DNA from: Halalkalicoccus sp. CGA53 | GTDB lineage: Archaea > Halobacteriota > Halobacteria > Halobacteriales > Halalkalicoccaceae | NCBI RefSeq assembly: GCF_036429475.1 | Contig: NZ_CP144125.1 | Span: 124,001 to 188,000 of the forward strand | Direction: 5' to 3' | Length of the DNA: 64,000 nt | Shown here: piece by piece, positions 1 to 64,000 of the stretch | Layout: every line of letters starts with the position of its first letter | Position numbering within the stretch: position 1 is the first letter of the stretch | The notes under the pieces: generated by a model | Seen by the model: the letters and a program-made list of their open reading frames with translations, nothing else | Told to the model about the DNA's origin: nothing | Databases searched by the model: none | Made by a program: the position numbers and the translations under genes

Positions 1-1
1 G

Positions 2-1036
2 TTCATCAACTACGCCCACCCCGACGGCGACCTGTGGGCCGCCGAACGCCTCGCCCCGGACGAGGTGCGGGTCTCCTACCCCGGCTACATCCTCGAGTTC
101 CCGGTCGACCACGAGGACGACCCCGACTTCGAGGGCTCCGACGCGCTGGTGGGCTTCGCCGAGGAGCAGGGCTGGTGGGACGGCGAGGGCGACACCCTGA
201 ACCTGCACGAAGTGCTCGGCGTCGGCGAATTCCCCGCCGAGGAGGAGGAGTACTTCTACCCCGAGTTCTACCAGGGCGCTCGCCACCCGCTCGAACGCGA
301 GGCGGAGCTCGAGGAGCTCGCGCCCGTGAGCCTCGAGGACGTGCTCGCGCTGGTCCGAGACCCCCGCTGGTCGACCGACTTCGCCGGCTACGGGCAGGTC
401 GCGCACCTCCGTCCCGACGTCCACCCGGAGCTCCAGGCGCTCTGGACCGCGGTGACGAGCGCGATCACCACGCCGTTCGTGCCGATCCCGATCGGTGCCG
501 AGGAGGTCCCCGTCGAGTTCCGACAGCACCGCTACACGACGTCGAACGCCGCGGGTAACTTCCTCGATCGGGACTGGCAGCTCCAGGAGGCGACCCGGTA
601 CGCGACCCGGGAGTTCAAGCGGCTGCTCTACTTCACCGCCGACCGGCCCGAGGAGTTCTACACCGACGTCGTCGGCGCGATCGAGGGGTTCGAGCACGAA
701 CTGCTCGACGAGCGAGCGGCGATCGAGGCGGAGGCCCGGGAGCTGTTCGAGGCCGGCGACCAGGAGGTCGCGCGGGAGCTACTCACGGAGAACGTCGACG
801 AGCGGCTGCTGGACAGCCTCCGGCTCGGCATGGAGCTCACCGACGAGGTCGAAGCCGAGACCCGCGAGCGCTTCGGGATTCGCGAGCCGGAGGGTCGCGA
901 GGAGGAGGGCGAGACCACCCCGCCCGCCAGCCAGGACATGGCCGAGGGGGCGTGGGGCGACATGGTCCACGCCTACGACGACGAGCTGCACGCGGGGTAT
1001 CCCCGAGAACACGGCGCGTACACCGACGGCGACTGA
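2..1036 (+). CDS. C69-family dipeptidase, C-terminal part (partial)
   Basis: The reading frame is open from the window edge, so only the C-terminal ~344 residues are present. The segment TPFVPIPIGAEEVPVEF matches my memory of the conserved stretch in C69 (PepD-type) dipeptidases, where a similar 'VPLYCGIDEVP' stretch occurs. The catalytic N-terminal cysteine would lie outside the window. The last third is acidic and predicted helical (E/R-rich around 700-880), as in haloarchaeal members. Inferred role: cleavage of dipeptides for nutrition or turnover. Another Ntn-hydrolase-fold peptidase is possible because the active site is not visible. Confidence 0.6.
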   Translation, partial: FINYAHPDGDLWAAERLAPDEVRVSYPGYILEFPVDHEDDPDFEGSDALVGFAEEQGWWDGEGDTLNLHEVLGVGEFPAEEEEYFYPEFYQGARHPLEREAELEELAPVSLEDVLALVRDPRWSTDFAGYGQVAHLRPDVHPELQALWTAVTSAITTPFVPIPIGAEEVPVEFRQHRYTTSNAAGNFLDRDWQLQEATRYATREFKRLLYFTADRPEEFYTDVVGAIEGFEHELLDERAAIEAEARELFEAGDQEVARELLTENVDERLLDSLRLGMELTDEVEAETRERFGIREPEGREEEGETTPPASQDMAEGAWGDMVHAYDDELHAGYPREHGAYTDGD

Positions 1037-1218
1037 GTGCTTCTGGCTCGCTTTAGCACTGAGTGCGCTCGTCGCCAGCTCTCCTCCTGGTCTCGATTCC
1101 CCTCACTCTCCCATCTACCCGGGCAGGAACGCTCGAGGTGTTTGGTAGGCCTCTGGTCGGTCTTCGCGGTCCTCGAGTACCCGAAGGGAGCCCGGTCACA
1201 CGCGCTGGCCGGGAAAGT

Positions 1219-1572
1219 TCACAGTTTCGGATCGAACCGGATCCGTCCGTCGCGAACGGCGGCGCTTGGAAGGGCGCGGAGGACACCTTCCTCGTCCTCG
1301 AAGCGTCCCCCGGCTTCTGGAGCCGGGACGACGCTGATCCATTCGGCTGGTGACGTGACCGGGACGCCGAGGTTTCGGACCCCGTCCGGGATACCCCGTA
1401 CCGTGGATGTGGAGGTGCAGTTGTACACCCGATCCACGGGTCCCTCGCGTCGTTCTCGGTCCGCAAACGCCCTCCGGCTTGCCTCGTAGCTGTCCTGGCA
1501 GCGCCGGCCACGGCGGCCGCAGTAGCTCCCTCGACATCGCACGATCAGCTCGACGTCCTCTCGGTCGTGCAC
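1219..1572 (-). CDS. Hypothetical cysteine-containing protein downstream of tRNA-Asp
   Basis: 117-residue frame from a GTG start. I do not recognise a family. Support is compositional: third codon positions are almost all G or C, and the protein ends plausibly in RIRFDPKL. The N-terminal third holds an unusual R/C/G cluster (RCRGSYCGRRGRRC) that could be a metal or nucleic-acid site. The frame stays open and coding-like upstream toward the tRNA (…ELTFVGDGFAIV), so the true start may be a non-canonical codon further upstream or the 5' end may be lost. Same strand as tRNA-Asp, so read-through is possible. Confidence 0.45.
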   Translation of the reverse strand: MHDREDVELIVRCRGSYCGRRGRRCQDSYEASRRAFADRERREGPVDRVYNCTSTSTVRGIPDGVRNLGVPVTSPAEWISVVPAPEAGGRFEDEEGVLRALPSAAVRDGRIRFDPKL

Positions 1573-1612
1573 GATGGCGAAGCCGTCGCCTACGAACGTG
1601 AGTTCGGAAAAG

Positions 1613-1685
1613 CGCCCGAGGCGGGATTTGAACCCGCGTCACGACCGTGACAGGGTCGTATGATAGGCCACTACACCACCCGGGC
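1613..1685 (-). tRNA. tRNA-Asp (GTC)
   Basis: Read on the minus strand, the 7-bp acceptor stem GCCCGGG pairs with CTCGGGC (one G-T pair). The anticodon loop CTGTCAC gives GTC. The T arm GCGGG-TTTGAAT-CCCGC is perfect, and the discriminator is G73, as expected for archaeal tRNA-Asp. CCA is not encoded and no intron is seen. Confidence 0.95.
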
Positions 1686-1714
1686 AGGACGCATCTCTCC
1701 CTTTCCGACTGCCG

Positions 1715-1722
1715 GATATAAG
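1715..1722 (-). promoter_or_regulatory. TATA box of tRNA-Asp
   Basis: Minus-strand CTTATATC lies about 30 bp upstream of the mature tRNA 5' end, the usual haloarchaeal TATA spacing. Confidence 0.65.
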
Positions 1723-1871
1723 CCTTTCCAAACGGCCGGTCGTGTGGGTCTCGACCCCAAAGCGATATACGCTTTCGTCACCTCCGGGCGAGTATCGACA
1801 CGACTCACCCGTCGATGATGGCCCCGGAACTGGGGACGGAGTGAGCGTCCGCTTCGCCGCGTTTGGGAACT

Positions 1872-1897
1872 CTTAAATGGCCGGCTCCTATAGGAGT
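1872..1897 (+). promoter_or_regulatory. rpoH-operon promoter with palindrome at the predicted start site
   Basis: A TATA-like tcttaaat at 1872-1879 is followed by the perfect 12-bp palindrome CTCCTATAGGAG at 1885-1896. The palindrome sits just upstream of the expected transcription start near 1900, so it could be an operator or structure at the 5' end of the mRNA. The leader to rpoH would be about 50 nt. Confidence 0.5.
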
Positions 1898-1948
1898 CTG
1901 TAGTATCTCGTAACAGCCATCGAGGCGATTCTCTACAGGCCGAGACAC

Positions 1949-2173
1949 ATGGACGTAAGCCAACACACGCTGGTACCCGAGCACACCGTCATGGACGAGG
2001 AGTCGATCCAGACGGTACTCGACGAGTACGGCATCAAACCGACCGATCTACCGAAGATCAAACGCACGGATTCCGCGCTTCCCGACGACGCCGAGGTGGG
2101 CGACGTCATCCGGATCGAGCGCGAGTCACGCACGACCGACCGGGCGGTCGTCTATCGGCTGGTGATAGAGTGA
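1949..2173 (+). CDS. rpoH: DNA-directed RNA polymerase subunit H (RPB5-like)
   Basis: 74 residues, the normal size for archaeal RpoH, which corresponds to the C-terminal domain of eukaryotic RPB5. Diagnostic features are the N-terminal LVPEHTVM and the C-terminal [11 protein letters not shown]…VVYRLV. It is the first gene of the polymerase operon and its stop overlaps the rpoB'' start by 2 nt, so the two are probably translationally coupled. In the enzyme it sits on the jaw near the downstream DNA. Confidence 0.97.
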
Positions 2174-3738
2174 GCGTCAGCCGAGAGGAGCGACGGCGAC
2201 TCTCCCGGGAGTACTTCTCCCGAGAGCGCCTCGCCGAACACCACTTCCGCTCGTTCAACGACTTCCTCCGCCGGGGGATGCAGGAGGTCGTCACCGAGAA
2301 GGCGACGATCGACACCGACATCGGCGACAAGGAGGGCGAAGAGCCCGTCTACGTCGAACTCGGCGACGTCCGCGTGGTCACCCCGAGGGTCAGGGAGGCC
2401 GACGGATCGGAAGAACTGCTCTACCCGCAGGAGGCGAGGCTCAGGAACATCACCTACGCCGCGCCGGTGTTCATGGAGATGTCGATCGTCAAGGGTGGCG
2501 AGGAGGAAGAAGAGCGGGTCGTCGACTCGACGGAGACGAAGGTCGGGACGATGCCGGTGATGGTCGGCTCCGAGAAGTGTAACATCGACGGCTTCACCGA
2601 CGAGGAACTGATCGACATCGGCGAGGACCCGAAGGACCCCGGCGGCTACTTCATCATCAACGGCTCCGAGCGCGTGCTGATGACCAGCGAGGACCTCGCG
2701 CCGAACAAGATCTTAGCGGAGTACGACTCGCGCTACGGCGACGAGATCCAGGTCGCGAAGACCTTCTCCCAGCGCCGGGGCTACCGCGCGCTCGTGCTCT
2801 GCGAGCGCGGTCGCGACGGCCTGCTCGAGGTCTCGTTCCCGAGCGTCTCGGGCTCGATCGAGTTCGTCACGCTGGTCAGGGCGCTCGGGCTCGAGTCCGA
2901 CGAGGAGATCGTCCACCGGGTCTCGGACGACCCGGACATCGTGAAGTTCATGCTGGAGAACTTAGAGGAGGCGGAGGTCCAGACCACCGAGGAGGCGATC
3001 GAGACGCTCGGCCAGCGCGTCGCCTCGGGCCAGGGCAAGAACTACCAGTTGAAACGCGCGAACTACGTCATCGACCGGTACCTGCTCCCGCACCTCCACG
3101 AGGAGGGCGTCGAGGAGGAGGAGGTACGGATCAACAAAGCGTACTATCTCTGCCGGATGGCCGAGGCGTGTTTCGAACTCGCGCTCAAACACCGCGACTC
3201 CGACGACAAGGACCACTACGCGAACAAGCGGCTGAAGGTCTCGGGCGACCTGATGAAGGACCTGTTCAGGACGGCGCTGAACAAGCTCGCCCGCGACGTG
3301 AAGTACCAGCTCGAGCGGGCGAACATGCGAAACCGCCAGCTATCGGTGAACACGGTGGTCAGAAGCGACGTGCTGACCGAGCGGCTCGAACACCCGATCG
3401 CGACCGGCAACTGGGTCGGCGGGCGCTCGGGCGTCTCGCAGCTCGTCGACCGAACCGACTACATGGGCGTCCTCTCCCACCTCCGGCGGCTTCGATCGCC
3501 GCTCTCGCGCTCGCAGCCACACTTCGAGGCGCGCGACCTCCACGCGACGCAGTGGGGCCGGATCTGTCCCTCGGAGACGCCCGAGGGGCCGAACTGCGGG
3601 CTGGTGAAGAACTTCGCCCAGGCGATGGAGCTGACACAGGACATCGAGGACGAGAGCCGGCTGAAACGCGAACTCGCGTCGATGGGCGTGCGGGGGCTGC
3701 CCGGCATCGAACAGCGGAGAGCGGAGGCTGACGACTGA
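2170..3738 (+). CDS. rpoB2: RNA polymerase subunit B'' (N-terminal half of RPB2/beta)
   Basis: 522 residues starting with a GTG that overlaps the rpoH stop. This is the upstream half of the split archaeal beta subunit. It contains the early [20 protein letters not shown] region and, near residues 460-485, the fork-region signature [16 protein letters not shown]. It ends at the natural B''/B' break found in Halobacteria and many methanogens. With B' it forms the wall, protrusion and half of the active-site cleft. It is followed 1 nt later by rpoB'. Length and boundaries are normal. Confidence 0.97.
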
Positions 3739-3739
3739 T

Positions 3740-5566
3740 ATGAGCACACAACGAGACGCGAAGGTCTACGTCAACGGGAGTCTGATCGGTACACACCCCG
3801 ATCCGAACCAGCTCGCAGAACAGGTCCGCTCGGCACGACGCCGCGGCGACGTGAGCGAGATGGTGAACGTCGCGGTGAAAGAGCGCACCCGCGAGGTGAT
3901 CATCAACGCCGACGCGGGTCGCGCACGGAGACCGCTGCTCGTCGTCGAGGGCGGCGAGACGCTGATCACCGAGGAGGCGATCGAGGCGCTCGAATCCGGC
4001 GAGATCGAGTTCGAGACGCTCGTCGAACACGGCTACGTCGAGTTCATCGACGCCGAGGAGGAAGAGGACATCCTCGTCGCCGTCGACGAGGAGGAACTCA
4101 CCGAGGACCACACCCACCTGGAGATCGACCCGCAGCTCATCTTCGGCATCGGCGCGGGGATGATCCCGTACCCCGAGCACAACGCCTCCCCTCGAATCAC
4201 GATGGGTGCGGGGATGATGAAACAGTCGCTCGGGCTTCCCTCCGCGAACTACCGGATCCGGCCGGACACCCGCCAGCACCTGCTGCACTACCCGCAGCTG
4301 GCGATGGTGAAGACCCAGACGACGGAGCAGATCGGCTTCGACGACCGGCCGGCGGCCCAGAACTTCGTCGTCGCCGTGATGAGCTACGAGGGGTTCAACA
4401 TCGAGGACGCGCTCGTGATGAACCAGGGGTCGGTCGACAGGGCGCTCTCGCGCTCGCACTTCTTCCGCACCTACGAGGGCGAGGAACGACGCTACCCCGG
4501 CGGCCAGGAGGACCGCTTCGAGATCCCGTCGGAGGACGTCCGCGGCGCCCGCGGCGAGGAGGCGTACACGCACCTCGACGAGGACGGCCTCGTCAACCCC
4601 GAGACCGACGTCGGCGAGAACGACGTGCTGCTCGGGAAGACCAGTCCCCCGCGGTTCCTCGAGGAACCGGACGACATGGGCGGTCTCAGTCCCCAGAAGC
4701 GCCGGGAGACGAGCGTGACGATGCGCTCGGGCGAGTCGGGCATCGTGGACACGGTGACGCTGATGGAGGGCGAAGACGGCTCGAAGCTCTCGAAGGTGAA
4801 GGTGCGCGACCAGCGTATCCCGGAGCTAGGCGACAAGTTCGCGAGCCGACACGGCCAGAAGGGCGTGCTGGGTCACATCGCTCCCCAGGAGGACATGCCG
4901 TTCACCGAGGAGGGTGTCGTCCCCGATCTCGTGCTCAACCCGCACGCGTTGCCCTCGCGGATGACGGTGGGCCACGTGCTGGAGATGCTCGGCGGGAAGG
5001 TCGGTTCGCTCGAGGGCCGACGCGTCGACGGCACGCCGTTCCAGGGCGAGAGCGAGGAGGAACTGCGCTCGGCGCTCACGGAGCACGGCTTCGAGTCCTC
5101 CGGGAAGGAAGTGATGTACTCGGGGGTCTCCGGCGAGAAGATCGAGGCGGAGATCTTCGTCGGGACGATCTTCTACCACAAGCTCTACCACATGGTCTCG
5201 AACAAGCTCCACGCCCGTTCCCGTGGACCCGTGCAGGTGCTCACCCGCCAGCCGACCGAGGGTCGTGCCAGAGAGGGTGGGCTGCGCGTCGGCGAGATGG
5301 AACGCGAGGTGTTCATCGGTCACGGCGCGGCGATGGCACTCAAGGAACGACTGCTCGACTCCTCGGACCGCGAGTACATCGAGATCTGCGGCAACTGCGG
5401 GATGAGCGCGGTCGAGAACGTCCAGCAACGACGGGTCTACTGCCCGAACTGCGGCGAGGAGACCGACATCCACGAGATCGAGATGAGCTACGCGTTCAAC
5501 CTGCTGCTCGACGAGATGAAAGCCCTCGGCATCGCCCCCCGACTGGAACTGAAGGACGCGGTCTAA
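3740..5566 (+). CDS. rpoB1: RNA polymerase subunit B' (C-terminal half of RPB2/beta)
   Basis: 608 residues. Hallmarks are GYNIEDA-like [12 protein letters not shown] (~215), the hybrid-binding [12 protein letters not shown] (~363-375), and a C-terminal zinc site CGNCG…YCPNCG near residues 550-572. The C-terminus anchors to the clamp. It starts 1 nt after rpoB'' and ends 7 nt before rpoA', so all the subunits are made from one transcript. The subunit contributes to NTP entry and holds the RNA-DNA hybrid. Confidence 0.97.
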
Positions 5567-5573
5567 CTCACCA

Positions 5574-8513
5574 ATGCCACCACAGACGACACCCAAAGAG
5601 ATCGACCGGCTCACGTTCGGGCTGATGGACCCCGAGGAGTACCGGGAGATGAGCGCGACGAAGATCATCACCGCCGACACCTACGACGACGACGGCTTCC
5701 CCATCGATATGGGGCTGATGGATCCCAGGTTGGGGGTGATCGACCCCGGTCTGGAGTGTAAGACCTGCGGCAAACACTCCGGGGCGTGTAACGGTCACTT
5801 CGGACACATCGAACTGGCCGCGCCGGTCGTCCACGTCGGCTTCACCAAGCTGATCCGTCGGCTGCTGCGCGGGACCTGTCGGTCCTGCTCGCGGCTGGCG
5901 CTCACCGACGAGGAGGCCGCGGAGTTCAGGGATCGCTTAGAGCGGACCCGCGAGCTCTCGGGCGACCCGAGCGACGTGATGAAGGCGGCGATCCGCCAGG
6001 CCAGGAAGGCCGATCGCTGTCCCCACTGCGGCGAGGTGCAGTACGACATCCAGCACGAGAAACCGACGACCTACTACGAGGTCCAGCAGGTGCTCTCGGC
6101 GGACTACCCGGAGATGATCGCCGCGGCGATGCAGCCCGACGACGAGGACGACGAGGGCGTCTCCCCGCCGGCGCTCGCCGAGGAGACCGGCATCGACGTC
6201 TCGCGGATCAGCGAGATCCTCTCGGGCTCGTTCCGTCCGCGCGAGGCCGACCGGAAGGCGATCGAGAAGGCGCTGGACGTCGACCTCACCGTCGAGGACC
6301 TGAACAAGCTGATGCCCTCCGACATCCGCGACTGGTTCGAGGATATCCCGGACGAGGACATCGAGACGCTGGGGATCAACGCCGAGAAGGCCCGTCCCGA
6401 GTGGATGATCCTCACCGTGTTACCGGTGCCGCCGGTGACCGCACGGCCGTCGATCACGCTCGACAACGGCCAGCGCTCCGAGGACGACCTCACCCACAAG
6501 CTCGTCGACATCATCCGGATCAACCAGCGGTTCATGGAGAACCGCGAGGCCGGTGCGCCGCAGCTGATCATCGAGGACCTCTGGGAGCTGTTGCAGTACC
6601 ACGTCACGACGTTCATGGACAACGAGATCAGCGGGACGCCGCCGGCGCGTCACCGTTCCGGCAGGCCGCTGAAGACGCTCAGCCAGCGGCTGAAGGGCAA
6701 GGACGGCCGGTTCCGGAACTCGCTGTCGGGCAAGCGCGTGAACTTCTCGGCGCGAACCGTGATCAGCCCGGACCCGACGCTCTCGCTCAACGAGGTCGGC
6801 GTCCCGGACAGGGTCGCCCGGGAGATGACCCAGACGATCCACGTCACCGAGCGGAACCTCGACGACGCCCGGCAGTACGTCAGGAACGGCCCGAAGGGCC
6901 ACCCCGGCGCGAACTACGTCCGGCGGTCGGACAACCGCCGGCTGAAGGTGACCGAGAAGAACTGCGAGGAGCTCTCGGAGAAGGTCGAACCCGGCTGGGA
7001 GGTGAACCGTCACCTCGTCGACGGCGACATCGTGATCTTCAACCGCCAGCCCTCGCTCCACCGGATGAGCATGATGGCCCACGAGGTCGTCGTCATGCCG
7101 TATAAGACGTTCAGGCTCAACACCGTCGTCTGTCCGCCGTACAACGCGGACTTCGACGGCGACGAGATGAACATGCACGCGCTGCAGTCCGAGGAGGCGC
7201 GTGCGGAGGCGCGCGTGCTGATGCGGGTCCAGGAGCAGATCCTCAGCCCACGCTTCGGCGAGAACATCATCGGCGCGATCCAGGACCACATCAGCGGGAC
7301 GTTCCTCCTGACGCACCCGCGGCCGACGACCGGCGAGCCGCCACGGTTCAACGAGACACAGGCGCTCGACCTGCTGCGCGGAACGAGCATCGACGAACTC
7401 CCGAAGGCCGACGGCGAGGAGGACGGAGAGGCGTTCTGGACCGGCATGACGATCTTCTCCCAGCTCCTGCCCGCCGACCTCGACCTCGAGTTCACGAGTT
7501 CCTACGGGGATACGGTCGTGATCGAGGACGGCCAGCACAGGGAGGGGACGATCGACGAGGACGCCGTCGGGGCGTTCGGCGGCGAGATCGTCGACACACT
7601 CGCGAAGGAGTACAGCCACACCCACGCCCGCGTGTTCGTCAACGAGGTCTCGAGCCTCGCGATGCGGGCGATCATGCACTTCGGCTTCTCGCTGGGGATC
7701 GACGACGAGTCGATTCCCGAGGTGGCGAGCGAGCAGATCGACGAGGCGATCGCCAACGCCTACGACAGGGTAGGAGAGCTGATCACGACCTACGAGAACG
7801 GCGACTTAGAGAGTTTGCCGGGGCGAACCGTCGACGAGACGCTCGAGATGAAGATCATGCAGACGCTCGGGAAGGCCAGAGACAGCGCGGGCGACATCGC
7901 GGAGGACCACTTCGCGGACGACAACCCCGCGGTGATCATGGCCGAGTCGGGAGCGCGTGGCTCGCTGCTCAACCTCACGCAGATGGCCGGCTGTGTCGGA
8001 CAGCAGGCGGTCAGGGGCGAGCGGATCAACCGCGGCTACGAGGGTCGGACCCTCAGCCACTACAAGCCGGGCGACCTCTCGGCGGAGGCCCACGGCTTCG
8101 TAGAGAACTCCTACAGGGCGGGGCTCACCCCGCGGGAGTTCTTCTTCCACGCGATGGGCGGTCGCGAGGGACTGGTCGACACGGCGGTCCGGACGTCGAA
8201 GTCCGGCTACCTCCAGCGTCGGCTGATCAACGCGCTCTCGGAACTCGAGACCCAGTACGACGGCACCGTTCGGGACACCTCGGACAAGATCGTCCAGTTC
8301 GAATTCGGCGAGGACGGCACCTCGCCCGTGCGCGTCTCCTCGTCGGTCGACAACGAGATCGACGTCGAGGGGATCGCCGACCGGATCATGGAGGCGGAGT
8401 TCGACAGCGAGGCCGAGAAGGAGGCGTTCCTCGAGTGGAGCGAACCCCCGACGAACCTCTCGGAGCACGCCGATCCGCGGCAGCTCCGAACGGAGGTGAC
8501 CTCCGATGACTGA
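5574..8513 (+). CDS. rpoA1: RNA polymerase subunit A' (N-terminal part of RPB1/beta')
   Basis: 979 residues. The catalytic metal-A loop [15 protein letters not shown] lies near residue 520-534. Two zinc sites are visible: [17 protein letters not shown] (~62-78) and CPHCGE near 147 with partner cysteines. Residues ~195-240 contain an acidic insertion followed by a helix-turn-helix-like segment ([20 protein letters not shown]), which I recall also in other haloarchaeal A' subunits. A' continues in rpoA'', with an 8-nt overlap. Confidence 0.97.
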
Positions 8514-9669
8514 GCTCACCGACGAGGTCCGCGCGGTCGTCGAGTCCCGTGACCTCCCCCGCCGGCTGAAAGACCGGGTGCTCGAGACGATCGAGGGCCG
8601 AGAGTCGGTCAGTCAGGAACAGGCCGAGGAGATCGCCCGAGCGGTCGAGACGCGCTATCTCGACACGCGTGTCGATCCGCTCGACCCGGTTGGGACGGTC
8701 TCGGCGCAGTCGATCGGCGAGCCCGGGACGCAGATGACGATGAACACGTTCCACTACGCGGGCGTCGCGGAGATCGACGTCACCCAGGGGCTGCCCAGAC
8801 TCATCGAGCTGGTCGACGCCCGGAAGACGCCGGACACGCCGATGATGACGGTCTACCTCGAAGACGAGTACGCGACCGATCGCTCGCTCGCCCACGAGGT
8901 CGTCTGGAAGATCGAGGCGACGCGCATCCTCGCGCTCGGCGACGTCTCGACGAACGTCGCGGACATGCGCGTCGGGGTCTCGCTGAACGAGGAGACCTTA
9001 GAGGAGCGGCTGATCGAACCCGAGGAGGTCGCGGAGACGATCGAGGACGCGCTGGGCGTCTCGACCGTCCAACAGGGCACTCAGATCGAGTTCGGCCCCG
9101 ACGAGCCGAGCTACCGACAGCTGCTCCAGTTGGTCGAACAGCTCCGCGAGGTGGTCTTCAAGGGGATCGAGGACGTCAGCCGGGTCGTCGTCCGCAAGGA
9201 GCAGTCCGACGAGGACGACGAGTTCGTCCTCTACACCGAGGGGTCGGCCTTCGGCGACGTGCTCTCGATCGAGGGCGTCGACGCCTCCCGAACGACCTGC
9301 AACAACATCCACGAGATCTACCGCGAACTCGGCGTCGAGGCCGCCCGCGAGGCGATCATCGAGGAGACGATGGAGACGCTCAAGGAGCAGGGTCTCGACG
9401 ACGTGAACGTTCGACACCTGATGCTGGTCGCGGACATCATGACCAACCGGGGCGAGATCGAGTCGATCGGACGCCACGGAATCGCCGGCAGCAAGGACAG
9501 CGTACTCGCGCGCGCGGCGTACGAGGTGACGGTCAACCACTTACTCGACGCCGCGATCCACGGCGAGATCGACGACTTAAACGGCGTCATCGAGAACGTG
9601 ATCGTCGGCAAGCCGATCAAACTCGGCACCGGCGACGTCGACCTGCGGATGGGCTCGCTCTCCGACTAG
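8506..9669 (+). CDS. rpoA2: RNA polymerase subunit A'' (C-terminal part of RPB1/beta')
   Basis: 387 residues starting inside the end of rpoA'. It carries the trigger-loop region [20 protein letters not shown] at residues ~67-86, essential for nucleotide addition, then the jaw and the C-terminal part of the cleft ([31 protein letters not shown]). Length is normal for the split archaeal subunit. It is followed with no spacer by nusA. Confidence 0.97.
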
Positions 9670-10095
9670 ATGGGCCGGACCCTCTCGACGGAGGCGATCC
9701 AGCACATCGGGGTCTTCGAGGCGGTGACCGACGCGAGCGCGACCGACTGCGTGATCGACGACGAGTTCGACCGGATCGTCTTCGTCGTCCCGCCCGGCGA
9801 GATGGCGACGGCGATCGGACCCGGCGGCGGAACGGTCAGGCGGCTCGAAGAGCGTCTCGGCTGTGTGGTCGAACTCGTCGAGGGTGCCGAAAGCGCCGAA
9901 GCGTTCGTCGCGAACGCGCTCTCGCCGGCCGCCGTCTCGCACGTCACCGTCAGTGAGAACGAGACGACGGTCGCCTACGCGGAGGTGCCCGACGCGGATC
10001 GGGGCGCGGCGATCGGTGCCGGCGGACGGAACATCGAGATGGCCTCGCGACTCGCGAACCGCCACTTCGGGATCGATCGGGTCGAGTTGACCTGA
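9670..10095 (+). CDS. nusA: NusA-like KH-domain transcription factor
   Basis: 141 residues with two KH RNA-binding domains and no N-terminal polymerase-binding or S1 domain, as in archaeal NusA. The two KH loops are GPGGGTVRRLEERLG (~57-71) and GAGGRNIEMASRLANRHFG (~117-135). It starts immediately after the rpoA'' stop. Archaeal NusA is thought to modulate elongation or termination through nascent RNA. The stop is followed by a 213-bp gap before uS12, which has its own promoter. Confidence 0.93.
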   Translation: MGRTLSTEAIQHIGVFEAVTDASATDCVIDDEFDRIVFVVPPGEMATAIGPGGGTVRRLEERLGCVVELVEGAESAEAFVANALSPAAVSHVTVSENETTVAYAEVPDADRGAAIGAGGRNIEMASRLANRHFGIDRVELT

Positions 10096-10275
10096 CGCGT
10101 TCGCTCGCTGTTCGTGGTGAGACCCCGGTCCGATCGAGAGCTACGCGAAGAGCGATCGATCACGTCTCGACCGGAATCGCGGGGATCGGTCGACCCGAAA
10201 ACGGTGTCGTGTCGGTCCGATCGAAACGCGACGGGCGGCTCCGTGGCCGCTTCGCCGCGAGCGCGAAGAGCGAGT

Positions 10276-10282
10276 CTTAAGT
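10276..10282 (+). promoter_or_regulatory. Promoter of the uS12-uS7 pair
   Basis: CTTAAGT lies about 27-33 bp upstream of the uS12 ATG within an otherwise featureless 213-bp spacer. This spacing suggests a nearly leaderless transcript in addition to read-through from the rpo operon. Confidence 0.6.
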
Positions 10283-10308
10283 AGCCTCGTCGGATACCAC
10301 AGCCTACT

Positions 10309-10737
10309 ATGGCGAACGGCAAGTATGCGGCGCGCAAGCTGAAGAAGGACCGCCAGAAGTACCGGTGGTCCGACTCGCGGTACGCGCGTCGTGCACGAGG
10401 ACTTCGGAAGAAGTCCGACCCGCTCGAGGGCGCTCCCCAGGGGAGGGGGATCGTCCTCGAGAAGGTCGGAATCGAAGCGAAACAGCCCAACTCCGCGATC
10501 CGAAAGTGCGTGCGGGTGCAGCTGATCAAGAACGGCAAGCAGGTCACCGCGTTCTGTCCCGGTGACGGCGCGATCAGCTTCATCGACGAGCACGACGAGG
10601 TGACGATCGCCGGGATCGGCGGGGCGAAAGGTCGCGCGATGGGCGACCTCTCGGGCGTGAACTACAAGGTCGAGAAGGTAAACGGCGTCTCGATGATCGA
10701 ACTCGTCCGCGGAAACGCGGAGAAACCGGTGCGATAA
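10309..10737 (+). CDS. rpsL: 30S ribosomal protein uS12
   Basis: 142 residues, archaeal/eukaryotic-type S12. The decoding-site loop [15 protein letters not shown] (~63-77) and the second conserved loop [14 protein letters not shown] are intact. It is a basic rRNA-binding protein of the small subunit A site. Its stop codon TAA shares its last A with the ATG of the uS7 gene. Confidence 0.97.
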
Positions 10738-11366
10738 TGAGCGGGGAAGAGACCGAGGCCGACGTCGAGGAGACCGAAGGGGAGCCCGAGGAGGAGAGCG
10801 AGTCGACCACGGACGCGCTCCTGTTCGGGCGCTGGGAGGTCGACGAGATAGAGTACCGAGATCCCTCGACCGCGCGCTACATCACCGTGACGCCGATCGC
10901 ACACACGATGGGCCGCCACTCGGGCAAGCAGTTCGCGAAGAGCGAGATCTCGATCGTCGAGCGGCTGGTCAACCGGCTGATGCAGACCAGCGAGAACACG
11001 GGGAAGAAACAGCAGACGATGCGGATCGTCCGCGACGCCTTCGAGATCGTCCACGAGCGTACGGGCGACAACCCGGTGCAGGTACTCGTCTACGCGGTCG
11101 AGAACTCGGGGCCGCGCGAGGAGACCGTCCGCCTGAAGTACGGCGGGATCTCGGTGCCGAAGGCGGTCGACGTCGGCCCGCAGCGCCGCGTCGACCAGGC
11201 GCTCGGCTTCATCGCGCGTGGCGCGCACAGCGCCTCGTACAAATCGCCGACGAGCGCCGCCGAGGGCCTCGCGAGCCAGCTTATCGGCGCCGCAAACAAC
11301 GACGTCAATAGCTACCCGGTGAGCCAGAAAGAGGAGAAAGAGCGCGTCGCCGCCGCCGCCCGATAG
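10737..11366 (+). CDS. rps7: 30S ribosomal protein uS7
   Basis: 209 residues with an acidic haloarchaeal N-terminal extension (~35 residues of E/D/S/T). The S7 core follows: YITVTPIAHTMGRHSGKQF, LVNRLMQTSENTGKKQQ and GGISVPKAVDVGPQRRVDQAL. It nucleates assembly of the 30S head and contacts the E-site tRNA. In many haloarchaea EF-2 follows directly. Here three unrelated genes and a gene remnant intervene. Confidence 0.97.
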   Translation: MSGEETEADVEETEGEPEEESESTTDALLFGRWEVDEIEYRDPSTARYITVTPIAHTMGRHSGKQFAKSEISIVERLVNRLMQTSENTGKKQQTMRIVRDAFEIVHERTGDNPVQVLVYAVENSGPREETVRLKYGGISVPKAVDVGPQRRVDQALGFIARGAHSASYKSPTSAAEGLASQLIGAANNDVNSYPVSQKEEKERVAAAAR

Positions 11367-11370
11367 CGAC

Positions 11371-11619
11371 TTACGTTTTCAGTCTTCGGGGCCCGCCATC
11401 CTCGCGCAGTAGCTCTCGGTGTTTCAGTACGAACCCCTCCAAGTCGGTCGGATCGCGACCCACGACCCGAGACCCGTCGTCGATGACCCGTCCCGGGAGC
11501 ACCGACGAGAGCGCCGTACAGACCTCGTGGTAGGTGAGCGCCTCCGGACCGATGAGGTCGACCGTCCCGATCAGCCGCTCGTGGAGTCCGCGACCCCTCG
11601 CCGTACCCGGCCCACACAC
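11371..11619 (-). pseudogene. Remnant of an NmrA-type NAD(P)-binding protein gene
   Basis: The 82-codon open stretch encodes only a C-terminal piece of an NmrA-like short-chain dehydrogenase-related protein: IGTVDLIGPEALTYHEVCTAL followed by SSVLPGRVI and a family-like tail. No Rossmann nucleotide-binding N-terminus is present, and the first residues (MCGPGTARGRG) look like non-coding sequence. It lies 18 bp downstream of an intact NmrA-like gene on the same strand. It may be the rump of a tandem duplicate or of a fused neighbour. Confidence 0.55.
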
Positions 11620-11637
11620 CGGGGGGCGTTCGGCCGT

Positions 11638-12264
11638 TCACGCCGGTCCCACCTTCGGCATCTCTCGGACGTAGTCGCCGTTCTCGACACGGTCGAGGAG
11701 ACAGGCCGCGACATCGGCTCTGTCCACCGCGTCGAAACCGAGCGCGACGTCGCCGACGCGGTAGGCTCCCTCCGGGCCACCCTCGGTCAGTCGGGGTGCC
11801 CGGACGACCGACCACTCCGGATCGGTCGCCTTCACCCGCCGGACGTGCTCGGTCGCGTCGTCGAGGACATCGCCGGCCACCACCCGCAACAGCAGGCCCA
11901 TCGCCCTCCCGGCGAGCGTGACCGACTCGCCCTCCTCCCGGACGCCGGCGCCGACGAGGACGACGAGACGGCCGACGCCCGTCTCCGCCATCGCGCCCAG
12001 GATATGGTCGCCGGACACCGTCAGGAGGTCGCCGGGCGAGTTCGACCCCTGACCGAGCACGCTCACGATCGCGTCGACCCCCGACACCGCCTCGACGACG
12101 CCCGCACCGGTGTACGCGTCGCCCCCGACGACCACGAGTCGGTCGCGCTGGGGGAGTTTCTCGGGTGAACGGGTGTGGGCGACGACCTCGTGTCCCCCAT
12201 CGAGCGCCCGCTCGATCAGCGGGAGGCCGGTTCGTCCGGTCGCACCGAAGACGGCGATCTTCAC
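11638..12264 (-). CDS. NmrA-like NAD(P)-binding oxidoreductase (SDR superfamily)
   Basis: 208 residues from a GTG start giving VKIAVFGATGRTGLPLIERA, the glycine-rich dinucleotide-binding loop GATGRTG at residues 7-13. No catalytic YxxxK motif is seen. It therefore belongs to the atypical SDR group (NmrA/YwnB/biliverdin-reductase-B-like), which includes redox sensors and flavin reductases. It diverges from an HxlR-type regulator across 126 bp, a common arrangement where the regulator controls the reductase. A TATA box (12287-12295) sits ~27 bp upstream of the start. Confidence 0.8.
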   Translation of the reverse strand: MKIAVFGATGRTGLPLIERALDGGHEVVAHTRSPEKLPQRDRLVVVGGDAYTGAGVVEAVSGVDAIVSVLGQGSNSPGDLLTVSGDHILGAMAETGVGRLVVLVGAGVREEGESVTLAGRAMGLLLRVVAGDVLDDATEHVRRVKATDPEWSVVRAPRLTEGGPEGAYRVGDVALGFDAVDRADVAACLLDRVENGDYVREMPKVGPA

Positions 12265-12286
12265 GCCCCGACTACGGCTTCCGAAG

Positions 12287-12367
12287 TGATATACTCGCAA
12301 CTTCGAACTCTCGTAGTAAGGACGGCGACGTGCCCGCTGCAACGCAATACACACCGCGAATACTTCT
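12287..12367. promoter_or_regulatory. Divergent promoters between NmrA-like and HxlR-like genes
   Basis: Minus-strand GTATATCA (12287-12295) faces the reductase gene and plus-strand gaatacttc (12359-12367) faces the regulator gene. Each lies ~25-30 bp from its start codon, indicating leaderless divergent transcription with room for one shared operator. Confidence 0.5.
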
Positions 12368-12390
12368 GTCCGATCCACGTAGCGACCCGT

Positions 12391-12789
12391 ATGCACGAGG
12401 ATTCGGTCGGATCCGTCCCGGGCCGGGAGGAGGCGGCGGCGCTCAGGGAGTCGCTCGACCCGGACGAGCGCGAGCGGGTCGAGGCCACCGTCGCGACGCT
12501 GCTCGATCTGCTGGGGAAGACGCACACGATGGCGCTGTTGCGCGAGTTCGCCTTCGCCGAGGGGCCGGTTCGTTTCGGACACCTCGAAGAGACGCTCGCG
12601 ATCTCGCCGAGCACGCTCTCGGAACGACTGCGCGAACTGACGGCAGCCGGCCTGCTCCGTCGACGGTCGTACGACGAGATACCCCCGCGGGTCGAGTACG
12701 AGCCGACGGCGAGAGCCCGTGCGCTCTTTCCCGCCTTCGCGCACCTCCACCGCTGGGCGATCGATCACCGACTCGAGCCCGAGGGGTGA
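12391..12789 (+). CDS. HxlR-family winged helix-turn-helix regulator
   Basis: 132 residues. The core LLDLLGKTHTMALLREF…FGHLEETLAISPSTLSERLRELTAAGLLRRR is the HxlR (DUF24) pattern: sensing helix, recognition helix (SPSTLSERLREL) and wing (YDEIPPRVEYEPT). ATG 12391 was chosen over upstream in-frame codons because it has a promoter at the right distance and a normal family length. HxlR proteins respond to quinones, aldehydes or oxidants. The adjacent divergent reductase is the likely target. Confidence 0.85.
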   Translation: MHEDSVGSVPGREEAAALRESLDPDERERVEATVATLLDLLGKTHTMALLREFAFAEGPVRFGHLEETLAISPSTLSERLRELTAAGLLRRRSYDEIPPRVEYEPTARARALFPAFAHLHRWAIDHRLEPEG

Positions 12790-12824
12790 GCTCCGCGAGG
12801 ACCGATCCCCCGACTGTGACCCAC

Positions 12825-13580
12825 TCAGTCCGCCGCCGGACCGCTCTCTATCGCGTAGCTCCTCGTCACCTCGACGAGCGCCTTTCTGTACTCGCTCTCG
12901 TCGGGGTCGTCGACGAGGTTCCTGAACCGTCGTCGGAAGTCGTCGAGGGCGATCCCGGGTGCGTCGCGCGAGGCGGCGTGGGCGAGGTCGTAGAGGCGGT
13001 GCGTGGGAGAGAGCAGGTCGTGACGTTCACAGAGCGCGAGGGCGAAGGCGGCGTTCACGGCCGTTATCTCGGGATCGGAACCGGGCGAGAGGCGCTCGCC
13101 GTCCGGCCACGGCGAGGCTCTCGGCCTGTCCGCGAGCGCCTGTGCGAGGCTCGATTCGAGGAAGCTCACGAGCTTCGTCGCCGGGGCCACCGAGAGGGTG
13201 ATGTCGTCGGCGTAGATGTCCTTCATGTGGTTGGCGATCTGATAGCAGTGAGCGAGCTTTCGACGCTCGATCCGTCTCCCCGCGAGCGCGAGGTAGATCG
13301 CCTCCTCGGTGGACTGGGTGTGCGAGGGGTGGGCCATCTCGTGGCGGTACATGTGGGCGTACTCGTGGAGGGCGAGTTCGCGGGCCATCACGCCCGTCGC
13401 GGCCTGTCGCGAGATGTTGAGGACGTGGTAGTCTCCGGGGTGGGCGGTCCAGGTCCGCTCGTCGGGCTCGGTCCTGACACGTACCTCGACCTGCCGGTCG
13501 AGGTCGTACTCGGTCTCGAAGAGGTCGCGGGCACTGAGAAACGGAGCGGGGGAAACGTCTCCGCCTACGCGAACGTCCAT
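12825..13580 (-). CDS. Haloarchaeal HExxH protein (DUF5781-like)
   Basis: 251 residues from ATG 13580. The segment [19 protein letters not shown] contains HEYAH, an HExxH zinc-protease motif, near residue 80, so metal binding is plausible. The downstream text ([34 protein letters not shown]) matches what I remember of the haloarchaea-restricted family DUF5781. No signal peptide or TM segment is seen, so it is probably cytoplasmic. It is divergent from EF-2, starting 202 bp from it. Its substrate is unknown and a protease role is inferred only from the motif. Confidence 0.75.
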
Positions 13581-13782
13581 GTCTATCACTACCAAGGACC
13601 GTCCGATCATTACTCTTCTGCCCGTCGAGGCCGAGGGCCGTCGCTCCTCGGCGCACGGACTCGACGCTGCCGGCGAAACGCCGTGGTACGTGTCGGGCGC
13701 GACGACCCTCGCGTCCGGCGAACGGACGCGCCGGATGCGAAACACTACCCTTTTGACCCTCCTGCCGGTAGGAGCACACAAT

Positions 13783-15963
13783 ATGGGTAGACGAAAGAAG
13801 ATCGTACAGCAGTGTGAGCGTTTGATGGACAACCCGGAGAACATCCGGAACATCGCCATCGCCGCTCACGTCGACCACGGGAAGACGACGCTCACCGACA
13901 ACCTGCTCGCCGGGGCGGGGATGATCGCCGACGAGAGCGCCGCCGAGCAGCTGATGATGGACACCGAGGAGGACGAACAGGAACGCGGCATCACGATCGA
14001 CGCCGCGAACGTCTCGATGACCCACGAGTACGAGGACTCGGAGTACCTCATCAACCTGATCGACACCCCGGGCCACGTCGACTTCGGTGGCGACGTCACG
14101 CGGGCGATGCGCGCGGTCGACGGCGCGATGGTCGTCGTCGACGCCGTCGAGGGCGCGATGCCCCAGACCGAGACCGTCGTCCGCCAGGCCCTGCGAGAGG
14201 GCGTGAAGCCGACGCTGTTCATCAACAAGGTCGACCGCCTCATCTCCGAGCTCCAGGAGGGTCCCGAGGAGATGCAAGAGCGGCTGCTGAAGGTCATCCG
14301 CGACGTTAACGAGCTGATCAACGGGATGACCGAGGACCGCGACGTCGACTGGTCGGTTTCGGTCGAAGACGGCACGGTCGCGTTCGGCTCCGCCCTCTAC
14401 AAGTGGGGCGTCTCGCTGCCGTCGATGCAGGCGACCGGGATGGACTTCGGCGAGATCATCGACCTAGAGCGCGCCGGCAACCGCGAGGAGCTCCACGAGC
14501 GCACCCCGCTGTCTAACGTCGTCCTCGACATGGTCTGTGAGCACTTCCCGAACCCGGTCGACGCCCAGCCCACCCGTGTCCCGCGGATCTGGCGCGGCGA
14601 CGCCGAGAGCGACCTCGCGATCGGGATGCGCGACGTCGACCCCGAAGCCGAGGTCGTCTTCATGGTCACGGACATCTCGATGGACCCCCACGCCGGCGAG
14701 ATCGCCACCGGACGGCTGTTCTCAGGCACCCTCGAGAAGGGCCAGGAGCTCTACGTCTCCGGCACCGCGGGCAAGAACCGCATCCAGAACGTCGGGCTGT
14801 TCATGGGCGGCGAGCGCGAGGAGGTCAAACGCGTGCCCGCCGGGAACATCGCCGCCGTCACCGGGCTTCGGGACGCGATCGCCGGCTCGACCGTCTCCTC
14901 GGTCGAGATGACGCCGTTCGAGTCGATCGAACACATCTCCGAGCCGGTGATCACCAAGAGCGTCGAGGCCCAGCGGATGGACGACCTGCCGAAGCTCATC
15001 AAGACGCTCCAGCAGGTCTCGAAAGAGGACCCGACGATCCAGATCACGATCAACGAGGACACCGGTGAGCACCTCATCAGCGGCCAGGGCGAGCTTCACC
15101 TCGAAGTGATCACCCAGCGTATCGAGCGTAACCAGGGTATCCCGGTCCACACCGGTGAGCCGATCGTCGTCTACCGCGAGGCGGTCCGCGAGCCGAGCCG
15201 AACGGTCGAGGGGATCTCCCCGAACCGGCACAACCGATTCTACATCCACGTCGAGCCGCTGCCGGAGGAGGTCGTCGAGTCGATCAAGATGGGCGAGCTC
15301 TCGATGGGGATGCCCGAGATCGAACGCCGCGAGGTGCTCCAGGAGTCCGGCATCGACAAGGACACTTCACAGAACGTCGAGACGATCATCGGGACGAACG
15401 TCCTCATCGACGACACGAAGGGGATCCAGTACCTGAACGAGACGATGGAGCTCGTCGTCGAGGGTGTCGAGGAGGCGCTCGTCGACGGCCCGCTCGCCGC
15501 CGAACCGGTCGAGGGCGTGATGATCCGACTGGAGGACGCCCGCCTCCACGAGGACGCCATCCACCGCGGCCCGGCACAGGTCATCCCCGCCGTTCGACAG
15601 GCCGTCCACAACGCGCTGATCGACGGCAAGATCGCGCTGCTCGAACCGATCCAGAACGTCCGGATCGACGTTCCCTCCGAGCACATGGGGCCCGCGAGCG
15701 GCGAGATCCAGGGTCGGCGTGGCCGCGTCGACGACATGTACGACGAGGGCGGCATGATGGTCGTCGAGGGCGTCGCGCCCGTCGAGGAGATGATCGGCTT
15801 CTCGTCTGACATCCGGTCCGCGACCGAGGGTCGTGCCTCCTGGAACACCGAGAACGCCGGCTTCCAGGTGCTCGTCGACAACCTCCAGCCCGAGACGATC
15901 AAGGAGATCCGCGAGCGAAAGGGTATGAAGACGGAACTGCCCCCGGGCGTCGACTACTTCTAG
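13783..15963 (+). CDS. fusA: Translation elongation factor EF-2
   Basis: 726 residues. GTPase motifs are [10 protein letters not shown] (~28-37), DTPGHVDF (~94-101) and NKVD (~147-150). Domain IV carries the conserved diphthamide-acceptor His594 in [11 protein letters not shown] 13783 gives the usual [15 protein letters not shown] start. The frame stays open further upstream but lacks family similarity there. It promotes ribosomal translocation. In this genome it is detached from uS7 and has its own promoter region (T-rich CCTTTTGAC at ~13749). Confidence 0.97.
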
Positions 15964-16039
15964 AACACGCACCGTTTTACGGTTCGGGACCGCTCGCTAC
16001 GCTCGCGACCCACTCACCGCAAAAATCTGCACCATAAAA

Positions 16040-16069
16040 GTCGCGCCCTCGCGTCCGCTCGGGCGCGAC
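16040..16069. terminator. GC hairpin between convergent EF-2 and E1-alpha genes
   Basis: GTCGCGCCC (16040-16048) and GGGCGCGAC (16061-16069) are perfect 9-bp arms around a 12-nt loop. An A-run precedes it on the plus strand, which reads as a T-run after the hairpin on the minus strand. It lies in the 160-bp gap between two convergent genes. Archaeal terminators need mainly T-runs, so the functional assignment is tentative. Confidence 0.4.
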
Positions 16070-16126
16070 CGCACGAACGTTCTCCGATGGACTAGTCACA
16101 CAGAAAACACGGGGAATCACCTTTCG

Positions 16127-17224
16127 CTACTCGTCCCGGACGAGCGCTTCGTCCCCGTGGCGTTCCCGTAACGCTCGAAGGTACGCCTGCCCCTCGGCGA
16201 TCCGTGGCGTCTGCTCCGCGAAGACGTACTCGAACATCGAGTCGGGTGCGACCTCCATCGCCTCGGCCCCGTCGATCAGGTCGGCGATCTCCTCCTCGAT
16301 CCGCGTCTCGATCGCGTCGATCGTCGCGTCGTCGAGCAGGCTCCGATCCCGGAGAAAGCGCTCCATTCGCGGGATCGGGTCCTTCGCCCTCCACCGCTCG
16401 ACCTCCTCCTCGTCGCGGTAGTTCGTGGGGTCGTCGGCGGTGGTGTGTGCACCGAAGCGGTACTGCACTGCCTCGACCAGCGTCGGCCGCGGCTCCTCGC
16501 TCTCCGCGTCGCGCGTCCGCTCGACCGCCCGCTTCGTGACCTCGTAGACGGCGAGCGGGTCCATCCCGTCGACCCTGACCGAGGGGATCCCGTAGGCGGT
16601 CGCCTTCCCCGCGAACGTCTCGCTCGCGGTCTGACTCTCCGCCGGGTGGGAGATCGCCCAGCCGTTGTTGTTGCAGAAGAGTACCACGGGAACGTCGAAG
16701 ACGCCCGCGAAGTTGGCGGCCTCGTGGAAGTCGCCCTCGCTCGTCGCGCCCTCGCCGAAGTGACAGACGACGCACTCCCCGGCGCCGTCGAGCGCGCTCG
16801 CCCACGCCAGGCCGACCGCGTGGGGGATCTGGCCCCCGATCGTGATGTTGATCGGGAGGATTCTGTCGTCGGCGAGCGCGGCGTTGCCCGCCTCGTCGCC
16901 CATCCAGTACCGGAGGTACTCGGGTCCGAGCCCGCGGACGACCGCCGCGCCGTGTTCCCGGTACTGGTACTGGATCCAGTCGTCGTCGGCGAGCGCGTAC
17001 GTGGAGGCGACCCCCGAGGCCTCCTGGCCGGCGAGCGACGGGTAGGTCCCGATCCGGCCCTGTCGCTGCAGACTGATCGCCCGCTCGTCGAACCGTCGGG
17101 AGAAGCGCATCCCGACGTAGATACCGAGCAGCGTCTCCCGATCGAGGTCTGGCACCGTCGCGCCCTCTCGCACCTCGCCTGACTCCGAGAGCACCCGGTA
17201 CGGTTCGTCGGCGGTGTCGCTCAT
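16127..17224 (-). CDS. 2-oxoacid dehydrogenase E1 component, alpha subunit (branched-chain-like)
   Basis: 365 residues. The thiamine-diphosphate motif reads GEGATSEGDFHEAANFA…NNGWAIS (~155-190). The GEG (rather than GDG) start and the later phosphorylation-loop-like YRFGAHTTADDPTNYR resemble E1-alpha of branched-chain 2-oxoacid dehydrogenase more than pyruvate dehydrogenase, by my recollection of both families. It would decarboxylate a 2-oxoacid and pass the acyl group to a lipoyl E2. No E1-beta, E2 or E3 gene is adjacent, so partners must be encoded elsewhere. It is convergent with EF-2. Confidence 0.9.
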   Translation of the reverse strand: MSDTADEPYRVLSESGEVREGATVPDLDRETLLGIYVGMRFSRRFDERAISLQRQGRIGTYPSLAGQEASGVASTYALADDDWIQYQYREHGAAVVRGLGPEYLRYWMGDEAGNAALADDRILPINITIGGQIPHAVGLAWASALDGAGECVVCHFGEGATSEGDFHEAANFAGVFDVPVVLFCNNNGWAISHPAESQTASETFAGKATAYGIPSVRVDGMDPLAVYEVTKRAVERTRDAESEEPRPTLVEAVQYRFGAHTTADDPTNYRDEEEVERWRAKDPIPRMERFLRDRSLLDDATIDAIETRIEEEIADLIDGAEAMEVAPDSMFEYVFAEQTPRIAEGQAYLRALRERHGDEALVRDE

Positions 17225-17338
17225 CGTCCCCTACTCACACGTGCGAGCGAAACCTCTTGCGGTCGGGAGTTCGGAGGCCCGCCTCCTCAACCCTTATGTC
17301 GGCCCGTGAGCGAGGGGGACCATGAATCGACCACTCGG

Positions 17339-17893
17339 ATGGGGGAGAGCACTGTGAGCGACGCCGAGACCGATGCCGGCCGGGGTCGAGCGTACACGAT
17401 CCGGCTCGAACTGGTCGACGAGCCCGGAGAGCTGCTCAACGCGCTACGGCCGATCGCCGAGAACGGCGGCAACCTCCTCTCCATCTACCACGAACGCGGC
17501 AACCTCACCCCGAGAGGGAGAATTCCCGTCGAGGTCGATATCGAGTGCGCGCCCGGACGGTTCGACGGCGTCGTCGAGGCGCTCCGGGGGGCGGGCGTGA
17601 ACGTCGTCCAGGCCGGCGAGGAGCGCTACGGCGAGGAGGTGACGGTCGTGCTCGTCGGACATCTGATCGACACCGACCTCTCGGATACGCTCAAACGGTT
17701 CGAGGAGTGTGCGAGCGCGTCGGTCGTGGACGTCTCGCTCTCGGCACCACAGGGAACCGACGACGTCTCGAGCGCCCGGCTTCGCCTCGCCGCGGAGACC
17801 GAGCGTGTCGTCGACGCGCTCGCGACGGTGCGAGAGATAGCCGCCGAGAAGGAGCTGCTCGTGATCGAGCCGCAGCTCGACGGAGGTGCGTAG
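17339..17893 (+). CDS. ACT-domain amino-acid-binding protein
   Basis: About 184 residues. Residues ~15-90 ([20 protein letters not shown]…[11 protein letters not shown]) form a clear ACT fold, and the C-terminal half looks like a second, weaker ACT domain. There is no catalytic domain. In-frame starts at GTG 17306, ATG 17339 and GTG 17354 are all possible. ATG 17339 is chosen without strong evidence. The stop codon abuts the ATG of homoserine dehydrogenase, so it is almost certainly the allosteric or sensor partner of that enzyme, probably for threonine or methionine feedback. Confidence 0.88.
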
Positions 17894-18838
17894 ATGGCCC
17901 GACTCGCCGTCGTCGGCGCGGGCGCGGTCGGTCGCTCGGTGGTCGACCTCGCCGGCGAGTACGGCCACTCCGTCACGGCGATCGCCGACTCTCGGAGCGC
18001 CGCTGTCGATCCGGCCGGCCTCGATCCGGAGCGGGTCCTCGACCGGAAGACGAGCGAGGGCGTGGTCGGCCCCGACGACCCGGAGGCGGCGCTTTCGGCC
18101 GAATACGACGTGCTCGTCGAGGCGACACCGACGACGCTCGGCGACGCGGAACCCGGGTTCGGTCACGCGAAACGCGCGCTCTCCGCGGATCGCCACGTCG
18201 TGCTCGCGAACAAGGGGCCCGTCGCCGAACGCTACGGCGAGTTGCGAGGCCTCGAGGTCGAGAGCGCCGGGAGCGTCCGCTTCGAGGCGACCGTGGGCGG
18301 TGCGATACCCGCGCTCTCGACGCTCGAGGACCTCGGGGCGGGCCACGTCACCGCGGTCAGGGGCGTGCTCAACGGCACCGCGAACTTCATCCTGACGCGG
18401 ATGGCCGCGGAGGGCCTCGACTACGAGCACGTCCTCGCCGAGGCCCAGGACCTCGGGGTCGCAGAGGCGGATCCGAGCTTCGACGTCGAGGGCACCGACG
18501 CCGCGCTCAAGTGCGTCATCGTCGCGAACGTCCTCGGCGGCGAGTTCTCGCTCGTGGACGCCGACGTCTCGGGGATCGAGGGGATCCCGGGGAGCGCGCT
18601 CGAACTCGCCGCCGAGGACGGTCGGACGGTTCGGCTGATCGGCGAGGCCACTCGGGAGTCCGTCCGAGTCGGTCCCCGACTGGTGCCAGAGAACGGCACG
18701 CTCGCGGTCACCGGCACGAGGAACATCGTCCAGATCGAGACGACGCAGGCGGGTCGGCTGAACATCAGCGGTCGCGGTGCGGGCGGCCCGGAGACGGCGA
18801 GCGCGGTGCTCGCGGACGTGGGGCGGCTCACCCGCTGA
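17894..18838 (+). CDS. hom: Homoserine dehydrogenase
   Basis: 314 residues. The N-terminal Rossmann motif is [10 protein letters not shown] (~5-14). The catalytic domain contains VLANKGPVA (~108), [14 protein letters not shown] (~156-169) and [16 protein letters not shown] (~194-209), the standard homoserine dehydrogenase signature. It reduces aspartate semialdehyde to homoserine on the route to threonine and methionine. It lacks its own C-terminal ACT domain, and the ACT function is encoded by the immediately preceding gene. Aspartokinase is not in the window. Confidence 0.93.
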
Positions 18839-18927
18839 GGGGAGTTCATCCCCTCGCGAGTGGTGTGCCATTTCCTGGCAGTAACCGCACGAGGGCGGGA
18901 GGATCGCCCGAACGGGCTTTCGAAATG

Positions 18928-18936
18928 GTTTTACGA
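18928..18936 (+). promoter_or_regulatory. Promoter of EF-1A-uS10
   Basis: GGTTTTACG with a purine-rich BRE-like cgaaat just upstream lies ~50 bp before the EF-1A ATG, implying a short leader of about 25 nt. Confidence 0.5.
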
Positions 18937-18984
18937 GCAACCGCCGAAACGAACGCACAGAGCGCATCTGCGCGTGAGATACCA

Positions 18985-20250
18985 ATGGCGAAAAAACCAC
19001 ACCAGAACCTGGCCATCATCGGCCACGTCGACCACGGCAAGAGCACGCTCGTCGGGCGACTCCTCTTCGAGACGGGGTCCGTACCGGAGCACGTCATCGA
19101 ACAGCACCGAGCGGAAGCCGAGGAGAAGGGCAAGGGCGGATTCGAGTTCGCCTACGTGATGGATAACCTCGCCGAGGAGCGAGAGCGCGGGGTCACCATC
19201 GACATCGCCCACCAGGAGTTCGACACGGACAACTACTACTTCACGATCGTCGACTGTCCCGGCCACCGGGACTTCGTGAAGAACATGATCACGGGCGCGA
19301 GCCAGGCGGACAACGCGGTGCTCGTCGTCGCGGCCGACGACGGCGTCCAGCCCCAGACCCAGGAGCACGTCTTCCTCGCGCGCACCCTCGGGATCAACGA
19401 GCTGATCGTCGCGGTCAACAAGATGGACGTCGTCGACTACGGCGAGGCGGAGTTCAAGGGCGTCGTCGACGAGGTCTCGAAGCTGCTGAAGCAGGTGAAC
19501 TTCCCGGTCGACGACGCCGGATTCATCCCGATCTCGGCGTTCGAGGGCGACAACATCTCCGAGCACTCGGAGAACACTGACTGGTACGACGGCCGGACGA
19601 TCCTCGAGGCGCTCGACGACCTCGAAGAGCCCCAGCCGCCGTCAGACGCCCCGCTTCGCCTGCCGATCCAGGACGTCTACACGATCTCCGGCATCGGGAC
19701 GGTTCCCGTGGGCCGAATCGAGACGGGCCAGCTCAAACCCGGCATGAACGTCTCGTTCCAGCCGAGCGACGTCGGCGGCGAGGTCAAGACCGTCGAGATG
19801 CACCACGAGGAGGTCCCGGAGGCGAACCCCGGCGACAACGTCGGGTTCAACGTCCGCGGCATCGGCAAGGACGACATCCGCCGCGGCGACGTCTGTGGCC
19901 CGGCCGACGACCCGCCGACGGTCGCCGAGACGTTCACCGCACAGATCGTCGTCATGCAGCACCCCTCGGTGCTCACCGCCGGTTACACGCCGGTCTTCCA
20001 CGCCCACACGGCGCAGGTCGCCTGCACGTTCGAGTCGATCGACCAGAAGATCGATCCGGCGAGCGGGGAAGTCAAAGAGGAGAACCCGGACTTCATCCAG
20101 TCCGGCGACGCCGCGGTCGTCACCGTCCGCCCACAGAAGCCGCTGTCGATCGAGCCGTCGAGCGAGATCCCCGAGCTCGGGAGCTTCGCGGTGCGCGACA
20201 TGGGCCAGACGATCGCCGCCGGCCGCGTGCTCGAGGTCAACGAGAAATAG
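18985..20250 (+). CDS. tuf: Translation elongation factor EF-1 alpha
   Basis: 421 residues. G1 is GHVDHGKST (~12-20), G3 is DCPGHRDF (~89-96) and G4 is NKMD. Domains II and III follow ([18 protein letters not shown] and [17 protein letters not shown]). ATG 18985 gives the canonical [14 protein letters not shown] start. A 901-codon frame open from 17545 is only a GC-rich artefact upstream of this ATG. The protein delivers aminoacyl-tRNA to the ribosome. It is followed with no spacer by uS10, the usual archaeal pairing. Confidence 0.97.
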
Positions 20251-20559
20251 ATGCAGCAAGCACGCGTCAGGCTCGCGGGGACGAACCCGGGTGACCTGGA
20301 TACGATCTGCGGCGACGTCCGCGAGATCGCCGACAAAACTGGGGTAAGCGTCTCGGGGCCGATCCCGCTGCCGACGAAGACGCTCAACGTCCCGGCCCGC
20401 AAGTCGCCCGACGGCGAGGGCACCGCGACCTGGGAGCACTGGGAGATGCGTGTCCACAAGCGCCTGGTCGACCTCGACGCCGACGAGCGTGCGCTGCGCC
20501 AGCTCATGCGCATACAGGTCCCGAACGACGTCTCGATCGAGATCGTCCTCGAGGACTGA
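20251..20559 (+). CDS. rps10: 30S ribosomal protein uS10
   Basis: 102 residues. Conserved stretches are [37 protein letters not shown] and [15 protein letters not shown]. It starts directly after the EF-1A stop codon. It is part of the 30S head and, in archaea, probably also of transcription antitermination contacts. Length is normal. Confidence 0.97.
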
Positions 20560-20630
20560 CCGACGTTTCAGCCGGTTTCACCGGTTTATCGACCGCATTC
20601 TTTTACCCGCCGACGCCCAACCGAGAGCGA

Positions 20631-21206
20631 ATGCGACCCCCGCGCAGCCCCTCCCTCGAAACGCTCGGGATCATCGCCGCCGTCTTCGCCGTCCAGCAAG
20701 CGGTCGCGCTGATGGGGATCGGACCCGAGCTGTTCGCGCTCGCCGCCCCGCTCGAACACCGGCCCTGGACCCTGGTGACGAGCGTCTACGCCCACGCCGG
20801 ACCCACCCACCTGCTCGCGAACGCGCTCGGTCTCGCGGTGCTCGGCCTGCTCGTCGAGCGCGCGTCGAACCGCTCGCGGTTTCACGTCTTCGTCCTCCTC
20901 ACGGGGCTGCTCGCCGGGCTCGCGGAGGTCCTCTTCGGACTGCTCGTCGGCTACCCCCGGATGGTGCTCGGCATCAGCGGCGCGGTGTTCGCGCTGATGG
21001 GCTACGTCGTCGCGGGCAATCCGCTCGCCGACTCGATCATGGGCCGGTTCCGACCGACGCGCAGACAGCAGCTGCTGATCGTCGTCGTCCTCGGCGGGCT
21101 GGTCACGCTGTTCACCGCCTCGGGGGGCGTCGCGCTCGTCGCCCACTTCACCGGCTTCGCGCTCGGCCTGGTCGGTGGTCGCCAGCGCGTGCTCCGGGCG
21201 CACTGA
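20631..21206 (+). CDS. Rhomboid-family intramembrane serine protease
   Basis: 191 residues, about six hydrophobic segments. The catalytic serine is in LGISGAVFALMGY (Ser116) and the catalytic histidine is in LVAHFTGFALGL (His172). The oxyanion-region asparagine is in HLLANALG (~64). This is a complete minimal rhomboid. It would cleave TM substrates within the membrane, and in haloarchaea rhomboids have been linked to surface glycoprotein processing. The substrate here is unknown. It stands alone between uS10 and tRNA-Ala. Confidence 0.92.
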   Translation: MRPPRSPSLETLGIIAAVFAVQQAVALMGIGPELFALAAPLEHRPWTLVTSVYAHAGPTHLLANALGLAVLGLLVERASNRSRFHVFVLLTGLLAGLAEVLFGLLVGYPRMVLGISGAVFALMGYVVAGNPLADSIMGRFRPTRRQQLLIVVVLGGLVTLFTASGGVALVAHFTGFALGLVGGRQRVLRAH

Positions 21207-21219
21207 CGGAACGGAAGCC

Positions 21220-21227
21220 TCAAATAA
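21220..21227 (+). promoter_or_regulatory. TATA box of tRNA-Ala
   Basis: TCAAATAA lies about 27 bp upstream of the mature 5' end of tRNA-Ala. Confidence 0.6.
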
Positions 21228-21250
21228 CGCCCGCCGGTAGGAAGTGGTGC

Positions 21251-21322
21251 GGGCTCGTAGATCAGCGGTAGATCGCTTCCTTCGCAAGGAAGAGGCCCTG
21301 GGTTCAAATCCCAGCGAGTCCA
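21251..21322 (+). tRNA. tRNA-Ala (CGC)
   Basis: The acceptor stem GGGCTCG pairs with CGAGTCC, the discriminator is A, the anticodon loop TTCGCAA gives CGC, and the T arm CTGGG-TTCAAAT-CCCAG is perfect. The second pair of the acceptor stem and the third pair place G-T wobbles near the terminus, as is typical for alanine identity. Confidence 0.95.
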
Positions 21323-21373
21323 CTACTCCTGTTCGGCGAGCACACCCGCGAGCCGCGCGAGTGTCAGACGAGG

Positions 21374-21397
21374 TGGGGTTCGAAGCCCCGTGAGTCG
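21374..21397 (+). repeat. Degenerate copy of the tRNA 3' end, 51 bp after tRNA-Ala
   Basis: TGGGGTTCGAAGCCCCG followed by TGAGTC mimics the T arm plus the 3' acceptor strand of the neighbouring tRNA-Ala (CTGGGTTCAAATCCCAG, CGAGTC). The rest of a tRNA is absent. The spacer 21327-21355 resembles the spacer after tRNA-Lys. Confidence 0.5.
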
Positions 21398-21493
21398 CTG
21401 TGCGAGCGAAGTGATCGACCGTCGCGCGGTTCACGTCCCGGTGAATCCACCGTCCGTCGGATCGTCTGGGGGCACACGCTCCCCTCCCGAGGA

Positions 21494-22012
21494 TCAGCCG
21501 ACGTCCTCGAACAGGGTGTCGATGAGCCGCTCGGCACGGTCGAGCAGCCGTTCCGGGAGGAGCGGTCGAACCTCACCCAGCAACGGTTCGAGGTCGTCAG
21601 GCCGCGAGATGTCGAGCCAGATGCGGTTTCCGTCGCGGCGCTTCTCGACGATATCCTGTTCGGTGAGGCGGTCGAGATGCCACGAGAGGGTACTCCGGGC
21701 GATGCCGACCGTCTCGAGTATCTCGGACGGGGAGGACTCGCCGTGTTCGAGGAGGTAGACGATGATATCCCGGGAGGTCTCTCGCCGCAACATCGCGAGC
21801 GCGGTCCGCTCCCAGGCGTCGAACTTCGGTGGGTAGTAGTGGGTCTGTCCGTACACGGACTCGCGGACGATCGTGTCGTACTCGAGGTGATCGCGCACGT
21901 AGCGGTCGACCCGCTCGGGCGAGACGCCGAGTTCGCGGACCAGGGCGTTGAAGTGGATTCCTGGGTTGCGGTGGACGAGCCCCGTGAGTTCGATCCGCGG
22001 GTCCCCGCTCAC
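21494..22012 (-). CDS. Winged helix-turn-helix transcriptional regulator
   Basis: 172 residues with two winged-helix units. The first is around residues 5-60 (GLVHRNPGIHFNALVREL, a short MarR/ArsR-like motif). The second is around 70-130 (RETSRDIIVYLLEHGESSPSEILETVGIARSTLSWHLDRL). Such two-wHTH proteins are common in haloarchaea. It overlaps by 4 nt the upstream membrane protein gene on the same strand, so the two are co-translated and presumably act together. No ligand-binding cysteines are seen. Confidence 0.85.
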   Translation of the reverse strand: MSGDPRIELTGLVHRNPGIHFNALVRELGVSPERVDRYVRDHLEYDTIVRESVYGQTHYYPPKFDAWERTALAMLRRETSRDIIVYLLEHGESSPSEILETVGIARSTLSWHLDRLTEQDIVEKRRDGNRIWLDISRPDDLEPLLGEVRPLLPERLLDRAERLIDTLFEDVG

Positions 22013-22344
22013 GGGGTTCCTCCGCCGCGCTCGCCACGTGCGATGTAGACGGCGACGAGCAACGCGCCGATGAGCACCACGTCGAGTCCGTGCTCGACGG
22101 TGTTGTACAGCGTGAACCCGCCTGCGTCCAGTGCCACGGGATCGAACAGCGATGCGAGACCGAGGGCGCTCCTGACCAGGAGCGTCGAGAACGCGATCAG
22201 GACGAACAGATACGGGAGCGAGCGCCGACGCAGGTACAGCAGCCCTACCCCGGTCACGATTATCAACGAGAGAGCGGTCTCGAGGAAGACGACGACGAGG
22301 TACTCGATCGGGGTCCCCACGAGCGCCGATGTGAGCCCCTCCAT
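22009..22344 (-). CDS. Small three-helix membrane protein paired with a wHTH regulator
   Basis: 111 residues from ATG 22344 with three TM segments (~12-36, 44-64, 85-103). Its arrangement (TM, RRRSLPYL turn, TM, then EHGLDVVLIGALLVAVYIAR) parallels the DUF7521-like proteins at 61209-61553 and 63020-63310. The stop overlaps the ATG of the wHTH gene by 4 nt. I do not recognise a named function. A membrane sensor or anti-regulator for the HTH protein is an inference from gene order. Confidence 0.8.
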   Translation of the reverse strand: MEGLTSALVGTPIEYLVVVFLETALSLIIVTGVGLLYLRRRSLPYLFVLIAFSTLLVRSALGLASLFDPVALDAGGFTLYNTVEHGLDVVLIGALLVAVYIARGERGGGTP

Positions 22345-22494
22345 ATCCGAACTGAACGGGGCCGAGGGGATAGCCGTTGTGCTCGTCGGGCGCGACCGGG
22401 GGATCCCCACCGCGACTCGGGGAACGAACCGACCCGCGGATCCCGAAGTCCGCCGCGCCCCGAAACCGCTCGAACCCGGGGGTGACGAACCGAA

Positions 22495-22767
22495 ATGCTA
22501 TTGATAGTCGAAATGGTGTGCACCTCCATGCAGGAGGAGGTCCTCGAACTTCTCGTTCAGGTGTTCTTCGCGCTCGGATACACGGCGGTCGCCGTGGTCG
22601 TCGCCGGGCTGGGGATCTCGATCGAGTACGCGGGGCTCTCTCTGGCGAACGTCGGTGACTATCTGCTCGCGCTGTGGGTGGGCGCCATCGGGGCCGTCGT
22701 CCTGCTGTTCGCGTACCTCATCGTACGCCACAGACTGTTCCCGCTCATCGTACCGAGCGGGGGATAG
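22495..22767 (+). CDS. Small hypothetical membrane protein
   Basis: Up to 90 residues. In-frame ATGs occur at 22495, 22513 and 22528, and the last (MQEEVLELLVQVFF) gives the most natural start. Two strong TM segments (~VLELLVQVFFALGYTAVAV and LLALWVGAIGAVVLLFAYLIV) are present. It is divergent from the wHTH/membrane pair. I do not recognise a family. Coding potential is good (G/C third positions). Confidence 0.7.
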   Translation: MLLIVEMVCTSMQEEVLELLVQVFFALGYTAVAVVVAGLGISIEYAGLSLANVGDYLLALWVGAIGAVVLLFAYLIVRHRLFPLIVPSGG

Positions 22768-23636
22768 TCTTCTCGGGATGCGGTCCGGGTCGCTAGCCGC
22801 GAAGCTACTCGGTCAGCGGAAGCGCGATCGCGTCGTCTTCCGTCTAGTCGAGCAGTTCTCGCTTTCCCTCGTCCGGCGGCGTTGCTCGCCCGAGCCGGGA
22901 TAATCAGTTCTGGCTCGCGGCAGCGAGGATATCCGGATGCGTTTCTCGTCACCGCTTTCATCGACCGAGTCCGCGGTACGAGCCTGAAGCTCCTCTCGCA
23001 CTTCATCCAGGACGCCGTTCTCACCACGAGGGTAGGACAGTACGCCGATGGCCCGACTACACATCTCTCGGTCTTTAGTTCGTTAGTTGGTCTAATAATA
23101 AAAGGTTCTGAAGCCTTCAACTACCGGCGTCCGCTAACCGCACGCGTATTTATATAGAGATGTAGGATCGTCGATTCTCAGAGTATATGGCTGGAGGAGA
23201 CACCGACATCTACTTCGATTATCAGTTGACTACCGGCAAAATCACCGTAACATACATGCTGGTTCGTACCGTACCGATTCACGTCAGTATAGGGGGATCG
23301 GGACATACCCCTTTAGTCACGGCGTCGTGTGCCGATACCCGCTCACTGACACGAGAAGGGCCGAACCTGGAACGTTCTCCACCCTTCCTTTCCTCGTCGG
23401 CGTCGGTGAGAACCGAACAACCGTGTCGCGAGGTCGGCGAACTGACGGGAGGTCGGTTCCCTACCGAAACTGTTACTGTACGAGCGAGGTCGCCAGCGTG
23501 GGTCGGAACGTACGGGCGAGTGGAAGTATCGAGGACGACGAACGACGCGACGTTCGATCGACGCGATCCGGCGTTCGTCAAGTGTCCGTCTCGACGGTCG
23601 GTTCCCGCGTCCCGACGACGTGGACGGCCACTGACG
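22768..23636. other. AT-rich gene-poor region with two promoter-like sites
   Basis: About 870 bp with much lower G+C than the surroundings and no convincing gene. TTTATTATTAG on the minus strand (~23092-23102) stands ~28 bp before an ATG at 23064 that opens an 83-codon frame (22813-23064). TATTTATATA (~23147-23156) stands ~30 bp before a plus-strand ATG at 23187 opening a frame whose first ~45 codons lack haloarchaeal codon bias. These may be decayed or foreign genes or a regulatory RNA region. Confidence 0.45.
22813..23064 (-). CDS. Possible short hypothetical protein in the AT-rich patch
   Basis: 83 codons starting at an ATG with a well-placed TATA box, suggesting a leaderless transcript. 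The first ~50 residues (IGVLSYPRGENGVLDEVREEL) look protein-like, while the C-terminal part (RRRTRESENCSTRRKTTRSRF) does not. No family is recognised. It may be a truncated or decaying gene. Confidence 0.3.
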   Translation of the reverse strand: MCSRAIGVLSYPRGENGVLDEVREELQARTADSVDESGDEKRIRISSLPRARTDYPGSGEQRRRTRESENCSTRRKTTRSRFR

Positions 23637-23927
23637 CTACCGTCTCGTCGTTCCCCAGCCGCCGAGCGCGATCAGGATCAACACGAACGCGACGAACGCG
23701 ACGAGCAGCCACTGGCCCATCTGTGTCTCCATGATCGGCGAGATGAGGTCGACGCCGAACGCCTGGCTGAGCGCGAACAGCAGCAGGACGAGCCCGAAGA
23801 GCGCGAGGCCGATCCGGAGCGCGCTTCGAGTGACGATGGAGGCCGTCTCCTCCGCGCCGTCCGCCGGCTGTCCCTGGGCCCCCGTGTTTCCGCCCTGTGC
23901 GCCCGCGTTGCCCTGTTGGTCGGACAT
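23637..23927 (-). CDS. Small haloarchaeal membrane protein with Gln/Gly-rich N-terminus
   Basis: 96 residues. Residues 1-30 are a flexible Q/G/A/N-rich tail (MSDQQGNAGAQGGNTGAQ), followed by two TM segments (~36-56 and 71-89). A TATA box (TATTTTTAGG on the minus strand, ~23951-23960) lies ~28 bp upstream of the ATG. I recall similar two-TM proteins in haloarchaea but no function. It follows the AT-rich patch. Confidence 0.8.
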   Translation of the reverse strand: MSDQQGNAGAQGGNTGAQGQPADGAEETASIVTRSALRIGLALFGLVLLLFALSQAFGVDLISPIMETQMGQWLLVAFVAFVLILIALGGWGTTRR

Positions 23928-24052
23928 AGGCGAAGTATACAGGAGTGTACCCTAAAAATAGGACCCTGATATTTATACTATATTTCTGATACGTCCGGAT
24001 CGTTTTCGACCAGTCAACCGGGTCGAACTGAGACACGGCCAGCGGGCGGTGG

Positions 24053-24952
24053 TCAGTCCTCGATCCGCGCTTCTGTCCCGGCGAGCATCTCGACGATCTG
24101 CATCACGCCGGAGTTGTCGTCGCGACCCATCCCGTTCTCCTCCATCGCCTTGTACATCTCGTGGGTCACCTCGGTGATCGGCATCGGCGAGCCGAACGCC
24201 TCGCCCGCGTCGGTGGCGATCCGGAGGTCCTTGTACTGGTACGAGGCGAAGAAGCCGGGGTCGAACTCGCCGCGGATCATGGTCGGCGCGCGGTTGTCGA
24301 GCGCCCAGCAGCCGGCCGCACCGCCGCTGATCGCGTCGACGACGGCTTCGAGGTCCGCACCGGCTTTCTCCGCGAAGACGAGCGCCTCGCTCACCGCCTG
24401 CATCGTGTTCGCGACGACGATCTGGTTGCAGGCTTTGGTGACCTGGCCCGCACCGCTCGGCCCGCAGTGGGTGATCGTCCCACCCATCGCCTCCAGGATC
24501 TCGTAGTTGGCGTCGAGCACCTCTCCCTCGCCGCCGACCATGATCGAGAGCGTCCCCTCGATCGCACCCTCCTCGCCGCCGCTGATCGGCGCGTCGAGCA
24601 TCGCACCTCCCCGTTCTGCGACCTCCTCGGCGAGCTCTTCGGTGACCGTCGGCGATATCGTCGACATGTCGATCACCGTCGTTCCTTCGCTCACCCCGGC
24701 GAGGATCCCCTCGTCCGCGTGCATCAGCTCCGAGACCACCTCGGAGTCAGGTAAGCAGGTGATGAGCACGTCCGCGCGCTCCGTAGCTTCCTGGGGTGTC
24801 TCGGCTGCCTCACCGCCGTGGTCGAGGAGTTCCTCGACCGGTTCCTGCGAGCGGTTGTGACCGACGACGTCGTAGCCCGCCTCCAGCAGGTTCTTCGCCA
24901 TCGGCAGTCCCATGATCCCGAGTCCGACGAACCCGATCGTCTCTCCTGACAT
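24053..24952 (-). CDS. 2-hydroxy-3-oxopropionate / 3-hydroxyisobutyrate-type reductase
   Basis: 299 residues. The N-terminal NAD(P) site is FVGLGIMGLPMAKNL (~8-22). The substrate-binding DAPISGGEEGAIEGTLSIMVGG (~118-140) and the catalytic-lysine motif GAGQVTKACNQ (~165-175) are complete. The sequence is closest in style to tartronate semialdehyde reductase (GarR), although 3-hydroxyisobutyrate dehydrogenase cannot be excluded. It would interconvert a 2- or 3-hydroxyacid and its semialdehyde, in glyoxylate or valine metabolism. No pathway neighbours are present. Confidence 0.88.
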   Translation of the reverse strand: MSGETIGFVGLGIMGLPMAKNLLEAGYDVVGHNRSQEPVEELLDHGGEAAETPQEATERADVLITCLPDSEVVSELMHADEGILAGVSEGTTVIDMSTISPTVTEELAEEVAERGGAMLDAPISGGEEGAIEGTLSIMVGGEGEVLDANYEILEAMGGTITHCGPSGAGQVTKACNQIVVANTMQAVSEALVFAEKAGADLEAVVDAISGGAAGCWALDNRAPTMIRGEFDPGFFASYQYKDLRIATDAGEAFGSPMPITEVTHEMYKAMEENGMGRDDNSGVMQIVEMLAGTEARIED

Positions 24953-25023
24953 CGGTAGAGGAATCCGACCGAGGCGTCAAATAACCCCCTCTCTCGGCTA
25001 CGCTCGCCGTCTTCCCGTACCGA

Positions 25024-25239
25024 TCACTCGGTCGGTCGGGAGGTGTTCGCCTGCTCCTCGCCGGACCAGGCGGACTCGGCCTCCGACGAGATCACCTCGA
25101 ACTCCGAGTCCGTACAGGAACACGCCGCCTCGCCGCTGATCGAATGAATCGAGCCGTCGGACCAGACCCGGACCGGAACGATCGCACCACAGCCCGCACA
25201 GCGGGCGACGGCTTTCACTTTCTCCTCGTCCTCGACCAT
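25024..25239 (-). CDS. Small zinc-ribbon-like protein
   Basis: 71 residues from ATG 25239 (MVEDEEKVKAVARCAGCGAIVP). The pairs CAGC near residue 14 and CSC near residue 41 form a plausible zinc knuckle around WSDGSIHSISGEAAC. The C-terminal 25 residues are acidic and probably disordered. No family name is recalled with certainty. The ATG was preferred because residues upstream of it lack similarity and bias. Confidence 0.72.
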   Translation of the reverse strand: MVEDEEKVKAVARCAGCGAIVPVRVWSDGSIHSISGEAACSCTDSEFEVISSEAESAWSGEEQANTSRPTE

Positions 25240-25428
25240 TTCAGAGGGCTTTCGGACGCAGGGGGTATTTGTGTATCGGATCGATCCGGGAACCTCGAAC
25301 CCCCCGTCGTGATGGAACCACGCTACCGAGGGAGAGTACCAACGGCCCGAACCGCACTCGGTGTCCAGGGCTCCTCGCGTGAGGTGGTCCCGAAGAGAGC
25401 ACAGGCGCAGGGCTCCGTGCTGCGGGCC

Positions 25429-25451
25429 GTGAATTTTCGGTAAAAATTCAC
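25429..25451. terminator. AT-stemmed hairpin after the tRNA-Asn tail repeat
   Basis: GTGAATTTT and AAAATTCAC are perfect 9-bp arms around a CGGTA loop. On the minus strand it follows tRNA-Asn and the partial tRNA copy, and its arms contain T-runs, so it is a plausible terminator for that transcript. It is strikingly AT-rich for this genome. Confidence 0.55.
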
Positions 25452-25475
25452 GCCGCCACCAGCACTCGAACCCGG
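25450..25475 (-). repeat. Partial copy of the tRNA-Asn 3' end
   Basis: Positions 25450-25475 match 25597-25622 (T arm 3' side plus 3' acceptor strand of tRNA-Asn) at 24 of 26 bases. The copy lies 122 bp downstream of tRNA-Asn in its transcription direction. The intervening 25476-25597 has no gene. It could be an att-type duplication or part of the tRNA trailer. Confidence 0.7.
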
Positions 25476-25597
25476 CGAGACGGTCCTGCTCGCTCGTCTT
25501 ACTCGCTGTGCGGGCTGCGACTCGTCTGCTCCAGTCCTTCGGATCGCGTTTTCGACATACCGACTCCTCTCTTCGCTCGTCGCGTTGTACTCGAAAA

Positions 25598-25670
25598 CGC
25601 CGCCACCAGGACTCGAACCTGGGACAACCTGGGTAACAACCAGGTGCTCTACCAACTGAGCTATGGCGGC
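25598..25670 (-). tRNA. tRNA-Asn (GTT)
   Basis: On the minus strand the acceptor GCCGCCA pairs with TGGCGGC, the discriminator is G, the anticodon loop TTGTTAC gives GTT, and the T arm CCAGG-TTCGAGT-CCTGG is perfect. A TATA-like TTTCAAATC lies ~25 bp upstream, next to the palindrome GAAAGCGCTTTC. Confidence 0.95.
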
Positions 25671-25757
25671 TCACTCTCCCCTACCTGACTCGATTTGAAA
25701 GCGCTTTCGCTTTCCCCCTATCGACACGCTTTCGCCCGCCCGACGAAAAGACCCGGC

Positions 25758-27116
25758 ATGACCGAGGACAGGGCGCTCTCCGAGGCGGTGGCGGCCGTCC
25801 GTGAGCGGGTCACCCCCGACGAGGCCGAACGCCGGGCACTCGCGCGCGTCGCCGCCGACCTCGTCTCGCGGACCGAAGAGGCGGTCGCCGACCTCCCCGT
25901 CGAGGCCGACGTCCTCCGCGTCGGTTCGACCGCCCGGGACACCTGGCTCGCCGGCGACCGAGACATCGACGTCTTCGTCCGGTTCCCGCCCGACCTCGGC
26001 CGGGACGACCTCGAACGCTACGGCCTCGCGGTCGGACACAGGGTGCTCCCCGACGGGCGCGAGGAGTACGCCGAACACCCCTACGTCACGGGCGAGATCG
26101 AGGGGTTCGACGTCGATCTGGTGCCCTGCTACCGCCTCGACGCCGCGACCGAGATACGATCGGCCGTCGACCGGACGCCGTTTCACACCCGGTACGTCGA
26201 GTCCGAACTCACCCCCGACCTCGCGAGCGAGGTGCGTGTCCTGAAGGCGTTTCTCACCGCCTACGGCCTCTACGGGAGCGACCTCCGCACCGAGGGCTTC
26301 TCGGGCTATCTCACCGAACTGCTCGTGATCGAGTACGGCGGGTTCGAGGCGGTCTGTCGGGCCGCCGCCGACTGGCACCCCCCCGTGGAGCTCGACCCGG
26401 CCGACCACGGCGAGGCGAGCTTCGACGACCCGCTCGTCGTGATCGATCCAACGGACCCCGAACGCAACGTCGCGGCGGTGCTCTCGGAGACGAACGTCGC
26501 CCGGTTCCAGCACCACGCCCGCGCGCTGCTCGCCGATCCCTTGACCGAGCGCTTCGAGTCGACCGACCCCCCACCGCTCTCGGAGGAGGAGGTGCGATCC
26601 CTGATCGACAGACGCGGGACGACTCCGCTCGCGATCCGGTTCGAGGTACCCGAAATCGTCGACGATCAGCTCTACCCACAGCTCCGGCGGACGCTCACCG
26701 GGCTGGTCGAACGCCTCGCCCGCCACGGGTTCGAGCCGCTCCGGGCGGAGACAGTAGCCGACGACACCGCGCTCTTGCTGGTCGAGTGTGCCGTCGCCTC
26801 CCTCCCCGCCGTCGAGCGCCACCTCGGGCCACCGGTCCACGTCCGGACGCACGCCGAGGCGTTCACCGACGCCTACGCCGAGGACCGAGAGAGCTTCGGG
26901 CCGTTCGTCGACGGCGAGCGCTACGTCGTCGAACGTCCGCGGGAGTTCACGACGCCCGAAACGCTCGTGAGGGAGACGCTGTTCGACGGGCCGCTCGGCC
27001 CCGACGTCGAACGCGCGCTCGAGGGGGGCTACGACCTGTTCGTCGGAGGGAGTGTCGCGTCGCTCGCCGAGGAGTTCGGTGCCGACCTCGCCCGGTACTA
27101 CGACCCGAGGCCGTGA
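25758..27116 (+). CDS. cca: CCA-adding tRNA nucleotidyltransferase (archaeal class I)
   Basis: 452 residues from ATG 25758. The nucleotidyltransferase motif GSTARDTWLAGDRDIDVFV (~56-74) gives the GS and DxD metal-binding residues, and a third carboxylate is in GFDVDLVPCY. Length and the absence of an HD domain fit archaeal class I enzymes. It adds or repairs the 3' CCA of tRNAs, consistent with the tRNA genes here not encoding CCA. It overlaps by 19 nt, tail to tail, the deacetylase gene. Confidence 0.93.
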   Translation: MTEDRALSEAVAAVRERVTPDEAERRALARVAADLVSRTEEAVADLPVEADVLRVGSTARDTWLAGDRDIDVFVRFPPDLGRDDLERYGLAVGHRVLPDGREEYAEHPYVTGEIEGFDVDLVPCYRLDAATEIRSAVDRTPFHTRYVESELTPDLASEVRVLKAFLTAYGLYGSDLRTEGFSGYLTELLVIEYGGFEAVCRAAADWHPPVELDPADHGEASFDDPLVVIDPTDPERNVAAVLSETNVARFQHHARALLADPLTERFESTDPPPLSEEEVRSLIDRRGTTPLAIRFEVPEIVDDQLYPQLRRTLTGLVERLARHGFEPLRAETVADDTALLLVECAVASLPAVERHLGPPVHVRTHAEAFTDAYAEDRESFGPFVDGERYVVERPREFTTPETLVRETLFDGPLGPDVERALEGGYDLFVGGSVASLAEEFGADLARYYDPRP

Positions 27117-28108
27117 CGCTCTCCGAGCTCGTCGACGAGGTCACGGGTCGTGTCCGTCGGCTCGCCGTCGATTTCGAGCGGCACGTGACCATCGAACACC
27201 TCGTGGACCATCGCGACGCCCTCCGAGAGCGTGTCGAGGCCGTAGCCCCCCTCGAGGACGAACGCGAGCGGGGTGTCGGTCTCCTCGGCGAGTTCCTGGA
27301 GCGAGAGCGTGAACCGGCCGTAGCCGTCGGTGGAGACTCGCATGCGTGAGATCGGATCGTGGCGGTGGGCGTCGAAGCCCGCGCTCACGATCAACAGGTC
27401 GGGGTCGAACCCGGTGAGCGCCGGGAGGATCACCCGCTCGAACACGTAGCCGTAGTCGTCGTCGTCGGCACCGGCGGCGAGCGGGACGTTCATCGTCGTC
27501 CCTTCGCCCTCGCCCTCGCCGACCTCCTCCGCCTCCCCGGTCCCCGGGTAGAGCCCCTGCTCGTGGATCGAGAGGTAGAGGACGTCGCCGCGCTCTTCGA
27601 ATATCTCCTGGGTGCCGTTGCCGTGGTGGACGTCCCAGTCGAGGATCGCGACGCTCTCCGTGGCCCCGGCGTCGAGCGTCGCCTGTGCGGCGACCGCCGC
27701 GTTGTTGAAAAAACAGAAACCCATCGCGTCGTCCGAGAGCGCGTGGTGGCCCGGCGGTCGCCCGATCGAAAAGGGCGTCTGGCGGCCGTCGGCACCCGCG
27801 ACGGCCGTCTCCGCGGCCCACTGCGCGAGGCCCGCGCTCGCGAGCGCGGCGTCCCACGTCGCCTCGACCGCGACGGTGTCCGGGTCCCAGTTCCCGCCGC
27901 CCTCGGCACAGAACTCGCGGACCGCCTCGACGTACCCCGGGTCGTGGACCGCCTCGACCACCTCGACGCTCGCCGGCTCCGCGTCGACGTACTCGACGCC
28001 GTACTTCCGTGCGAGGCCGCGTCTGATCGCCCTGAGCCGATCCGCCGTCTCCGGGTGGCGTGTGCCGGTGTCGTGCTCTAAACAGGTCTCGGTGTAGCCG
28101 AATCGCAT
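27098..28108 (-). CDS. Histone deacetylase-family amidohydrolase
   Basis: 336 residues. It carries the class I/II HDAC active site: GRPPGHHAL (~115-123, the His pair), DWDVHHGNGTQ (~153-163, the zinc Asp/His) and SAGFDAHRHDP with the second zinc Asp. Length fits acetylpolyamine amidohydrolase/HDAC-like proteins, so the natural substrate could be polyamines or protein lysines. It starts 4 bp after the stop of the histone gene on the same strand, which favours a link to chromatin. Zinc-dependent, cytoplasmic. Confidence 0.92.
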   Translation of the reverse strand: MRFGYTETCLEHDTGTRHPETADRLRAIRRGLARKYGVEYVDAEPASVEVVEAVHDPGYVEAVREFCAEGGGNWDPDTVAVEATWDAALASAGLAQWAAETAVAGADGRQTPFSIGRPPGHHALSDDAMGFCFFNNAAVAAQATLDAGATESVAILDWDVHHGNGTQEIFEERGDVLYLSIHEQGLYPGTGEAEEVGEGEGEGTTMNVPLAAGADDDDYGYVFERVILPALTGFDPDLLIVSAGFDAHRHDPISRMRVSTDGYGRFTLSLQELAEETDTPLAFVLEGGYGLDTLSEGVAMVHEVFDGHVPLEIDGEPTDTTRDLVDELGERHGLGS

Positions 28109-28112
28109 CGGA

Positions 28113-28544
28113 TCAGTCGACCAGGTCGAGATACGTCTCGACGTCCTCTGCTTTCACCGTCCGTCTCCCCGCGTGGTGGGCGAGCGTCGTCGCCCCCGCC
28201 GCGACCTCGTCGGCGTACCCCTCTAAGATCTCCGCGAGCGCGATCCGGGCGTCCATACCCACGCGGTAGCTGTCGTCGATCTCGATCCGGGCGATCCGGT
28301 CGACCGGCGCGATCGGGAGTTCGAGCGTCTCGGCGTCCGGGGGCGTCTCCACCCCGAAGTCCGTCGCCATCAGCGTCTTCCGCCCGTCGGCGGTCGCTCG
28401 TTCGGCCGCGTCGACCGCGAGTGTCGCCCCCTGGTTCTGGATCCGTTCGGCGAGCTCCTTCGCGGCGTCGGCACTGACCCGTAGCCCGTCCGCGTTCCGT
28501 CTGATGATCGCGTCGACCGGCGCGAACGGTAGCTCAACGCCCAT
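28113..28544 (-). CDS. Archaeal histone, fused doublet
   Basis: 143 residues containing two histone folds in tandem: residues ~1-68 (ELPFAPVDAIIRRNADGLRVS…) and ~74-143 (ELPIAPVDRIARIEIDDSYRVG…). Each starts with the LP(F/I)APVDRI helix typical of HMf-like histones. Such doublets act as built-in dimers and are the haloarchaeal form. There are no tails and few lysines. It lies upstream of and co-oriented with the HDAC-family gene. A TATA box (TTAAG, 28567-28575) places transcription start close to the ATG. Confidence 0.95.
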   Translation of the reverse strand: MGVELPFAPVDAIIRRNADGLRVSADAAKELAERIQNQGATLAVDAAERATADGRKTLMATDFGVETPPDAETLELPIAPVDRIARIEIDDSYRVGMDARIALAEILEGYADEVAAGATTLAHHAGRRTVKAEDVETYLDLVD

Positions 28545-28566
28545 GTCCCTTTCGTACCGGTGGAGT

Positions 28567-28575
28567 GCTTAAGGG
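28567..28575 (-). promoter_or_regulatory. Promoter of histone-deacetylase operon
   Basis: Minus-strand CCCTTAAGC lies 23-31 bp upstream of the histone ATG, typical of a leaderless haloarchaeal transcript. Confidence 0.6.
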
Positions 28576-28583
28576 TTTATCCA

Positions 28584-30074
28584 TCAGAACACCTCCTCGG
28601 CGTCGAGACGTCCCTCCCGCATCGTCCCCCGGGCGGTGACTTCCTCGCCCAGGCTGAGGTCGGCGTCGGTCACCACGCGCATCGTCTCCTCGCCGTCGTC
28701 GAGGATCGTCGGGTCGCCCGGCTGAACGACGACGCCGGTGAACTCGACGGCCGCCCCCTCCTCGCGACCGCCCTCGGTTCCGTCCGCATCGTCCGGCACG
28801 GCACCCTCCGCTCCGGCCGCGTCGCCCCCCTCGGTCGACGTCCCGTCGCCCCCCACGTTCTCGGCCCCGGTCGCGTTCCCGGACCCGCCTGTGTTCCCGG
28901 ATCCGGTCCCCCCCTCGCCGAACGACGAGAGGCTCGCCGAGCCGTCGGAGGAGGCCAGCGACGGGGCCGACGCGTCGGTGACCGTCACCGTCGACCGCCA
29001 GCCGGCGGAGGCCTCTAAATCCTCCTGCCAGCCGTCCCTGATCTCCACGTCCGTGAAGTAGGCGGTGTCGCCGGGTCCGAGGTCGACGTCGGCCTTCTCG
29101 CCCCAGAGCGCGACACGGATGTCGCCGGTCTCGTCCTGCACTCGGACGTTCCTGACCTGGCCCTCCGAGCCGTCGTCGCGGTCGAACGTCCTGACCGGGT
29201 CGGCCGACCGGATCACCCCGCCGATGTCCACCACCTGCTCGAGTTCGAGGTCGTCGATCGGCGTCGTCTGCGGGACGTACTCGATCTCCGCGTCGGTCGT
29301 CTCGACGGCACCGCGGTTTCCGACGTGGAGCTCGAGGCTGCCGTCGCGCTCTCTGACGTAGCCGTCGACCACCTCGACGCTCTCGCCGACCGATAGCTCC
29401 TCGGTGTCCTCGGTTCGCTCGTCCCAGAGCGTCACCCTCACTCGACCGGTCTCGTCGCCGATCGTGAGGTTCGCGACTCTCCCTTGCGAGCCGTCGTCGC
29501 GGTCGAACGTGCGGACCGTGCCGACGTCGAGCACCCGTCCCTCGACGTTCACGTCGGACTGGCCGAGCGCGAGGTCCTCGATCCGCACCTCGTCGGTGAG
29601 CGCCACCTCGATCTCGGCGTCCTCGTCGACCTGCGCCTCGTAGACGCTCACCTCGATCCCGTTCAGCCCCTCCTTCGGGCGGCCCTTCACCCGGAGGACG
29701 GTACCCTCCTCGAAGCCGTCCTCGTCGACGGCGACGGCCTGCTCGTCCCAGAACGCGAGACGGACGACGCCCGTCTCGTCGGCCGCCTCGACGTTCACGA
29801 CTCGACCGGGATCGTCCTCGCCCTCGCGCTCGAAGGTGCGGAGCTCGCCGACCGATCTGACCTTCGCGAGGAACTTCACCTCCTCCATGCCCGGTTCGAT
29901 GTCGGCGATTCCCGACACCTCGTCGTCCGAGAGCTCGTGGGCGATGAGCATCGCGGCGGTCTCCTCGTCCGCGAGCCCGCCCATCTGTTCGACCTTCGCC
30001 TCGACCGCCGCCCTGAACTCGGAGAGCGGGACGTCGGTGTCGAGGTCGTCGTAGACGTCCTCTAGCGCCCCCAT
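28584..30074 (-). CDS. Multi-OB-fold single-stranded DNA-binding protein (RPA-like)
   Basis: 496 residues from ATG 30074 (MGALEDVYDDLDTDV). At least three OB folds are visible as repeats of 'VRTFDRDDGSQGRVANLTIGDETGRVRVTLWDE' type, near residues 70-130, 175-235 and 280-340. A Gly/Ser/Thr/Glu-rich linker (~380-445) and a C-terminal β-domain (ETMRVVTDADLSLGEEV) follow. This matches haloarchaeal replication factor A, probably the stand-alone RPA2 type since no RPA-associated gene is adjacent. It binds ssDNA in replication and repair. Confidence 0.88.
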   Translation of the reverse strand: MGALEDVYDDLDTDVPLSEFRAAVEAKVEQMGGLADEETAAMLIAHELSDDEVSGIADIEPGMEEVKFLAKVRSVGELRTFEREGEDDPGRVVNVEAADETGVVRLAFWDEQAVAVDEDGFEEGTVLRVKGRPKEGLNGIEVSVYEAQVDEDAEIEVALTDEVRIEDLALGQSDVNVEGRVLDVGTVRTFDRDDGSQGRVANLTIGDETGRVRVTLWDERTEDTEELSVGESVEVVDGYVRERDGSLELHVGNRGAVETTDAEIEYVPQTTPIDDLELEQVVDIGGVIRSADPVRTFDRDDGSEGQVRNVRVQDETGDIRVALWGEKADVDLGPGDTAYFTDVEIRDGWQEDLEASAGWRSTVTVTDASAPSLASSDGSASLSSFGEGGTGSGNTGGSGNATGAENVGGDGTSTEGGDAAGAEGAVPDDADGTEGGREEGAAVEFTGVVVQPGDPTILDDGEETMRVVTDADLSLGEEVTARGTMREGRLDAEEVF

Positions 30075-30117
30075 TCTACGGCATGCGACGGCCGGCCGGC
30101 GCATAACGCTGTCGTCT

Positions 30118-30528
30118 CTAGCGGGCGACCGTAACCGGCACCGGCGAGCGTCGCACGATCCCCTCGGCGACGCTCCCGAGCAGCACCCGCGAGGCGCCGG
30201 TGCGGCCGTGGCTCCCCACGAAGACGTGGTCGACGTCGTGGTCCTCGACGAACGCCACGATCGCTCGCGCGGGCGTCCCGTAGACCGACTCGGTCTCGAC
30301 CCTCACGCCGTACTCCCCCGCGCTCGCCCGCACCTCCGAGAAGAGCTCCTCGGTTTCCTCCGCTGCCGCCTCCTCGCGCTGGTCCTCCGAGAGCCACATC
30401 GCCGGCTCGCCGTGCATCGGTTCGAGGACGTGAAGCGCGGTGATCCGGGCGTCGGGATAGGTCTCGCACGCGAGCACCAGCGCGTCGCGTGAGGGGTCGG
30501 ACTCGTCGACGGGAACCAGAACGTGCAT
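30118..30528 (-). CDS. Universal stress protein (UspA family)
   Basis: 136 residues. It starts with MHVLVPVDESDPS and ends with the nucleotide-binding GSHGRTGASRVLLGSVAEGIVRRSPVPVTV (G-2x-G-9x-G-S/T), so it is an ATP-binding UspA. The Asp after VPVD is present. Single-domain, soluble. It sits between the RPA-like and the YihY gene without overlap. Its role is stress adaptation in general, with no specific clue here. Confidence 0.92.
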   Translation of the reverse strand: MHVLVPVDESDPSRDALVLACETYPDARITALHVLEPMHGEPAMWLSEDQREEAAAEETEELFSEVRASAGEYGVRVETESVYGTPARAIVAFVEDHDVDHVFVGSHGRTGASRVLLGSVAEGIVRRSPVPVTVAR

Positions 30529-30622
30529 GGGCCGTCTACGACGCTCGCCGGTAAAAGACTGCGGCAGGGAGGCGGCCGCTGCAACGCCAAGCTATTGGCC
30601 GCCGTGGCGAGAAGTCGGGTCG

Positions 30623-31405
30623 ATGGGAGCCATCGAGACCGGTCGTGCCGTGGTCGAACGCGCCCGCGAGGAGGGGCTCACGTTCATGGCGGCGAGCATC
30701 GCCTACTACGCCTTCTTTTCGGTCATCCCCCTCCTCCTGCTCACGCTGGTCGTCGGCTCGGCACTGGGCGAGGAGGGTCTCGCGACCGCCGTCGTCGACC
30801 TCACCGAGGAGTACCTCTCCGAGAGCGGCGAGCAGGTCGTCGAGGAGGCGCTCTCGGGCGAGACCGGACAGCTCGGCGCGTCCGTCGGTGGACTGCTCGC
30901 GCTCGGCTGGAGCGCACTCAAGGTGTTCCGCGCGATCGACGTCGCCTTCGACGACCTCTACCGATACTCGGCGGACAGCTCGTTTCTCGATCAGGTGAAA
31001 CACGGCGTGGTCGTGCTCCTGACGGTCGTCGTCGCGCTCGTCGCGCTCGTCGCCGTCGAGGCGGTCGCGGGAGACGCGGCGGCCGCGGCGGTCCCGTTCG
31101 CGGGCGCGCTCACCTACCTCGGTCTCGGTCTCGGTCTCGTCGTCGTCTTCCTCCCGCTCTACACGGTGATGTCACCCCCGGGCCACTCGGTCCGAGAGGC
31201 GGTCCCGGGTGCGGTGCTCGCGGCTGCCGGCTGGGTAGTTCTCCAGGCGCTCTTCTCGCTCTACGCCGCGAACGCCGACCAGTACCAGGCGTACGGGATC
31301 GTCGGCGCGGTGTTGCTCTTTCTCACCTGGCTCTACCTCGGCGCGATCCTCGTGTTGCTGGGGGCGGCGGTGAACGCGGTGCTCTCGGAACGCTCGACGC
31401 CCTGA
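30623..31405 (+). CDS. YihY/BrkB-family integral membrane protein
   Basis: 260 residues with six predicted TM helices. Family hallmarks are the N-terminal LTFMAASIAYYAFFSVIPLLLL (~17-38) and the ending AYGIVGAVLLFLTWLYLGAILVLLGAAVNAVL. The BrkB family was once called ribonuclease BN by error, and its members are membrane proteins of unresolved transport role. ATG 30623 gives the natural MGAIETGRAVV start. Adjacent genes are unrelated. Confidence 0.9.
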   Translation: MGAIETGRAVVERAREEGLTFMAASIAYYAFFSVIPLLLLTLVVGSALGEEGLATAVVDLTEEYLSESGEQVVEEALSGETGQLGASVGGLLALGWSALKVFRAIDVAFDDLYRYSADSSFLDQVKHGVVVLLTVVVALVALVAVEAVAGDAAAAAVPFAGALTYLGLGLGLVVVFLPLYTVMSPPGHSVREAVPGAVLAAAGWVVLQALFSLYAANADQYQAYGIVGAVLLFLTWLYLGAILVLLGAAVNAVLSERSTP

Positions 31406-31415
31406 TCAGCCCCGT

Positions 31416-31685
31416 TCAGGCGTCTTCGACCCGCGTCGCGTGTCTCTCCAGCTCCGCCGCCAGCGTTCTCGCTTCTTCGGGAGAGAGCCGAACGGTCTCC
31501 GCGTGCGCCGGGAGCTCGTCGATCTCGTCGAGTTCGAGCTGGAGTTCGACGTGCGTTGGCTCCTCTCGCGCGCTCGTGGCGTTCACGACCGCGAACGCCT
31601 CCTCACGCCAGCCGTGGCCGCGGACCTCCGCGTCGGCCAGGTCGAGCGTCGTGTACGCGTTCACGCGGAGCAAACGGTCTGCCAT
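31416..31685 (-). CDS. Small acidic haloarchaeal protein (DUF6360-like)
   Basis: 89 residues from ATG 31685 (MADRLLRVNAYTTLDLADAEV). The ending LSPEEARTLAAELERHATRVE fits my memory of the haloarchaea-specific family DUF6360, whose function is unknown. Predicted β-rich N-terminal half and a C-terminal helix. It is convergent with the YihY gene (10-bp gap). Confidence 0.8.
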   Translation of the reverse strand: MADRLLRVNAYTTLDLADAEVRGHGWREEAFAVVNATSAREEPTHVELQLELDEIDELPAHAETVRLSPEEARTLAAELERHATRVEDA

Positions 31686-31986
31686 GGGGAGAGATCGCAC
31701 CGGAGAGCTATAGCGGTTCGTGCGGACTCGGACGACCCCTCGCGCAGGAAGTCCCCGAGAGCGCCACCGGGGATCGGAATGAGCACCGTAAACGATCGCA
31801 CGACGGTCACGAACGCACCGATAGCAGCGTTCAGGATCGTCGCCCGTCCGACGTCGATCGTACGGACGGGCTCCGTCGCTCGCTCGTACGGCGTTTCGCC
31901 CTCACGTCGTCGGTGGCCCCCGATCCGACCGGTCCGGACCGGACCCGAAACGCTATATACTTAAATGCGCATATGATCACGTACAC
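31686..31986. other. Intergenic region upstream of arsR
   Basis: About 300 bp between divergent starts. Apart from the arsR promoter and a TATA-like element for the small gene I see no gene or RNA. Confidence 0.5.
31954..31986 (+). promoter_or_regulatory. arsR promoter and probable operator
   Basis: TATATACTTA (31954-31963) lies ~25-30 bp before the ATG, implying a leaderless mRNA. Downstream the short palindromes CATATG and TGATCA fall over the expected start site, where an autoregulating ArsR repressor would bind. Confidence 0.55.
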
Positions 31987-32322
31987 ATGAGCGGGCTGAT
32001 CGAACCGGTCGAGGGGTGCTGTACGGGCGTCGGCCACGACCTCCCGGAGGAACGGGTCGCCCGGGACGTCCGGGTGCTCTCGGCGGCCGGGTCGGAGACG
32101 CGCTACGCGCTGTTGCGTTCGGCGCTCGCCGCCGACGGGGAGGTCTGTGCCTGCGAGTTCGTTCCCCTCGTGGACGCGAGCCAGAGCACGGTGAGCCGCG
32201 CGCTCTCTGCTCTCCACGAGGTGGGGCTGCTCACCCGCAGAAAGGAGGGACGCTGGCGCTACTACGGCCCGACGGAGCGTGCGAAACGCCTCTGTGCGGC
32301 GCTGGACGAGGTGGAGCGATGA
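31987..32322 (+). CDS. arsR: ArsR-family metalloregulator
   Basis: 111 residues. A winged helix (DASQSTVSRALSALHEVGLLTRRKEGRWRYY, ~63-93) is preceded by the α3-type metal-site motif VCACEF (Cys54, Cys56). An additional vicinal Cys11-Cys12 near the N-terminus (EGCCTG) could complete an As(III)/Sb(III) site. It overlaps arsM by 4 nt (ATGA). It should repress its own operon until arsenite binds. Confidence 0.9.
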   Translation: MSGLIEPVEGCCTGVGHDLPEERVARDVRVLSAAGSETRYALLRSALAADGEVCACEFVPLVDASQSTVSRALSALHEVGLLTRRKEGRWRYYGPTERAKRLCAALDEVER

Positions 32323-33107
32323 GCGGTGAACGCGAGCGCGTCCAGCGGGCGGCCGTCAGGGAGCGCTACGGTCGGATCGCGGAGTCGGGCCGCTGCTGTA
32401 GCGACGGCGAGGAAGTCCGGGACGACCGAACCGACGAGGGGTACGCCGAGCGTCTCGGCTACGAGGGCGAGGACGTGAACGCGGTCGAAGCGGGCGCGAA
32501 CCTCGGCCTCGGCTGTGGCAACCCGACCGCGATCGCGAGCCTCGAACCGGGGGAGACGGTGCTGGACCTCGGCTCCGGCGGCGGGTTCGACTGCTTCCTC
32601 GCCGCCCGCGAGGTGGGAGAGGAGGGACGGGTGATCGGCGTCGATATGACGCCGGAGATGGTCGAACGGGCACGCGAGAACGCCGAGAAGAACGGGGCCG
32701 GGAACGTCGAGTTCCGACTCGGCGAGATCGAACACCTCCCGGTTCCCGATAGCTCCGTCGACGTGATCGTCTCGAACTGCGTGATCAACCTCTCGCCGGC
32801 GAAAGCCCGGGTGTTCGAGGAGAGCTTTCGCGTACTCGAGCCGGGTGGCCGTCTCGCGGTCTCGGACGTCGTCGCCGCCACGGAGATCCCGGCGGAGTTC
32901 GAGGACGACCTCGACAGCCTCGCCGGCTGCGTCGCGGGCGCGGCGACGGTCGACGAGCTAGAGGGACTGCTCTCGGTGGCGGGGTTCGAGGACGTCCGGA
33001 TCGAACCCAAAGAGGAGAGCGCGGCGTTCATCGGCGAGTGGTCGGACGACCACGACCTGGAGGACCTGATCGTCTCGGCGACGATCGAGGCGCGGAAGCC
33101 GACGTAA
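32319..33107 (+). CDS. arsM: Arsenite S-adenosylmethionine methyltransferase
   Basis: 262 residues. The Rossmann SAM site LDLGSGGGFDCFLAA lies near residues 84-98. The four arsenic-ligand cysteine positions are all present: RCC (26/27), GLGCGNP (66), SNCVINLSP (154) and LAGCVAG (204). It converts As(III) to methylated species. It is translationally coupled to arsR. No arsenite pump (ArsB/Acr3) or ATPase lies next to it, so this is a methylation-only unit locally. Confidence 0.93.
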   Translation: MSGERERVQRAAVRERYGRIAESGRCCSDGEEVRDDRTDEGYAERLGYEGEDVNAVEAGANLGLGCGNPTAIASLEPGETVLDLGSGGGFDCFLAAREVGEEGRVIGVDMTPEMVERARENAEKNGAGNVEFRLGEIEHLPVPDSSVDVIVSNCVINLSPAKARVFEESFRVLEPGGRLAVSDVVAATEIPAEFEDDLDSLAGCVAGAATVDELEGLLSVAGFEDVRIEPKEESAAFIGEWSDDHDLEDLIVSATIEARKPT

Positions 33108-33181
33108 CGGATACCCACGCCTTTGCTTCTCGTTCCGACGTCACTCCGAAATTACTTATCACTCGGCGGAGTAGTTTGGAC

Positions 33182-33697
33182 ATGACCGCATCCCTCTGGC
33201 ACCGCGGTCTCGGTACCGCTCGCGAGCAGTTGCCCCGGGCCGACCGGCGGGACGTCGGTGCCGGCTACGCGGGCGCCGGGGCCGCACTCTGCGTCTCGGT
33301 CCTGTTCGCGCTCGCGATGACGCTCGCCGACCGCGTCGGAGTCGGCGACGCGGCGCTCGCGCTGGTCGCGCTGACCGCCCTGCCACTGGTCGTCCCCGCC
33401 GCCTTCCTCTCCTGTCTCCTCGTCTGGCGACTGGTACCCGGGGAGGGGACCTATGTCGGCCTCTTCGGCGGCCTGCTCGCGACGCTCGGGACCTATCTCG
33501 TCTCGCTCGCGGCGCTCTACGTCTTCGTCCTCGCCGTCGCGTTCGGTTCGGGGAGCGACCCGCTCGGCGTGGTGCTGACCGACGCCTGGTGGTTCGTCTC
33601 GCTCGTCGGCGTCGCCTCCTTCCTCTGGACCTGCTGGCTGACCGTCCCGGTCGGCTGTCTCGGCGGCGCTGCCTACGAGCGCGCGCGAACGACCTGA
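33182..33697 (+). CDS. Hypothetical four-TM membrane protein
   Basis: 171 residues with four hydrophobic helices (~30-50, 60-85, 92-118, 133-160) after a basic N-terminal stretch (TAREQLPRADRRDVGAG). No family is recognised. An upstream ATTACTTATC (~33149) could be its TATA box, so it is probably not part of the ars operon despite the 74-bp gap. Confidence 0.75.
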   Translation: MTASLWHRGLGTAREQLPRADRRDVGAGYAGAGAALCVSVLFALAMTLADRVGVGDAALALVALTALPLVVPAAFLSCLLVWRLVPGEGTYVGLFGGLLATLGTYLVSLAALYVFVLAVAFGSGSDPLGVVLTDAWWFVSLVGVASFLWTCWLTVPVGCLGGAAYERARTT

Positions 33698-33881
33698 TCC
33701 GATCCGCGGCCGGTGGCCCTACTCAGGGTCGTCTCCGATCACGGAGCGACGTATCCACCGTGAGTATCTCCGACGCATCCGCCGGTCGTTCGTCGATCGA
33801 TAGACGGAGCCGTCTCCGGGGGCTGTGAAAGAAACGGAAAAAACCGATCCGGCGTCGCCCGTGCGACGCCCGGGGTCGGCC

Positions 33882-34076
33882 TCAGTTGCGGACGACGTTC
33901 GTCGCGCGGGGGCCCTTCGGGGCCTGTTCGATGTCGAATTCGATCTCTGTGCCTTCGGTCAGGTCTTCACCGCCGACGTCCTCCATGTGGAAGAACACGT
34001 CGTCGTCAGCATCCTCGGTGGAAATGAAACCGTAGCCGCCTGTGTCGTTGAAGAAATCAACTTTACCGGTCGCCAT
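33882..34076 (-). CDS. cspA: Cold-shock-domain protein
   Basis: 64 residues, a single OB-fold cold-shock domain: GKVDFFNDTGGYGFIS (RNP1-like, with GYGFI) and DDVFFHMEDV (RNP2-like). Haloarchaeal version with acidic residues (EDADDD). Binds single-stranded RNA/DNA as an RNA chaperone. A TATA-like CCCTATACG lies ~28 bp upstream on the minus strand, suggesting a leaderless mRNA. Confidence 0.95.
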   Translation of the reverse strand: MATGKVDFFNDTGGYGFISTEDADDDVFFHMEDVGGEDLTEGTEIEFDIEQAPKGPRATNVVRN

Positions 34077-34292
34077 TACAAACAGACGTAGAGGAGGGAG
34101 ACGTATAGGGCTTGCGAGGGTCGCGGTACCACGACCACCGACACGCCGACGCCCGGCCGTTCGCCCAACTCACGTCGCGCTCGGTCGTCGGCGTACTCTA
34201 CGGACGACTGCGCGAGTTCGCCTTCACCTGCCTCCGTCAATCGTCCGCGTACTCCGCCGAGATCGCGGGGGCTCAACTTCGTCCCGCCCCGG

Positions 34293-36068
34293 TCAATCGT
34301 CGGCGGAGATCGGCGTGTCGTCCGGCGTCGTCGGCGCGGGGCTCGCGTCGAGGTCGTCGTCCTCGGCGTACGGGTACCAGGTCCGTTTCGTGTTGTGCAG
34401 GAAGCCGTCCTCGTAGCTCGTCTCTTTCGGCTCACAGAGCGCCGCGAGCTCCCCTTCGTCCATCTCTCGGGCGAACTCGCGGAACGTCTCCTCTCCCTCG
34501 CGCTCTGCGACGTACGTCTCTACGAGGTTCTCGATCGCACCGGGCACCTCGTCGGCGGGCACGCGCTGGCGGACCCACCGGGCGAACTCGGGCTGCTCGC
34601 CGAGGCCACCGGCGAGCCCGATGTCGAACGCCTCGACCGGCTCGCCGTCCTTTCTGGTCTTCATTCCGCGCAGCGAGATATCGGCGATCTGTGGCTGCGC
34701 GCACGACGCCGTACAGCCCGAGAGGTGGATGTGGAAGTCCTCGACGTCTTCGGGGAGCTCGACGTTCTCGGTCAGCCAGCGCGAGTAGCGCACCTGGCGA
34801 TTTTTGGTCTCGACGATCGACAGCGAGCAGAACTCGGTACCGGTACAGGCGATCGACCCACGCTGGAACGCGTGTGGGTCGGGGCTGTAGTACTCCAGGA
34901 CGGGCTCCGCGAGCAACTCGTCAACGTTCTCGTCCGGGACGTCCGTGAGGATCACGTTCTGGCGCTGGGTGAGACGCACCTCGCCAGAGCCGTGGCGATC
35001 GGCGACGTCTGCGAGTTCCAGCGCCTCGTCCGCGCCGATCCGTCCCACCAGGACGTTCAGCCCGACGTAGTTACTCCCGTCGCGCTGCTCGTGGACGCCG
35101 ACGTGGTCCCCGTGGCCGTGGGCGGTCCCGGCGTTGTAGCTGTACTCCGAACGCAGGTCCTCGCCGGCTTCGTGCATCTCGAACTCGACGTACTCGTCCT
35201 GGAGCACGCGGCGGAACTCCTCGGGGCCCCACTCGTCCATCAGGAACTTGATCCTCGCGTTGTACCGGTTCTCGCGATCGCCGTGGTCCCGGAAGAGCGC
35301 GCTGATCCCGGCGGCGACGTCGACGGCTTCTCCGGGCGTGACGAAGACGTCGATCTCCTTCGCGAAGCGAGGTTCGTTGCGCGCGAGGCCGCCGCCGACG
35401 CGGACGTTGTAGCCGCGCACGCTCTCGCCGTCTACCTCCCGCTCCGCGGGCTCGAACGCGAGGTCGTTGATGTCACCCTGGCCGCAGCCCTCGCGGCAGC
35501 CGGTCACCGAGACCTTCCACTTTCTGGGCAAGTTCGAGTGTTCGCGGTTACCTTTGAACGCCTCGTGGAGGTCGTCGGCGAGCGTCCCGGCGTCGACGAA
35601 CTCGTGTCTGTCCTTCCCCGCCACCGGACAGCCGACGATGTTCCGCCAGGAGTCACCACACGCCTGGATCGTCGAGAGCCCCGACTTCTCCAGACGCTCG
35701 AATATCTCGGGGACGTCTTCGAGGTTGATCCAGTGGAGCTGGATCGCCTGTCGGGTCGTGACGTCGAGCCAGCCGTTGCCGAAGATCGGGTTCTCGGCGG
35801 GACCGGTGGAGAACTCCTTCGCGATCTCGGCCACCGCGCGGAACTGTCCTGGCTCCAACACACCACCCGGCGGGCCGATCCGCATCATGAAGTAGCTCTC
35901 CTGGCCGGCGCGCTGGTGGTACAGCCCGTACCACTTGAAGCGCTCGAACCAGGCGTCTCTCTCGTCGTCGGGGATCGACTCCCAACCCTCCTCGGCGAAC
36001 CGTTCGATGTGCCCTCGGATATCCGTCCCGTAGACCTCGTCTTTCCACTGCTCGACGTCGCTCGGCAT
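34293..36068 (-). CDS. Ferredoxin-dependent nitrite/sulfite reductase (siroheme)
   Basis: 591 residues from ATG 36068 (MPSDVEQWKDEVYG). It has two ferredoxin-like/NirSIR repeats, e.g. ENPIFGNGWLDVTTRQAIQLHW and GSGEVRLTQRQNVILT. The Fe4S4-siroheme cysteines are CTGTEFC (CX5C) and CTASC (CX3C, in HLSGCTASCAQPQ). The N-terminus resembles what I recall of haloarchaeal assimilatory nitrite reductases. Sulfite as substrate is not excluded. No nitrate reductase or nitrate transporter gene is adjacent. Confidence 0.88.
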   Translation of the reverse strand: MPSDVEQWKDEVYGTDIRGHIERFAEEGWESIPDDERDAWFERFKWYGLYHQRAGQESYFMMRIGPPGGVLEPGQFRAVAEIAKEFSTGPAENPIFGNGWLDVTTRQAIQLHWINLEDVPEIFERLEKSGLSTIQACGDSWRNIVGCPVAGKDRHEFVDAGTLADDLHEAFKGNREHSNLPRKWKVSVTGCREGCGQGDINDLAFEPAEREVDGESVRGYNVRVGGGLARNEPRFAKEIDVFVTPGEAVDVAAGISALFRDHGDRENRYNARIKFLMDEWGPEEFRRVLQDEYVEFEMHEAGEDLRSEYSYNAGTAHGHGDHVGVHEQRDGSNYVGLNVLVGRIGADEALELADVADRHGSGEVRLTQRQNVILTDVPDENVDELLAEPVLEYYSPDPHAFQRGSIACTGTEFCSLSIVETKNRQVRYSRWLTENVELPEDVEDFHIHLSGCTASCAQPQIADISLRGMKTRKDGEPVEAFDIGLAGGLGEQPEFARWVRQRVPADEVPGAIENLVETYVAEREGEETFREFAREMDEGELAALCEPKETSYEDGFLHNTKRTWYPYAEDDDLDASPAPTTPDDTPISADD

Positions 36069-36228
36069 GTATGGGGACAGGTGACTGCGGTTCATACCTC
36101 CGGCCGTCGCGTCACCATTCCCCGCGACTCCCGCCTACCGGCGAAGCTTGCACGTAGGGACGACCATCGTCTCGCCCCCGGTGAACGACGACGCCTCGCG
36201 ACCACCCGCGGCTGTACCACCGCGATCC

Positions 36229-36540
36229 TCACTCTCGCGGCTCGGCCGCGTGTGACTGCACCCCGTTCGGGTCCGTCCTGTGGAACTCGCCGTCGACCAC
36301 CCGTCCGACCGTGAGCCAGCCCATCGACCCGCTCTCGCCACAGGCGATACACCGACCGACCGCGCTCGCTTTCACCTCCCGCCCCACGGACTCGGCCTCG
36401 ACGAACGCCTCGAGCATCACGTCGCCCACCTCGCACGAACAGAACCCCGAGAGCCGCCAGAGTTCGCTCACGCCGACGACACGCTCGTTGTCCACGCTCA
36501 CCCACGCCCCGTCGTCGAACGTCCGCACGGAGACCGTCAT
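36229..36540 (-). CDS. Hypothetical protein with cysteine pairs
   Basis: 103 residues (MTVSVRTFDDGAWVSVDNERV). CSC near residue 34 and CIAC near residue 64 form a potential zinc site (FCSCE … RCIACGESG). The layout (β-strands, acidic) suggests a small haloarchaeal protein family, but I cannot name it. Codon bias strongly supports coding. It lies upstream of and co-oriented with the nitrite/sulfite reductase with a 160-bp gap. A link in function is not shown. Confidence 0.72.
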   Translation of the reverse strand: MTVSVRTFDDGAWVSVDNERVVGVSELWRLSGFCSCEVGDVMLEAFVEAESVGREVKASAVGRCIACGESGSMGWLTVGRVVDGEFHRTDPNGVQSHAAEPRE

Positions 36541-36839
36541 GGGCTCGACTACCGCGTCGAGCTATCAAAGCCCGTCGCTCAGAGGGACCGTCACCGGCCC
36601 CGGTGACGCGTCTCGTGGGGTCGATCGCCCGACGGGAGTTGATTTAACCCACGTAGCCCGACGTAGATACCGTCAAACGTCGCCGACAGGCGGCAGATGG
36701 GGTAGGGATTGTGAACGAGGGCGACCTTATTCGGACGAGTTCCCAACGGGGGACCGATGACACGGCGACGAAGGGACGAGAGACGACAGCACGCGTCGGC
36801 GGACGTCGCGCCGGAGCTCTACGAGGGAGAGAGAGCGAA
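36541..36839. other. Intergenic region with a GC palindrome
   Basis: About 300 bp without a gene. CGTCACCGG and CCGGTGACG (36589-36608) form a perfect 9-bp inverted repeat with a 2-nt loop, 49 bp upstream of the 36540 start. A TATA-like tgatttaac at ~36638 points to the plus strand. Nothing else is recognised. Confidence 0.45.
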
Positions 36840-36992
36840 ATGACCGACGCGTGTGTAGAGGAGCGAGAGCGGGTGGAGCCGGTCGAAGACGACGAGCGCG
36901 GAGAGCGCGACGACGGGCACCTCCGCGACGTCCCGGTGGGTGCGGGCTGTACGGAGATCTGGGAGCACCTCTCCGAGCGCCGTGAGGAGTGA
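36840..36992 (+). CDS. Tiny conserved-looking protein ending in GCTEIWEHLSE
   Basis: 50 residues from ATG 36840. It is very acidic and charged with two cysteines, ending DVPVGAGCTEIWEHLSERREE. I recall very small haloarchaeal proteins with a GAGCTEIWEHLSE ending, but no function. The stop codon is part of the left boundary of the 89-bp hairpin repeat that follows, so the mRNA 3' end would carry that structure. Confidence 0.6.
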   Translation: MTDACVEERERVEPVEDDERGERDDGHLRDVPVGAGCTEIWEHLSERREE

Positions 36993-37078
36993 TAAGGGCG
37001 GTTGTAGTCCCTCACCGGTGATCGCCGACCCGGACTGGCGATCACCGGTAACCAGTGACAACCGTCCTCATGAGACGG
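36990..37078 (+). repeat. Hairpin repeat, copy A
   Basis: An 89-bp element that forms a long two-part hairpin: outer arms 36996-37005 and 37058-37067 (10 bp, one G-T), symmetrical 8-nt internal loops, inner arms 37014-37026 and 37037-37049 (13 perfect bp, core ACCGGTGATCGCC) and a 10-nt loop. An inverted relative (47455-47544) is ~80% identical over its whole length. It lies directly after a gene's stop codon and before the next gene (37191). Confidence 0.8.
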
Positions 37079-37190
37079 CCGCCGTCTCGCATCCAGCGAT
37101 CGGCCGGACAGGACCGAGGTCGCCAAGAGGCGGTCGCGACCGTCCGTCCGAGGCGGCGAACTTTTGTCGACGGGGGCGAAGGGGTGTGCA

Positions 37191-37892
37191 ATGACGTCCG
37201 ACGGAGCTGATCGGGACGTACCGAGCGAGCGTCGCTCGCCGGTCGGTACCCCCGTCGTCCGGGGTGACGAGGCGATCACGGGCGAACGCGCACGCGATGC
37301 GGTCGGCTTCGACCCGGACGACCCCGAGAGCGTCGCCGAGGCCGCCCGCGTCGTCCGTCAGTTCGCCGAGGGTGCGGTGAACGAGGACAACATCTTCATG
37401 CTGCGCGGCGCGGCGGCGTGTGCTGCGCTCGTCCGTGGCGTCGGCTCGTACAAGGAGGCCGTCGAACGCGCCGGGGGCGACGTGACGGTCTCGTTCGTCA
37501 GGAAGTGGGCGCGGGTGCACGACCTGCCCCAGTCGATCCGGAGACACGTCGCGTTGGGCGACATCGCGCCGACCGCGGCGAAACACATCGCCCGCGTCGG
37601 CGGCGAGGCGCGCTACCAGCTCGCGTGGGCGACGATCGACAACGACCTCACGGTACGAGAGATCCGGACCATCGCGAGCGAGATCAACGACGGGAGAGCT
37701 ATCGAGGACACGCTCGCGGACAGAGGGGTCACGATCGGCGAGCTGACGCTCACGCTCGATCCCGAGACCTACCGGGACCTCCGGCGGCTCGCCGCCTACG
37801 ACCAGGTCGACCCGGGTGAGCTCACGAACGACGTCCTCGGGGAGTGGATCGACGAGCAGAACCTCAGACGACCTCAGTCACGCTTCCGATAG
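37191..37892 (+). CDS. Haloarchaeal DUF7119-like protein (ParB/HTH-type core)
   Basis: 233 residues. Conserved stretches, from memory of the DUF7119 family, are NEDNIFMLRGAAACAALVRG, SFVRKWARVHDLPQSIRRHV and GDIAPTAAKHIARVGGEARY. The last one resembles the HTH of ParB-like proteins (ALAPGHARALL type), so DNA binding is plausible. The C-terminal 60 residues (ITLTLDPETYRDLRRLA) resemble a ribbon-helix or partner-binding tail. It is preceded by the hairpin repeat and overlaps the M20 peptidase gene by 15 nt at the 3' ends. Confidence 0.82.
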   Translation: MTSDGADRDVPSERRSPVGTPVVRGDEAITGERARDAVGFDPDDPESVAEAARVVRQFAEGAVNEDNIFMLRGAAACAALVRGVGSYKEAVERAGGDVTVSFVRKWARVHDLPQSIRRHVALGDIAPTAAKHIARVGGEARYQLAWATIDNDLTVREIRTIASEINDGRAIEDTLADRGVTIGELTLTLDPETYRDLRRLAAYDQVDPGELTNDVLGEWIDEQNLRRPQSRFR

Positions 37893-39116
37893 GTAGCGGG
37901 CGGCGGCGTCGGCGAGCAGCGTCGTTCCCTCTTCGAGCTCCGAGACGGACATCGTCTCGTCCGGGAAGTGTGCCTGGTCTATGTTCCCGGGGCCGAAGAG
38001 CACCGTCGGGATTCCCGCCTCGACGTAGTGCCGCGAGTCGGCCCCGTAGGTCGCCCCTCTGGGGCCGCCCTCCCGACCGTACGCGGCCAGCGCGTCGCTC
38101 ACCACCCGGACGATCCCCTCCTCGGGATCGATCTCCGATGGCTCGAACTGGATCGAAAACCGCTCGAACGAGGGGGGGTGGTCGGTGAGCCACTCGCTCT
38201 CGGCGGCGACGTCTGCGAGCCGTTGCTCGAACTCCGCCTCGACCTCGCTCACGGTCTCGTCGGGTGCGACCCCGATGCGGAACTCGGCCTCCAGTGCCGC
38301 CGGCACGGACGAGGCCCACGAGCCCGCCCGAACCGTCCCGCAGTTGACCGGCAACGGGATCGGGAACCCCTCGTAGAGCGGGTGACTCAGGCGATCGCCG
38401 CGTTCGGTCTCGAGGTCGGAGAACGCCTGTCGGATCCGCTCGAAGTGTGGGAGGACCGACTCGCCGCGCCAGGTCGTCGCCGCGTGTGCCGACCGCCCCT
38501 TGATCCGGAGTCGCTTCATCAGCGAGCCCTCGGTCGCGATCACCGGTTCCAAACCCGTTGGCTCGGCGACGATCGCCGCGTCGCGCTCGAACGGGTACGG
38601 GTTCGAGAGCGCCGCCGCGGCCGCCCCGATGCCGCCCTCCTCCTCGCCGGCGACGCTCTCGACGACGACTCTCCCCGAGAGGCCCTCGCGTTCGGCGAGC
38701 GCGAGCGCCGCGAAGACGCACGCTGCGAGCCCGCTCTTCATGTCGACCGCACCGCGTGCGGTGAGCCGATCGCCCTCCCAGACGGGGTCGAACGGGTCGG
38801 AGCTCCAGCTATCGAGGTCAGCCGGGACGACGTCGACGTGGCCGTTGAGCACGAGCGTCTCTCCCCCCGATCCGAGGTCGAAGACGCCCCCGACGCTCGG
38901 CCGACCCTCGACGTCGATCGCTCCCGGATCGTCCGGGAACGAGGGGTGGGCGGCGAACTCCTCTGGATCGGCCTCCCACTCGTAGACCTCGAAACCCATC
39001 CGGTCGAGTTCCTCCGCGAACCAGGCCTGAGCCTCCGCCTCGTTCCCGTCTGTGGTGTCGAAGCGGAGCAGTCGGTCGAGGAACGCTCGAAGGCCGTCCG
39101 GGAGGTCTGAGGACAT
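37878..39116 (-). CDS. M20-family metallopeptidase (ArgE/DapE type)
   Basis: 412 residues. Metal-site motifs are LVLNGHVDVVPA (~90, first His/Asp), ARGAVDMKSGLA (~118, bridging Asp), AGEEEGGIGA (~153, catalytic Glu pair), AEPTGL (~186) and a late GNIDQAHFPDE. The dimerisation domain is in the middle. It hydrolyses an acylated amino acid or succinyl-type substrate, or may act as a dipeptidase. The subgroup cannot be fixed by eye. No lysine or arginine biosynthesis genes adjoin. Confidence 0.92.
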   Translation of the reverse strand: MSSDLPDGLRAFLDRLLRFDTTDGNEAEAQAWFAEELDRMGFEVYEWEADPEEFAAHPSFPDDPGAIDVEGRPSVGGVFDLGSGGETLVLNGHVDVVPADLDSWSSDPFDPVWEGDRLTARGAVDMKSGLAACVFAALALAEREGLSGRVVVESVAGEEEGGIGAAAAALSNPYPFERDAAIVAEPTGLEPVIATEGSLMKRLRIKGRSAHAATTWRGESVLPHFERIRQAFSDLETERGDRLSHPLYEGFPIPLPVNCGTVRAGSWASSVPAALEAEFRIGVAPDETVSEVEAEFEQRLADVAAESEWLTDHPPSFERFSIQFEPSEIDPEEGIVRVVSDALAAYGREGGPRGATYGADSRHYVEAGIPTVLFGPGNIDQAHFPDETMSVSELEEGTTLLADAAARYLSEA

Positions 39117-39173
39117 TACGACGAGGTGATTCCGGCCGCTGTTAACGCTTCGGATCGGTCGACGGAATCTCAA

Positions 39174-39183
39174 TTCTTATAAC
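39174..39183 (+). promoter_or_regulatory. TATA box of tRNA-Lys
   Basis: TTCTTATAAC lies ~27 bp upstream of the tRNA-Lys 5' end. Confidence 0.65.
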
Positions 39184-39206
39184 ACGGCGCTCCGATGTAC
39201 TGGTGA

Positions 39207-39280
39207 GGGCCGGTAGCTCAGTCCGGCAGAGCGACGGACTCTTAATCCGTCGGTCGCGTGTTCAAATCGCGCCCGGCCCG
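39207..39280 (+). tRNA. tRNA-Lys (CTT)
   Basis: Acceptor GGGCCGG pairs with CCGGCCC, discriminator G. Anticodon loop CTCTTAA gives CTT. T arm GCGTG-TTCAAAT-CGCGC has one G-T pair and is otherwise paired. No intron is seen. Confidence 0.93.
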
Positions 39281-39374
39281 CTCATCCTGCGGCGAGCACG
39301 TTCGCGAGCCGTAGGTGACGGACCCAGCGATTTGGACGCAGGGAGTGAAGCGAGCGAACGCGAGCGGAGTGACC

Positions 39375-39397
39375 GTGTGTTCAAATCGCGCTCGACT
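39375..39397 (+). repeat. Partial copy of the tRNA-Lys 3' region
   Basis: The 20 bases from 39375 match tRNA-Lys positions 39255-39274 at 18 of 20, covering the T arm and the start of the 3' acceptor strand. It lies 94 bp downstream of the tRNA, after a spacer (39285-39311) that resembles the one following tRNA-Ala. Confidence 0.65.
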
Positions 39398-39464
39398 AAT
39401 CTCCACACACCCCCTACCAGTTACTTTACAATCACCTCTTGCCCGTCCCCCGTGTACGCCCTCC

Positions 39465-39857
39465 ATGTTCCGCAAACTCCTCGTCCTGACCGGACTCGTG
39501 GAGGTACTCGCGCCGGAGGGGTTCATCGGTATCGTCCATCGGTACGCCTGCGAATCGCCCGAGGACTGCGAACTGGAGTCCTGGGTCGTCCCGGCCGCCC
39601 GGGCTGAGGGGCTGTGCTACCTCTACATGGGACTGCGTGGCGAGTGGTCGTACCGGGCGTTCAGGCGCTTTCTGGGGCTGCTCGGGCTGCTCGCCCTGTT
39701 CTCGCCGCGGCTCACCATCCGATCCGTGACGAGACTGGCGTACGCCGATCCCGATGGCTGCGAGTGGAAACCGTGGGTCTACCCGCTCGCGCGGCTGTTC
39801 GGAGCCGTTTACCTGCTCCTCGCGTTCGAGACGTTCGGAGAGGGCGACCGCGAGTGA
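39465..39857 (+). CDS. Hypothetical membrane protein
   Basis: 130 residues from ATG 39465 (MFRKLLVLTGLVEVLAPEG). Hydrophobic stretches lie near 3-20, 60-80 and 105-122. Four cysteines occur, two of them in two similar segments (CESPEDCELESWVVPAAR and ADPDGCEWKPWVYPLAR), suggesting an internal duplication of a ~65-residue unit. TATA-like TTACTTTAC is ~37 bp upstream. No family is recognised. Confidence 0.75.
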   Translation: MFRKLLVLTGLVEVLAPEGFIGIVHRYACESPEDCELESWVVPAARAEGLCYLYMGLRGEWSYRAFRRFLGLLGLLALFSPRLTIRSVTRLAYADPDGCEWKPWVYPLARLFGAVYLLLAFETFGEGDRE

Positions 39858-39892
39858 GAGCGATTAAGACCCGAGCGCGCCCATCGGTGCGT

Positions 39893-40105
39893 ATGACCGC
39901 AGACGCGACAGTACGGGATCCGGTGACGATCCTCGAGGGGATCGGCGGCCTCGCGCTCGCGCTCGTGGGGCTCGGGACGCTCGCGGGCGTGCCGTGGCCG
40001 CTCGGCAGCGGTATCGTACTGACCGTCGCACAGATCGTCGCGGCGCTGGCAGCCGTCGGGATCGGTATCGGGTTGATCCTCCTCTCGGGAAAACGGAGTA
40101 GTTAG
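39893..40105 (+). CDS. Small two-TM membrane protein
   Basis: 70 residues from ATG 39893 with two hydrophobic helices rich in G/A/L/V (ILEGIGGLALALVGLGTLAG and VAQIVAALAAVGIGIGLILL). A TATA-like CGATTAAG lies ~28 bp upstream, so it is probably transcribed on its own. Unknown function. Confidence 0.7.
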   Translation: MTADATVRDPVTILEGIGGLALALVGLGTLAGVPWPLGSGIVLTVAQIVAALAAVGIGIGLILLSGKRSS

Positions 40106-41049
40106 CCCCTGACGGGGAGGTAGGCGAGCGAGAGCAGTATCACGACGGTGAGCATGCTGAGCACGATCACCCAGGTGATCCCGTCGATGCGCTGTTCGTA
40201 GGCGGCGATCGCGTCCTCCTGTTCGTCGTAGCTCGCGTGGTCGCTCGTGAGCTGGACGGTGTCGCCCTCGATGTGAACTCTGAGCTCCTCCTCCTCGCCG
40301 ACCGTGAGGTTCTCGCCGCTGTCGACGCTCTCGGTGGAGGTGCGCTCGCCGGTCCAGACGAGCGTCGCCTCGTCGTCGGTGACCTCGGCGATCGTCGTCT
40401 CGTTGCCCTGGTACTCGACGGTGTCACCCTCCTCGAAGGTGAGCTCCTCGCCGATCTCGACGTCCTCTTCGTCGACCGGTTCACCCTCCTCGGGTGCGTC
40501 CTCGTCTGCCTCTTCCTCGTCCGCCTCGGCGTCTTCGTCCTCCGCTTCGGCCTCTTCCTCGGCCTCTGCGTCTTCGTCATCGGCTTCAGCATCGTCGGTC
40601 TCCTCCGCGTCAGCGTCGTCCGTCTCGGCCTCCTCGTCTTCGGCTTCGGTCTCGTCCTCAGCCTCCTCGTCCGCCTCAGCGTCCTCCTCCTCGGCCTCTT
40701 CGTCCTCGACCGCCTCCTCGTCCATGTCGACGATCTCACCGAGGATCACCGTCGGCGGGTCGAGGCTGACGAGGTACATCCCCTCCTCGTACTCGATCAT
40801 CGTTCCGTTCGCCCAGCTCTCGGTGTACTCGTGCTCGGGTTCGAACACCTCGAAGGTGGCCTCGCCGTCGGCCGTCTCGTTGAGCGTGTAGGTGGTGCCA
40901 TCGTGCTCGAACTCGTCACCCTCGACGAGTTCGTAGTCCGGGTCGTCGACGGTGACCTCCGGGGCCTCCGCAGTCGCGTAGATCCCGCCGGCGACCACGG
41001 CAATCACGAGAAAGAGCGCCGTGTACGCCGCCGCTGCGCGTCGTTGCAT
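40102..41049 (-). CDS. Membrane-anchored protein with long acidic repeat
   Basis: 315 residues from ATG 41049. An N-terminal TM/signal anchor (~6-26) and a C-terminal TM (~292-312) flank an exported domain. Residues ~115-200 are nearly pure Glu/Asp/Ala in short repeats such as EEDAEADEEAEDE. On both sides lie β-rich segments (DEFEHDGTTYTLNETADGE and EELTFEEGDTVEYQGNETT) that look like two copies of the same small domain. No known function is recalled. The acidic arm probably binds cations or keeps the domain extended in high salt. Confidence 0.82.
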   Translation of the reverse strand: MQRRAAAAYTALFLVIAVVAGGIYATAEAPEVTVDDPDYELVEGDEFEHDGTTYTLNETADGEATFEVFEPEHEYTESWANGTMIEYEEGMYLVSLDPPTVILGEIVDMDEEAVEDEEAEEEDAEADEEAEDETEAEDEEAETDDADAEETDDAEADDEDAEAEEEAEAEDEDAEADEEEADEDAPEEGEPVDEEDVEIGEELTFEEGDTVEYQGNETTIAEVTDDEATLVWTGERTSTESVDSGENLTVGEEEELRVHIEGDTVQLTSDHASYDEQEDAIAAYEQRIDGITWVIVLSMLTVVILLSLAYLPVRG

Positions 41050-41198
41050 ACCGGCGCAACGGCAGGCCCGCAAATAGAGGTTACCTTTCGCTCCCGGGAT
41101 GCGGGCACGATGCCCGGCAGGGTCCGCTCGTGTGAGATATATACACTCCACCGAGTCGGATATGAAGTGCTAAGTCACCCGCCCCACGACGACGAGCC

Positions 41199-42206
41199 AT
41201 GACCCCGAATCGGAACGCGCTCGCGCCCCGCTCGCGTCGATCGTTCGTCCGGAGTGCTGGCGTGGCCGGCGTCGCCGGCCTCGGCGCGCTCGCCGGCTGT
41301 ACTGGCGATCCGGCCGACGACGGTGTCGAGACGATCGACTTCGTCCTCACGCCCGCGGAGGCCGACGTCGACGTCGAAGCGCAGTGGCAGCCGCTGTTCG
41401 ACTACATCGAGGAGGAGGTCGACGACGTCGAGGTCGAGCCGAACGTCGCGGCCGACTTCGCCGCCGTCGCCGAGGCCGTCAGGAACAACCAAGCGGACAT
41501 CGCCGACGTCTCGCCGGAGGTCGGCATCTACGCCGTCGAGGAGGGGTTCGCGGAGATACTGGGCATCCGCGAGGCGTTCGGGACGAGCGTCTACTTCACG
41601 TTCATGACGACGAACGCCGACTCCGAGGTGGAGGCGCTGACCGACGCCGAGGGCGAAACCGTCGCACTCGCGGACAGCCTCTCGGCGACCGGATCGCTGA
41701 TCCCGCTGATGCTGCTCTCGGAGGCCGGCCTCGACATCGGCGATGCACCGAGCGGCGACCCGGTCGACTTCACCGTCGAGTACTCCGATCACGCGACCGC
41801 CCGCGAGTCGGTGCTGAACCGGGAGGACACCGTCCTCGCGGGCACCGGCGAGTTCGCGACGATGCCGAACCTCCCCGAGGAGGAGGTCCCCGAGGAGATC
41901 GCGGAGCTCTCCTCGGACTACCAGCACGTCGGGACGGCGCTCGACGAGGGCGAGCTGCGACTGATCGAGGCCTCCGAACCGATGCCGAACGCGCCGATCA
42001 TCGTCCGCGAGGCGTGGGACGCGGACGCCCGCGAGGAGGTCGTCGACGCCATGCTCTCGGGAACCGAGGAGGACTGGGTCGACGAGGACGCCGACCAGCC
42101 CCTCTGGTTCACCGGGCTCGACGAGGGCGAGGCCGACGACTACGAACTCGTCGCGGAGGCGCTCGACTACCTCGGCGTCGAGTTCCAGAGCCAGAGCGAC
42201 GACTGA
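41199..42206 (+). CDS. Phosphate/phosphonate-type ABC transporter substrate-binding lipoprotein (PhnD-like)
   Basis: 335 residues. A Tat signal with RRSFVRSAG (~14-22) runs into the lipobox LGALAGC (Cys35), so the protein is exported folded and lipid-anchored. The mature part follows the PhnD pattern (TIDFVLTPAEADVDVEAQWQPLFDYIEE; ADIADVSPEVGIYAVEEG). It would bind phosphonate, phosphite or a related anion. No permease or ATPase gene is next to it, so it may serve a distant transporter or sensing. Confidence 0.88.
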   Translation: MTPNRNALAPRSRRSFVRSAGVAGVAGLGALAGCTGDPADDGVETIDFVLTPAEADVDVEAQWQPLFDYIEEEVDDVEVEPNVAADFAAVAEAVRNNQADIADVSPEVGIYAVEEGFAEILGIREAFGTSVYFTFMTTNADSEVEALTDAEGETVALADSLSATGSLIPLMLLSEAGLDIGDAPSGDPVDFTVEYSDHATARESVLNREDTVLAGTGEFATMPNLPEEEVPEEIAELSSDYQHVGTALDEGELRLIEASEPMPNAPIIVREAWDADAREEVVDAMLSGTEEDWVDEDADQPLWFTGLDEGEADDYELVAEALDYLGVEFQSQSDD

Positions 42207-42513
42207 CCGTCGGCGATCCCGGACGGCTCGCTCTCGTTCGACCTCGACCGAGGCGCCGCATCACGATTTCTCGAAGTACCAAAGGGGTCCCGGAACGTGT
42301 GGGTTCCGGCGCTGGCGAGGCCAGCTACCCGTTAGTCGGGGAAGGCGGGCTTAATTATCACCCGATTAAACGACAGAACGACGTCACGCCTCCGGTCGAG
42401 TCGCCCGAAACCGCGCGACCGTCGACGGGAAGCGGGTCCGGACCTGCCGGCCAAACACCATCGGGGCGAACTATTAGTCCGGCCGTCGAAGGTCGGACGA
42501 TGAGGCTACAATC
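42207..42513. other. Intergenic region with a shared AT motif
   Basis: About 307 bp. ATTATCACCCGATTAA (42354-42369) matches ATTATCATCCGATTAA at 53464-53479 at 15 of 16 bases. A TATA-like ACTATTAG (~42470) would serve the acyl-CoA synthetase gene. No gene is visible. Confidence 0.5.
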
Positions 42514-44622
42514 GTGGGCGGTGAGCGCTCCGTGAGCGGGGACCGGGACCTCTCGGGACTGTTCTCGCCCGAGCGCGTCGCCGTGGTCGGCGCGACCCCG
42601 CGCGAGGGCTCGGTGGCGCGGGCGATCGTCGAGAACCTCGCCGCGTTCCGTGGCTCGGTCGTCGGGGTCAACCCGAACTACGACGAGGTCTGTGGGATCG
42701 AGTGTGTCGACTCGATCGCGGAGGCGAGCGACGTAGACGTCGCGGTGATCGTCGTCCCGCCACCCCTCGCGCTCTCGGCGATCCGTGAGGCGGGGGAAGC
42801 CGGTGTGAGAAACCTCGTCGTCATCACGGCCGGGTTCGGCGAGACGGGGAGCGAGGGGGCGAGCCGCGAGGGTGAACTGCGCGAGGTCGCAGCGGAGTAC
42901 GACCTGAACGTGGTCGGGCCGAACAGTCTCGGGGTCCTCTCGACCGTCTCGGATCTGAACGCGACGTTCGGCCCCGACGCGCCGCTCTCTGGCCCGATCT
43001 CCTTCATGAGCCAGTCGGGCGCGTTCGTCACCGCGGTGATCGACTGGGCGCGCGAGGAGGGGATCGGTTTCGCGGACGTCGTCTCGCTCGGTAACAAGGC
43101 GGTGCTCGACGAGAGTGACTTCGTGCGGGCGTGGGGGAGCGACGAACGAACCGAGGTAGTGATCGGCTATCTGGAGGGGATCGACCGGGGCCGGGAGTTC
43201 ATCGAGACGGCGAGGGAGGTCACAGGCGAAACGCCGGTGGTGCTCGTCAAATCCGGACGGACCGACGCCGGCGCGCAGGCGGCCTCGTCCCACACCGGGA
43301 CGATCGCCGGGAGCGACCGGGCGTACGAAGCCGGACTCGACCAGGCCGGGGTGATCCGCGCCGAGACGGTCCAGGAGCTGTTCGACGCCGCGAGCGCGCT
43401 CGCTGGACAGCCGCTCCCCGACGGAAACGGCGTCGCGGTCGTCACGAACGCGGGCGGGCCGGGCGTGATGGCGACGGACGCGGTCGGCGACTCCTCGCTC
43501 CGGATGGCCTCGTTCTCCGAGAGAACCCTGGATCGGTATCGCGAGACGGTGCCCGAGGAGGCGAACGTCTACAACCCGGTCGACGTGATCGGCGACGCCG
43601 ACATCGACCGCTTCCGCGAGGCGATCGAGATCGCACTGGAGGACCGAAACGTCTCGGCGGCCGCGGTGCTCTCGGCCCCCACCGCGGTGCTCTCGTACCC
43701 CGATCTCGCCGAGGCGATCGTCGAGTTACAGGCCGAGTACGGCACGCCGATCGTCACCTGCCTGATGGGGGGCGAGCGCGCGCGCGCGGCGAAATCCGTA
43801 CTCGCTGACGCCGGCATCCCGCTCTACTTCGATCCGGCGCGGGCGATCGGGAGCCTCGACGCGCTGGTTCGCTACCGCGAGATCAGCGAGCGGGAGTACG
43901 ACGAGCCCGCAGAGTTCGACGTCGACACCGAACGCGCCCGCGAGCTGCTCGAGCGGGCGACCGAACGGGACAACCGCGTCGGCGTCGAGGCGATGGAGCT
44001 GCTCTCGGCCTACGGCATCCCGATCCCCGACGGCGAGGTCGTCTCCGATCCCGAAGAGGCCGAGCGCGTCGCCCGCTCGATCGAGGGTGACGTCGCGATG
44101 AAGATCGTGAGCCCCGACATCCTCCACAAGTCCGACATCGGCGGGGTGGCCATCGGGGTTTCCGAGGGAGACGTACGCGACACCTACGAGGACCTGCTCA
44201 CACGCGCCAGGAACTACGGTCCGGACGCGACGATCCTGGGGGTGCAGGTCCAGGAGATGGTCGACCTCGAGAGAGGCGTAGAGACGCTCGTCGGCATGAG
44301 CGAGGACCCGCAGTTCGGGCCGCTGCTCGCGTTCGGCCTCGGTGGTATCTTCGTCGAGATCCTAGAGGACGTCGCGTTCAGGGTCGCGCCGATCAGCGAG
44401 CGCGAGGCCGGGGAGATGGTCGAGAGTATCGACGCCCTCCCGCTCCTCCGGGGCGCACGGGGTCGCGAGCCCGTGGACGAACGGGGGATAATCGAGACCC
44501 TCTGTCGACTGGGTCAGCTCGTCACGGACTTCCCGGAGGTCGTCGAACTGGACATCAACCCGCTGGTCGCGACGCCCGACGGGGTGTGCGCGATCGACCT
44601 CCAACTGACGGTGGAACAATGA
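42514..44622 (+). CDS. ADP-forming acyl/acetyl-CoA synthetase (NDP-forming)
   Basis: 702 residues. The fused alpha-beta chain shows the CoA-binding domain (VAVVGATPREGSVARAI, ~22-38), the succinyl-CoA-synthetase-like domains with phospho-histidine in SSHTGTIAGSD (His260), and an ATP-grasp half (VAMKIVSPDILHKSDIGGV). The fused form is the haloarchaeal acetate/acyl-CoA synthetase arrangement. It converts acyl-CoA + ADP + Pi to acid + ATP. GTG 42514 and GTG 42532 are both possible starts. It overlaps the next gene by 4 nt. Confidence 0.92.
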   Translation: MGGERSVSGDRDLSGLFSPERVAVVGATPREGSVARAIVENLAAFRGSVVGVNPNYDEVCGIECVDSIAEASDVDVAVIVVPPPLALSAIREAGEAGVRNLVVITAGFGETGSEGASREGELREVAAEYDLNVVGPNSLGVLSTVSDLNATFGPDAPLSGPISFMSQSGAFVTAVIDWAREEGIGFADVVSLGNKAVLDESDFVRAWGSDERTEVVIGYLEGIDRGREFIETAREVTGETPVVLVKSGRTDAGAQAASSHTGTIAGSDRAYEAGLDQAGVIRAETVQELFDAASALAGQPLPDGNGVAVVTNAGGPGVMATDAVGDSSLRMASFSERTLDRYRETVPEEANVYNPVDVIGDADIDRFREAIEIALEDRNVSAAAVLSAPTAVLSYPDLAEAIVELQAEYGTPIVTCLMGGERARAAKSVLADAGIPLYFDPARAIGSLDALVRYREISEREYDEPAEFDVDTERARELLERATERDNRVGVEAMELLSAYGIPIPDGEVVSDPEEAERVARSIEGDVAMKIVSPDILHKSDIGGVAIGVSEGDVRDTYEDLLTRARNYGPDATILGVQVQEMVDLERGVETLVGMSEDPQFGPLLAFGLGGIFVEILEDVAFRVAPISEREAGEMVESIDALPLLRGARGREPVDERGIIETLCRLGQLVTDFPEVVELDINPLVATPDGVCAIDLQLTVEQ

Positions 44623-45683
44623 CACGTACGATACTCGTCGCCGGAACCGCGGACAGCACAGGAAAGACGGCGATCGCGCTCGCGATCGGTCGGATCGCCG
44701 CCGAGCGCGGGCTCTCGGTCGGCTACATGAAGCCGAAGGGCACTCGCCTCCAGAGCAACGTCGGGAAGACGCTCGACGAGGACCCGCTGCTCGCTCGCGA
44801 GATCCTCGGCCTCGACGCCGGGATGCACGAACTCGAACCCGTCGTCTACTCTCCGACGTTCGTCGAGCAGGCGATCCGCGGGCGCGAGGACCCCGACGAA
44901 CTCAGGGAGATGGTGAGGGAACGCTTCGAGGGGCTCGCTGAAGGTGTCGACCTGATGATCGTCGAGGGCGCTCGGTCGCCGGCGACGGGCGGGATCGTCT
45001 CGCTCACCGATCCCGAGCTCGCGGAGCTGTTCGACGCGGAGGTCCTGCTGGTCGCCGCTCACGAGACGGCGGCGGACGCGGACGAGACGCTCGACGTCGC
45101 CTCCCGCTACGGCGACCGGTTTCTCGGTACCGTGTTCAACGCCGTCTCCGACGCGGCGTTCGACGGACTCGAGTCCGACGTCGTCCCGTTCCTCGAAGAG
45201 CGCGGCGTGCCGGTCTACGGTACGCTCCCGCGTACGCAGGAGCTGGCGGGCGTCACCGTCGCCGAACTCGCCGACGAACTCGGCGCGCGGCTGCTCACTT
45301 CCGATACCTCGACCGACGCGTACGTCGAGCGCTTCCTGGTCGGTGCGATGAGTGGCGAGTCCGCGCTGCGCCACCTCCGCAGAACGAGGGACGCCGCGCT
45401 CATCACCGGCGGCGACCGAGCGGACCTCCAGACGGTCGCGATGGAGGCGGCGGGCGTGAAGTGTCTCGTCCTCACCGGCGGGCTCACCCCCTCGAGTGCG
45501 GTGTTGAGAACCGCGGAGGAGAAAGGGGTGCCCGTGCTGCTCGTCCGTTCCGACACGCTCGCGACGATCGATCGTGCGGAGGACGTCGTCCGAAGCGGGC
45601 GGACCCGCGACGAGCGGACCGTCTCGATCATGGAGGGGCTGCTCGCGGAGCACGCCGACGTAGGCGGGCTGCTCGGCGAGTGA
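44619..45683 (+). CDS. BioD-like/DRTGG phosphotransacetylase-family protein
   Basis: 354 residues. The N-terminal half is a P-loop dethiobiotin-synthetase-like ATPase (VAGTADSTGKTAIALAIG, ~7-24, VEGARSPATGG). The C-terminal ~130 residues form a DRTGG-type domain (AALITGGDRADLQTVAME), as in the regulatory N-terminus of large phosphotransacetylases. The catalytic Pta domain is absent. Tight coupling to the acyl-CoA synthetase suggests it tunes acetyl-CoA/acetate metabolism, perhaps as a nucleotide-sensing regulator. Confidence 0.88.
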   Translation: MTRTILVAGTADSTGKTAIALAIGRIAAERGLSVGYMKPKGTRLQSNVGKTLDEDPLLAREILGLDAGMHELEPVVYSPTFVEQAIRGREDPDELREMVRERFEGLAEGVDLMIVEGARSPATGGIVSLTDPELAELFDAEVLLVAAHETAADADETLDVASRYGDRFLGTVFNAVSDAAFDGLESDVVPFLEERGVPVYGTLPRTQELAGVTVAELADELGARLLTSDTSTDAYVERFLVGAMSGESALRHLRRTRDAALITGGDRADLQTVAMEAAGVKCLVLTGGLTPSSAVLRTAEEKGVPVLLVRSDTLATIDRAEDVVRSGRTRDERTVSIMEGLLAEHADVGGLLGE

Positions 45684-45689
45684 GTCGAC

Positions 45690-46133
45690 TCACTTCACGA
45701 CGGTCACCGGCAGCGAGGCGCGCGCGAGCAGCCCCTTCGCGACGCTGCCGAAGGCGTCCTGGTACCGGTCGCCGAGCCCGCGGTGACCGACGAAGATGCC
45801 GTCGTAGCCCCCGTCCATCGCGAAGTCGGCGATCTCTGCCACCGGGTCGCCGTAGAGCAACACGGTGCGGACCTCGATTCCCAGCTCCTCGCCGAGCGCC
45901 ATCGCCTCCGCGAGTGTCGCTCGCCCCCGGCGCTCGGTCGCGTCGATCCCGTCGGCGACGAGCAGATTACCCGCGGCGATCCCACCGCCACCGTCGGCCA
46001 CGGCGGGCGTCACCTCGAGTTCGGGTGCCGCCGCGTGGACGACCGTGAACGTCGCCTCCGGGAGGAGGTCGGCGGCGTACCTGAGCGTGTTCGTAGCCGA
46101 TTCCGAGCCGTCGAACGCGACGATGAAGTGCAT
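45690..46133 (-). CDS. Universal stress protein (UspA family)
   Basis: 147 residues (MHFIVAFDGSESATNTLRYA). The Asp after VAF and the C-terminal VGHRGLGDRYQDAFGSVAKGLLARASLPVTVV give a complete UspA nucleotide-binding fold, although the first motif residue is H instead of S in the usual G(S)HGR. It is convergent with the DRTGG gene. This is one of four UspA copies in the window, two of which are broken. Confidence 0.9.
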   Translation of the reverse strand: MHFIVAFDGSESATNTLRYAADLLPEATFTVVHAAAPELEVTPAVADGGGGIAAGNLLVADGIDATERRGRATLAEAMALGEELGIEVRTVLLYGDPVAEIADFAMDGGYDGIFVGHRGLGDRYQDAFGSVAKGLLARASLPVTVVK

Positions 46134-46246
46134 GTCGGGTACCTCGGTACTCCGAAGTACGACATCCGCCGGATAAGCGACGTCGCCGGTTCCCACGCCG
46201 TGAGAAGTGGGATCTGTGTCTTTCCTCGACACGTCCACTCACCGAC

Positions 46247-46432
46247 GTGGACCGACCTTCGGAGGACACGATCCGACGCAGCGACCTGCCGGTCGTCGCC
46301 GACCCGCTCGACCTGCTCGTCCACGAGGGGGACTGGACGCTCGTTCCCCGCGAGGTCGACGACGAGAGACGGACGACGGTGTGGCTCACCGCTGACGAAC
46401 GGACGGTCTGCGAGCTGGCGGAGTGGCGGTAG
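46247..46432 (+). CDS. Small hypothetical acidic protein
   Basis: 61 residues from GTG 46247 (DRPSEDTIRRSDLPVVADPLD). Codon bias is strongly coding. The ending TVWLTADERTVCELAEWR resembles small haloarchaeal proteins of the DUF7511 kind, from memory and not certain. It diverges from the UspA gene across 113 bp. No function is known. Confidence 0.62.
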   Translation: MDRPSEDTIRRSDLPVVADPLDLLVHEGDWTLVPREVDDERRTTVWLTADERTVCELAEWR

Positions 46433-46599
46433 TTCTCCTCGGACGGGAACCGTCTCGACCGTCCGTACGGCTCGGTCGTCGACGATCGCTCGGCTGGTCG
46501 AACGGACGAGCATCGCACTATCGGGACACCCGCCGTCACTGTGGACGGTCGGCCCGCGCCCGCGAATCCGACCCAAAAACGGTTCGTTCTACCGCGCGA

Positions 46600-47154
46600 T
46601 CAGCCCAGCAGGTACCGGAGCCACGGCCGCGACCGGACCGCCTCGCTCTCCTCGAGTTTCGCGTCGATGCCCAGGATCCGTCCCGCCCCGAACGCGCCCA
46701 CCCCGAAGAGGATGATCGCGTAGACGAGGTGGTAGGTGACGACGTAGCCGTTGTCGACCGGGAGACCGGACAGCACACCCGCGTGGAACTGTGTCATCCA
46801 GTAGAGCAGCATCATCAGCGCGCCGCCGAACGCGGCCAGCCTGACGAACGTCCCGGTCAACAGCGCCAGGCCGATCAGGATCTGTCCCCAGACGTTCAGC
46901 GGGTCGATCAGCCAGAGCCAGCCGTCGGCCATCGCCGCGAACATCCCACCGAACGGGTTGCCCTCGGGGACGGCGTTCGTGAGGAAGCCGGCCGCTGTCC
47001 ACTGTGGGTCGAGTAGCTTCTGTATCCCCGCCGAGAGGAACACGTAGGCCATCACCAGCCGCAGCGAGAGCAGCGAGTAGCCGACCCACGGCTCCGAGTA
47101 CTCGAACGCGACGTTCCGACCGAACACCTCGGTTCGCATCGTTTGTGTTGACAT
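46600..47154 (-). CDS. DoxX-family membrane protein
   Basis: 184 residues with four TM helices. Family marks are the first helix SLRLVMAYVFLSAGIQKLLDP (~28-48), the loop WLIDPLNVWGQILIGLALLTG, and a final TM (YHLVYAIILFGVGAFGAG). DoxX proteins are thought to be quinone-linked or part of thiosulfate/oxidative-stress membrane complexes. The partner here is unknown. ATG 47154 opens with MSTQTMRTEVFGRN. Confidence 0.9.
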   Translation of the reverse strand: MSTQTMRTEVFGRNVAFEYSEPWVGYSLLSLRLVMAYVFLSAGIQKLLDPQWTAAGFLTNAVPEGNPFGGMFAAMADGWLWLIDPLNVWGQILIGLALLTGTFVRLAAFGGALMMLLYWMTQFHAGVLSGLPVDNGYVVTYHLVYAIILFGVGAFGAGRILGIDAKLEESEAVRSRPWLRYLLG

Positions 47155-47454
47155 AATCGTTCTCCTACAGGTAGTGCTTCGACCCCCCGGCTCACAGTTC
47201 TATCGGCGATTCTCACCGCGTAAGAACGACTCTCACCGTTCGAGGAGGCCTGCATCGTCTCGGTCGACGTCTCGCTACTCGGCGGACGCGAGTGTAACCC
47301 CTCCCGGAGAGCTCCGCGGATCGTCCGTGACGACGGTCATACGCTCCACGAACAGCCGTCAGTCGGAGGTACCGTCGTGGCCCGTACTGACGAGCCTCGG
47401 TCCGTCCACGGGTGGCGACGGCGAAACCTAAGCCTCCGCCGTTGCGGTGGTCGT
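47155..47454. other. Intergenic region upstream of repeat B
   Basis: About 300 bp between the DoxX start and the hairpin repeat. I see no convincing gene, and short open frames lack bias. A promoter for the DoxX gene presumably lies near 47180. Confidence 0.4.
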
Positions 47455-47544
47455 CGGCCTCATACGGACGGTTGTAACCGGTTACCGGTAGATCGTCCGT
47501 CCGGCTCGGTGATCACCGGTAAGAGACTACGACCGTCCTTCTCA
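47455..47544 (-). repeat. Hairpin repeat, copy B
   Basis: Read on the minus strand, this 90-bp element aligns end to end with copy A (36990-37078), about 16 differences and one gap. Outer arms (GGACGGTCGT with ACAACCGTCC) hold one mismatch. The inner ACCGGTGATC arm is imperfect. It begins 10 bp after the stop of the minus-strand DegT-type gene, so both copies lie in the same orientation relative to the gene preceding them. Confidence 0.78.
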
Positions 47545-47554
47545 CAGGTCGGAC

Positions 47555-48733
47555 TCACCCGTTTCGGCTCGACCCTCCGGCGGTGACCGCCGCCGGCTCC
47601 GGGCGCCGGTGGGAACTCGCCGTCGCCGCGTCCTCCCCGACGACGTGTTCGACCGCGGCCTCGATCCCGGACGGTCGGAGCTCCTGGTGGACCGGGAACG
47701 TGTAGAGGCGTGCGGCGAGGTGGTTCGTGACGACGAACCGGTCGTTGCCCCGTACCCCGTCAGGCAACGGTGGCCACGGCCGCCCGAGCGCGGCGACCGG
47801 CTCCGCGAGATCGGTCAGCACCGTCGGATAGTACTGCGGGCAGGTCTCGACCCCGAGCGAGGGATAGACCTGGGCGAGCCCCGGCCGCTCAGCGAACAGG
47901 AGCTCCCAGACCGCGTAGTTCTCCCGGCGACGCCGTCGGATCGCGGCCGGATCGACCCGTCTCGCGACCCTCGCGGAGAGCCACGACATCTCGCCCTTCG
48001 AACGGCGGTAGAGCGCCGCCGGGTTCCGGGCGCTCGGTGTGGGTGAGGACGGGCCAGAGATCCGTCTCCGCGTGGCCGGACCGATCGACCGCCGGGCACG
48101 CGTGAGCACCGTTCTCGTGAGATACCGGAGGTCTGCAGGAGTCGGTCGGGACGCGACCGCGGATCTGGGCAGCGCTCCCCCGAGAGCCTCGTCGGCCACG
48201 TAGAGCACCGCGCCGTCGGGGATCGGGAGAGCCTTGTGGAGGCTCGTGAAGCCGAGGTGTCCGACCGTACCGACGAGACCACCCTCGCCGACGCTGAACG
48301 CGCCGTGGGCGGCGTCGTCGACGAGCACCGCGCCGTGTGCGTCACAGAGCGATCGGAGCGCCTCGCTCACCTCGATCGGTTGTGGTTGCCCGAAGTACCC
48401 GACCGAGACGACCGCGAGGGTGTCCCCGTCCACGAGCGAACGGACGTCTCCGAGGTCCGGCCGGAGGTCGGGACGCATCCGGTGAAACCGGGGAGTGAGT
48501 CCGGCCTCGCGGATCGGCTCGACGAAGCCGTCGGGGACGTACGCGGGCAGGACGACCTCGGTCCCGCCCCTCGCCGCCATCGTCAGGTCGAGCGCGTCGC
48601 GAAAGGCCCACTTCCCGGAGCGGTAGTAGGCGTACTCGGCGTCGGTGTGGCTCTCGACGAACCGGTCGAAGCCGGGACCGCGGGCGAGGAGCGATACCGG
48701 CGAGAGCGTCGGACCGCGGTGGAGGGCAGCCAT
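47555..48733 (-). CDS. DegT/DnrJ/EryC1-type PLP-dependent aminotransferase
   Basis: 392 residues. The PLP lysine lies in LGFTSLHKALPIPDGAVLYV (Lys ~181) and the conserved acidic residue in VLVDDAAHGAFS. The fold type I layout matches sugar aminotransferases (e.g. making 3- or 4-amino sugars), though the HK(A)LP context is less typical than the usual F-x-x-x-K. The C-terminal 30 residues are low-complexity. Last gene of the four-gene operon. Gap of 3 nt from the upstream gene's stop. Confidence 0.85.
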   Translation of the reverse strand: MAALHRGPTLSPVSLLARGPGFDRFVESHTDAEYAYYRSGKWAFRDALDLTMAARGGTEVVLPAYVPDGFVEPIREAGLTPRFHRMRPDLRPDLGDVRSLVDGDTLAVVSVGYFGQPQPIEVSEALRSLCDAHGAVLVDDAAHGAFSVGEGGLVGTVGHLGFTSLHKALPIPDGAVLYVADEALGGALPRSAVASRPTPADLRYLTRTVLTRARRSIGPATRRRISGPSSPTPSARNPAALYRRSKGEMSWLSARVARRVDPAAIRRRRRENYAVWELLFAERPGLAQVYPSLGVETCPQYYPTVLTDLAEPVAALGRPWPPLPDGVRGNDRFVVTNHLAARLYTFPVHQELRPSGIEAAVEHVVGEDAATASSHRRPEPAAVTAGGSSRNG

Positions 48734-48736
48734 CGC

Positions 48737-49753
48737 TCAACGCACCTTCGCGACGAGCGACCGGGCGGTGACCGCCAGGTCGGCCGTTGGAGAGCGTTTG
48801 AGCGCGCCGTGGTAGTGGACCAGATCGGGAGCGAACTTCGACTTGTACCGGCAGATCCGCTCGGTGTTCGCGCCGACGAAGTCGTAGCGGGTGAGCCCGC
48901 GTTCGCGCGCGTCGCGGATTACGTGCCAGTCGAGGAGGTCGTTGACCGGGATCTCCACGTCGGCTTTCGTCCCGCCCTGCCAGCGGTAGATCGTGTCGCC
49001 GTACTCGACGGTGACGATCCCGCCGGCCATCGATCCCTCCGCGTCGTAACAGACGTACGGCTTCACCTGGCCGTCGGGGAGATCGGTATAGAGGCGGTCG
49101 ATGTACTCGCGGGTGATCTGGTAGGGCTTTCCCTGCTCGTCGTGGCGCTCTCTGACCCGTTCGATGATCTCGCGGGCTTCGTCCAGCCCGCCGACCTCGA
49201 TCCGGTAGGCCTCCTCGTCGGTCTTCGTGACGTTCGAGCGGGCGTCGCTCGACAGCGCCATCAGCAGATCGTCCTCGCTCGGCGTGAGGTCGGTGACGTA
49301 GGTGTAGTACGGCGTCACGTCGAAGCCCGAGTCCGAAAACGGTCGCAGGTCGGGGTAGCGATCGACGGTTCGGATGTGCGTGATATCGGGGTCGAGCGTC
49401 GCGTCGATCCACTCGATGCATCCCTCGACGAACCGGCGGGTCCGCCGGTCGAGCTTTCGCTGTTTCAACCCGTCGACGTCACAGAGCGCCGCCCCGAGGT
49501 AGTAGACCTCCGTACCGGATGGCGGGGAGACGACGGTAGTAAACGGCCCCTTCGTCCCCTCGAACAGCGGGAGCACGCCGATCACCTGCTGGCCCTTGTA
49601 CGCGAGCAGTGGGTGGAGCGTCGTGTCGGTGTGATCGGCGAGCAGCTCCAGTGCCTCCAGCTGGTGGAACGGCCCGGCGTGTGACGATCGTTCGAGGTAG
49701 CCGTTCCACTCGGTGCGCTCCTCCTCGTTCGCGACGGTGAACTCGTAGCTCAC
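48737..49753 (-). CDS. FemAB/GNAT-type acyl- or aminoacyltransferase
   Basis: 338 residues. The sequence shows two GNAT folds as in Fem ligases and the PEP-CTERM/XrtA FemAB-like group: HAGPFHQLEALELLADHTD (~25-43), KGQQVIGVLPLF (~53), then AYDFVGANTERICRYKSKF-type C-terminal motif (RYDFVGANTERICRYK, ~300). It would transfer an amino-acyl or acyl group to an amine. Overlaps by 4 nt the phosphodiesterase gene upstream. Substrate unknown, presumably the product of the operon's other enzymes. Confidence 0.82.
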   Translation of the reverse strand: MSYEFTVANEEERTEWNGYLERSSHAGPFHQLEALELLADHTDTTLHPLLAYKGQQVIGVLPLFEGTKGPFTTVVSPPSGTEVYYLGAALCDVDGLKQRKLDRRTRRFVEGCIEWIDATLDPDITHIRTVDRYPDLRPFSDSGFDVTPYYTYVTDLTPSEDDLLMALSSDARSNVTKTDEEAYRIEVGGLDEAREIIERVRERHDEQGKPYQITREYIDRLYTDLPDGQVKPYVCYDAEGSMAGGIVTVEYGDTIYRWQGGTKADVEIPVNDLLDWHVIRDARERGLTRYDFVGANTERICRYKSKFAPDLVHYHGALKRSPTADLAVTARSLVAKVR

Positions 49754-51372
49754 TCGGATCCCTCCAGGTAGCCGAGGGCGGCGAGACGGCCCTCGACGAC
49801 CTCGTCGTCGGTCCCGCGCCTGTCACGCCCCTCGCCCTCGTACGTCTGGGTCCGAGTCTCCCGGACGAACGGGAGCACCTGGCCGTCCATCCGGTCGCTC
49901 CGGGGGATCGAGAGCGCCGAACAGACCGTCGGCGCGACGTCGAAGAGCTGTGCCTCTCCGACCTCCTCGGACTCGACCGCGTCGCCGCTCGCGACGAGTA
50001 GCCCCTCCATCTTGTGGTTCCACGGTTCGGCTGGCGGGCCGAACGGCTCGCCCTTGAGGTCCGCCGAGAGCATCGTCTCGAAGTTTCGAGGAACGGTCAC
50101 GACGTCGACGGCATCGTCGACGTGCGGACCGTCGAAGTAGCTCTCGCGGCGGGTCACCTCCTCGAACACCGGCTCGCCGTCGGGGGTGCGAACGTCGCTC
50201 AGCAGCTGGATCAGCTCCTCTCTCACCGACTCGTACTCCTCCTCGAGGACGACCCCGTCGGGCTCGCGGCCCGCGAGGTTGATCCTCACACCCAACTCGA
50301 TCCACGATCGGACGTACGCGGTCGAGTCGGCGAAGTCGACCCCCTCCCGCCCCGCTCGCTGTGCCTGCGCCGGGACGAGGCTCGCGGCCACGCCGTCGAG
50401 TCTCACGGCCCGGAGGAGCCTGCCGGCGCGAGCCGGCGTGACCCCCAGTTTCGCGGCCGTCGCGACGGCCGTTCCGGCGAGTCCCGGTCCGCTCTGAGTG
50501 TCGGTCTCGCCGTCTCGCAGGCTGTCGTTCAGGATCGGCAGCCAGGCGGGCATCCCGCCCTGAGTCGTCTCGACGAACCCCTCCTCCCGGAGGAACTCGT
50601 TGACGCGGAACTCGTAGCCCTCGTACGGTCCCATCCCGTGATCGCTCGCGAGGAGCACGGTCCCGACGTCGAACTCGTCGAGGATCACCCCGATCTCGCG
50701 GTCGACCGCCCGGTAGATCGCCTCGACCATCCCCTCGCCCTCCTCGGCGTAGCAGTCGTCGGGATACTCGTGGAAGACCGAGTCGGTCTGCTGGAACTGG
50801 AGGAAGCCGAAGTCGGGCTCGAACCGGTCGGCGAGATACCGGAAAGCGTCGCCGCGCTGTTCGATCAGCGAGACGTACTCGCCGGGCTGTTCGGCGTCCT
50901 CGTCGGGGTAGACGCGGTACTCGCCGATCGCCCCGCGGAGTTCGTCGAGGATCCCGTCGGGGTAACACGGCGGGTTCTCCGGGGCGGTGTAGCCGGGGAC
51001 CACGGCGCCGTCGATCTCCGTCGGCGGCGAGGTGACGGGGACGTTCACGACGACGCTCGACAGTCCTCGCCGATCCGCGAGCTCCCAGAGCGACGGCTCG
51101 TCGACGTGGGTCGCGTTGACGACGTCCCAGTCGTAGCCGTCGTAGCCGAGGAAGCCGAAGACGCCGTGTTTGCCGGGGTTCGTCCCGGTGTAGAGCGAGG
51201 GCCACGCGCTCGCGGTCCACGGCGGGATCTGCGAGGTGAGCGGGCCGGAGACGCCCGTCTCCGTCAGCTCCGCGATCGTCGGGACCGCACCCGACTCGAT
51301 CAGCGGATCGAGCACCTCCGCGCAGGCGGCGTCGATGCCGACCAGGAGGACCTCGATACGCGTGTCCGTCAC
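49750..51372 (-). CDS. Alkaline-phosphatase-superfamily phosphodiesterase
   Basis: 540 residues. The metal-binding Asp is in LLVGIDAAC (~9-17), the nucleophile Thr in LYTGTNPGKHGVFGF (~62-77), and the second metal set in LLASDHGMGPYEGYEF (~246-261). It therefore belongs to the type I phosphodiesterase/nucleotide pyrophosphatase or Ap3A-hydrolase group. No signal peptide or TM, so cytoplasmic. Overlaps both neighbours by 4 nt. It probably releases or modifies a phosphate- or phosphodiester-linked intermediate in this pathway. Confidence 0.85.
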   Translation of the reverse strand: MTDTRIEVLLVGIDAACAEVLDPLIESGAVPTIAELTETGVSGPLTSQIPPWTASAWPSLYTGTNPGKHGVFGFLGYDGYDWDVVNATHVDEPSLWELADRRGLSSVVVNVPVTSPPTEIDGAVVPGYTAPENPPCYPDGILDELRGAIGEYRVYPDEDAEQPGEYVSLIEQRGDAFRYLADRFEPDFGFLQFQQTDSVFHEYPDDCYAEEGEGMVEAIYRAVDREIGVILDEFDVGTVLLASDHGMGPYEGYEFRVNEFLREEGFVETTQGGMPAWLPILNDSLRDGETDTQSGPGLAGTAVATAAKLGVTPARAGRLLRAVRLDGVAASLVPAQAQRAGREGVDFADSTAYVRSWIELGVRINLAGREPDGVVLEEEYESVREELIQLLSDVRTPDGEPVFEEVTRRESYFDGPHVDDAVDVVTVPRNFETMLSADLKGEPFGPPAEPWNHKMEGLLVASGDAVESEEVGEAQLFDVAPTVCSALSIPRSDRMDGQVLPFVRETRTQTYEGEGRDRRGTDDEVVEGRLAALGYLEGSE

Positions 51373-53297
51373 CAGTCGTCACCCCCGTCGGTCCGGGTCG
51401 GGTGGACGATCGGGTCGTCCGTCCGGTTCGGTGCGGTGATCTCGGTCTCTATTCTCTCGGTCGCCGGCATGGATAGCACTGTCATCAGCGTGTAGAGTTC
51501 GACGAGGCGGTCGGCCCCGTTTCGGTGTTCGTCGTAGTAACGGTCGATCGTCGTCCGGTCGATCCCGGGCAGCGCGCGCGCGTTCTCCCCGTAACGCTCG
51601 ATCGCCTCCCCGAGGAAGTCGTTCGAGCGTATCAGCTCGCTGTCGTCGAGCCAGGGCCCGTTCGTCATGTACGGCTTCGGTGGCTGCTCTTCGTGGACGT
51701 GCTTTCGCCACGCGGCGACGAGGCTCCGCGCGACGTACTCCGCCGGGAACCGCCAGGTCAGCGGGACGCCGGTGTGGGGGTGTTCGATCGCCGCGAGCTC
51801 CGGATCGAGTCGTTCGACCGCCCGGTTGATCAGGTTCCTCCGGTGGCGATACTCGATCGGGATCGAGAGCGCGAGGTCGATCAGCCGGTCGTCCAGAAAA
51901 GGCGTTCGGTATCGCGTGATACGCGAGAGCCCGTGCTGGAAGAGCAGGTCGTCGTCGTTCGACAGCGGATAGAGGTTGCCGAAGTAGACCATATCCTCGA
52001 TCGAGTCGTAGCTCACCCCGTGGTTGATCACCCGTTCCCCGTCCCTGTAGACGTTCTCCTCGAGCACGGAGCGGAGGTCGGTCGGCAGGTCCGGATCGCA
52101 GTAGGCGCCTTCGACCAGCCAGTCGATGTACTCCGGGATCGTTCGGATCGGCTTCTCGATCGGAAGGGTGAGCGTGCCGATCGGTCCCATCGAGAGGGTC
52201 CGCTCGGGCAGCGGGAAGCGCTTGAACAGCGTGTCGGCGTAGAGTCCCGAGAGCAGGCCGTCGACCTCCCCCCTGATCTCGTCTTCCATCCCCGTCGTGT
52301 AGGGCTGGGTGAACCAGCCGGTGAAGTTCGAGAGGTGACGGTTGCGTTCGAGCGACCCCGTCCGGTACTCCCCGCCTCGGGGTAACGGGACGAACCGGGC
52401 ACCAGCGACGTCGGCAGCGCGTTTCGCGGCGCGTGCCTCGCGGTTCGTCCAGTCGGTCATGTGGAGGCCGACCGCCCGCTCGCCGAGCACCCCGAGGATC
52501 AGCCGGGAGTCGCTGCCTCCCGAGAGCAGGACGCCGTACTCCCCGCCGTCGTCCGTCCACTCCTCGACGACCTGCGTGAACGTCGCGGTAAACTCGTCGA
52601 CGATCCGTTCGAACGGACGGTCGACCGGTCGGTACCGCGGCCGCCAGTGGACGTCCGTACTCAGCTCGCCCGATTCGAGGTCGAACGTGGTGACCGATCC
52701 GGGGTGAAGCTCCTCGACCCCCTCGAAGGGCGTCTTCACCCCGAGCGTTCGCTTGAAGACGACGTACTCGTGGAGGTAGCCCGGGTCGAAGCCGGTCTCG
52801 ACGTCCGGGTGGACCGCGACGTCCTGGACGTTCGTCGAGAAGACGAGGTCGCCGTCGACCGTGCGCGCGTGGTAGAGCGGGACCGACCCGAGGCGATCGG
52901 TGACGAACGAGAGCCGTCCGCCCTCGGCGTCGTAGCACACGAGGAGGAACTCCCCGTTCAGCCCGCGGACACACCGTTCGCCGTGTCCCTCGAGGAGGTC
53001 GATACAGTACTCGAGCGGGTCGGTGTCCGTCGGACGCGGCGAGTGACCCGCGCTCCCGCCCACCGCCCCGTCGTCGAAGCCGTAGACGTCGCCGACGAGC
53101 CAGATGAGCGTCCCGTCGGCGAGCCTCCTCGGACTCCCGTTCGAGACCGCGACGCGGTCGTCCTCGTAGTGCAGTTCGTGTGCCGTCCCGTCGACGGCCT
53201 CCCACCCCCGTGTCGCCGGGGTCCCGTCGTTTCCCCCAACCCCGTAGAGATGTGTCACCGAGAACCACCACGCCACGGACGTCGCGGGACGGTCCAC
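51369..53297 (-). CDS. Asparagine-synthetase-like amide ligase without the glutaminase cysteine
   Basis: 642 residues. The C-terminal part has the ATP-pyrophosphatase loop GVLLSGGSDSRLILGVLG (~247-264) and further AsnB elements. The N-terminal GATase II-like half is present in degenerate form (GLNGEFLLVCYD…VTDRLGSVPLYHA, ~114-148), but the protein does not begin MC(G), so the catalytic Cys is missing. It may therefore use another amine instead of glutamine, as in beta-lactam synthetase or lasso-cyclase relatives. First gene of the four-gene operon. The true start is not certain. Confidence 0.82.
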   Translation of the reverse strand: MDRPATSVAWWFSVTHLYGVGGNDGTPATRGWEAVDGTAHELHYEDDRVAVSNGSPRRLADGTLIWLVGDVYGFDDGAVGGSAGHSPRPTDTDPLEYCIDLLEGHGERCVRGLNGEFLLVCYDAEGGRLSFVTDRLGSVPLYHARTVDGDLVFSTNVQDVAVHPDVETGFDPGYLHEYVVFKRTLGVKTPFEGVEELHPGSVTTFDLESGELSTDVHWRPRYRPVDRPFERIVDEFTATFTQVVEEWTDDGGEYGVLLSGGSDSRLILGVLGERAVGLHMTDWTNREARAAKRAADVAGARFVPLPRGGEYRTGSLERNRHLSNFTGWFTQPYTTGMEDEIRGEVDGLLSGLYADTLFKRFPLPERTLSMGPIGTLTLPIEKPIRTIPEYIDWLVEGAYCDPDLPTDLRSVLEENVYRDGERVINHGVSYDSIEDMVYFGNLYPLSNDDDLLFQHGLSRITRYRTPFLDDRLIDLALSIPIEYRHRRNLINRAVERLDPELAAIEHPHTGVPLTWRFPAEYVARSLVAAWRKHVHEEQPPKPYMTNGPWLDDSELIRSNDFLGEAIERYGENARALPGIDRTTIDRYYDEHRNGADRLVELYTLMTVLSMPATERIETEITAPNRTDDPIVHPTRTDGGDDW

Positions 53298-53718
53298 CGT
53301 GGAGCCCGTCCCGTGGACAAGTCGGTTCTGGTGACGATACGATATCTCATCACTCGTACATTCTCGGTGTCCGACTTCCCTATCAGGCCCTTAACTGGTT
53401 GGCGCAGGACAAGTCGAGAGTGTACGCCCCGCCCGACACTCGATATGGTAGTAGTTAACCGGCATTATCATCCGATTAATACGTCTCCCGGACCGACAGG
53501 ATCGGAGTGAATCCGGGTACGGTCGAAGTGTCCGGTCGGACGTCGGTCCGACTCGGACGGGTGAGACGACGTGTCGACCAGAGTAGTAGAACGGGATTTC
53601 CTCCGGTCGAGATCACGCCCATAACACGCCGAAACCCGTCGAGTTGATGGGACCGAACCGGTACCCGTTCACCCGATACCGAACACGTCGGGGCGTCGAG
53701 TCGACTCACACACCACGG
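53298..53718. other. Promoter region of the four-gene operon with a shared motif
   Basis: About 420 bp without a gene. TTAACCGG at ~53455 and CCGATTAA at ~53472 flank ATTATCAT, forming an imperfect palindrome that shares 15 of 16 bases with 42354-42369. It lies 165 bp upstream of the operon's first start codon. Nothing else is recognised. Confidence 0.5.
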
Positions 53719-54435
53719 TCAGGTCGAACGGACGAACGCCTCCGCGAGTTCGGCCTCGGCCCGACGGAGCCGGTAGGAGAGCGTCGACCGGGGGACGTCG
53801 AGTTCCGCCGCCAGTTCGTCCAGGGTGACCTCGCGTGGGGTCTCGTAGTAGCCTCCCTCGACGGCCGCGTGCAGGGCGACGTACTGCTCGCTATTGAGGC
53901 CGACCGCGGGGATGATCCGCTCCCCCCAGTCACCTGGGTCGCCGACGTGGCCCATCTCGAACTCGAGACCCTGCCTGAGCTTCGCCCCGAGGACGTCGTA
54001 GAGCAGGCCGACGTTCTCCTCCGATTCGACGAGCAGTCGCCAGCGTGCGACCCCCTCCTCGCGGCGCACCTCGAAGACCGTCCCCTCCCCGAGATAGCGC
54101 CGGCAGATGGTGTAGACCGACAGGGCGGCCGCCGGTTCGTGGAGGTGCGAGTAGATCACCACCTCCCTGTCGGTCCGTTCGAGGACGGTGTGGCGCTGTT
54201 CGACCGACCGACCTCCCTCGGTGACGCCCGCGTAGTAGACCTCCGGGTCGTTTCGGAGCTCCTCGGCGAGTTCGAGCGCGATCGCGGGACCGGAGAAGCG
54301 TTCGACGCGGAGGACGCTCCGTTCGCCCGTGGTTCCCGCGATCGCTCGCGAGCGGAGCTCCGGGTACTCGGTGAAGAGATCCATCAGGGGATCGGCACCC
54401 CGTTCGTACCGGATCTCGAAGGTGAACTCACGCAT
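53719..54435 (-). CDS. Bat-type (HTH-10) transcriptional regulator
   Basis: 238 residues. The C-terminal ~60 residues (VALHAAVEGGYYETPREVTLDELAAELDVPRSTLSYRLRRAEAEL) form the bacterio-opsin-activator HTH domain typical of haloarchaea, with the YY-P-R start and the SxSTLSxRLRRAE helix. The N-terminal two thirds form a GAF/BAT-like α/β domain with no visible ligand motif. It is encoded near the four-gene operon on the same strand, with 421 bp between, and could regulate it or the adjacent rhodanese gene. Confidence 0.88.
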   Translation of the reverse strand: MREFTFEIRYERGADPLMDLFTEYPELRSRAIAGTTGERSVLRVERFSGPAIALELAEELRNDPEVYYAGVTEGGRSVEQRHTVLERTDREVVIYSHLHEPAAALSVYTICRRYLGEGTVFEVRREEGVARWRLLVESEENVGLLYDVLGAKLRQGLEFEMGHVGDPGDWGERIIPAVGLNSEQYVALHAAVEGGYYETPREVTLDELAAELDVPRSTLSYRLRRAEAELAEAFVRST

Positions 54436-54686
54436 CGCTCACCTCGCTGCACGGCGGTCGACCCGCTCGTCCCGGATCGACCCCGTGGTCGGTCCGTCGT
54501 CGGTGGTTCGATCCGGGGAGGTCGCGAGCGGTGACCGGTTCGTCTCGCTCCGGGAGGGCGACGGCATGGGCTTCGCTCGCTCGTACGTCTCGCGCTCTGG
54601 TATAGGTACTGGTACGGACGTCGATCCGCGAACGCAGGACCCACCCCGGCGTGGACTTCTTCGTGGTCGGCTCACAACGGGAAGCG

Positions 54687-55538
54687 ATGACCGCCTACGC
54701 ATCGGACGTCCTCGTCTCCGCCGACTGGGTCCGCTCCCGTCTCTCCGCGTTCCGGGACGACGACCCCTCCTACAGGCTCGTCGAGGTCGACGTCGACCCG
54801 CGGGTGTACGAGGACGGCCACGTTCCCGGGGCCGTGACGTTCGACTGGAAGCGGGAGCTACAGGACTCCCTCCGGTTCGACGTGGCCTCGCGGGGGGCGT
54901 TCGAGCGGATGGTCGGGGACGCGGGCATCGCGACGGACTCGACGGTCGTCCTCTACGGCGACGTGATGAACTGGTTCGCCGCCTACGCCTACTGGCTGTT
55001 CTCGTACTACGGTCACACCGAACTCTACCTGCTCGACGGCGGTCGCGACTACTGGGTCGAGCAGGAAGGTCCGCTCACGGACGAGACCCCCTCGTTCACG
55101 AGACGGGAGTACGAGACGGATCCGCCCGACGCCTCGATCCGCATCGACCGTCCGGAGCTCGAAGGCGCTCTCGACACGGGAACACGGATCGTCGACGTCC
55201 GTTCCCCACAGGAGTTCCGGGGAGAGATCCTCGCCCCGCCTGGGTGGAACGAGGGCGTCCAGCGCGGCGGGCACGTCCCCGGCGCGGTGAACGTCCCGTG
55301 GAGTCGGACGGTGCGTCCGGACGGCCGGTTCAGGCCGGCCGAGGAACTGGAGGCGCTGTTCGAGGACGAAGGGGTGAGAGACGAGGAGACGGTCGTCTAC
55401 TGCCGGATCGGCGAGCGCTCGGCGCTGGTGTGGGTCGCCCTCCACGAACTGCTCGGCTACGACGACGTCCGTCACTACTACGGGTCGTGGGTCGAGTGGG
55501 GGAACACGGTCGGCGCACCGATCGAACGGGGCGGGTAA
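54687..55538 (+). CDS. Thiosulfate sulfurtransferase (two rhodanese domains)
   Basis: 283 residues from ATG 54687. Two rhodanese domains: residues ~10-135 (inactive, with DVDPRVYEDGHVPGAVTFDW) and ~150-283 with the active-site loop VVYCRIGERSA (Cys239). The CRxGxR loop fits a thiosulfate or mercaptopyruvate sulfurtransferase. It transfers sulfur to cyanide or a thiophilic acceptor. A longer frame upstream lacks similarity. Divergent from the Bat-type gene. Confidence 0.92.
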   Translation: MTAYASDVLVSADWVRSRLSAFRDDDPSYRLVEVDVDPRVYEDGHVPGAVTFDWKRELQDSLRFDVASRGAFERMVGDAGIATDSTVVLYGDVMNWFAAYAYWLFSYYGHTELYLLDGGRDYWVEQEGPLTDETPSFTRREYETDPPDASIRIDRPELEGALDTGTRIVDVRSPQEFRGEILAPPGWNEGVQRGGHVPGAVNVPWSRTVRPDGRFRPAEELEALFEDEGVRDEETVVYCRIGERSALVWVALHELLGYDDVRHYYGSWVEWGNTVGAPIERGG

Positions 55539-55569
55539 ACCCACGGTTACCCCGTCACGTCCGTCGGTT

Positions 55570-56508
55570 ATGCGCCCGATAGTAAGGAGCCGGCTCTTCG
55601 AACCGGGAGACCTGTCGATGGGCACCCCCGTAGAGGAGATCGAGACGGCCGGGAAGAGCGTCCGCCGGGGAGCGAGACGGGCACGCGACGTGGCGCTCGC
55701 GCACGCCCCGGAACGGGTCCACCGTGGTCGAATCCTCGCGAACCGACTCGCGATGTACGCCCGGAACCGGCGTACGGACCGCAGCGTCGACCGCTCGGAC
55801 CCGAAACGGTTCGACGCGATCCTCGACGAGTACTCCGCCGATACGGTCTTCGTCCACGTCGGACTGCGCGACGTGAAGAGCGCGTTCGACCGGAACCCCT
55901 ACGAGTTCCTCCTCTCCCGGCTCGACGACCGCTTCGAGAGCGTGCTCACCCAGGGTTTTACCCCCGCGTTCCGCTCGCCCGACGGGATCTACCACAAGCA
56001 GTTCTCGCTGCCTCGGTTCGGCGCGTTCGCGAGGCTGTTCTTCGAGGACTGTGACTATCGGACCGAGGACCCGACGAACTCGCTCCTCGTCAGGGGACCG
56101 TACCGGTTCGACGACTGCACACACCGCGATACCTGGTCGCGGGCCGGGGCGTTCGGCAAGCTCAACCGGGAGAACGTCCTCTACCTCGACATCGGGACCG
56201 ACTGGCTTCGCGCCTCGCAGATCCACTACATCGAGTCGATACTCGGGGTGCCGTACATGCGGACCGTCGAGTACGACGGGGTGGTCTATACGGATGAAAC
56301 GACCTACGAGCGAGTCACCCACCGTTCGCACGCCTACGACGACGAGGTTCGCTGGAACCGCCCGAAGCTGGAAGCCGGCCTGCGCGAGGCGGGCGTGCTC
56401 GACAGCTACGACCTCTCGGGACTGCGGATCCGGGCGTTCAGGGCGCGCGAGCTCCGCGAGTGGCTCGCCCCCCGGATCGAGCGCGACCCCTACTACGTCG
56501 TCACGTAG
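55570..56508 (+). CDS. AAC(3)-like N-acetyltransferase
   Basis: 312 residues. Segments match the aminoglycoside 3-N-acetyltransferase fold as I recall it: TVFVHVGLRDVKSAF (~92-106), VLTQGFTPAFRSPDGIYHK (~122-140) and the ending LYLDIGTDWLRASQIHYIES. In archaea these enzymes usually acetylate amino sugars or peptides rather than give drug resistance. Near the rhodanese and the four-gene surface-type operon. ATG 55570 is taken, but ATG 55618 is possible. Confidence 0.8.
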   Translation: MRPIVRSRLFEPGDLSMGTPVEEIETAGKSVRRGARRARDVALAHAPERVHRGRILANRLAMYARNRRTDRSVDRSDPKRFDAILDEYSADTVFVHVGLRDVKSAFDRNPYEFLLSRLDDRFESVLTQGFTPAFRSPDGIYHKQFSLPRFGAFARLFFEDCDYRTEDPTNSLLVRGPYRFDDCTHRDTWSRAGAFGKLNRENVLYLDIGTDWLRASQIHYIESILGVPYMRTVEYDGVVYTDETTYERVTHRSHAYDDEVRWNRPKLEAGLREAGVLDSYDLSGLRIRAFRARELREWLAPRIERDPYYVVT

Positions 56509-56581
56509 CGATCGGTAGCCCCGTCACACCTGCCGACGACCCGAACGACAGCGATAACGCGCTCCCGACCCGACTCCGATC

Positions 56582-57541
56582 GTGTCCGGCCTCCTCGACG
56601 TGCTGGTAGGGACGGTGCTCCCGCGCGTGCTCCTCATCACCGCGCTGATCGCCGCCGGCGTCGGCCTCGCGAACCTCCTCGTCGAGTACGGCGTCGTGCA
56701 ACTGATCGCTCGCGGGGCGCGCTCCCTCACCGGACCCGCGAACCTCCCGGACGAGGTGGGGGCTGCGATCCTCACGAACACACTTTCGGTGACCGCCGGC
56801 TACGGGATGCTCGCGGAGTTCCGGGACCGGGGCGTGCTCGACGACCGGGCGACGCTCGTCGCGGTGGTGATGAACACGTTCTTCGGCTTCGTCCAGCACC
56901 TCATCACCTACTACCTCCCGGTGCTGCTGCCGATCCTCGGCCTCCGGGTGGGACTGCTCTACGTCGGCACGCGGGCGCTGATCGCCCTCGCTATCACGCT
57001 CACCGGGGTGCTCGCGGGCGCGCTGTTGCTCACCGAGCGGAACGTCGATCCGGGGGCGATCGAGGCCGAAGTCCCCGACCGGGATCGAACTACGAGGGAT
57101 CGGTTCCGTCGTGCCGGCGAACGCACCCTTCGGAAGGTGCGAGGGATCGTCCCCCGACTCGTGGTGATCTACACGGCGGTCGTGCTCGCCCTCGAGTTCA
57201 CCGATCTGGAGGGCGCGACGACCGCCGCGGAACCCCTCACCGCGCTGTTCGGGCTACCCGGAGCCGCGGTCCCCGTGATCCTCGTCTTCGTCGCCGACAC
57301 GACGAGCGGCGCCATCGTCCTCGCCCCGCTGATCGGAGAGAGCTTCACCGTACGCCAGGCGGTGGTCGCGATGCTCCTCGGGGGGATCCTCTCGTTCGGC
57401 GTCTCGACGCTGAAACGGTCGATCCCGTTCCAGTACGGGATCTGGGGGGCGTCGTTCGGGACGAAGGTGATCGTCGTGAACACCGCCCTCCAGGTGCTGT
57501 TCCTCTCGCTCGCGCTCGGCGCGTTCCTCCGCCTGCCGTGA
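56582..57541 (+). CDS. Nucleoside-recognition-domain membrane protein
   Basis: 319 residues from GTG 56582 with about eight TM helices. The later half (GGILSFGVSTLKRSIPFQYGIWGASFGTKV) fits the Gate/nucleoside-recognition domain family (SpmA/FeoB-type). No transport data exist for such stand-alone proteins and the substrate is unknown. A basic cytosolic loop near residues 175-190 (RRAGERTLRKVRG) separates two halves. Confidence 0.82.
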   Translation: MSGLLDVLVGTVLPRVLLITALIAAGVGLANLLVEYGVVQLIARGARSLTGPANLPDEVGAAILTNTLSVTAGYGMLAEFRDRGVLDDRATLVAVVMNTFFGFVQHLITYYLPVLLPILGLRVGLLYVGTRALIALAITLTGVLAGALLLTERNVDPGAIEAEVPDRDRTTRDRFRRAGERTLRKVRGIVPRLVVIYTAVVLALEFTDLEGATTAAEPLTALFGLPGAAVPVILVFVADTTSGAIVLAPLIGESFTVRQAVVAMLLGGILSFGVSTLKRSIPFQYGIWGASFGTKVIVVNTALQVLFLSLALGAFLRLP

Positions 57542-57608
57542 GGGCGACGACTCTCGGCGCACTCGAATCGGGGACACGGGTACGTCGGTCGCCATCGCAG
57601 GCAGCCAG

Positions 57609-58018
57609 ATGGTCGAGAGGCTACTCGTTCCGACCGACGGTTCCGAACCATCGACCGAGGCGTCCGTCTACGCGCTGGATACCCACCCGGGTGCCCGGAT
57701 CACGGCCCTTCACGGGATCCCGGTACCCGAGGGCTACTGAGCGGCCTTCGGCGATCCGGAACGAGATCCCCAGCTCCGACCGCGCCCGCGAGAACGCGGT
57801 GGAGGTCCTGAAGGTCGGTCGAGGGACACGGTCGCGAGATCGACACGGAGACGCTCGCCGGGCGGTCGGAACGGGCGATCGTGAACCACGTGGAGGAGGG
57901 CGACTTCGGCGCGATCGTGATCGCGAGTCACGGCCGCGACGGTATCTCGCGGCTCGTACTCGGGAGTGTGACCGGGACGGCCGTCGGGCGCTCGCCGGTG
58001 CCGGTCGTCGTCCGCTAG
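57609..58018 (+). pseudogene. Broken universal stress protein gene
   Basis: The start MVERLLVPTDGSEPSTEASVY is a UspA N-terminus. After PVPEGY comes TGA, where an intact protein would likely have TGG, and the continuing similarity (AAFGDPERDPQ) shifts frame at least once before the C-terminal GDFGAIVIASHGRDGISRLVLGSV ending at 58018. It thus carries one nonsense and at least one frameshift change. The C-terminal nucleotide-binding motif remains well preserved, suggesting recent inactivation. Confidence 0.82.
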
Positions 58019-58278
58019 ACGAGCAGGCTGCGCCAGAGCCGGACCAAGCCGGTACAGCCGTGGGTCCAGGTCGCGGTCCACGCGTCGGCTGCGGCCGCGA
58101 TCGGCGGTCGGTCGAACCGTCTCTGCCGGGCGATCTCTGTGCCACAGTCGGGGCAGCCGTAGCTCGTGGCGTCGGACCGTTCGTAGACGATCCAGTCGCC
58201 GTCGGCGGGGCTCTCGTGGGCACACTCCGAACAGTGGAGGGTCGTCTTTCGGGGCGGGCGCGAGGGTGGAGGGTTCAT
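58015..58278 (-). CDS. Small zinc-ribbon protein
   Basis: 87 residues from ATG 58276-58278 (MNPPPSRPPRKTTLHCSECAH). The cysteine pairs HCSEC near residue 17 and GCPDC near residue 47 form a rubredoxin- or zinc-ribbon-like site. Its stop overlaps the end of the broken UspA gene. I recall similar small haloarchaeal zinc-ribbon proteins but give no name. Confidence 0.72.
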   Translation of the reverse strand: MNPPPSRPPRKTTLHCSECAHESPADGDWIVYERSDATSYGCPDCGTEIARQRRFDRPPIAAAADAWTATWTHGCTGLVRLWRSLLV

Positions 58279-58405
58279 CGAGGATCGTAGGTAGTGAGCG
58301 CGCATAACGCCTACGTCTAGGGACACTAGAAACCTCTAGTGCCTCCCGAGACGGACCACCCGACCACGGGGAACGGTCTTCATCCGGGGGTGCGTACTGC
58401 GGACG

Positions 58406-59263
58406 ATGCGCGTAACACAGCTTGGCTCCGGCGGCAACTTCCCGATCCCGATGCCGACCTGTGGCTGTCGGGTGTGCACGGAGGCGCGCGAGGAGGGCGG
58501 GCGATACGTCAGACGTGGCAACGCGACGTTCGTCCACGACGACCACGCGCTGATCGACACGCCCGAACAGGTCGGTCCGATGCTGAACGACGCGGGGATC
58601 GATCGGGTGGAGTACGTCTTCCTCACGCACTTCCACGGCGACCACGTCAACGGGTTGAGCGTCGTGCAGGCGCTCGGCCGACCGGAGTTCCCGCTCGACG
58701 GCTGGGCGAACGCCGACCCCCCGACGCTCGTGATGAGCGAGGCGACCCGGCGGGCGATCGAACGCTCCCAGCCCTACCGCCTGAAGTACGACGGCGTCTT
58801 CGTCGAAACCCGGGTCCTCGACGACGGCGAATCGATGGACCTCGGCGAGACGACCGTGACGAACCTCGAGGTCCCGATGGCGCCCGACGGCGACCAGCGG
58901 ATGTCGAACTTCCTCTTCGAGGGCGACGCGAAACTGCTCGTCTCGCCCGACGAGACGAAGTACCTCAACCTCTACCGGGTTCCCTCGGATCTCGACTGCT
59001 GGATCAAGGAGTGTGGGCTGTTCAGGGAGGATCCCGACGGCGATCCGCTGTTCGCCGACTCGCTCTGGGCCGAGGAGCGAGAGACGGAGATCACGTTCGA
59101 ACGGACGGTCGAGCAGGTCGAGGAGGTGCGACCGGAGCGGACGATCCTCACGGAGCTAGAGGAGATCTACGGGCGAAGCTACGACGACTACCTGGCGCTC
59201 GAAGAGCGGTACGACCGGCTCGGGATCACGTTCGGCTACGACGGCCTGACGGTCGACCTCTGA
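58406..59263 (+). CDS. MBL-fold metallo-hydrolase (PhnP-like)
   Basis: 285 residues. The metal motif LTHFHGDHVNGL (~74-85) is the HxHxDH signature. The N-terminal CGCRVCTEAR (~19-28) resembles the extra cysteine-rich loop of PhnP-type and related phosphodiesterases. Other conserved points are MSNFLFEGDAKLLVSPDETK (~172-191). It probably hydrolyses a cyclic phosphate or lactone ester. The substrate is not shown by context. Confidence 0.86.
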   Translation: MRVTQLGSGGNFPIPMPTCGCRVCTEAREEGGRYVRRGNATFVHDDHALIDTPEQVGPMLNDAGIDRVEYVFLTHFHGDHVNGLSVVQALGRPEFPLDGWANADPPTLVMSEATRRAIERSQPYRLKYDGVFVETRVLDDGESMDLGETTVTNLEVPMAPDGDQRMSNFLFEGDAKLLVSPDETKYLNLYRVPSDLDCWIKECGLFREDPDGDPLFADSLWAEERETEITFERTVEQVEEVRPERTILTELEEIYGRSYDDYLALEERYDRLGITFGYDGLTVDL

Positions 59264-59360
59264 GACGAACTGCTGTACCTGTGACCGTTCGGATCGAGCG
59301 GCGGTACCGGTCCGACCGGTACAGACGTACGGGGGTCCGTACGAGCCCCTCTGTACAGGC

Positions 59361-60476
59361 TCACCACTCCTCTGCGAGCGCCGTACAGAGCGCGTCGACG
59401 TCCTCCGCGGCGTTGAAGACGTGCAACGAGACGCGGATCCCCTCCACGCCCGGGACGGTGCGAACGACGATCTCCTGCTCGTCGAGGCGCTCGACGGCTC
59501 CCTCGGGGTCGTCGACCCCGACCGTGACCAGCCCGGATTCGAACGTCTCGGGGCTCAGCATTCGTCTCTTCGGAACCTGCTCTTTCAGTCCGGTCGTCAG
59601 CCCCTCGATCCGTGCCTCCACTCCACCCATCCCGATCTCCTCCAGGACCGCCGTCGCCTCCGCGAGTGCCGCGTGCGCACCGACGTTCGTCGTGCCGACC
59701 TCAAACCGTCGGGCGTCCGGCGCGAGGTCGTACGCGCCGTACGGTTCGCGGACGCTCTTGAACCCGACCGAGGCGGGGACGAGTTCCTCGATCGCCCCCT
59801 CACGGACGTACAGAAAACCGCTCCCGAACGGGGAGAGCAGCCACTTGTGGCCCGCGCCTGCGACCGCGTCCGCACCCCAGTCCGGGAGGTCGAGTGCGCG
59901 CTGGCCGGGCACCTGCACGCCGTCGACGAGCGTGAACGCGCCGGCGTCTCGTGCGATCTCGACGAGGTCCCGGACGGGAAGGAGCGTGCCGTGCGTCCAG
60001 GTAAGCGCGCTGAAGCAGACGAGTCGCGCGCCGGAGACCGCTTCCGCGTACGCCCCCCGGTCGACCCGTCCCTCGTTCGTCTCCACGACGCGTACCTCGA
60101 CGCCGGCGTGGGCCTCCAGCCGCTCCCACGGGAGGATCCCTGCCGGGTGTTCGAGGTCGGTACGGACGACGACGTCGCCCGGCTCGAACCCGACCGCCGT
60201 CGCGACCCGGTTTATCCCGTCTGTGGTCGACTCGGTGAGCGCGAGTTCGCCCTCGCTCACCCCGAGGAAGGCCGCGATCCGCTCGCGTGCGGCGTCGAGC
60301 GTCTCGCCCGCCGCGGCGTACGGCCCCGGCTCGTGGTGCTCGTCGTACTCGTGGGCGCGCTGGGTCTCGACCGCAGTTTCGAGCACCCGCCGCGGCGAGG
60401 GGCCACTGGCGCCGGTGTTCAGGTAGGTACAGCGATCGAGCGCGGGGATGTCGGCACGGAGCTCCTCCGGAGTCAT
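59361..60476 (-). CDS. Class V aminotransferase (cysteine-desulfurase-like)
   Basis: 371 residues from ATG 60476 (MTPEELRADIPALDRCTYLNTG). The PLP lysine is in VAGAGHKWLLSPFGSGFLYV (~209-228), and the pyridoxal Asp is in TLVDGVQVPGQ. The Cys desulfurase loop (SGSAC or GxxC near the C-terminus) is absent, so it could be an isopenicillin-epimerase/kynureninase-like or other class V enzyme rather than a true desulfurase. No Fe-S scaffold gene lies next to it. Confidence 0.86.
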   Translation of the reverse strand: MTPEELRADIPALDRCTYLNTGASGPSPRRVLETAVETQRAHEYDEHHEPGPYAAAGETLDAARERIAAFLGVSEGELALTESTTDGINRVATAVGFEPGDVVVRTDLEHPAGILPWERLEAHAGVEVRVVETNEGRVDRGAYAEAVSGARLVCFSALTWTHGTLLPVRDLVEIARDAGAFTLVDGVQVPGQRALDLPDWGADAVAGAGHKWLLSPFGSGFLYVREGAIEELVPASVGFKSVREPYGAYDLAPDARRFEVGTTNVGAHAALAEATAVLEEIGMGGVEARIEGLTTGLKEQVPKRRMLSPETFESGLVTVGVDDPEGAVERLDEQEIVVRTVPGVEGIRVSLHVFNAAEDVDALCTALAEEW

Positions 60477-60592
60477 GACGGGCGTTCGGAGGGGAGGGTG
60501 ATGAGCGTCGGGGTTTCCAGGATACCGGTTCCTACGCGGTGAGAATCGACACCGTGGGTATAGGTCACAGTGACGTACTCCCCGGTAGAGCC

Positions 60593-60820
60593 ATGATCGC
60601 TCCACGCACCGACCGACCCGAGCGGAACAGGATCACGACCGACGAGGAGGCCCGACGGGTCGCCACCGACGCGCTCCGCGAACGCGGCGAGGAACCAGTC
60701 GTGACGACCACGCCACACCGGACGCGGGCGACCTGGGTCGTCCCCGCCGTGAGCGACGGCGGCGCCTGGCGCGTCCACGTCGACCCGCGGACGCACGAGA
60801 CGCGCGTCGTCGAGTGCTGA
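60593..60820 (+). CDS. Small hypothetical protein
   Basis: 75 residues from ATG 60593 (MIAPRTDRPERNRITTDEEA). Predicted helix at residues 17-32 (DEEARRVATDALRERG) followed by β-strands (ATWVVPAVSDGGAWRVHVDP). Charged, soluble, strong coding bias. It diverges from the class V aminotransferase. No family is recognised. Confidence 0.68.
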   Translation: MIAPRTDRPERNRITTDEEARRVATDALRERGEEPVVTTTPHRTRATWVVPAVSDGGAWRVHVDPRTHETRVVEC

Positions 60821-60967
60821 TACTGTCGGCTGTACGTCGTTCACGAGTATCGAGCTCCCGTGGTGCCGAGGATCTTCACACAGTTACAGCCGACGGTACG
60901 AGACACCTCCTGCACCCATCGCTCCCGGATCCGAAAGCCCCCTGTAGCTCCGGCCCCGACCCGCGAC

Positions 60968-61222
60968 ATGGCCGACCCGGTACCGATCACCGTCTACACC
61001 CGGGAGAACTGTCACCTCTGTGGGGAGGCGACCGAGACGATCGAGGCCGTCGCTGCGGACGCAGGGGTCGACGTCGCGCTCGACCTCGTCGACGTCGACG
61101 AGGAGCCGTCGCTACGCGAGGAGTACGGCGACCGGGTGCCGTACGTGCTCGTCGACGGCCGTCCCGCGTTCAAGTACCGGGTCGATCGGCCCCGCCTACG
61201 TCGGCTGCTCACCGAGGCGTGA
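60968..61222 (+). CDS. Glutaredoxin-like protein
   Basis: 84 residues. The active-site CHLC near residue 15-18 (TVYTRENCHLCGEA) is a CxxC motif. The cis-Pro is in VPYVLVDGRPAF (~58). It belongs to the small glutaredoxin-family proteins that act as thiol-disulfide reductants. No GSH is expected in haloarchaea, where gamma-glutamylcysteine is used. Its end overlaps the membrane-protein gene by 14 nt. Confidence 0.9.
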   Translation: MADPVPITVYTRENCHLCGEATETIEAVAADAGVDVALDLVDVDEEPSLREEYGDRVPYVLVDGRPAFKYRVDRPRLRRLLTEA

Positions 61223-61553
61223 CCGTGAGCGCGCCACCGGTGGCGGTCTTCGCCGCGAGCGAGTAGCCGAGCGCGAGGAAGCCGATCGCCGTCAGGGTGC
61301 TCTGTATCGCGATCCCCTGGAGGAGCGGCGCGGCGGCGACCTGGTGGAGGAGGCCACCGACCAGCGCGCCGGAGGCGACCAATCCGAGCCCGAACGCGAG
61401 CGCGCGCAGTTCGGTCAGCCCGGTCCGTCGGTACGCCCGGAGCGCGAACAGCGTGATCGCGCCGCCGACGACGAGCGTCACCGTGTTCGCCGCGACGATC
61501 ACGGCGCTCACGTCGGTCATCGCCACGCCCGGTCCGGCGAGTTCGTATCCCAT
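61209..61553 (-). CDS. Small three-TM membrane protein (DUF7521-like)
   Basis: 114 residues from the ATG of MGYELAGPGVAMTDV; the next M (MTDV) would shorten it by 11. Three TM segments. The alignment with the 63020-63310 protein (YRRTG turn after TM1, SLxxLAxGFxxxxxGAxxGG) shows they are paralogs of the DUF7521-like family, as I recall it. Function unknown. It is convergent with the glutaredoxin gene and not coupled to a regulator. Confidence 0.78.
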   Translation of the reverse strand: MGYELAGPGVAMTDVSAVIVAANTVTLVVGGAITLFALRAYRRTGLTELRALAFGLGLVASGALVGGLLHQVAAAPLLQGIAIQSTLTAIGFLALGYSLAAKTATGGALTVTPR

Positions 61554-61581
61554 CATAGACGGAGTACCACCCCGAGGAGCG

Positions 61582-62094
61582 TCAATCGAGTGCCCGATTC
61601 CCGCTCCCTGAGAACGCCGCCCAGTGCGCCCGGGAGGCGGCACGGAGGAGCGCTCGCGCGGAGCGGTCGTACGCGAGGTGCGAGCGACACGAACAGTCCG
61701 ACGCCCCGAAGCCCGCGATCCCGGCGTCGGGAAGCGCGCGGGCCACCGTGCACTCGACGTCGGCGTCCGGGGAGCGGACCACCCCCTCTATCCGACTTCC
61801 CTCGTGACAGAGCAGGGCGTCCACGTGCCAGTGGCGCACGACGCGCTCGCCGCGGGCCAGTTCGCGGTGGCGCTCGACACGGGAGAAGCCGCCGGGACCG
61901 AACGCGCTCCCGGTGTAGGCGTACCAGCCCGGCTCCAGCAGGTGAGCCCCGAGCGCGCCCACCTCGATCTCCGCTCGCTCCCCCAGCGCGATCAGCAGGG
62001 TGTAGGTACCGCCGGTCACGGGGGCCGGTTCGTCCCGTCGGTCGGTGAAGCTCCCGGTTCTCGCCCCCGTGTGGGTCGACCCGCCACCTCCCAC
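61582..62094 (-). CDS. DUF123/GIY-YIG-like nuclease-family protein
   Basis: 170 residues. The core GGTYTLLIALGERAEIEVGAL and WYAYTGSAFGPGGFSRVERH, with HWHVDALLCHE, fit the DUF123 family (GIY-YIG-related), as does the ending DCSCRSHLAYDRS. The N-terminal 25 residues (MGGGGSTHTGARTGS) may be an artefact of an early start. Family members occur near repair and tRNA-related genes, but biochemistry is not settled. Confidence 0.82.
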   Translation of the reverse strand: MGGGGSTHTGARTGSFTDRRDEPAPVTGGTYTLLIALGERAEIEVGALGAHLLEPGWYAYTGSAFGPGGFSRVERHRELARGERVVRHWHVDALLCHEGSRIEGVVRSPDADVECTVARALPDAGIAGFGASDCSCRSHLAYDRSARALLRAASRAHWAAFSGSGNRALD

Positions 62095-62191
62095 CGTGGG
62101 GTCGGCTCGTCGCCCCGGGACCTCGCGGTCGGTTCCCGGTCGGTGGGAACCGGGGCGACGCTCATCCCCTGCCGGTGCCTCCGTTGACCCG

Positions 62192-62630
62192 ATGTACGAC
62201 GACGTCCTCGTTCCGATCGACGGAAGCGCCGCCGCCGAGGCCGCGCTGGTCGCGGCGACCGACCTCGCAGACGGCCGTATCCACGCGCTCTCGGTCGTCG
62301 ACGACCGTGCGTTTCTCCTCCTCGACGACGACCTGGTCGAGGAGGTCAGAGCCGAACTCGGGGCCGGGAGCGACCGGGCGCTCGCCGCGGCGACCGACCT
62401 CGACCCGACGGTCGAACCCGTCCGCCGGGAGGGCGATCCCGTCGAGGAGATCCTCGCGTACGCCGACGATGAGGCCGTCGACGCGATCGTCCTCGGCGTC
62501 GGCGACCCCGGCTATCGAGGAGCGCCTGCTCGGGCGCGTCTCCGAACGGGTGGTCGCTTCGGCGCCGGTGCCGGTGCTCACGGTCCCGGCGGACGAGGAG
62601 TCAGGTGGTTTGAAGGGCGCTCGACGATGA
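62192..62630 (+). pseudogene. Universal stress protein gene with a frameshift
   Basis: Frame 1 from ATG 62192 encodes MYDDVLVPIDGSAAAEAALV… as far as DEAVDAIVLGVGD, and the remaining UspA C-terminus (PAIEERLLGRVSERVVASAPVPVLTV) continues one frame over. The shift falls in the run of C at 62507-62512 (GACCCCGGC). One extra C would explain it. It may be a recent mutation or a sequencing error. The C-terminal GSHGR-type motif of the family is altered here. Confidence 0.78.
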
Positions 62631-62640
62631 TCCCCGGACG

Positions 62641-63018
62641 ATGGTGCGGGATCCGCGCGGTAGGGACGACGAGCCGGACCTCCAGGTGGTCCTCGAGACG
62701 CTCGAGGACCGCGCCTGTCGGACGATGATCTCCTCGATGGACGAGCCGGTCACCGCGAACGAGCTCTCCGAACGGTGTGAGATCCCCCTCTCGACGACGT
62801 ACCGAAAGCTCGACGTGATGACCGACTCGACGCTGATAGAGGAGATGACGGAGATCCGCTCGGACGGCAGACACACCACGCGATACCGGATCGGCTTCGA
62901 GGAGGTGCTGCTCGCGCTCGACGACGACCGCGAGTTCGGGCTCTCGATCGCACGACCTAGCCGAACCGCCGACGAACGCCTCGCCTACCTCTGGTCAGAG
63001 GTCAAGAGGGAGGTCTGA
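62641..63018 (+). CDS. Winged helix-turn-helix (ArsR-like) regulator
   Basis: 125 residues. The HTH is ANELSERCEIPLSTTYRKLDVM (~39-60), followed by a wing (SDGRHTTRYRIGFEE). It matches the small haloarchaeal HTH proteins (DUF7344/ArsR-like). It has no metal-site cysteines apart from C26 and C46. The 1-nt gap to the following three-TM protein gene indicates a regulator-membrane protein pair, parallel to 21494-22344. Confidence 0.85.
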   Translation: MVRDPRGRDDEPDLQVVLETLEDRACRTMISSMDEPVTANELSERCEIPLSTTYRKLDVMTDSTLIEEMTEIRSDGRHTTRYRIGFEEVLLALDDDREFGLSIARPSRTADERLAYLWSEVKREV

Positions 63019-63019
63019 G

Positions 63020-63310
63020 ATGGTCCACGAAACCGCAGGTTCCGGGGTCGTCTCACTGATGGTCGTCGTGAAGACGCTCATCTTGCTGGTGGGGAGCCTC
63101 GTCACCTACTACGCCTACAAGGCCTACCGGCGCACCGGGGACCGATCGCTCGGACTCCTGACCGCCGGTTTCGCCTCGATCACGTTCGGCGCCTTCCTCG
63201 GTGGGACGCTCTACGAACTGCTCGGTACGCCGCTCGCGCTCGGGGTGGCGATCGAGGGGGTCTTCGTCCTCGTCGGGCTCGCGCTGGTCGCCGCCTCGCT
63301 CCGGACCTGA
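63020..63310 (+). CDS. Small three-TM membrane protein (DUF7521-like)
   Basis: 96 residues with three TM helices (~12-32, 42-62, 70-92). The turn KAYRRTGDRSLGLLTAGF is shared with the 61209-61553 protein (RAYRRTGLTELRALAFGL). It follows the HTH gene by 1 nt, so they are co-transcribed. No catalytic residues are seen. A sensor or regulator-modulating role is an inference from the pairing. Confidence 0.84.
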   Translation: MVHETAGSGVVSLMVVVKTLILLVGSLVTYYAYKAYRRTGDRSLGLLTAGFASITFGAFLGGTLYELLGTPLALGVAIEGVFVLVGLALVAASLRT

Positions 63311-63351
63311 GGGTCGATGGGCCTTTCTCTCTCCCCGAGAGAAGGTCGACC

Positions 63352-64000
63352 ATGACGGCGAGCGAGGGCGACCGACGAGCCGTACTCCTCGTCGGTCCGG
63401 AGGGGAGCCACGGCGACCTCCGCGAGGCGCTCCCCGGCTGGCGAGTCGGGACGACGGACGAGCCCGGAGCGGCCGAGGTCGACGCGGACGCCGCGGTCTG
63501 CGTCCACGATCCGCCCGAAGCCGACGCTCCGTCCGCCACCGAATCGCTCCGGGATCGAGAGCCGACGCTGCCGGTCGTCGTCTGTACACGGACACCCTCG
63601 GGGTCGCTCGTCCGTGCGGCGACCGCCGCAGGCGCCTCGGCGACCATCGACTGGGACGGGCTCGAGGCGCTGTCGGGAACGCTTACGGCGGCAGCCGAAC
63701 GGGCCGAAGCCGAGAGGGGACGCCGCGAGCGTGCGGTCCTGGCGGAGGTCACCTTCGAGGACGCGACGCCGCGGTGGGTCTGTTCGTGGGACGGAGGGAT
63801 CGGCCGGACGAACCGAGCGGCGGCGGCCGCCGTCGACCGTGAGCCCGAGTCGCTCTCGGGCGAACTGCTCTGGGACGGCCCCTGGTGGACCGCCGGCGAC
63901 GAACAGGAGCTCCGCTCGGTCGTCGAACGCGCTCGCGAGGGTGGCGAGGCCACCGTGGAGACGACGGCCGTCGTCGAACCGGGCCGGAGGGGGACGGTGG
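63352..64000 (+). CDS. PAS-domain signalling protein, N-terminal part (partial)
   Basis: The frame is open from ATG 63352 to the window edge (216 residues seen). The first ~115 residues form an α/β domain resembling a degenerate receiver (VLLVGPEGSHGDLREALPGW), with no conserved phospho-Asp evident. A PAS-like segment follows (RWVCSWDGGIGRTNRAAAAAVDREPESLSG, ~143-172). The C-terminal output, perhaps a histidine kinase or Bat-type HTH, lies outside the window. Confidence 0.72.
   Translation, partial: MTASEGDRRAVLLVGPEGSHGDLREALPGWRVGTTDEPGAAEVDADAAVCVHDPPEADAPSATESLRDREPTLPVVVCTRTPSGSLVRAATAAGASATIDWDGLEALSGTLTAAAERAEAERGRRERAVLAEVTFEDATPRWVCSWDGGIGRTNRAAAAAVDREPESLSGELLWDGPWWTAGDEQELRSVVERAREGGEATVETTAVVEPGRRGTV

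Follow-up and report, generated by a model that had tools for sequence, protein, structure and literature searches.

A conserved four-gene cassette without a name in Halalkalicoccaceae, and its possible part in tailoring surface-glycan sugars

Gene content and packing of the cassette

The window analysed here, a stretch of 64,000 nucleotides, harbours four genes on the minus strand that together span positions 47555-53258. The first of them encodes an asparagine-synthetase-like ligase (51369..53258; 629 aa, counted from the likely GTG start at 53258) with a dead class-II glutaminase domain, a retained SGGSDS ATP loop and a histidine, His493, in the position of AsnB Lys449. It is followed by an alkaline-phosphatase-superfamily type I phosphodiesterase-like enzyme, hereafter AP (49750..51372; 540 aa; PF01663), a FemAB/GNAT (PF13480) amino-acyl- or acyltransferase-like protein (48737..49753; 338 aa) and a DegT/DnrJ/EryC1/StrS-type sugar aminotransferase-like protein with its PLP lysine K167 in place (47555..48733; 392 aa). 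The ligase and AP genes overlap by 4 nt (51369..51372, minus strand), an overlap that recurs in Halalkalicoccus, Haladaptatus, Halomarina and Halogranum. AP and FemAB likewise share 4 nt (49750..49753, minus strand), as they do in Halalkalicoccus, and the ORF coordinates leave 3 nt (48734..48736, minus strand) between FemAB and DegT. This close packing had been described in an earlier note, made from the letters of the window, which took the genes for a single operon; the coordinates confirmed the packing, and the operon is genuine and conserved in gene order across genomes.

The codon-position composition of all four genes displayed haloarchaeal coding bias, and all four proteins matched Pfam families with scores above the gathering threshold. 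That the four ORFs did not arise by chance follows from the presence of same-order orthologues in all seven genomes of genus g2 (Halalkalicoccus) and of ligase-AP-FemAB in further families, as described below. An HTH_10 regulator is located ~460 nt upstream of the probable start of the ligase gene, and a DoxX protein is encoded downstream. The remaining neighbours identified by Pfam were unrelated, and the cassette of the window is therefore limited to four genes. The Pfam search of the neighbours revealed no glycosyltransferase and no sugar-nucleotide gene in or adjoining the cassette. A reading as anti-phage defence was rejected, as PADLOC gave no match.

The cassette is a real, conserved enzyme set without a name. 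Neither the family libraries nor the literature searched named the four genes as a system, in agreement with the earlier note, which took the operon to be possibly undescribed. The literature search retrieved no paper with both FemAB and haloarchaea and none combining FemAB, asparagine synthase and exosortase. In the following, we infer the function of the cassette from protein families and gene context.

The ligase and its missing glutaminase nucleophile

Three GTG codons at 53297, 53276 and 53258 may serve as the start in the ligase frame. The earlier note had used 53297, but the N-termini of orthologues (MVGLRGAVG...) align with V(53258)THLYGVGG of the window ligase, and judged by this alignment the true start is most likely the GTG at 53258 (VTHLYG...). 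An MC(G) start upstream of 53297, for which the note had allowed, was looked for and is absent from the open ligase frame.

Residue 2 of the window ligase is a Thr, and the Cys nucleophile that follows Met1 in AsnB (the TIGR01536 criterion) is missing. Of 33 aligned ligases, 19 had Val as residue 2, three had Thr and three Ser, and the others had different residues. In the window ligase and in 31 of its 32 relatives this residue was not Cys; the sole case with Cys, L194, is an artefact of the choice of start, with an upstream reading VGLCGCFG. The match reported by the structural aligner begins with residue 2 of the ligase model against residue 1 of AsnB, PurF and GlmS, and the Cys in the MVGICG of relatives is therefore located three residues past the nucleophile position. 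Taken together, the survey of residue 2 and the start of the structural alignment find the glutaminase nucleophile absent across the haloarchaeal ligase family. The loss reported in the earlier note thus stands, but its interpretation as a special mark of this operon was rejected, since the loss is family-wide and includes members outside such operons. The conclusion that the ligase's own glutaminase domain cannot serve for glutamine use is supported. The note had further held that ammonia is probably not the amine source; glutamine by way of the ligase's own domain is indeed out, whereas free ammonia stays a candidate.

The structure prediction proposed in the note returned an asparagine-synthetase fold over the whole chain. 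The AF2 model, built from 33 sequences, had a mean pLDDT of 88.3 and matched, over its whole chain, the TsnB9 hydroxyamidotransferase (Z 23.7), beta-lactam synthetase (Z 22.3), AsnB (Z 21.5) and carbapenam synthetase (Z 21.5), with 14-20% identity to these solved structures. It combines a class-II amidotransferase domain with a PP-loop synthetase domain carrying the SGGSDS. The motif SGGxDSR is invariant in the ligase family, and the ligase likely uses ATP. Lys449 of AsnB is important in known synthetases; by hand alignment, counting from the shared PFLD motif, its position is that of His493, and 32 of the 33 family members have His instead of the usual synthetase lysine. The chemistry of the ligase may therefore differ. 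The counterpart of the AsnB GEGSDE motif reads SGLYADT. By the same count from PFLD, His493 would also fall at the Lys443 site of beta-lactam synthetase, and SGLYAD has a Tyr near the position of beta-lactam synthetase Tyr348. The ligase scored 91.7 bits against the AsnB family TIGR01536 (curated cut-off 267.1) and 72.1 bits against the exosortase-associated TIGR03108 (curated cut-off 816.9).

The AP, FemAB and DegT proteins

AP scored 119 bits against PF01663 (type I phosphodiesterase) and keeps the nucleophile T53 and the metal ligands D14, D197, H201, D244, H245 and H453. The nucleophile and all six ligands were unchanged in 15 active homologues and mark AP as a member of the alkaline phosphatase superfamily. 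Neither a signal peptide nor a membrane segment is visible in the AP sequence. The AF2 model of AP, obtained from a shallow alignment with a pLDDT of 41, was not used for inference, and the role of AP in the cassette is a guess. FemAB scored 47.3 bits against the exosortase-associated FemAB family TIGR03019 (curated cut-off 260.4) and had no match among PDB sequences, so no structural inference was made for this protein. DegT matched PF01041 with 50.6 bits (threshold 19.8), which places it in the family; K167 is conserved, and the nearest solved structures are sugar aminotransferases.

Conservation across the Halobacteria

The genome-neighbourhood analysis suggested in the earlier note showed the gene order to recur. 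The genes ligase, AP, FemAB and DegT were found in the same order in each of the seven genomes of genus g2, which belongs to the window's family; among these genomes are Halalkalicoccus paucihalophilus DSM 24557 and G003, which was counted although the AP frame is broken in its assembly. Further afield, ligase-AP-FemAB was present in Haladaptatus halobius, on plasmids of Haladaptatus salinisoli and Halomarina halobia, in Halogranum rubrum and in G257. A DegT and a Wzx-type flippase are encoded directly upstream of these three genes in Halomarina, Halogranum and G257, the flippase being assigned by Pfam for G257 and by sequence resemblance for the other two. The Wzx-type flippase of the window's genome is encoded elsewhere, outside the cassette. 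The ligases of these cassettes were scattered over separate parts of the ligase family tree, and the linkage is therefore either old or was formed repeatedly.

Among 292 sampled members of the class, homologues of FemAB were found in 170 genomes, of AP in 159 and of the ligase in 41. AP was located within the 1.5-kb flank at 27 of 30 FemAB loci and FemAB adjoined 25 of 30 AP loci, in both gene orders in either case; adjacency by chance is estimated at ~1%, given approximately four copies of each in a genome of ~4 Mb.

The closest solved relatives of the ligase include the beta-lactam and carbapenam synthetases, which are likewise without a working glutaminase and lack the cysteine. The cassette might accordingly be viewed as a small-molecule cluster with a peptide-like or aminoglycoside-like product, in which the ligase would act as in beta-lactam synthetase. 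The plasmid location of some cassettes and the pairing of other ligase relatives with an ATP-grasp-like protein in Natrialbaceae would suit such a cluster. Three genera, however, carry a flippase and not an efflux pump, no carrier-protein or peptide-synthetase gene lies nearby, and the cassette occurs in all examined genomes of the genus Halalkalicoccus, unlike accessory metabolite clusters. We consider this view of the cassette improbable.

Sugar genes beside AP and FemAB

In two haloarchaeal genomes, G047 and G041 (loci L153 and L156), the AP-FemAB pair adjoins a nucleotide-sugar dehydrogenase (TIGR03026, 358 and 332 bits, above the cut-off) together with a UDP-GlcNAc 3-dehydrogenase-like oxidoreductase, a WbpE-type aminotransferase and a hexapeptide acetyltransferase. 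This is the Wbp set, which in bacteria makes di-N-acetylated uronic sugars. Homologues of all four Wbp-type genes are present in the window's genome, dispersed at 0.7 to 2.4 Mb from the cassette, and at such distances the genome also carries another AP gene and another AP-FemAB pair. No Wbp A/B/D/E gene was found within the window cassette.

VimA of Porphyromonas, which is a GNAT protein and matches TIGR03019, determines which amino acid is joined to a diamino-uronic sugar, and the asparagine-synthetase-like WbpS (TIGR03108) of the same organism forms the uronamide of that sugar (PMC7468200). Genes for VimA-type FemAB and WbpS-type amidotransferases both occur at exosortase loci (PMC7468200). 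The location of AP-FemAB beside Wbp sets and this precedent, in which the same enzyme types except AP take part, are the grounds for reading the cassette as a tailoring module, whose target would be an amino sugar, probably a uronic one, in a haloarchaeal surface glycan or in the lipid-linked precursor of such a glycan. The conserved gene order, the frequent adjacency of AP and FemAB, the sugar aminotransferases nearest to DegT and the retained catalytic residues also speak for it. Against it stand the lack of glycosyltransferase and sugar-nucleotide genes in and beside the window cassette, the FemAB and ligase scores far under the bacterial cut-offs, and the His in place of the synthetase lysine. 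We give this reading an even chance. The module is likened to the Wbp/Vim pathway and not counted as a member of it, because the scores fell below the curated cut-offs and the Wbp set is missing from the cluster. Known logic accounts for the four enzymes in part: their types match those of Wbp/Vim and of the exosortase-associated amidotransferase and FemAB genes, although none reaches the curated cut-offs. The earlier note had left the product wide, as an amino-modified sugar, lipid or peptide-like compound, and the flippase and the Wbp-type neighbours, both from other genera, strengthen the sugar and glycan part of that proposal.

Gene content, gene order, conservation, kept active-site residues and the ligase fold are results of the analysis; the substrates, step order and product that we infer are as follows. 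DegT would place an amine on a keto-sugar nucleotide, and FemAB/GNAT may transfer to an amine either an acyl group or, as has been proposed for VimA, an amino acid. The ligase would activate a carboxylate with ATP for coupling to an amine. With its glutaminase domain dead, the ligase itself would not draw this amine from glutamine; candidate sources are free ammonia, an amino sugar and an amino acid. The AP-type enzyme, presumably cytosolic, would cleave or transfer a phosphodiester on an intermediate. Finally, export of the product in its lipid-linked form would fall to a Wzx-type flippase, whose gene is part of the cassette in three genera and lies outside it in the window's genome.

The flippase may also be read differently. 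Some cassettes adjoin a flippase without an adjacent glycosyltransferase, and phosphoethanolamine and phosphoglycerol transferases belong to the AP superfamily. On these grounds the module could modify a membrane lipid headgroup, giving an amino-acyl, amino-sugar or phospho-modified glycolipid, which the flippase would move outward with no glycosyltransferase needed. This is an unlikely alternative, though the least unlikely of those considered, as AP is without a visible membrane segment or signal peptide and the AP-FemAB pair elsewhere accompanies Wbp-type sugar genes.

Linkage to archaeosortase A

In six complete genomes of the genus Halalkalicoccus, the gene for archaeosortase A (ArtA) was located 4.3-5.3 kb from the ligase; DUF7504 and a further, uncharacterised gene (~700 aa) lie between the two. 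The window cassette itself is not at artA. The flanks examined at the named cassette loci outside the family contained no artA, and a linkage throughout the Halobacteria was rejected; its restriction to one family possibly reflects one historical event.

The linkage nevertheless raises the possibility that the module makes an acceptor that carries an amine, namely a sugar or lipid modified with an amino acid, onto which ArtA joins PGF-CTERM C-termini in the manner of the Wbp/Vim linking sugar. The distance of artA in the six genomes fits this, as do the enzyme types shared with exosortase loci and a paralogous trio beside artA in the window's genome, described below. The restriction to one family and the position of the window copy away from artA speak against it, and ArtA was found in 292 of 292 genomes, far beyond the FemAB and ligase homologues. 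Moreover, archaetidylethanolamine is the presumed ArtA acceptor in Haloferax (PMC7157517), and both the window's genome and its family have PssD. By hand count, FemAB occurred in 13 of 34 PssD-lacking genomes versus 157 of 258 PssD-having genomes, the opposite of the pattern expected for a substitute. With PssD present in the family and FemAB not enriched where PssD is lacking, the cassette as a substitute for archaetidylethanolamine was rejected. An archaeosortase role of the cassette is possible but weakly supported, and we regard the acceptor model as quite doubtful.

A catalytically dead paralogous trio beside artA

The window's genome contains, outside the window at C2:87.0-91.5 kb, a paralogous ligase-AP-DegT trio without FemAB. 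It adjoins DUF7504, artA and two ArtA-dependent S-layer glycoproteins. In the AP of the trio, T53 is replaced by Gly and D197, H201, D244, H245 and H453 are lost; in DegT, K167 is replaced by Pro; and in the ligase, SGGSDS has become SGGSAS. These losses are common to all three species of the window's genus with sequence, and the ORFs are intact. Between two of the species, dN/dS was 0.31 for both the ligase and AP and 0.42 for DegT; the intact ligase of the window gave 0.31 as well, and artA gave 0.23. All three genes of the trio thus remain under purifying selection although each enzyme has lost catalytic residues. Such joint loss under lasting constraint suggests that the proteins have a structural or regulatory role.

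The AP tree was weakly resolved as to which of the two copies, trio or window cassette, is truly orthologous to the cassette of Halalkalicoccus. Among the gene neighbours, the shared flanks (artA and DUF7504) favour the trio, and the DoxX neighbour, shared with one genome, favours the window copy. That the cassette makes the amine-bearing anchor of ArtA in Halalkalicoccaceae, as an archaeal equivalent of the Wbp/Vim linking sugar, with the artA-side copy of the window's genus turned into a conserved set of dead proteins that scaffold or regulate the anchoring, is a more specific proposal, and we hold it to be very unlikely.

Kept by purifying selection next to archaeosortase A although its catalytic residues are gone, the trio is a rare oddity and directly testable. 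If the tailoring reading is true, haloarchaea would possess a module for sugar tailoring whose enzyme types are those of the bacterial pathways linked to sortase and exosortase, and whose ligase has lost not only the glutaminase nucleophile but also the lysine usual in synthetases. The cassette genes give a concrete handle on the question of which amine or carboxylate modifications the surface glycans of haloarchaea carry, and whether some of these serve archaeosortase.

Comparison with known systems

AP shares its nucleophile, metal ligands and PF01663 domain with COG3379-like proteins of the alkaline phosphatase superfamily; a literature search for a COG3379-like member with known function, itself uninformative, found none. 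The ligase has the same two-domain fold as beta-lactam synthetase, carbapenam synthetase and AsnB over the whole chain (Z 21-24), but differs in its low identity, in the change from Lys to His and in the absence of a beta-lactam-type gene context. With the XrtA/PEP-CTERM exosortase sets (TIGR03108, TIGR03019) the cassette shares the adjacency of both protein types, near an archaeosortase gene in Halalkalicoccus, whereas its scores of 72 and 47 bits are far from the cut-offs of 817 and 260 and the genes of the bacterial exopolysaccharide locus are absent. The Wbp/Vim pathway, which in Porphyromonas and Tannerella provides the linking sugar for the type IX secretion sortase (PMC7468200), also combines GNAT/FemAB-like and asparagine-synthetase-like proteins with a DegT-type aminotransferase, and in two haloarchaea a full Wbp-like set is located beside AP-FemAB. 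In contrast to that pathway, the cassette has an AP-type enzyme instead of a VimE-type deacetylase, no PorU-type sortase, a DegT of a different subfamily from WbpE and a ligase without the glutaminase Cys.

Paralogues of the ligase, the alkaline-phosphatase-superfamily protein (AP) and the DegT aminotransferase, without FemAB, form a trio that adjoins the archaeosortase A gene (artA) in the genome of Halalkalicoccus sp. CGA53 (locus L005, 5039-9512, equivalent to 87.0-91.5 kb of contig C2), as well as in a second and a third species of the window's own genus (loci L046, 5517-9975, and L203, 1-4075). In these three species all three trio enzymes lack their catalytic residues: the ATP loop of the ligase reads SGGSAS (SGGSDS when intact), the AP displays T53G and the loss of five metal ligands, and the DegT protein displays K167P. 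The reading frames are unbroken despite the catalytic losses, with dN/dS of 0.31-0.42.

In the Halalkalicoccus genus (g2, which includes H. paucihalophilus), between DUF7504/artA and the four-gene cassette, and on the strand of the cassette, a gene of approximately 700 aa was found (L041, 3323-5425; orthologues in L039-L044), for which Pfam and NCBIfam searches returned no match. Immediately downstream of the cassette in the window is a DoxX-family gene (46600-47154, minus strand), and a DoxX homologue is likewise located downstream in genome G004 (L040). An aminoglycoside 3-N-acetyltransferase-like protein (PF02522, 38 bits) is encoded in this archaeal host at 55570-56508 on the plus strand, adjoining a rhodanese-domain gene.

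A third ligase paralogue of CGA53, starting with MVGICG, is located in an island of reduced GC (L006, 966-12106; C2, approximately 3.407-3.418 Mb), which also harbours glycosyltransferase-like genes, one flippase-like gene and two sugar-transfer-associated ATP-grasp proteins (PF14397). In several genera, chiefly of the Natrialbaceae, a ligase relative makes up a ligase pair with an adjoining ATP-grasp-like protein instead of AP-FemAB (L137-L143, L147 and L150).
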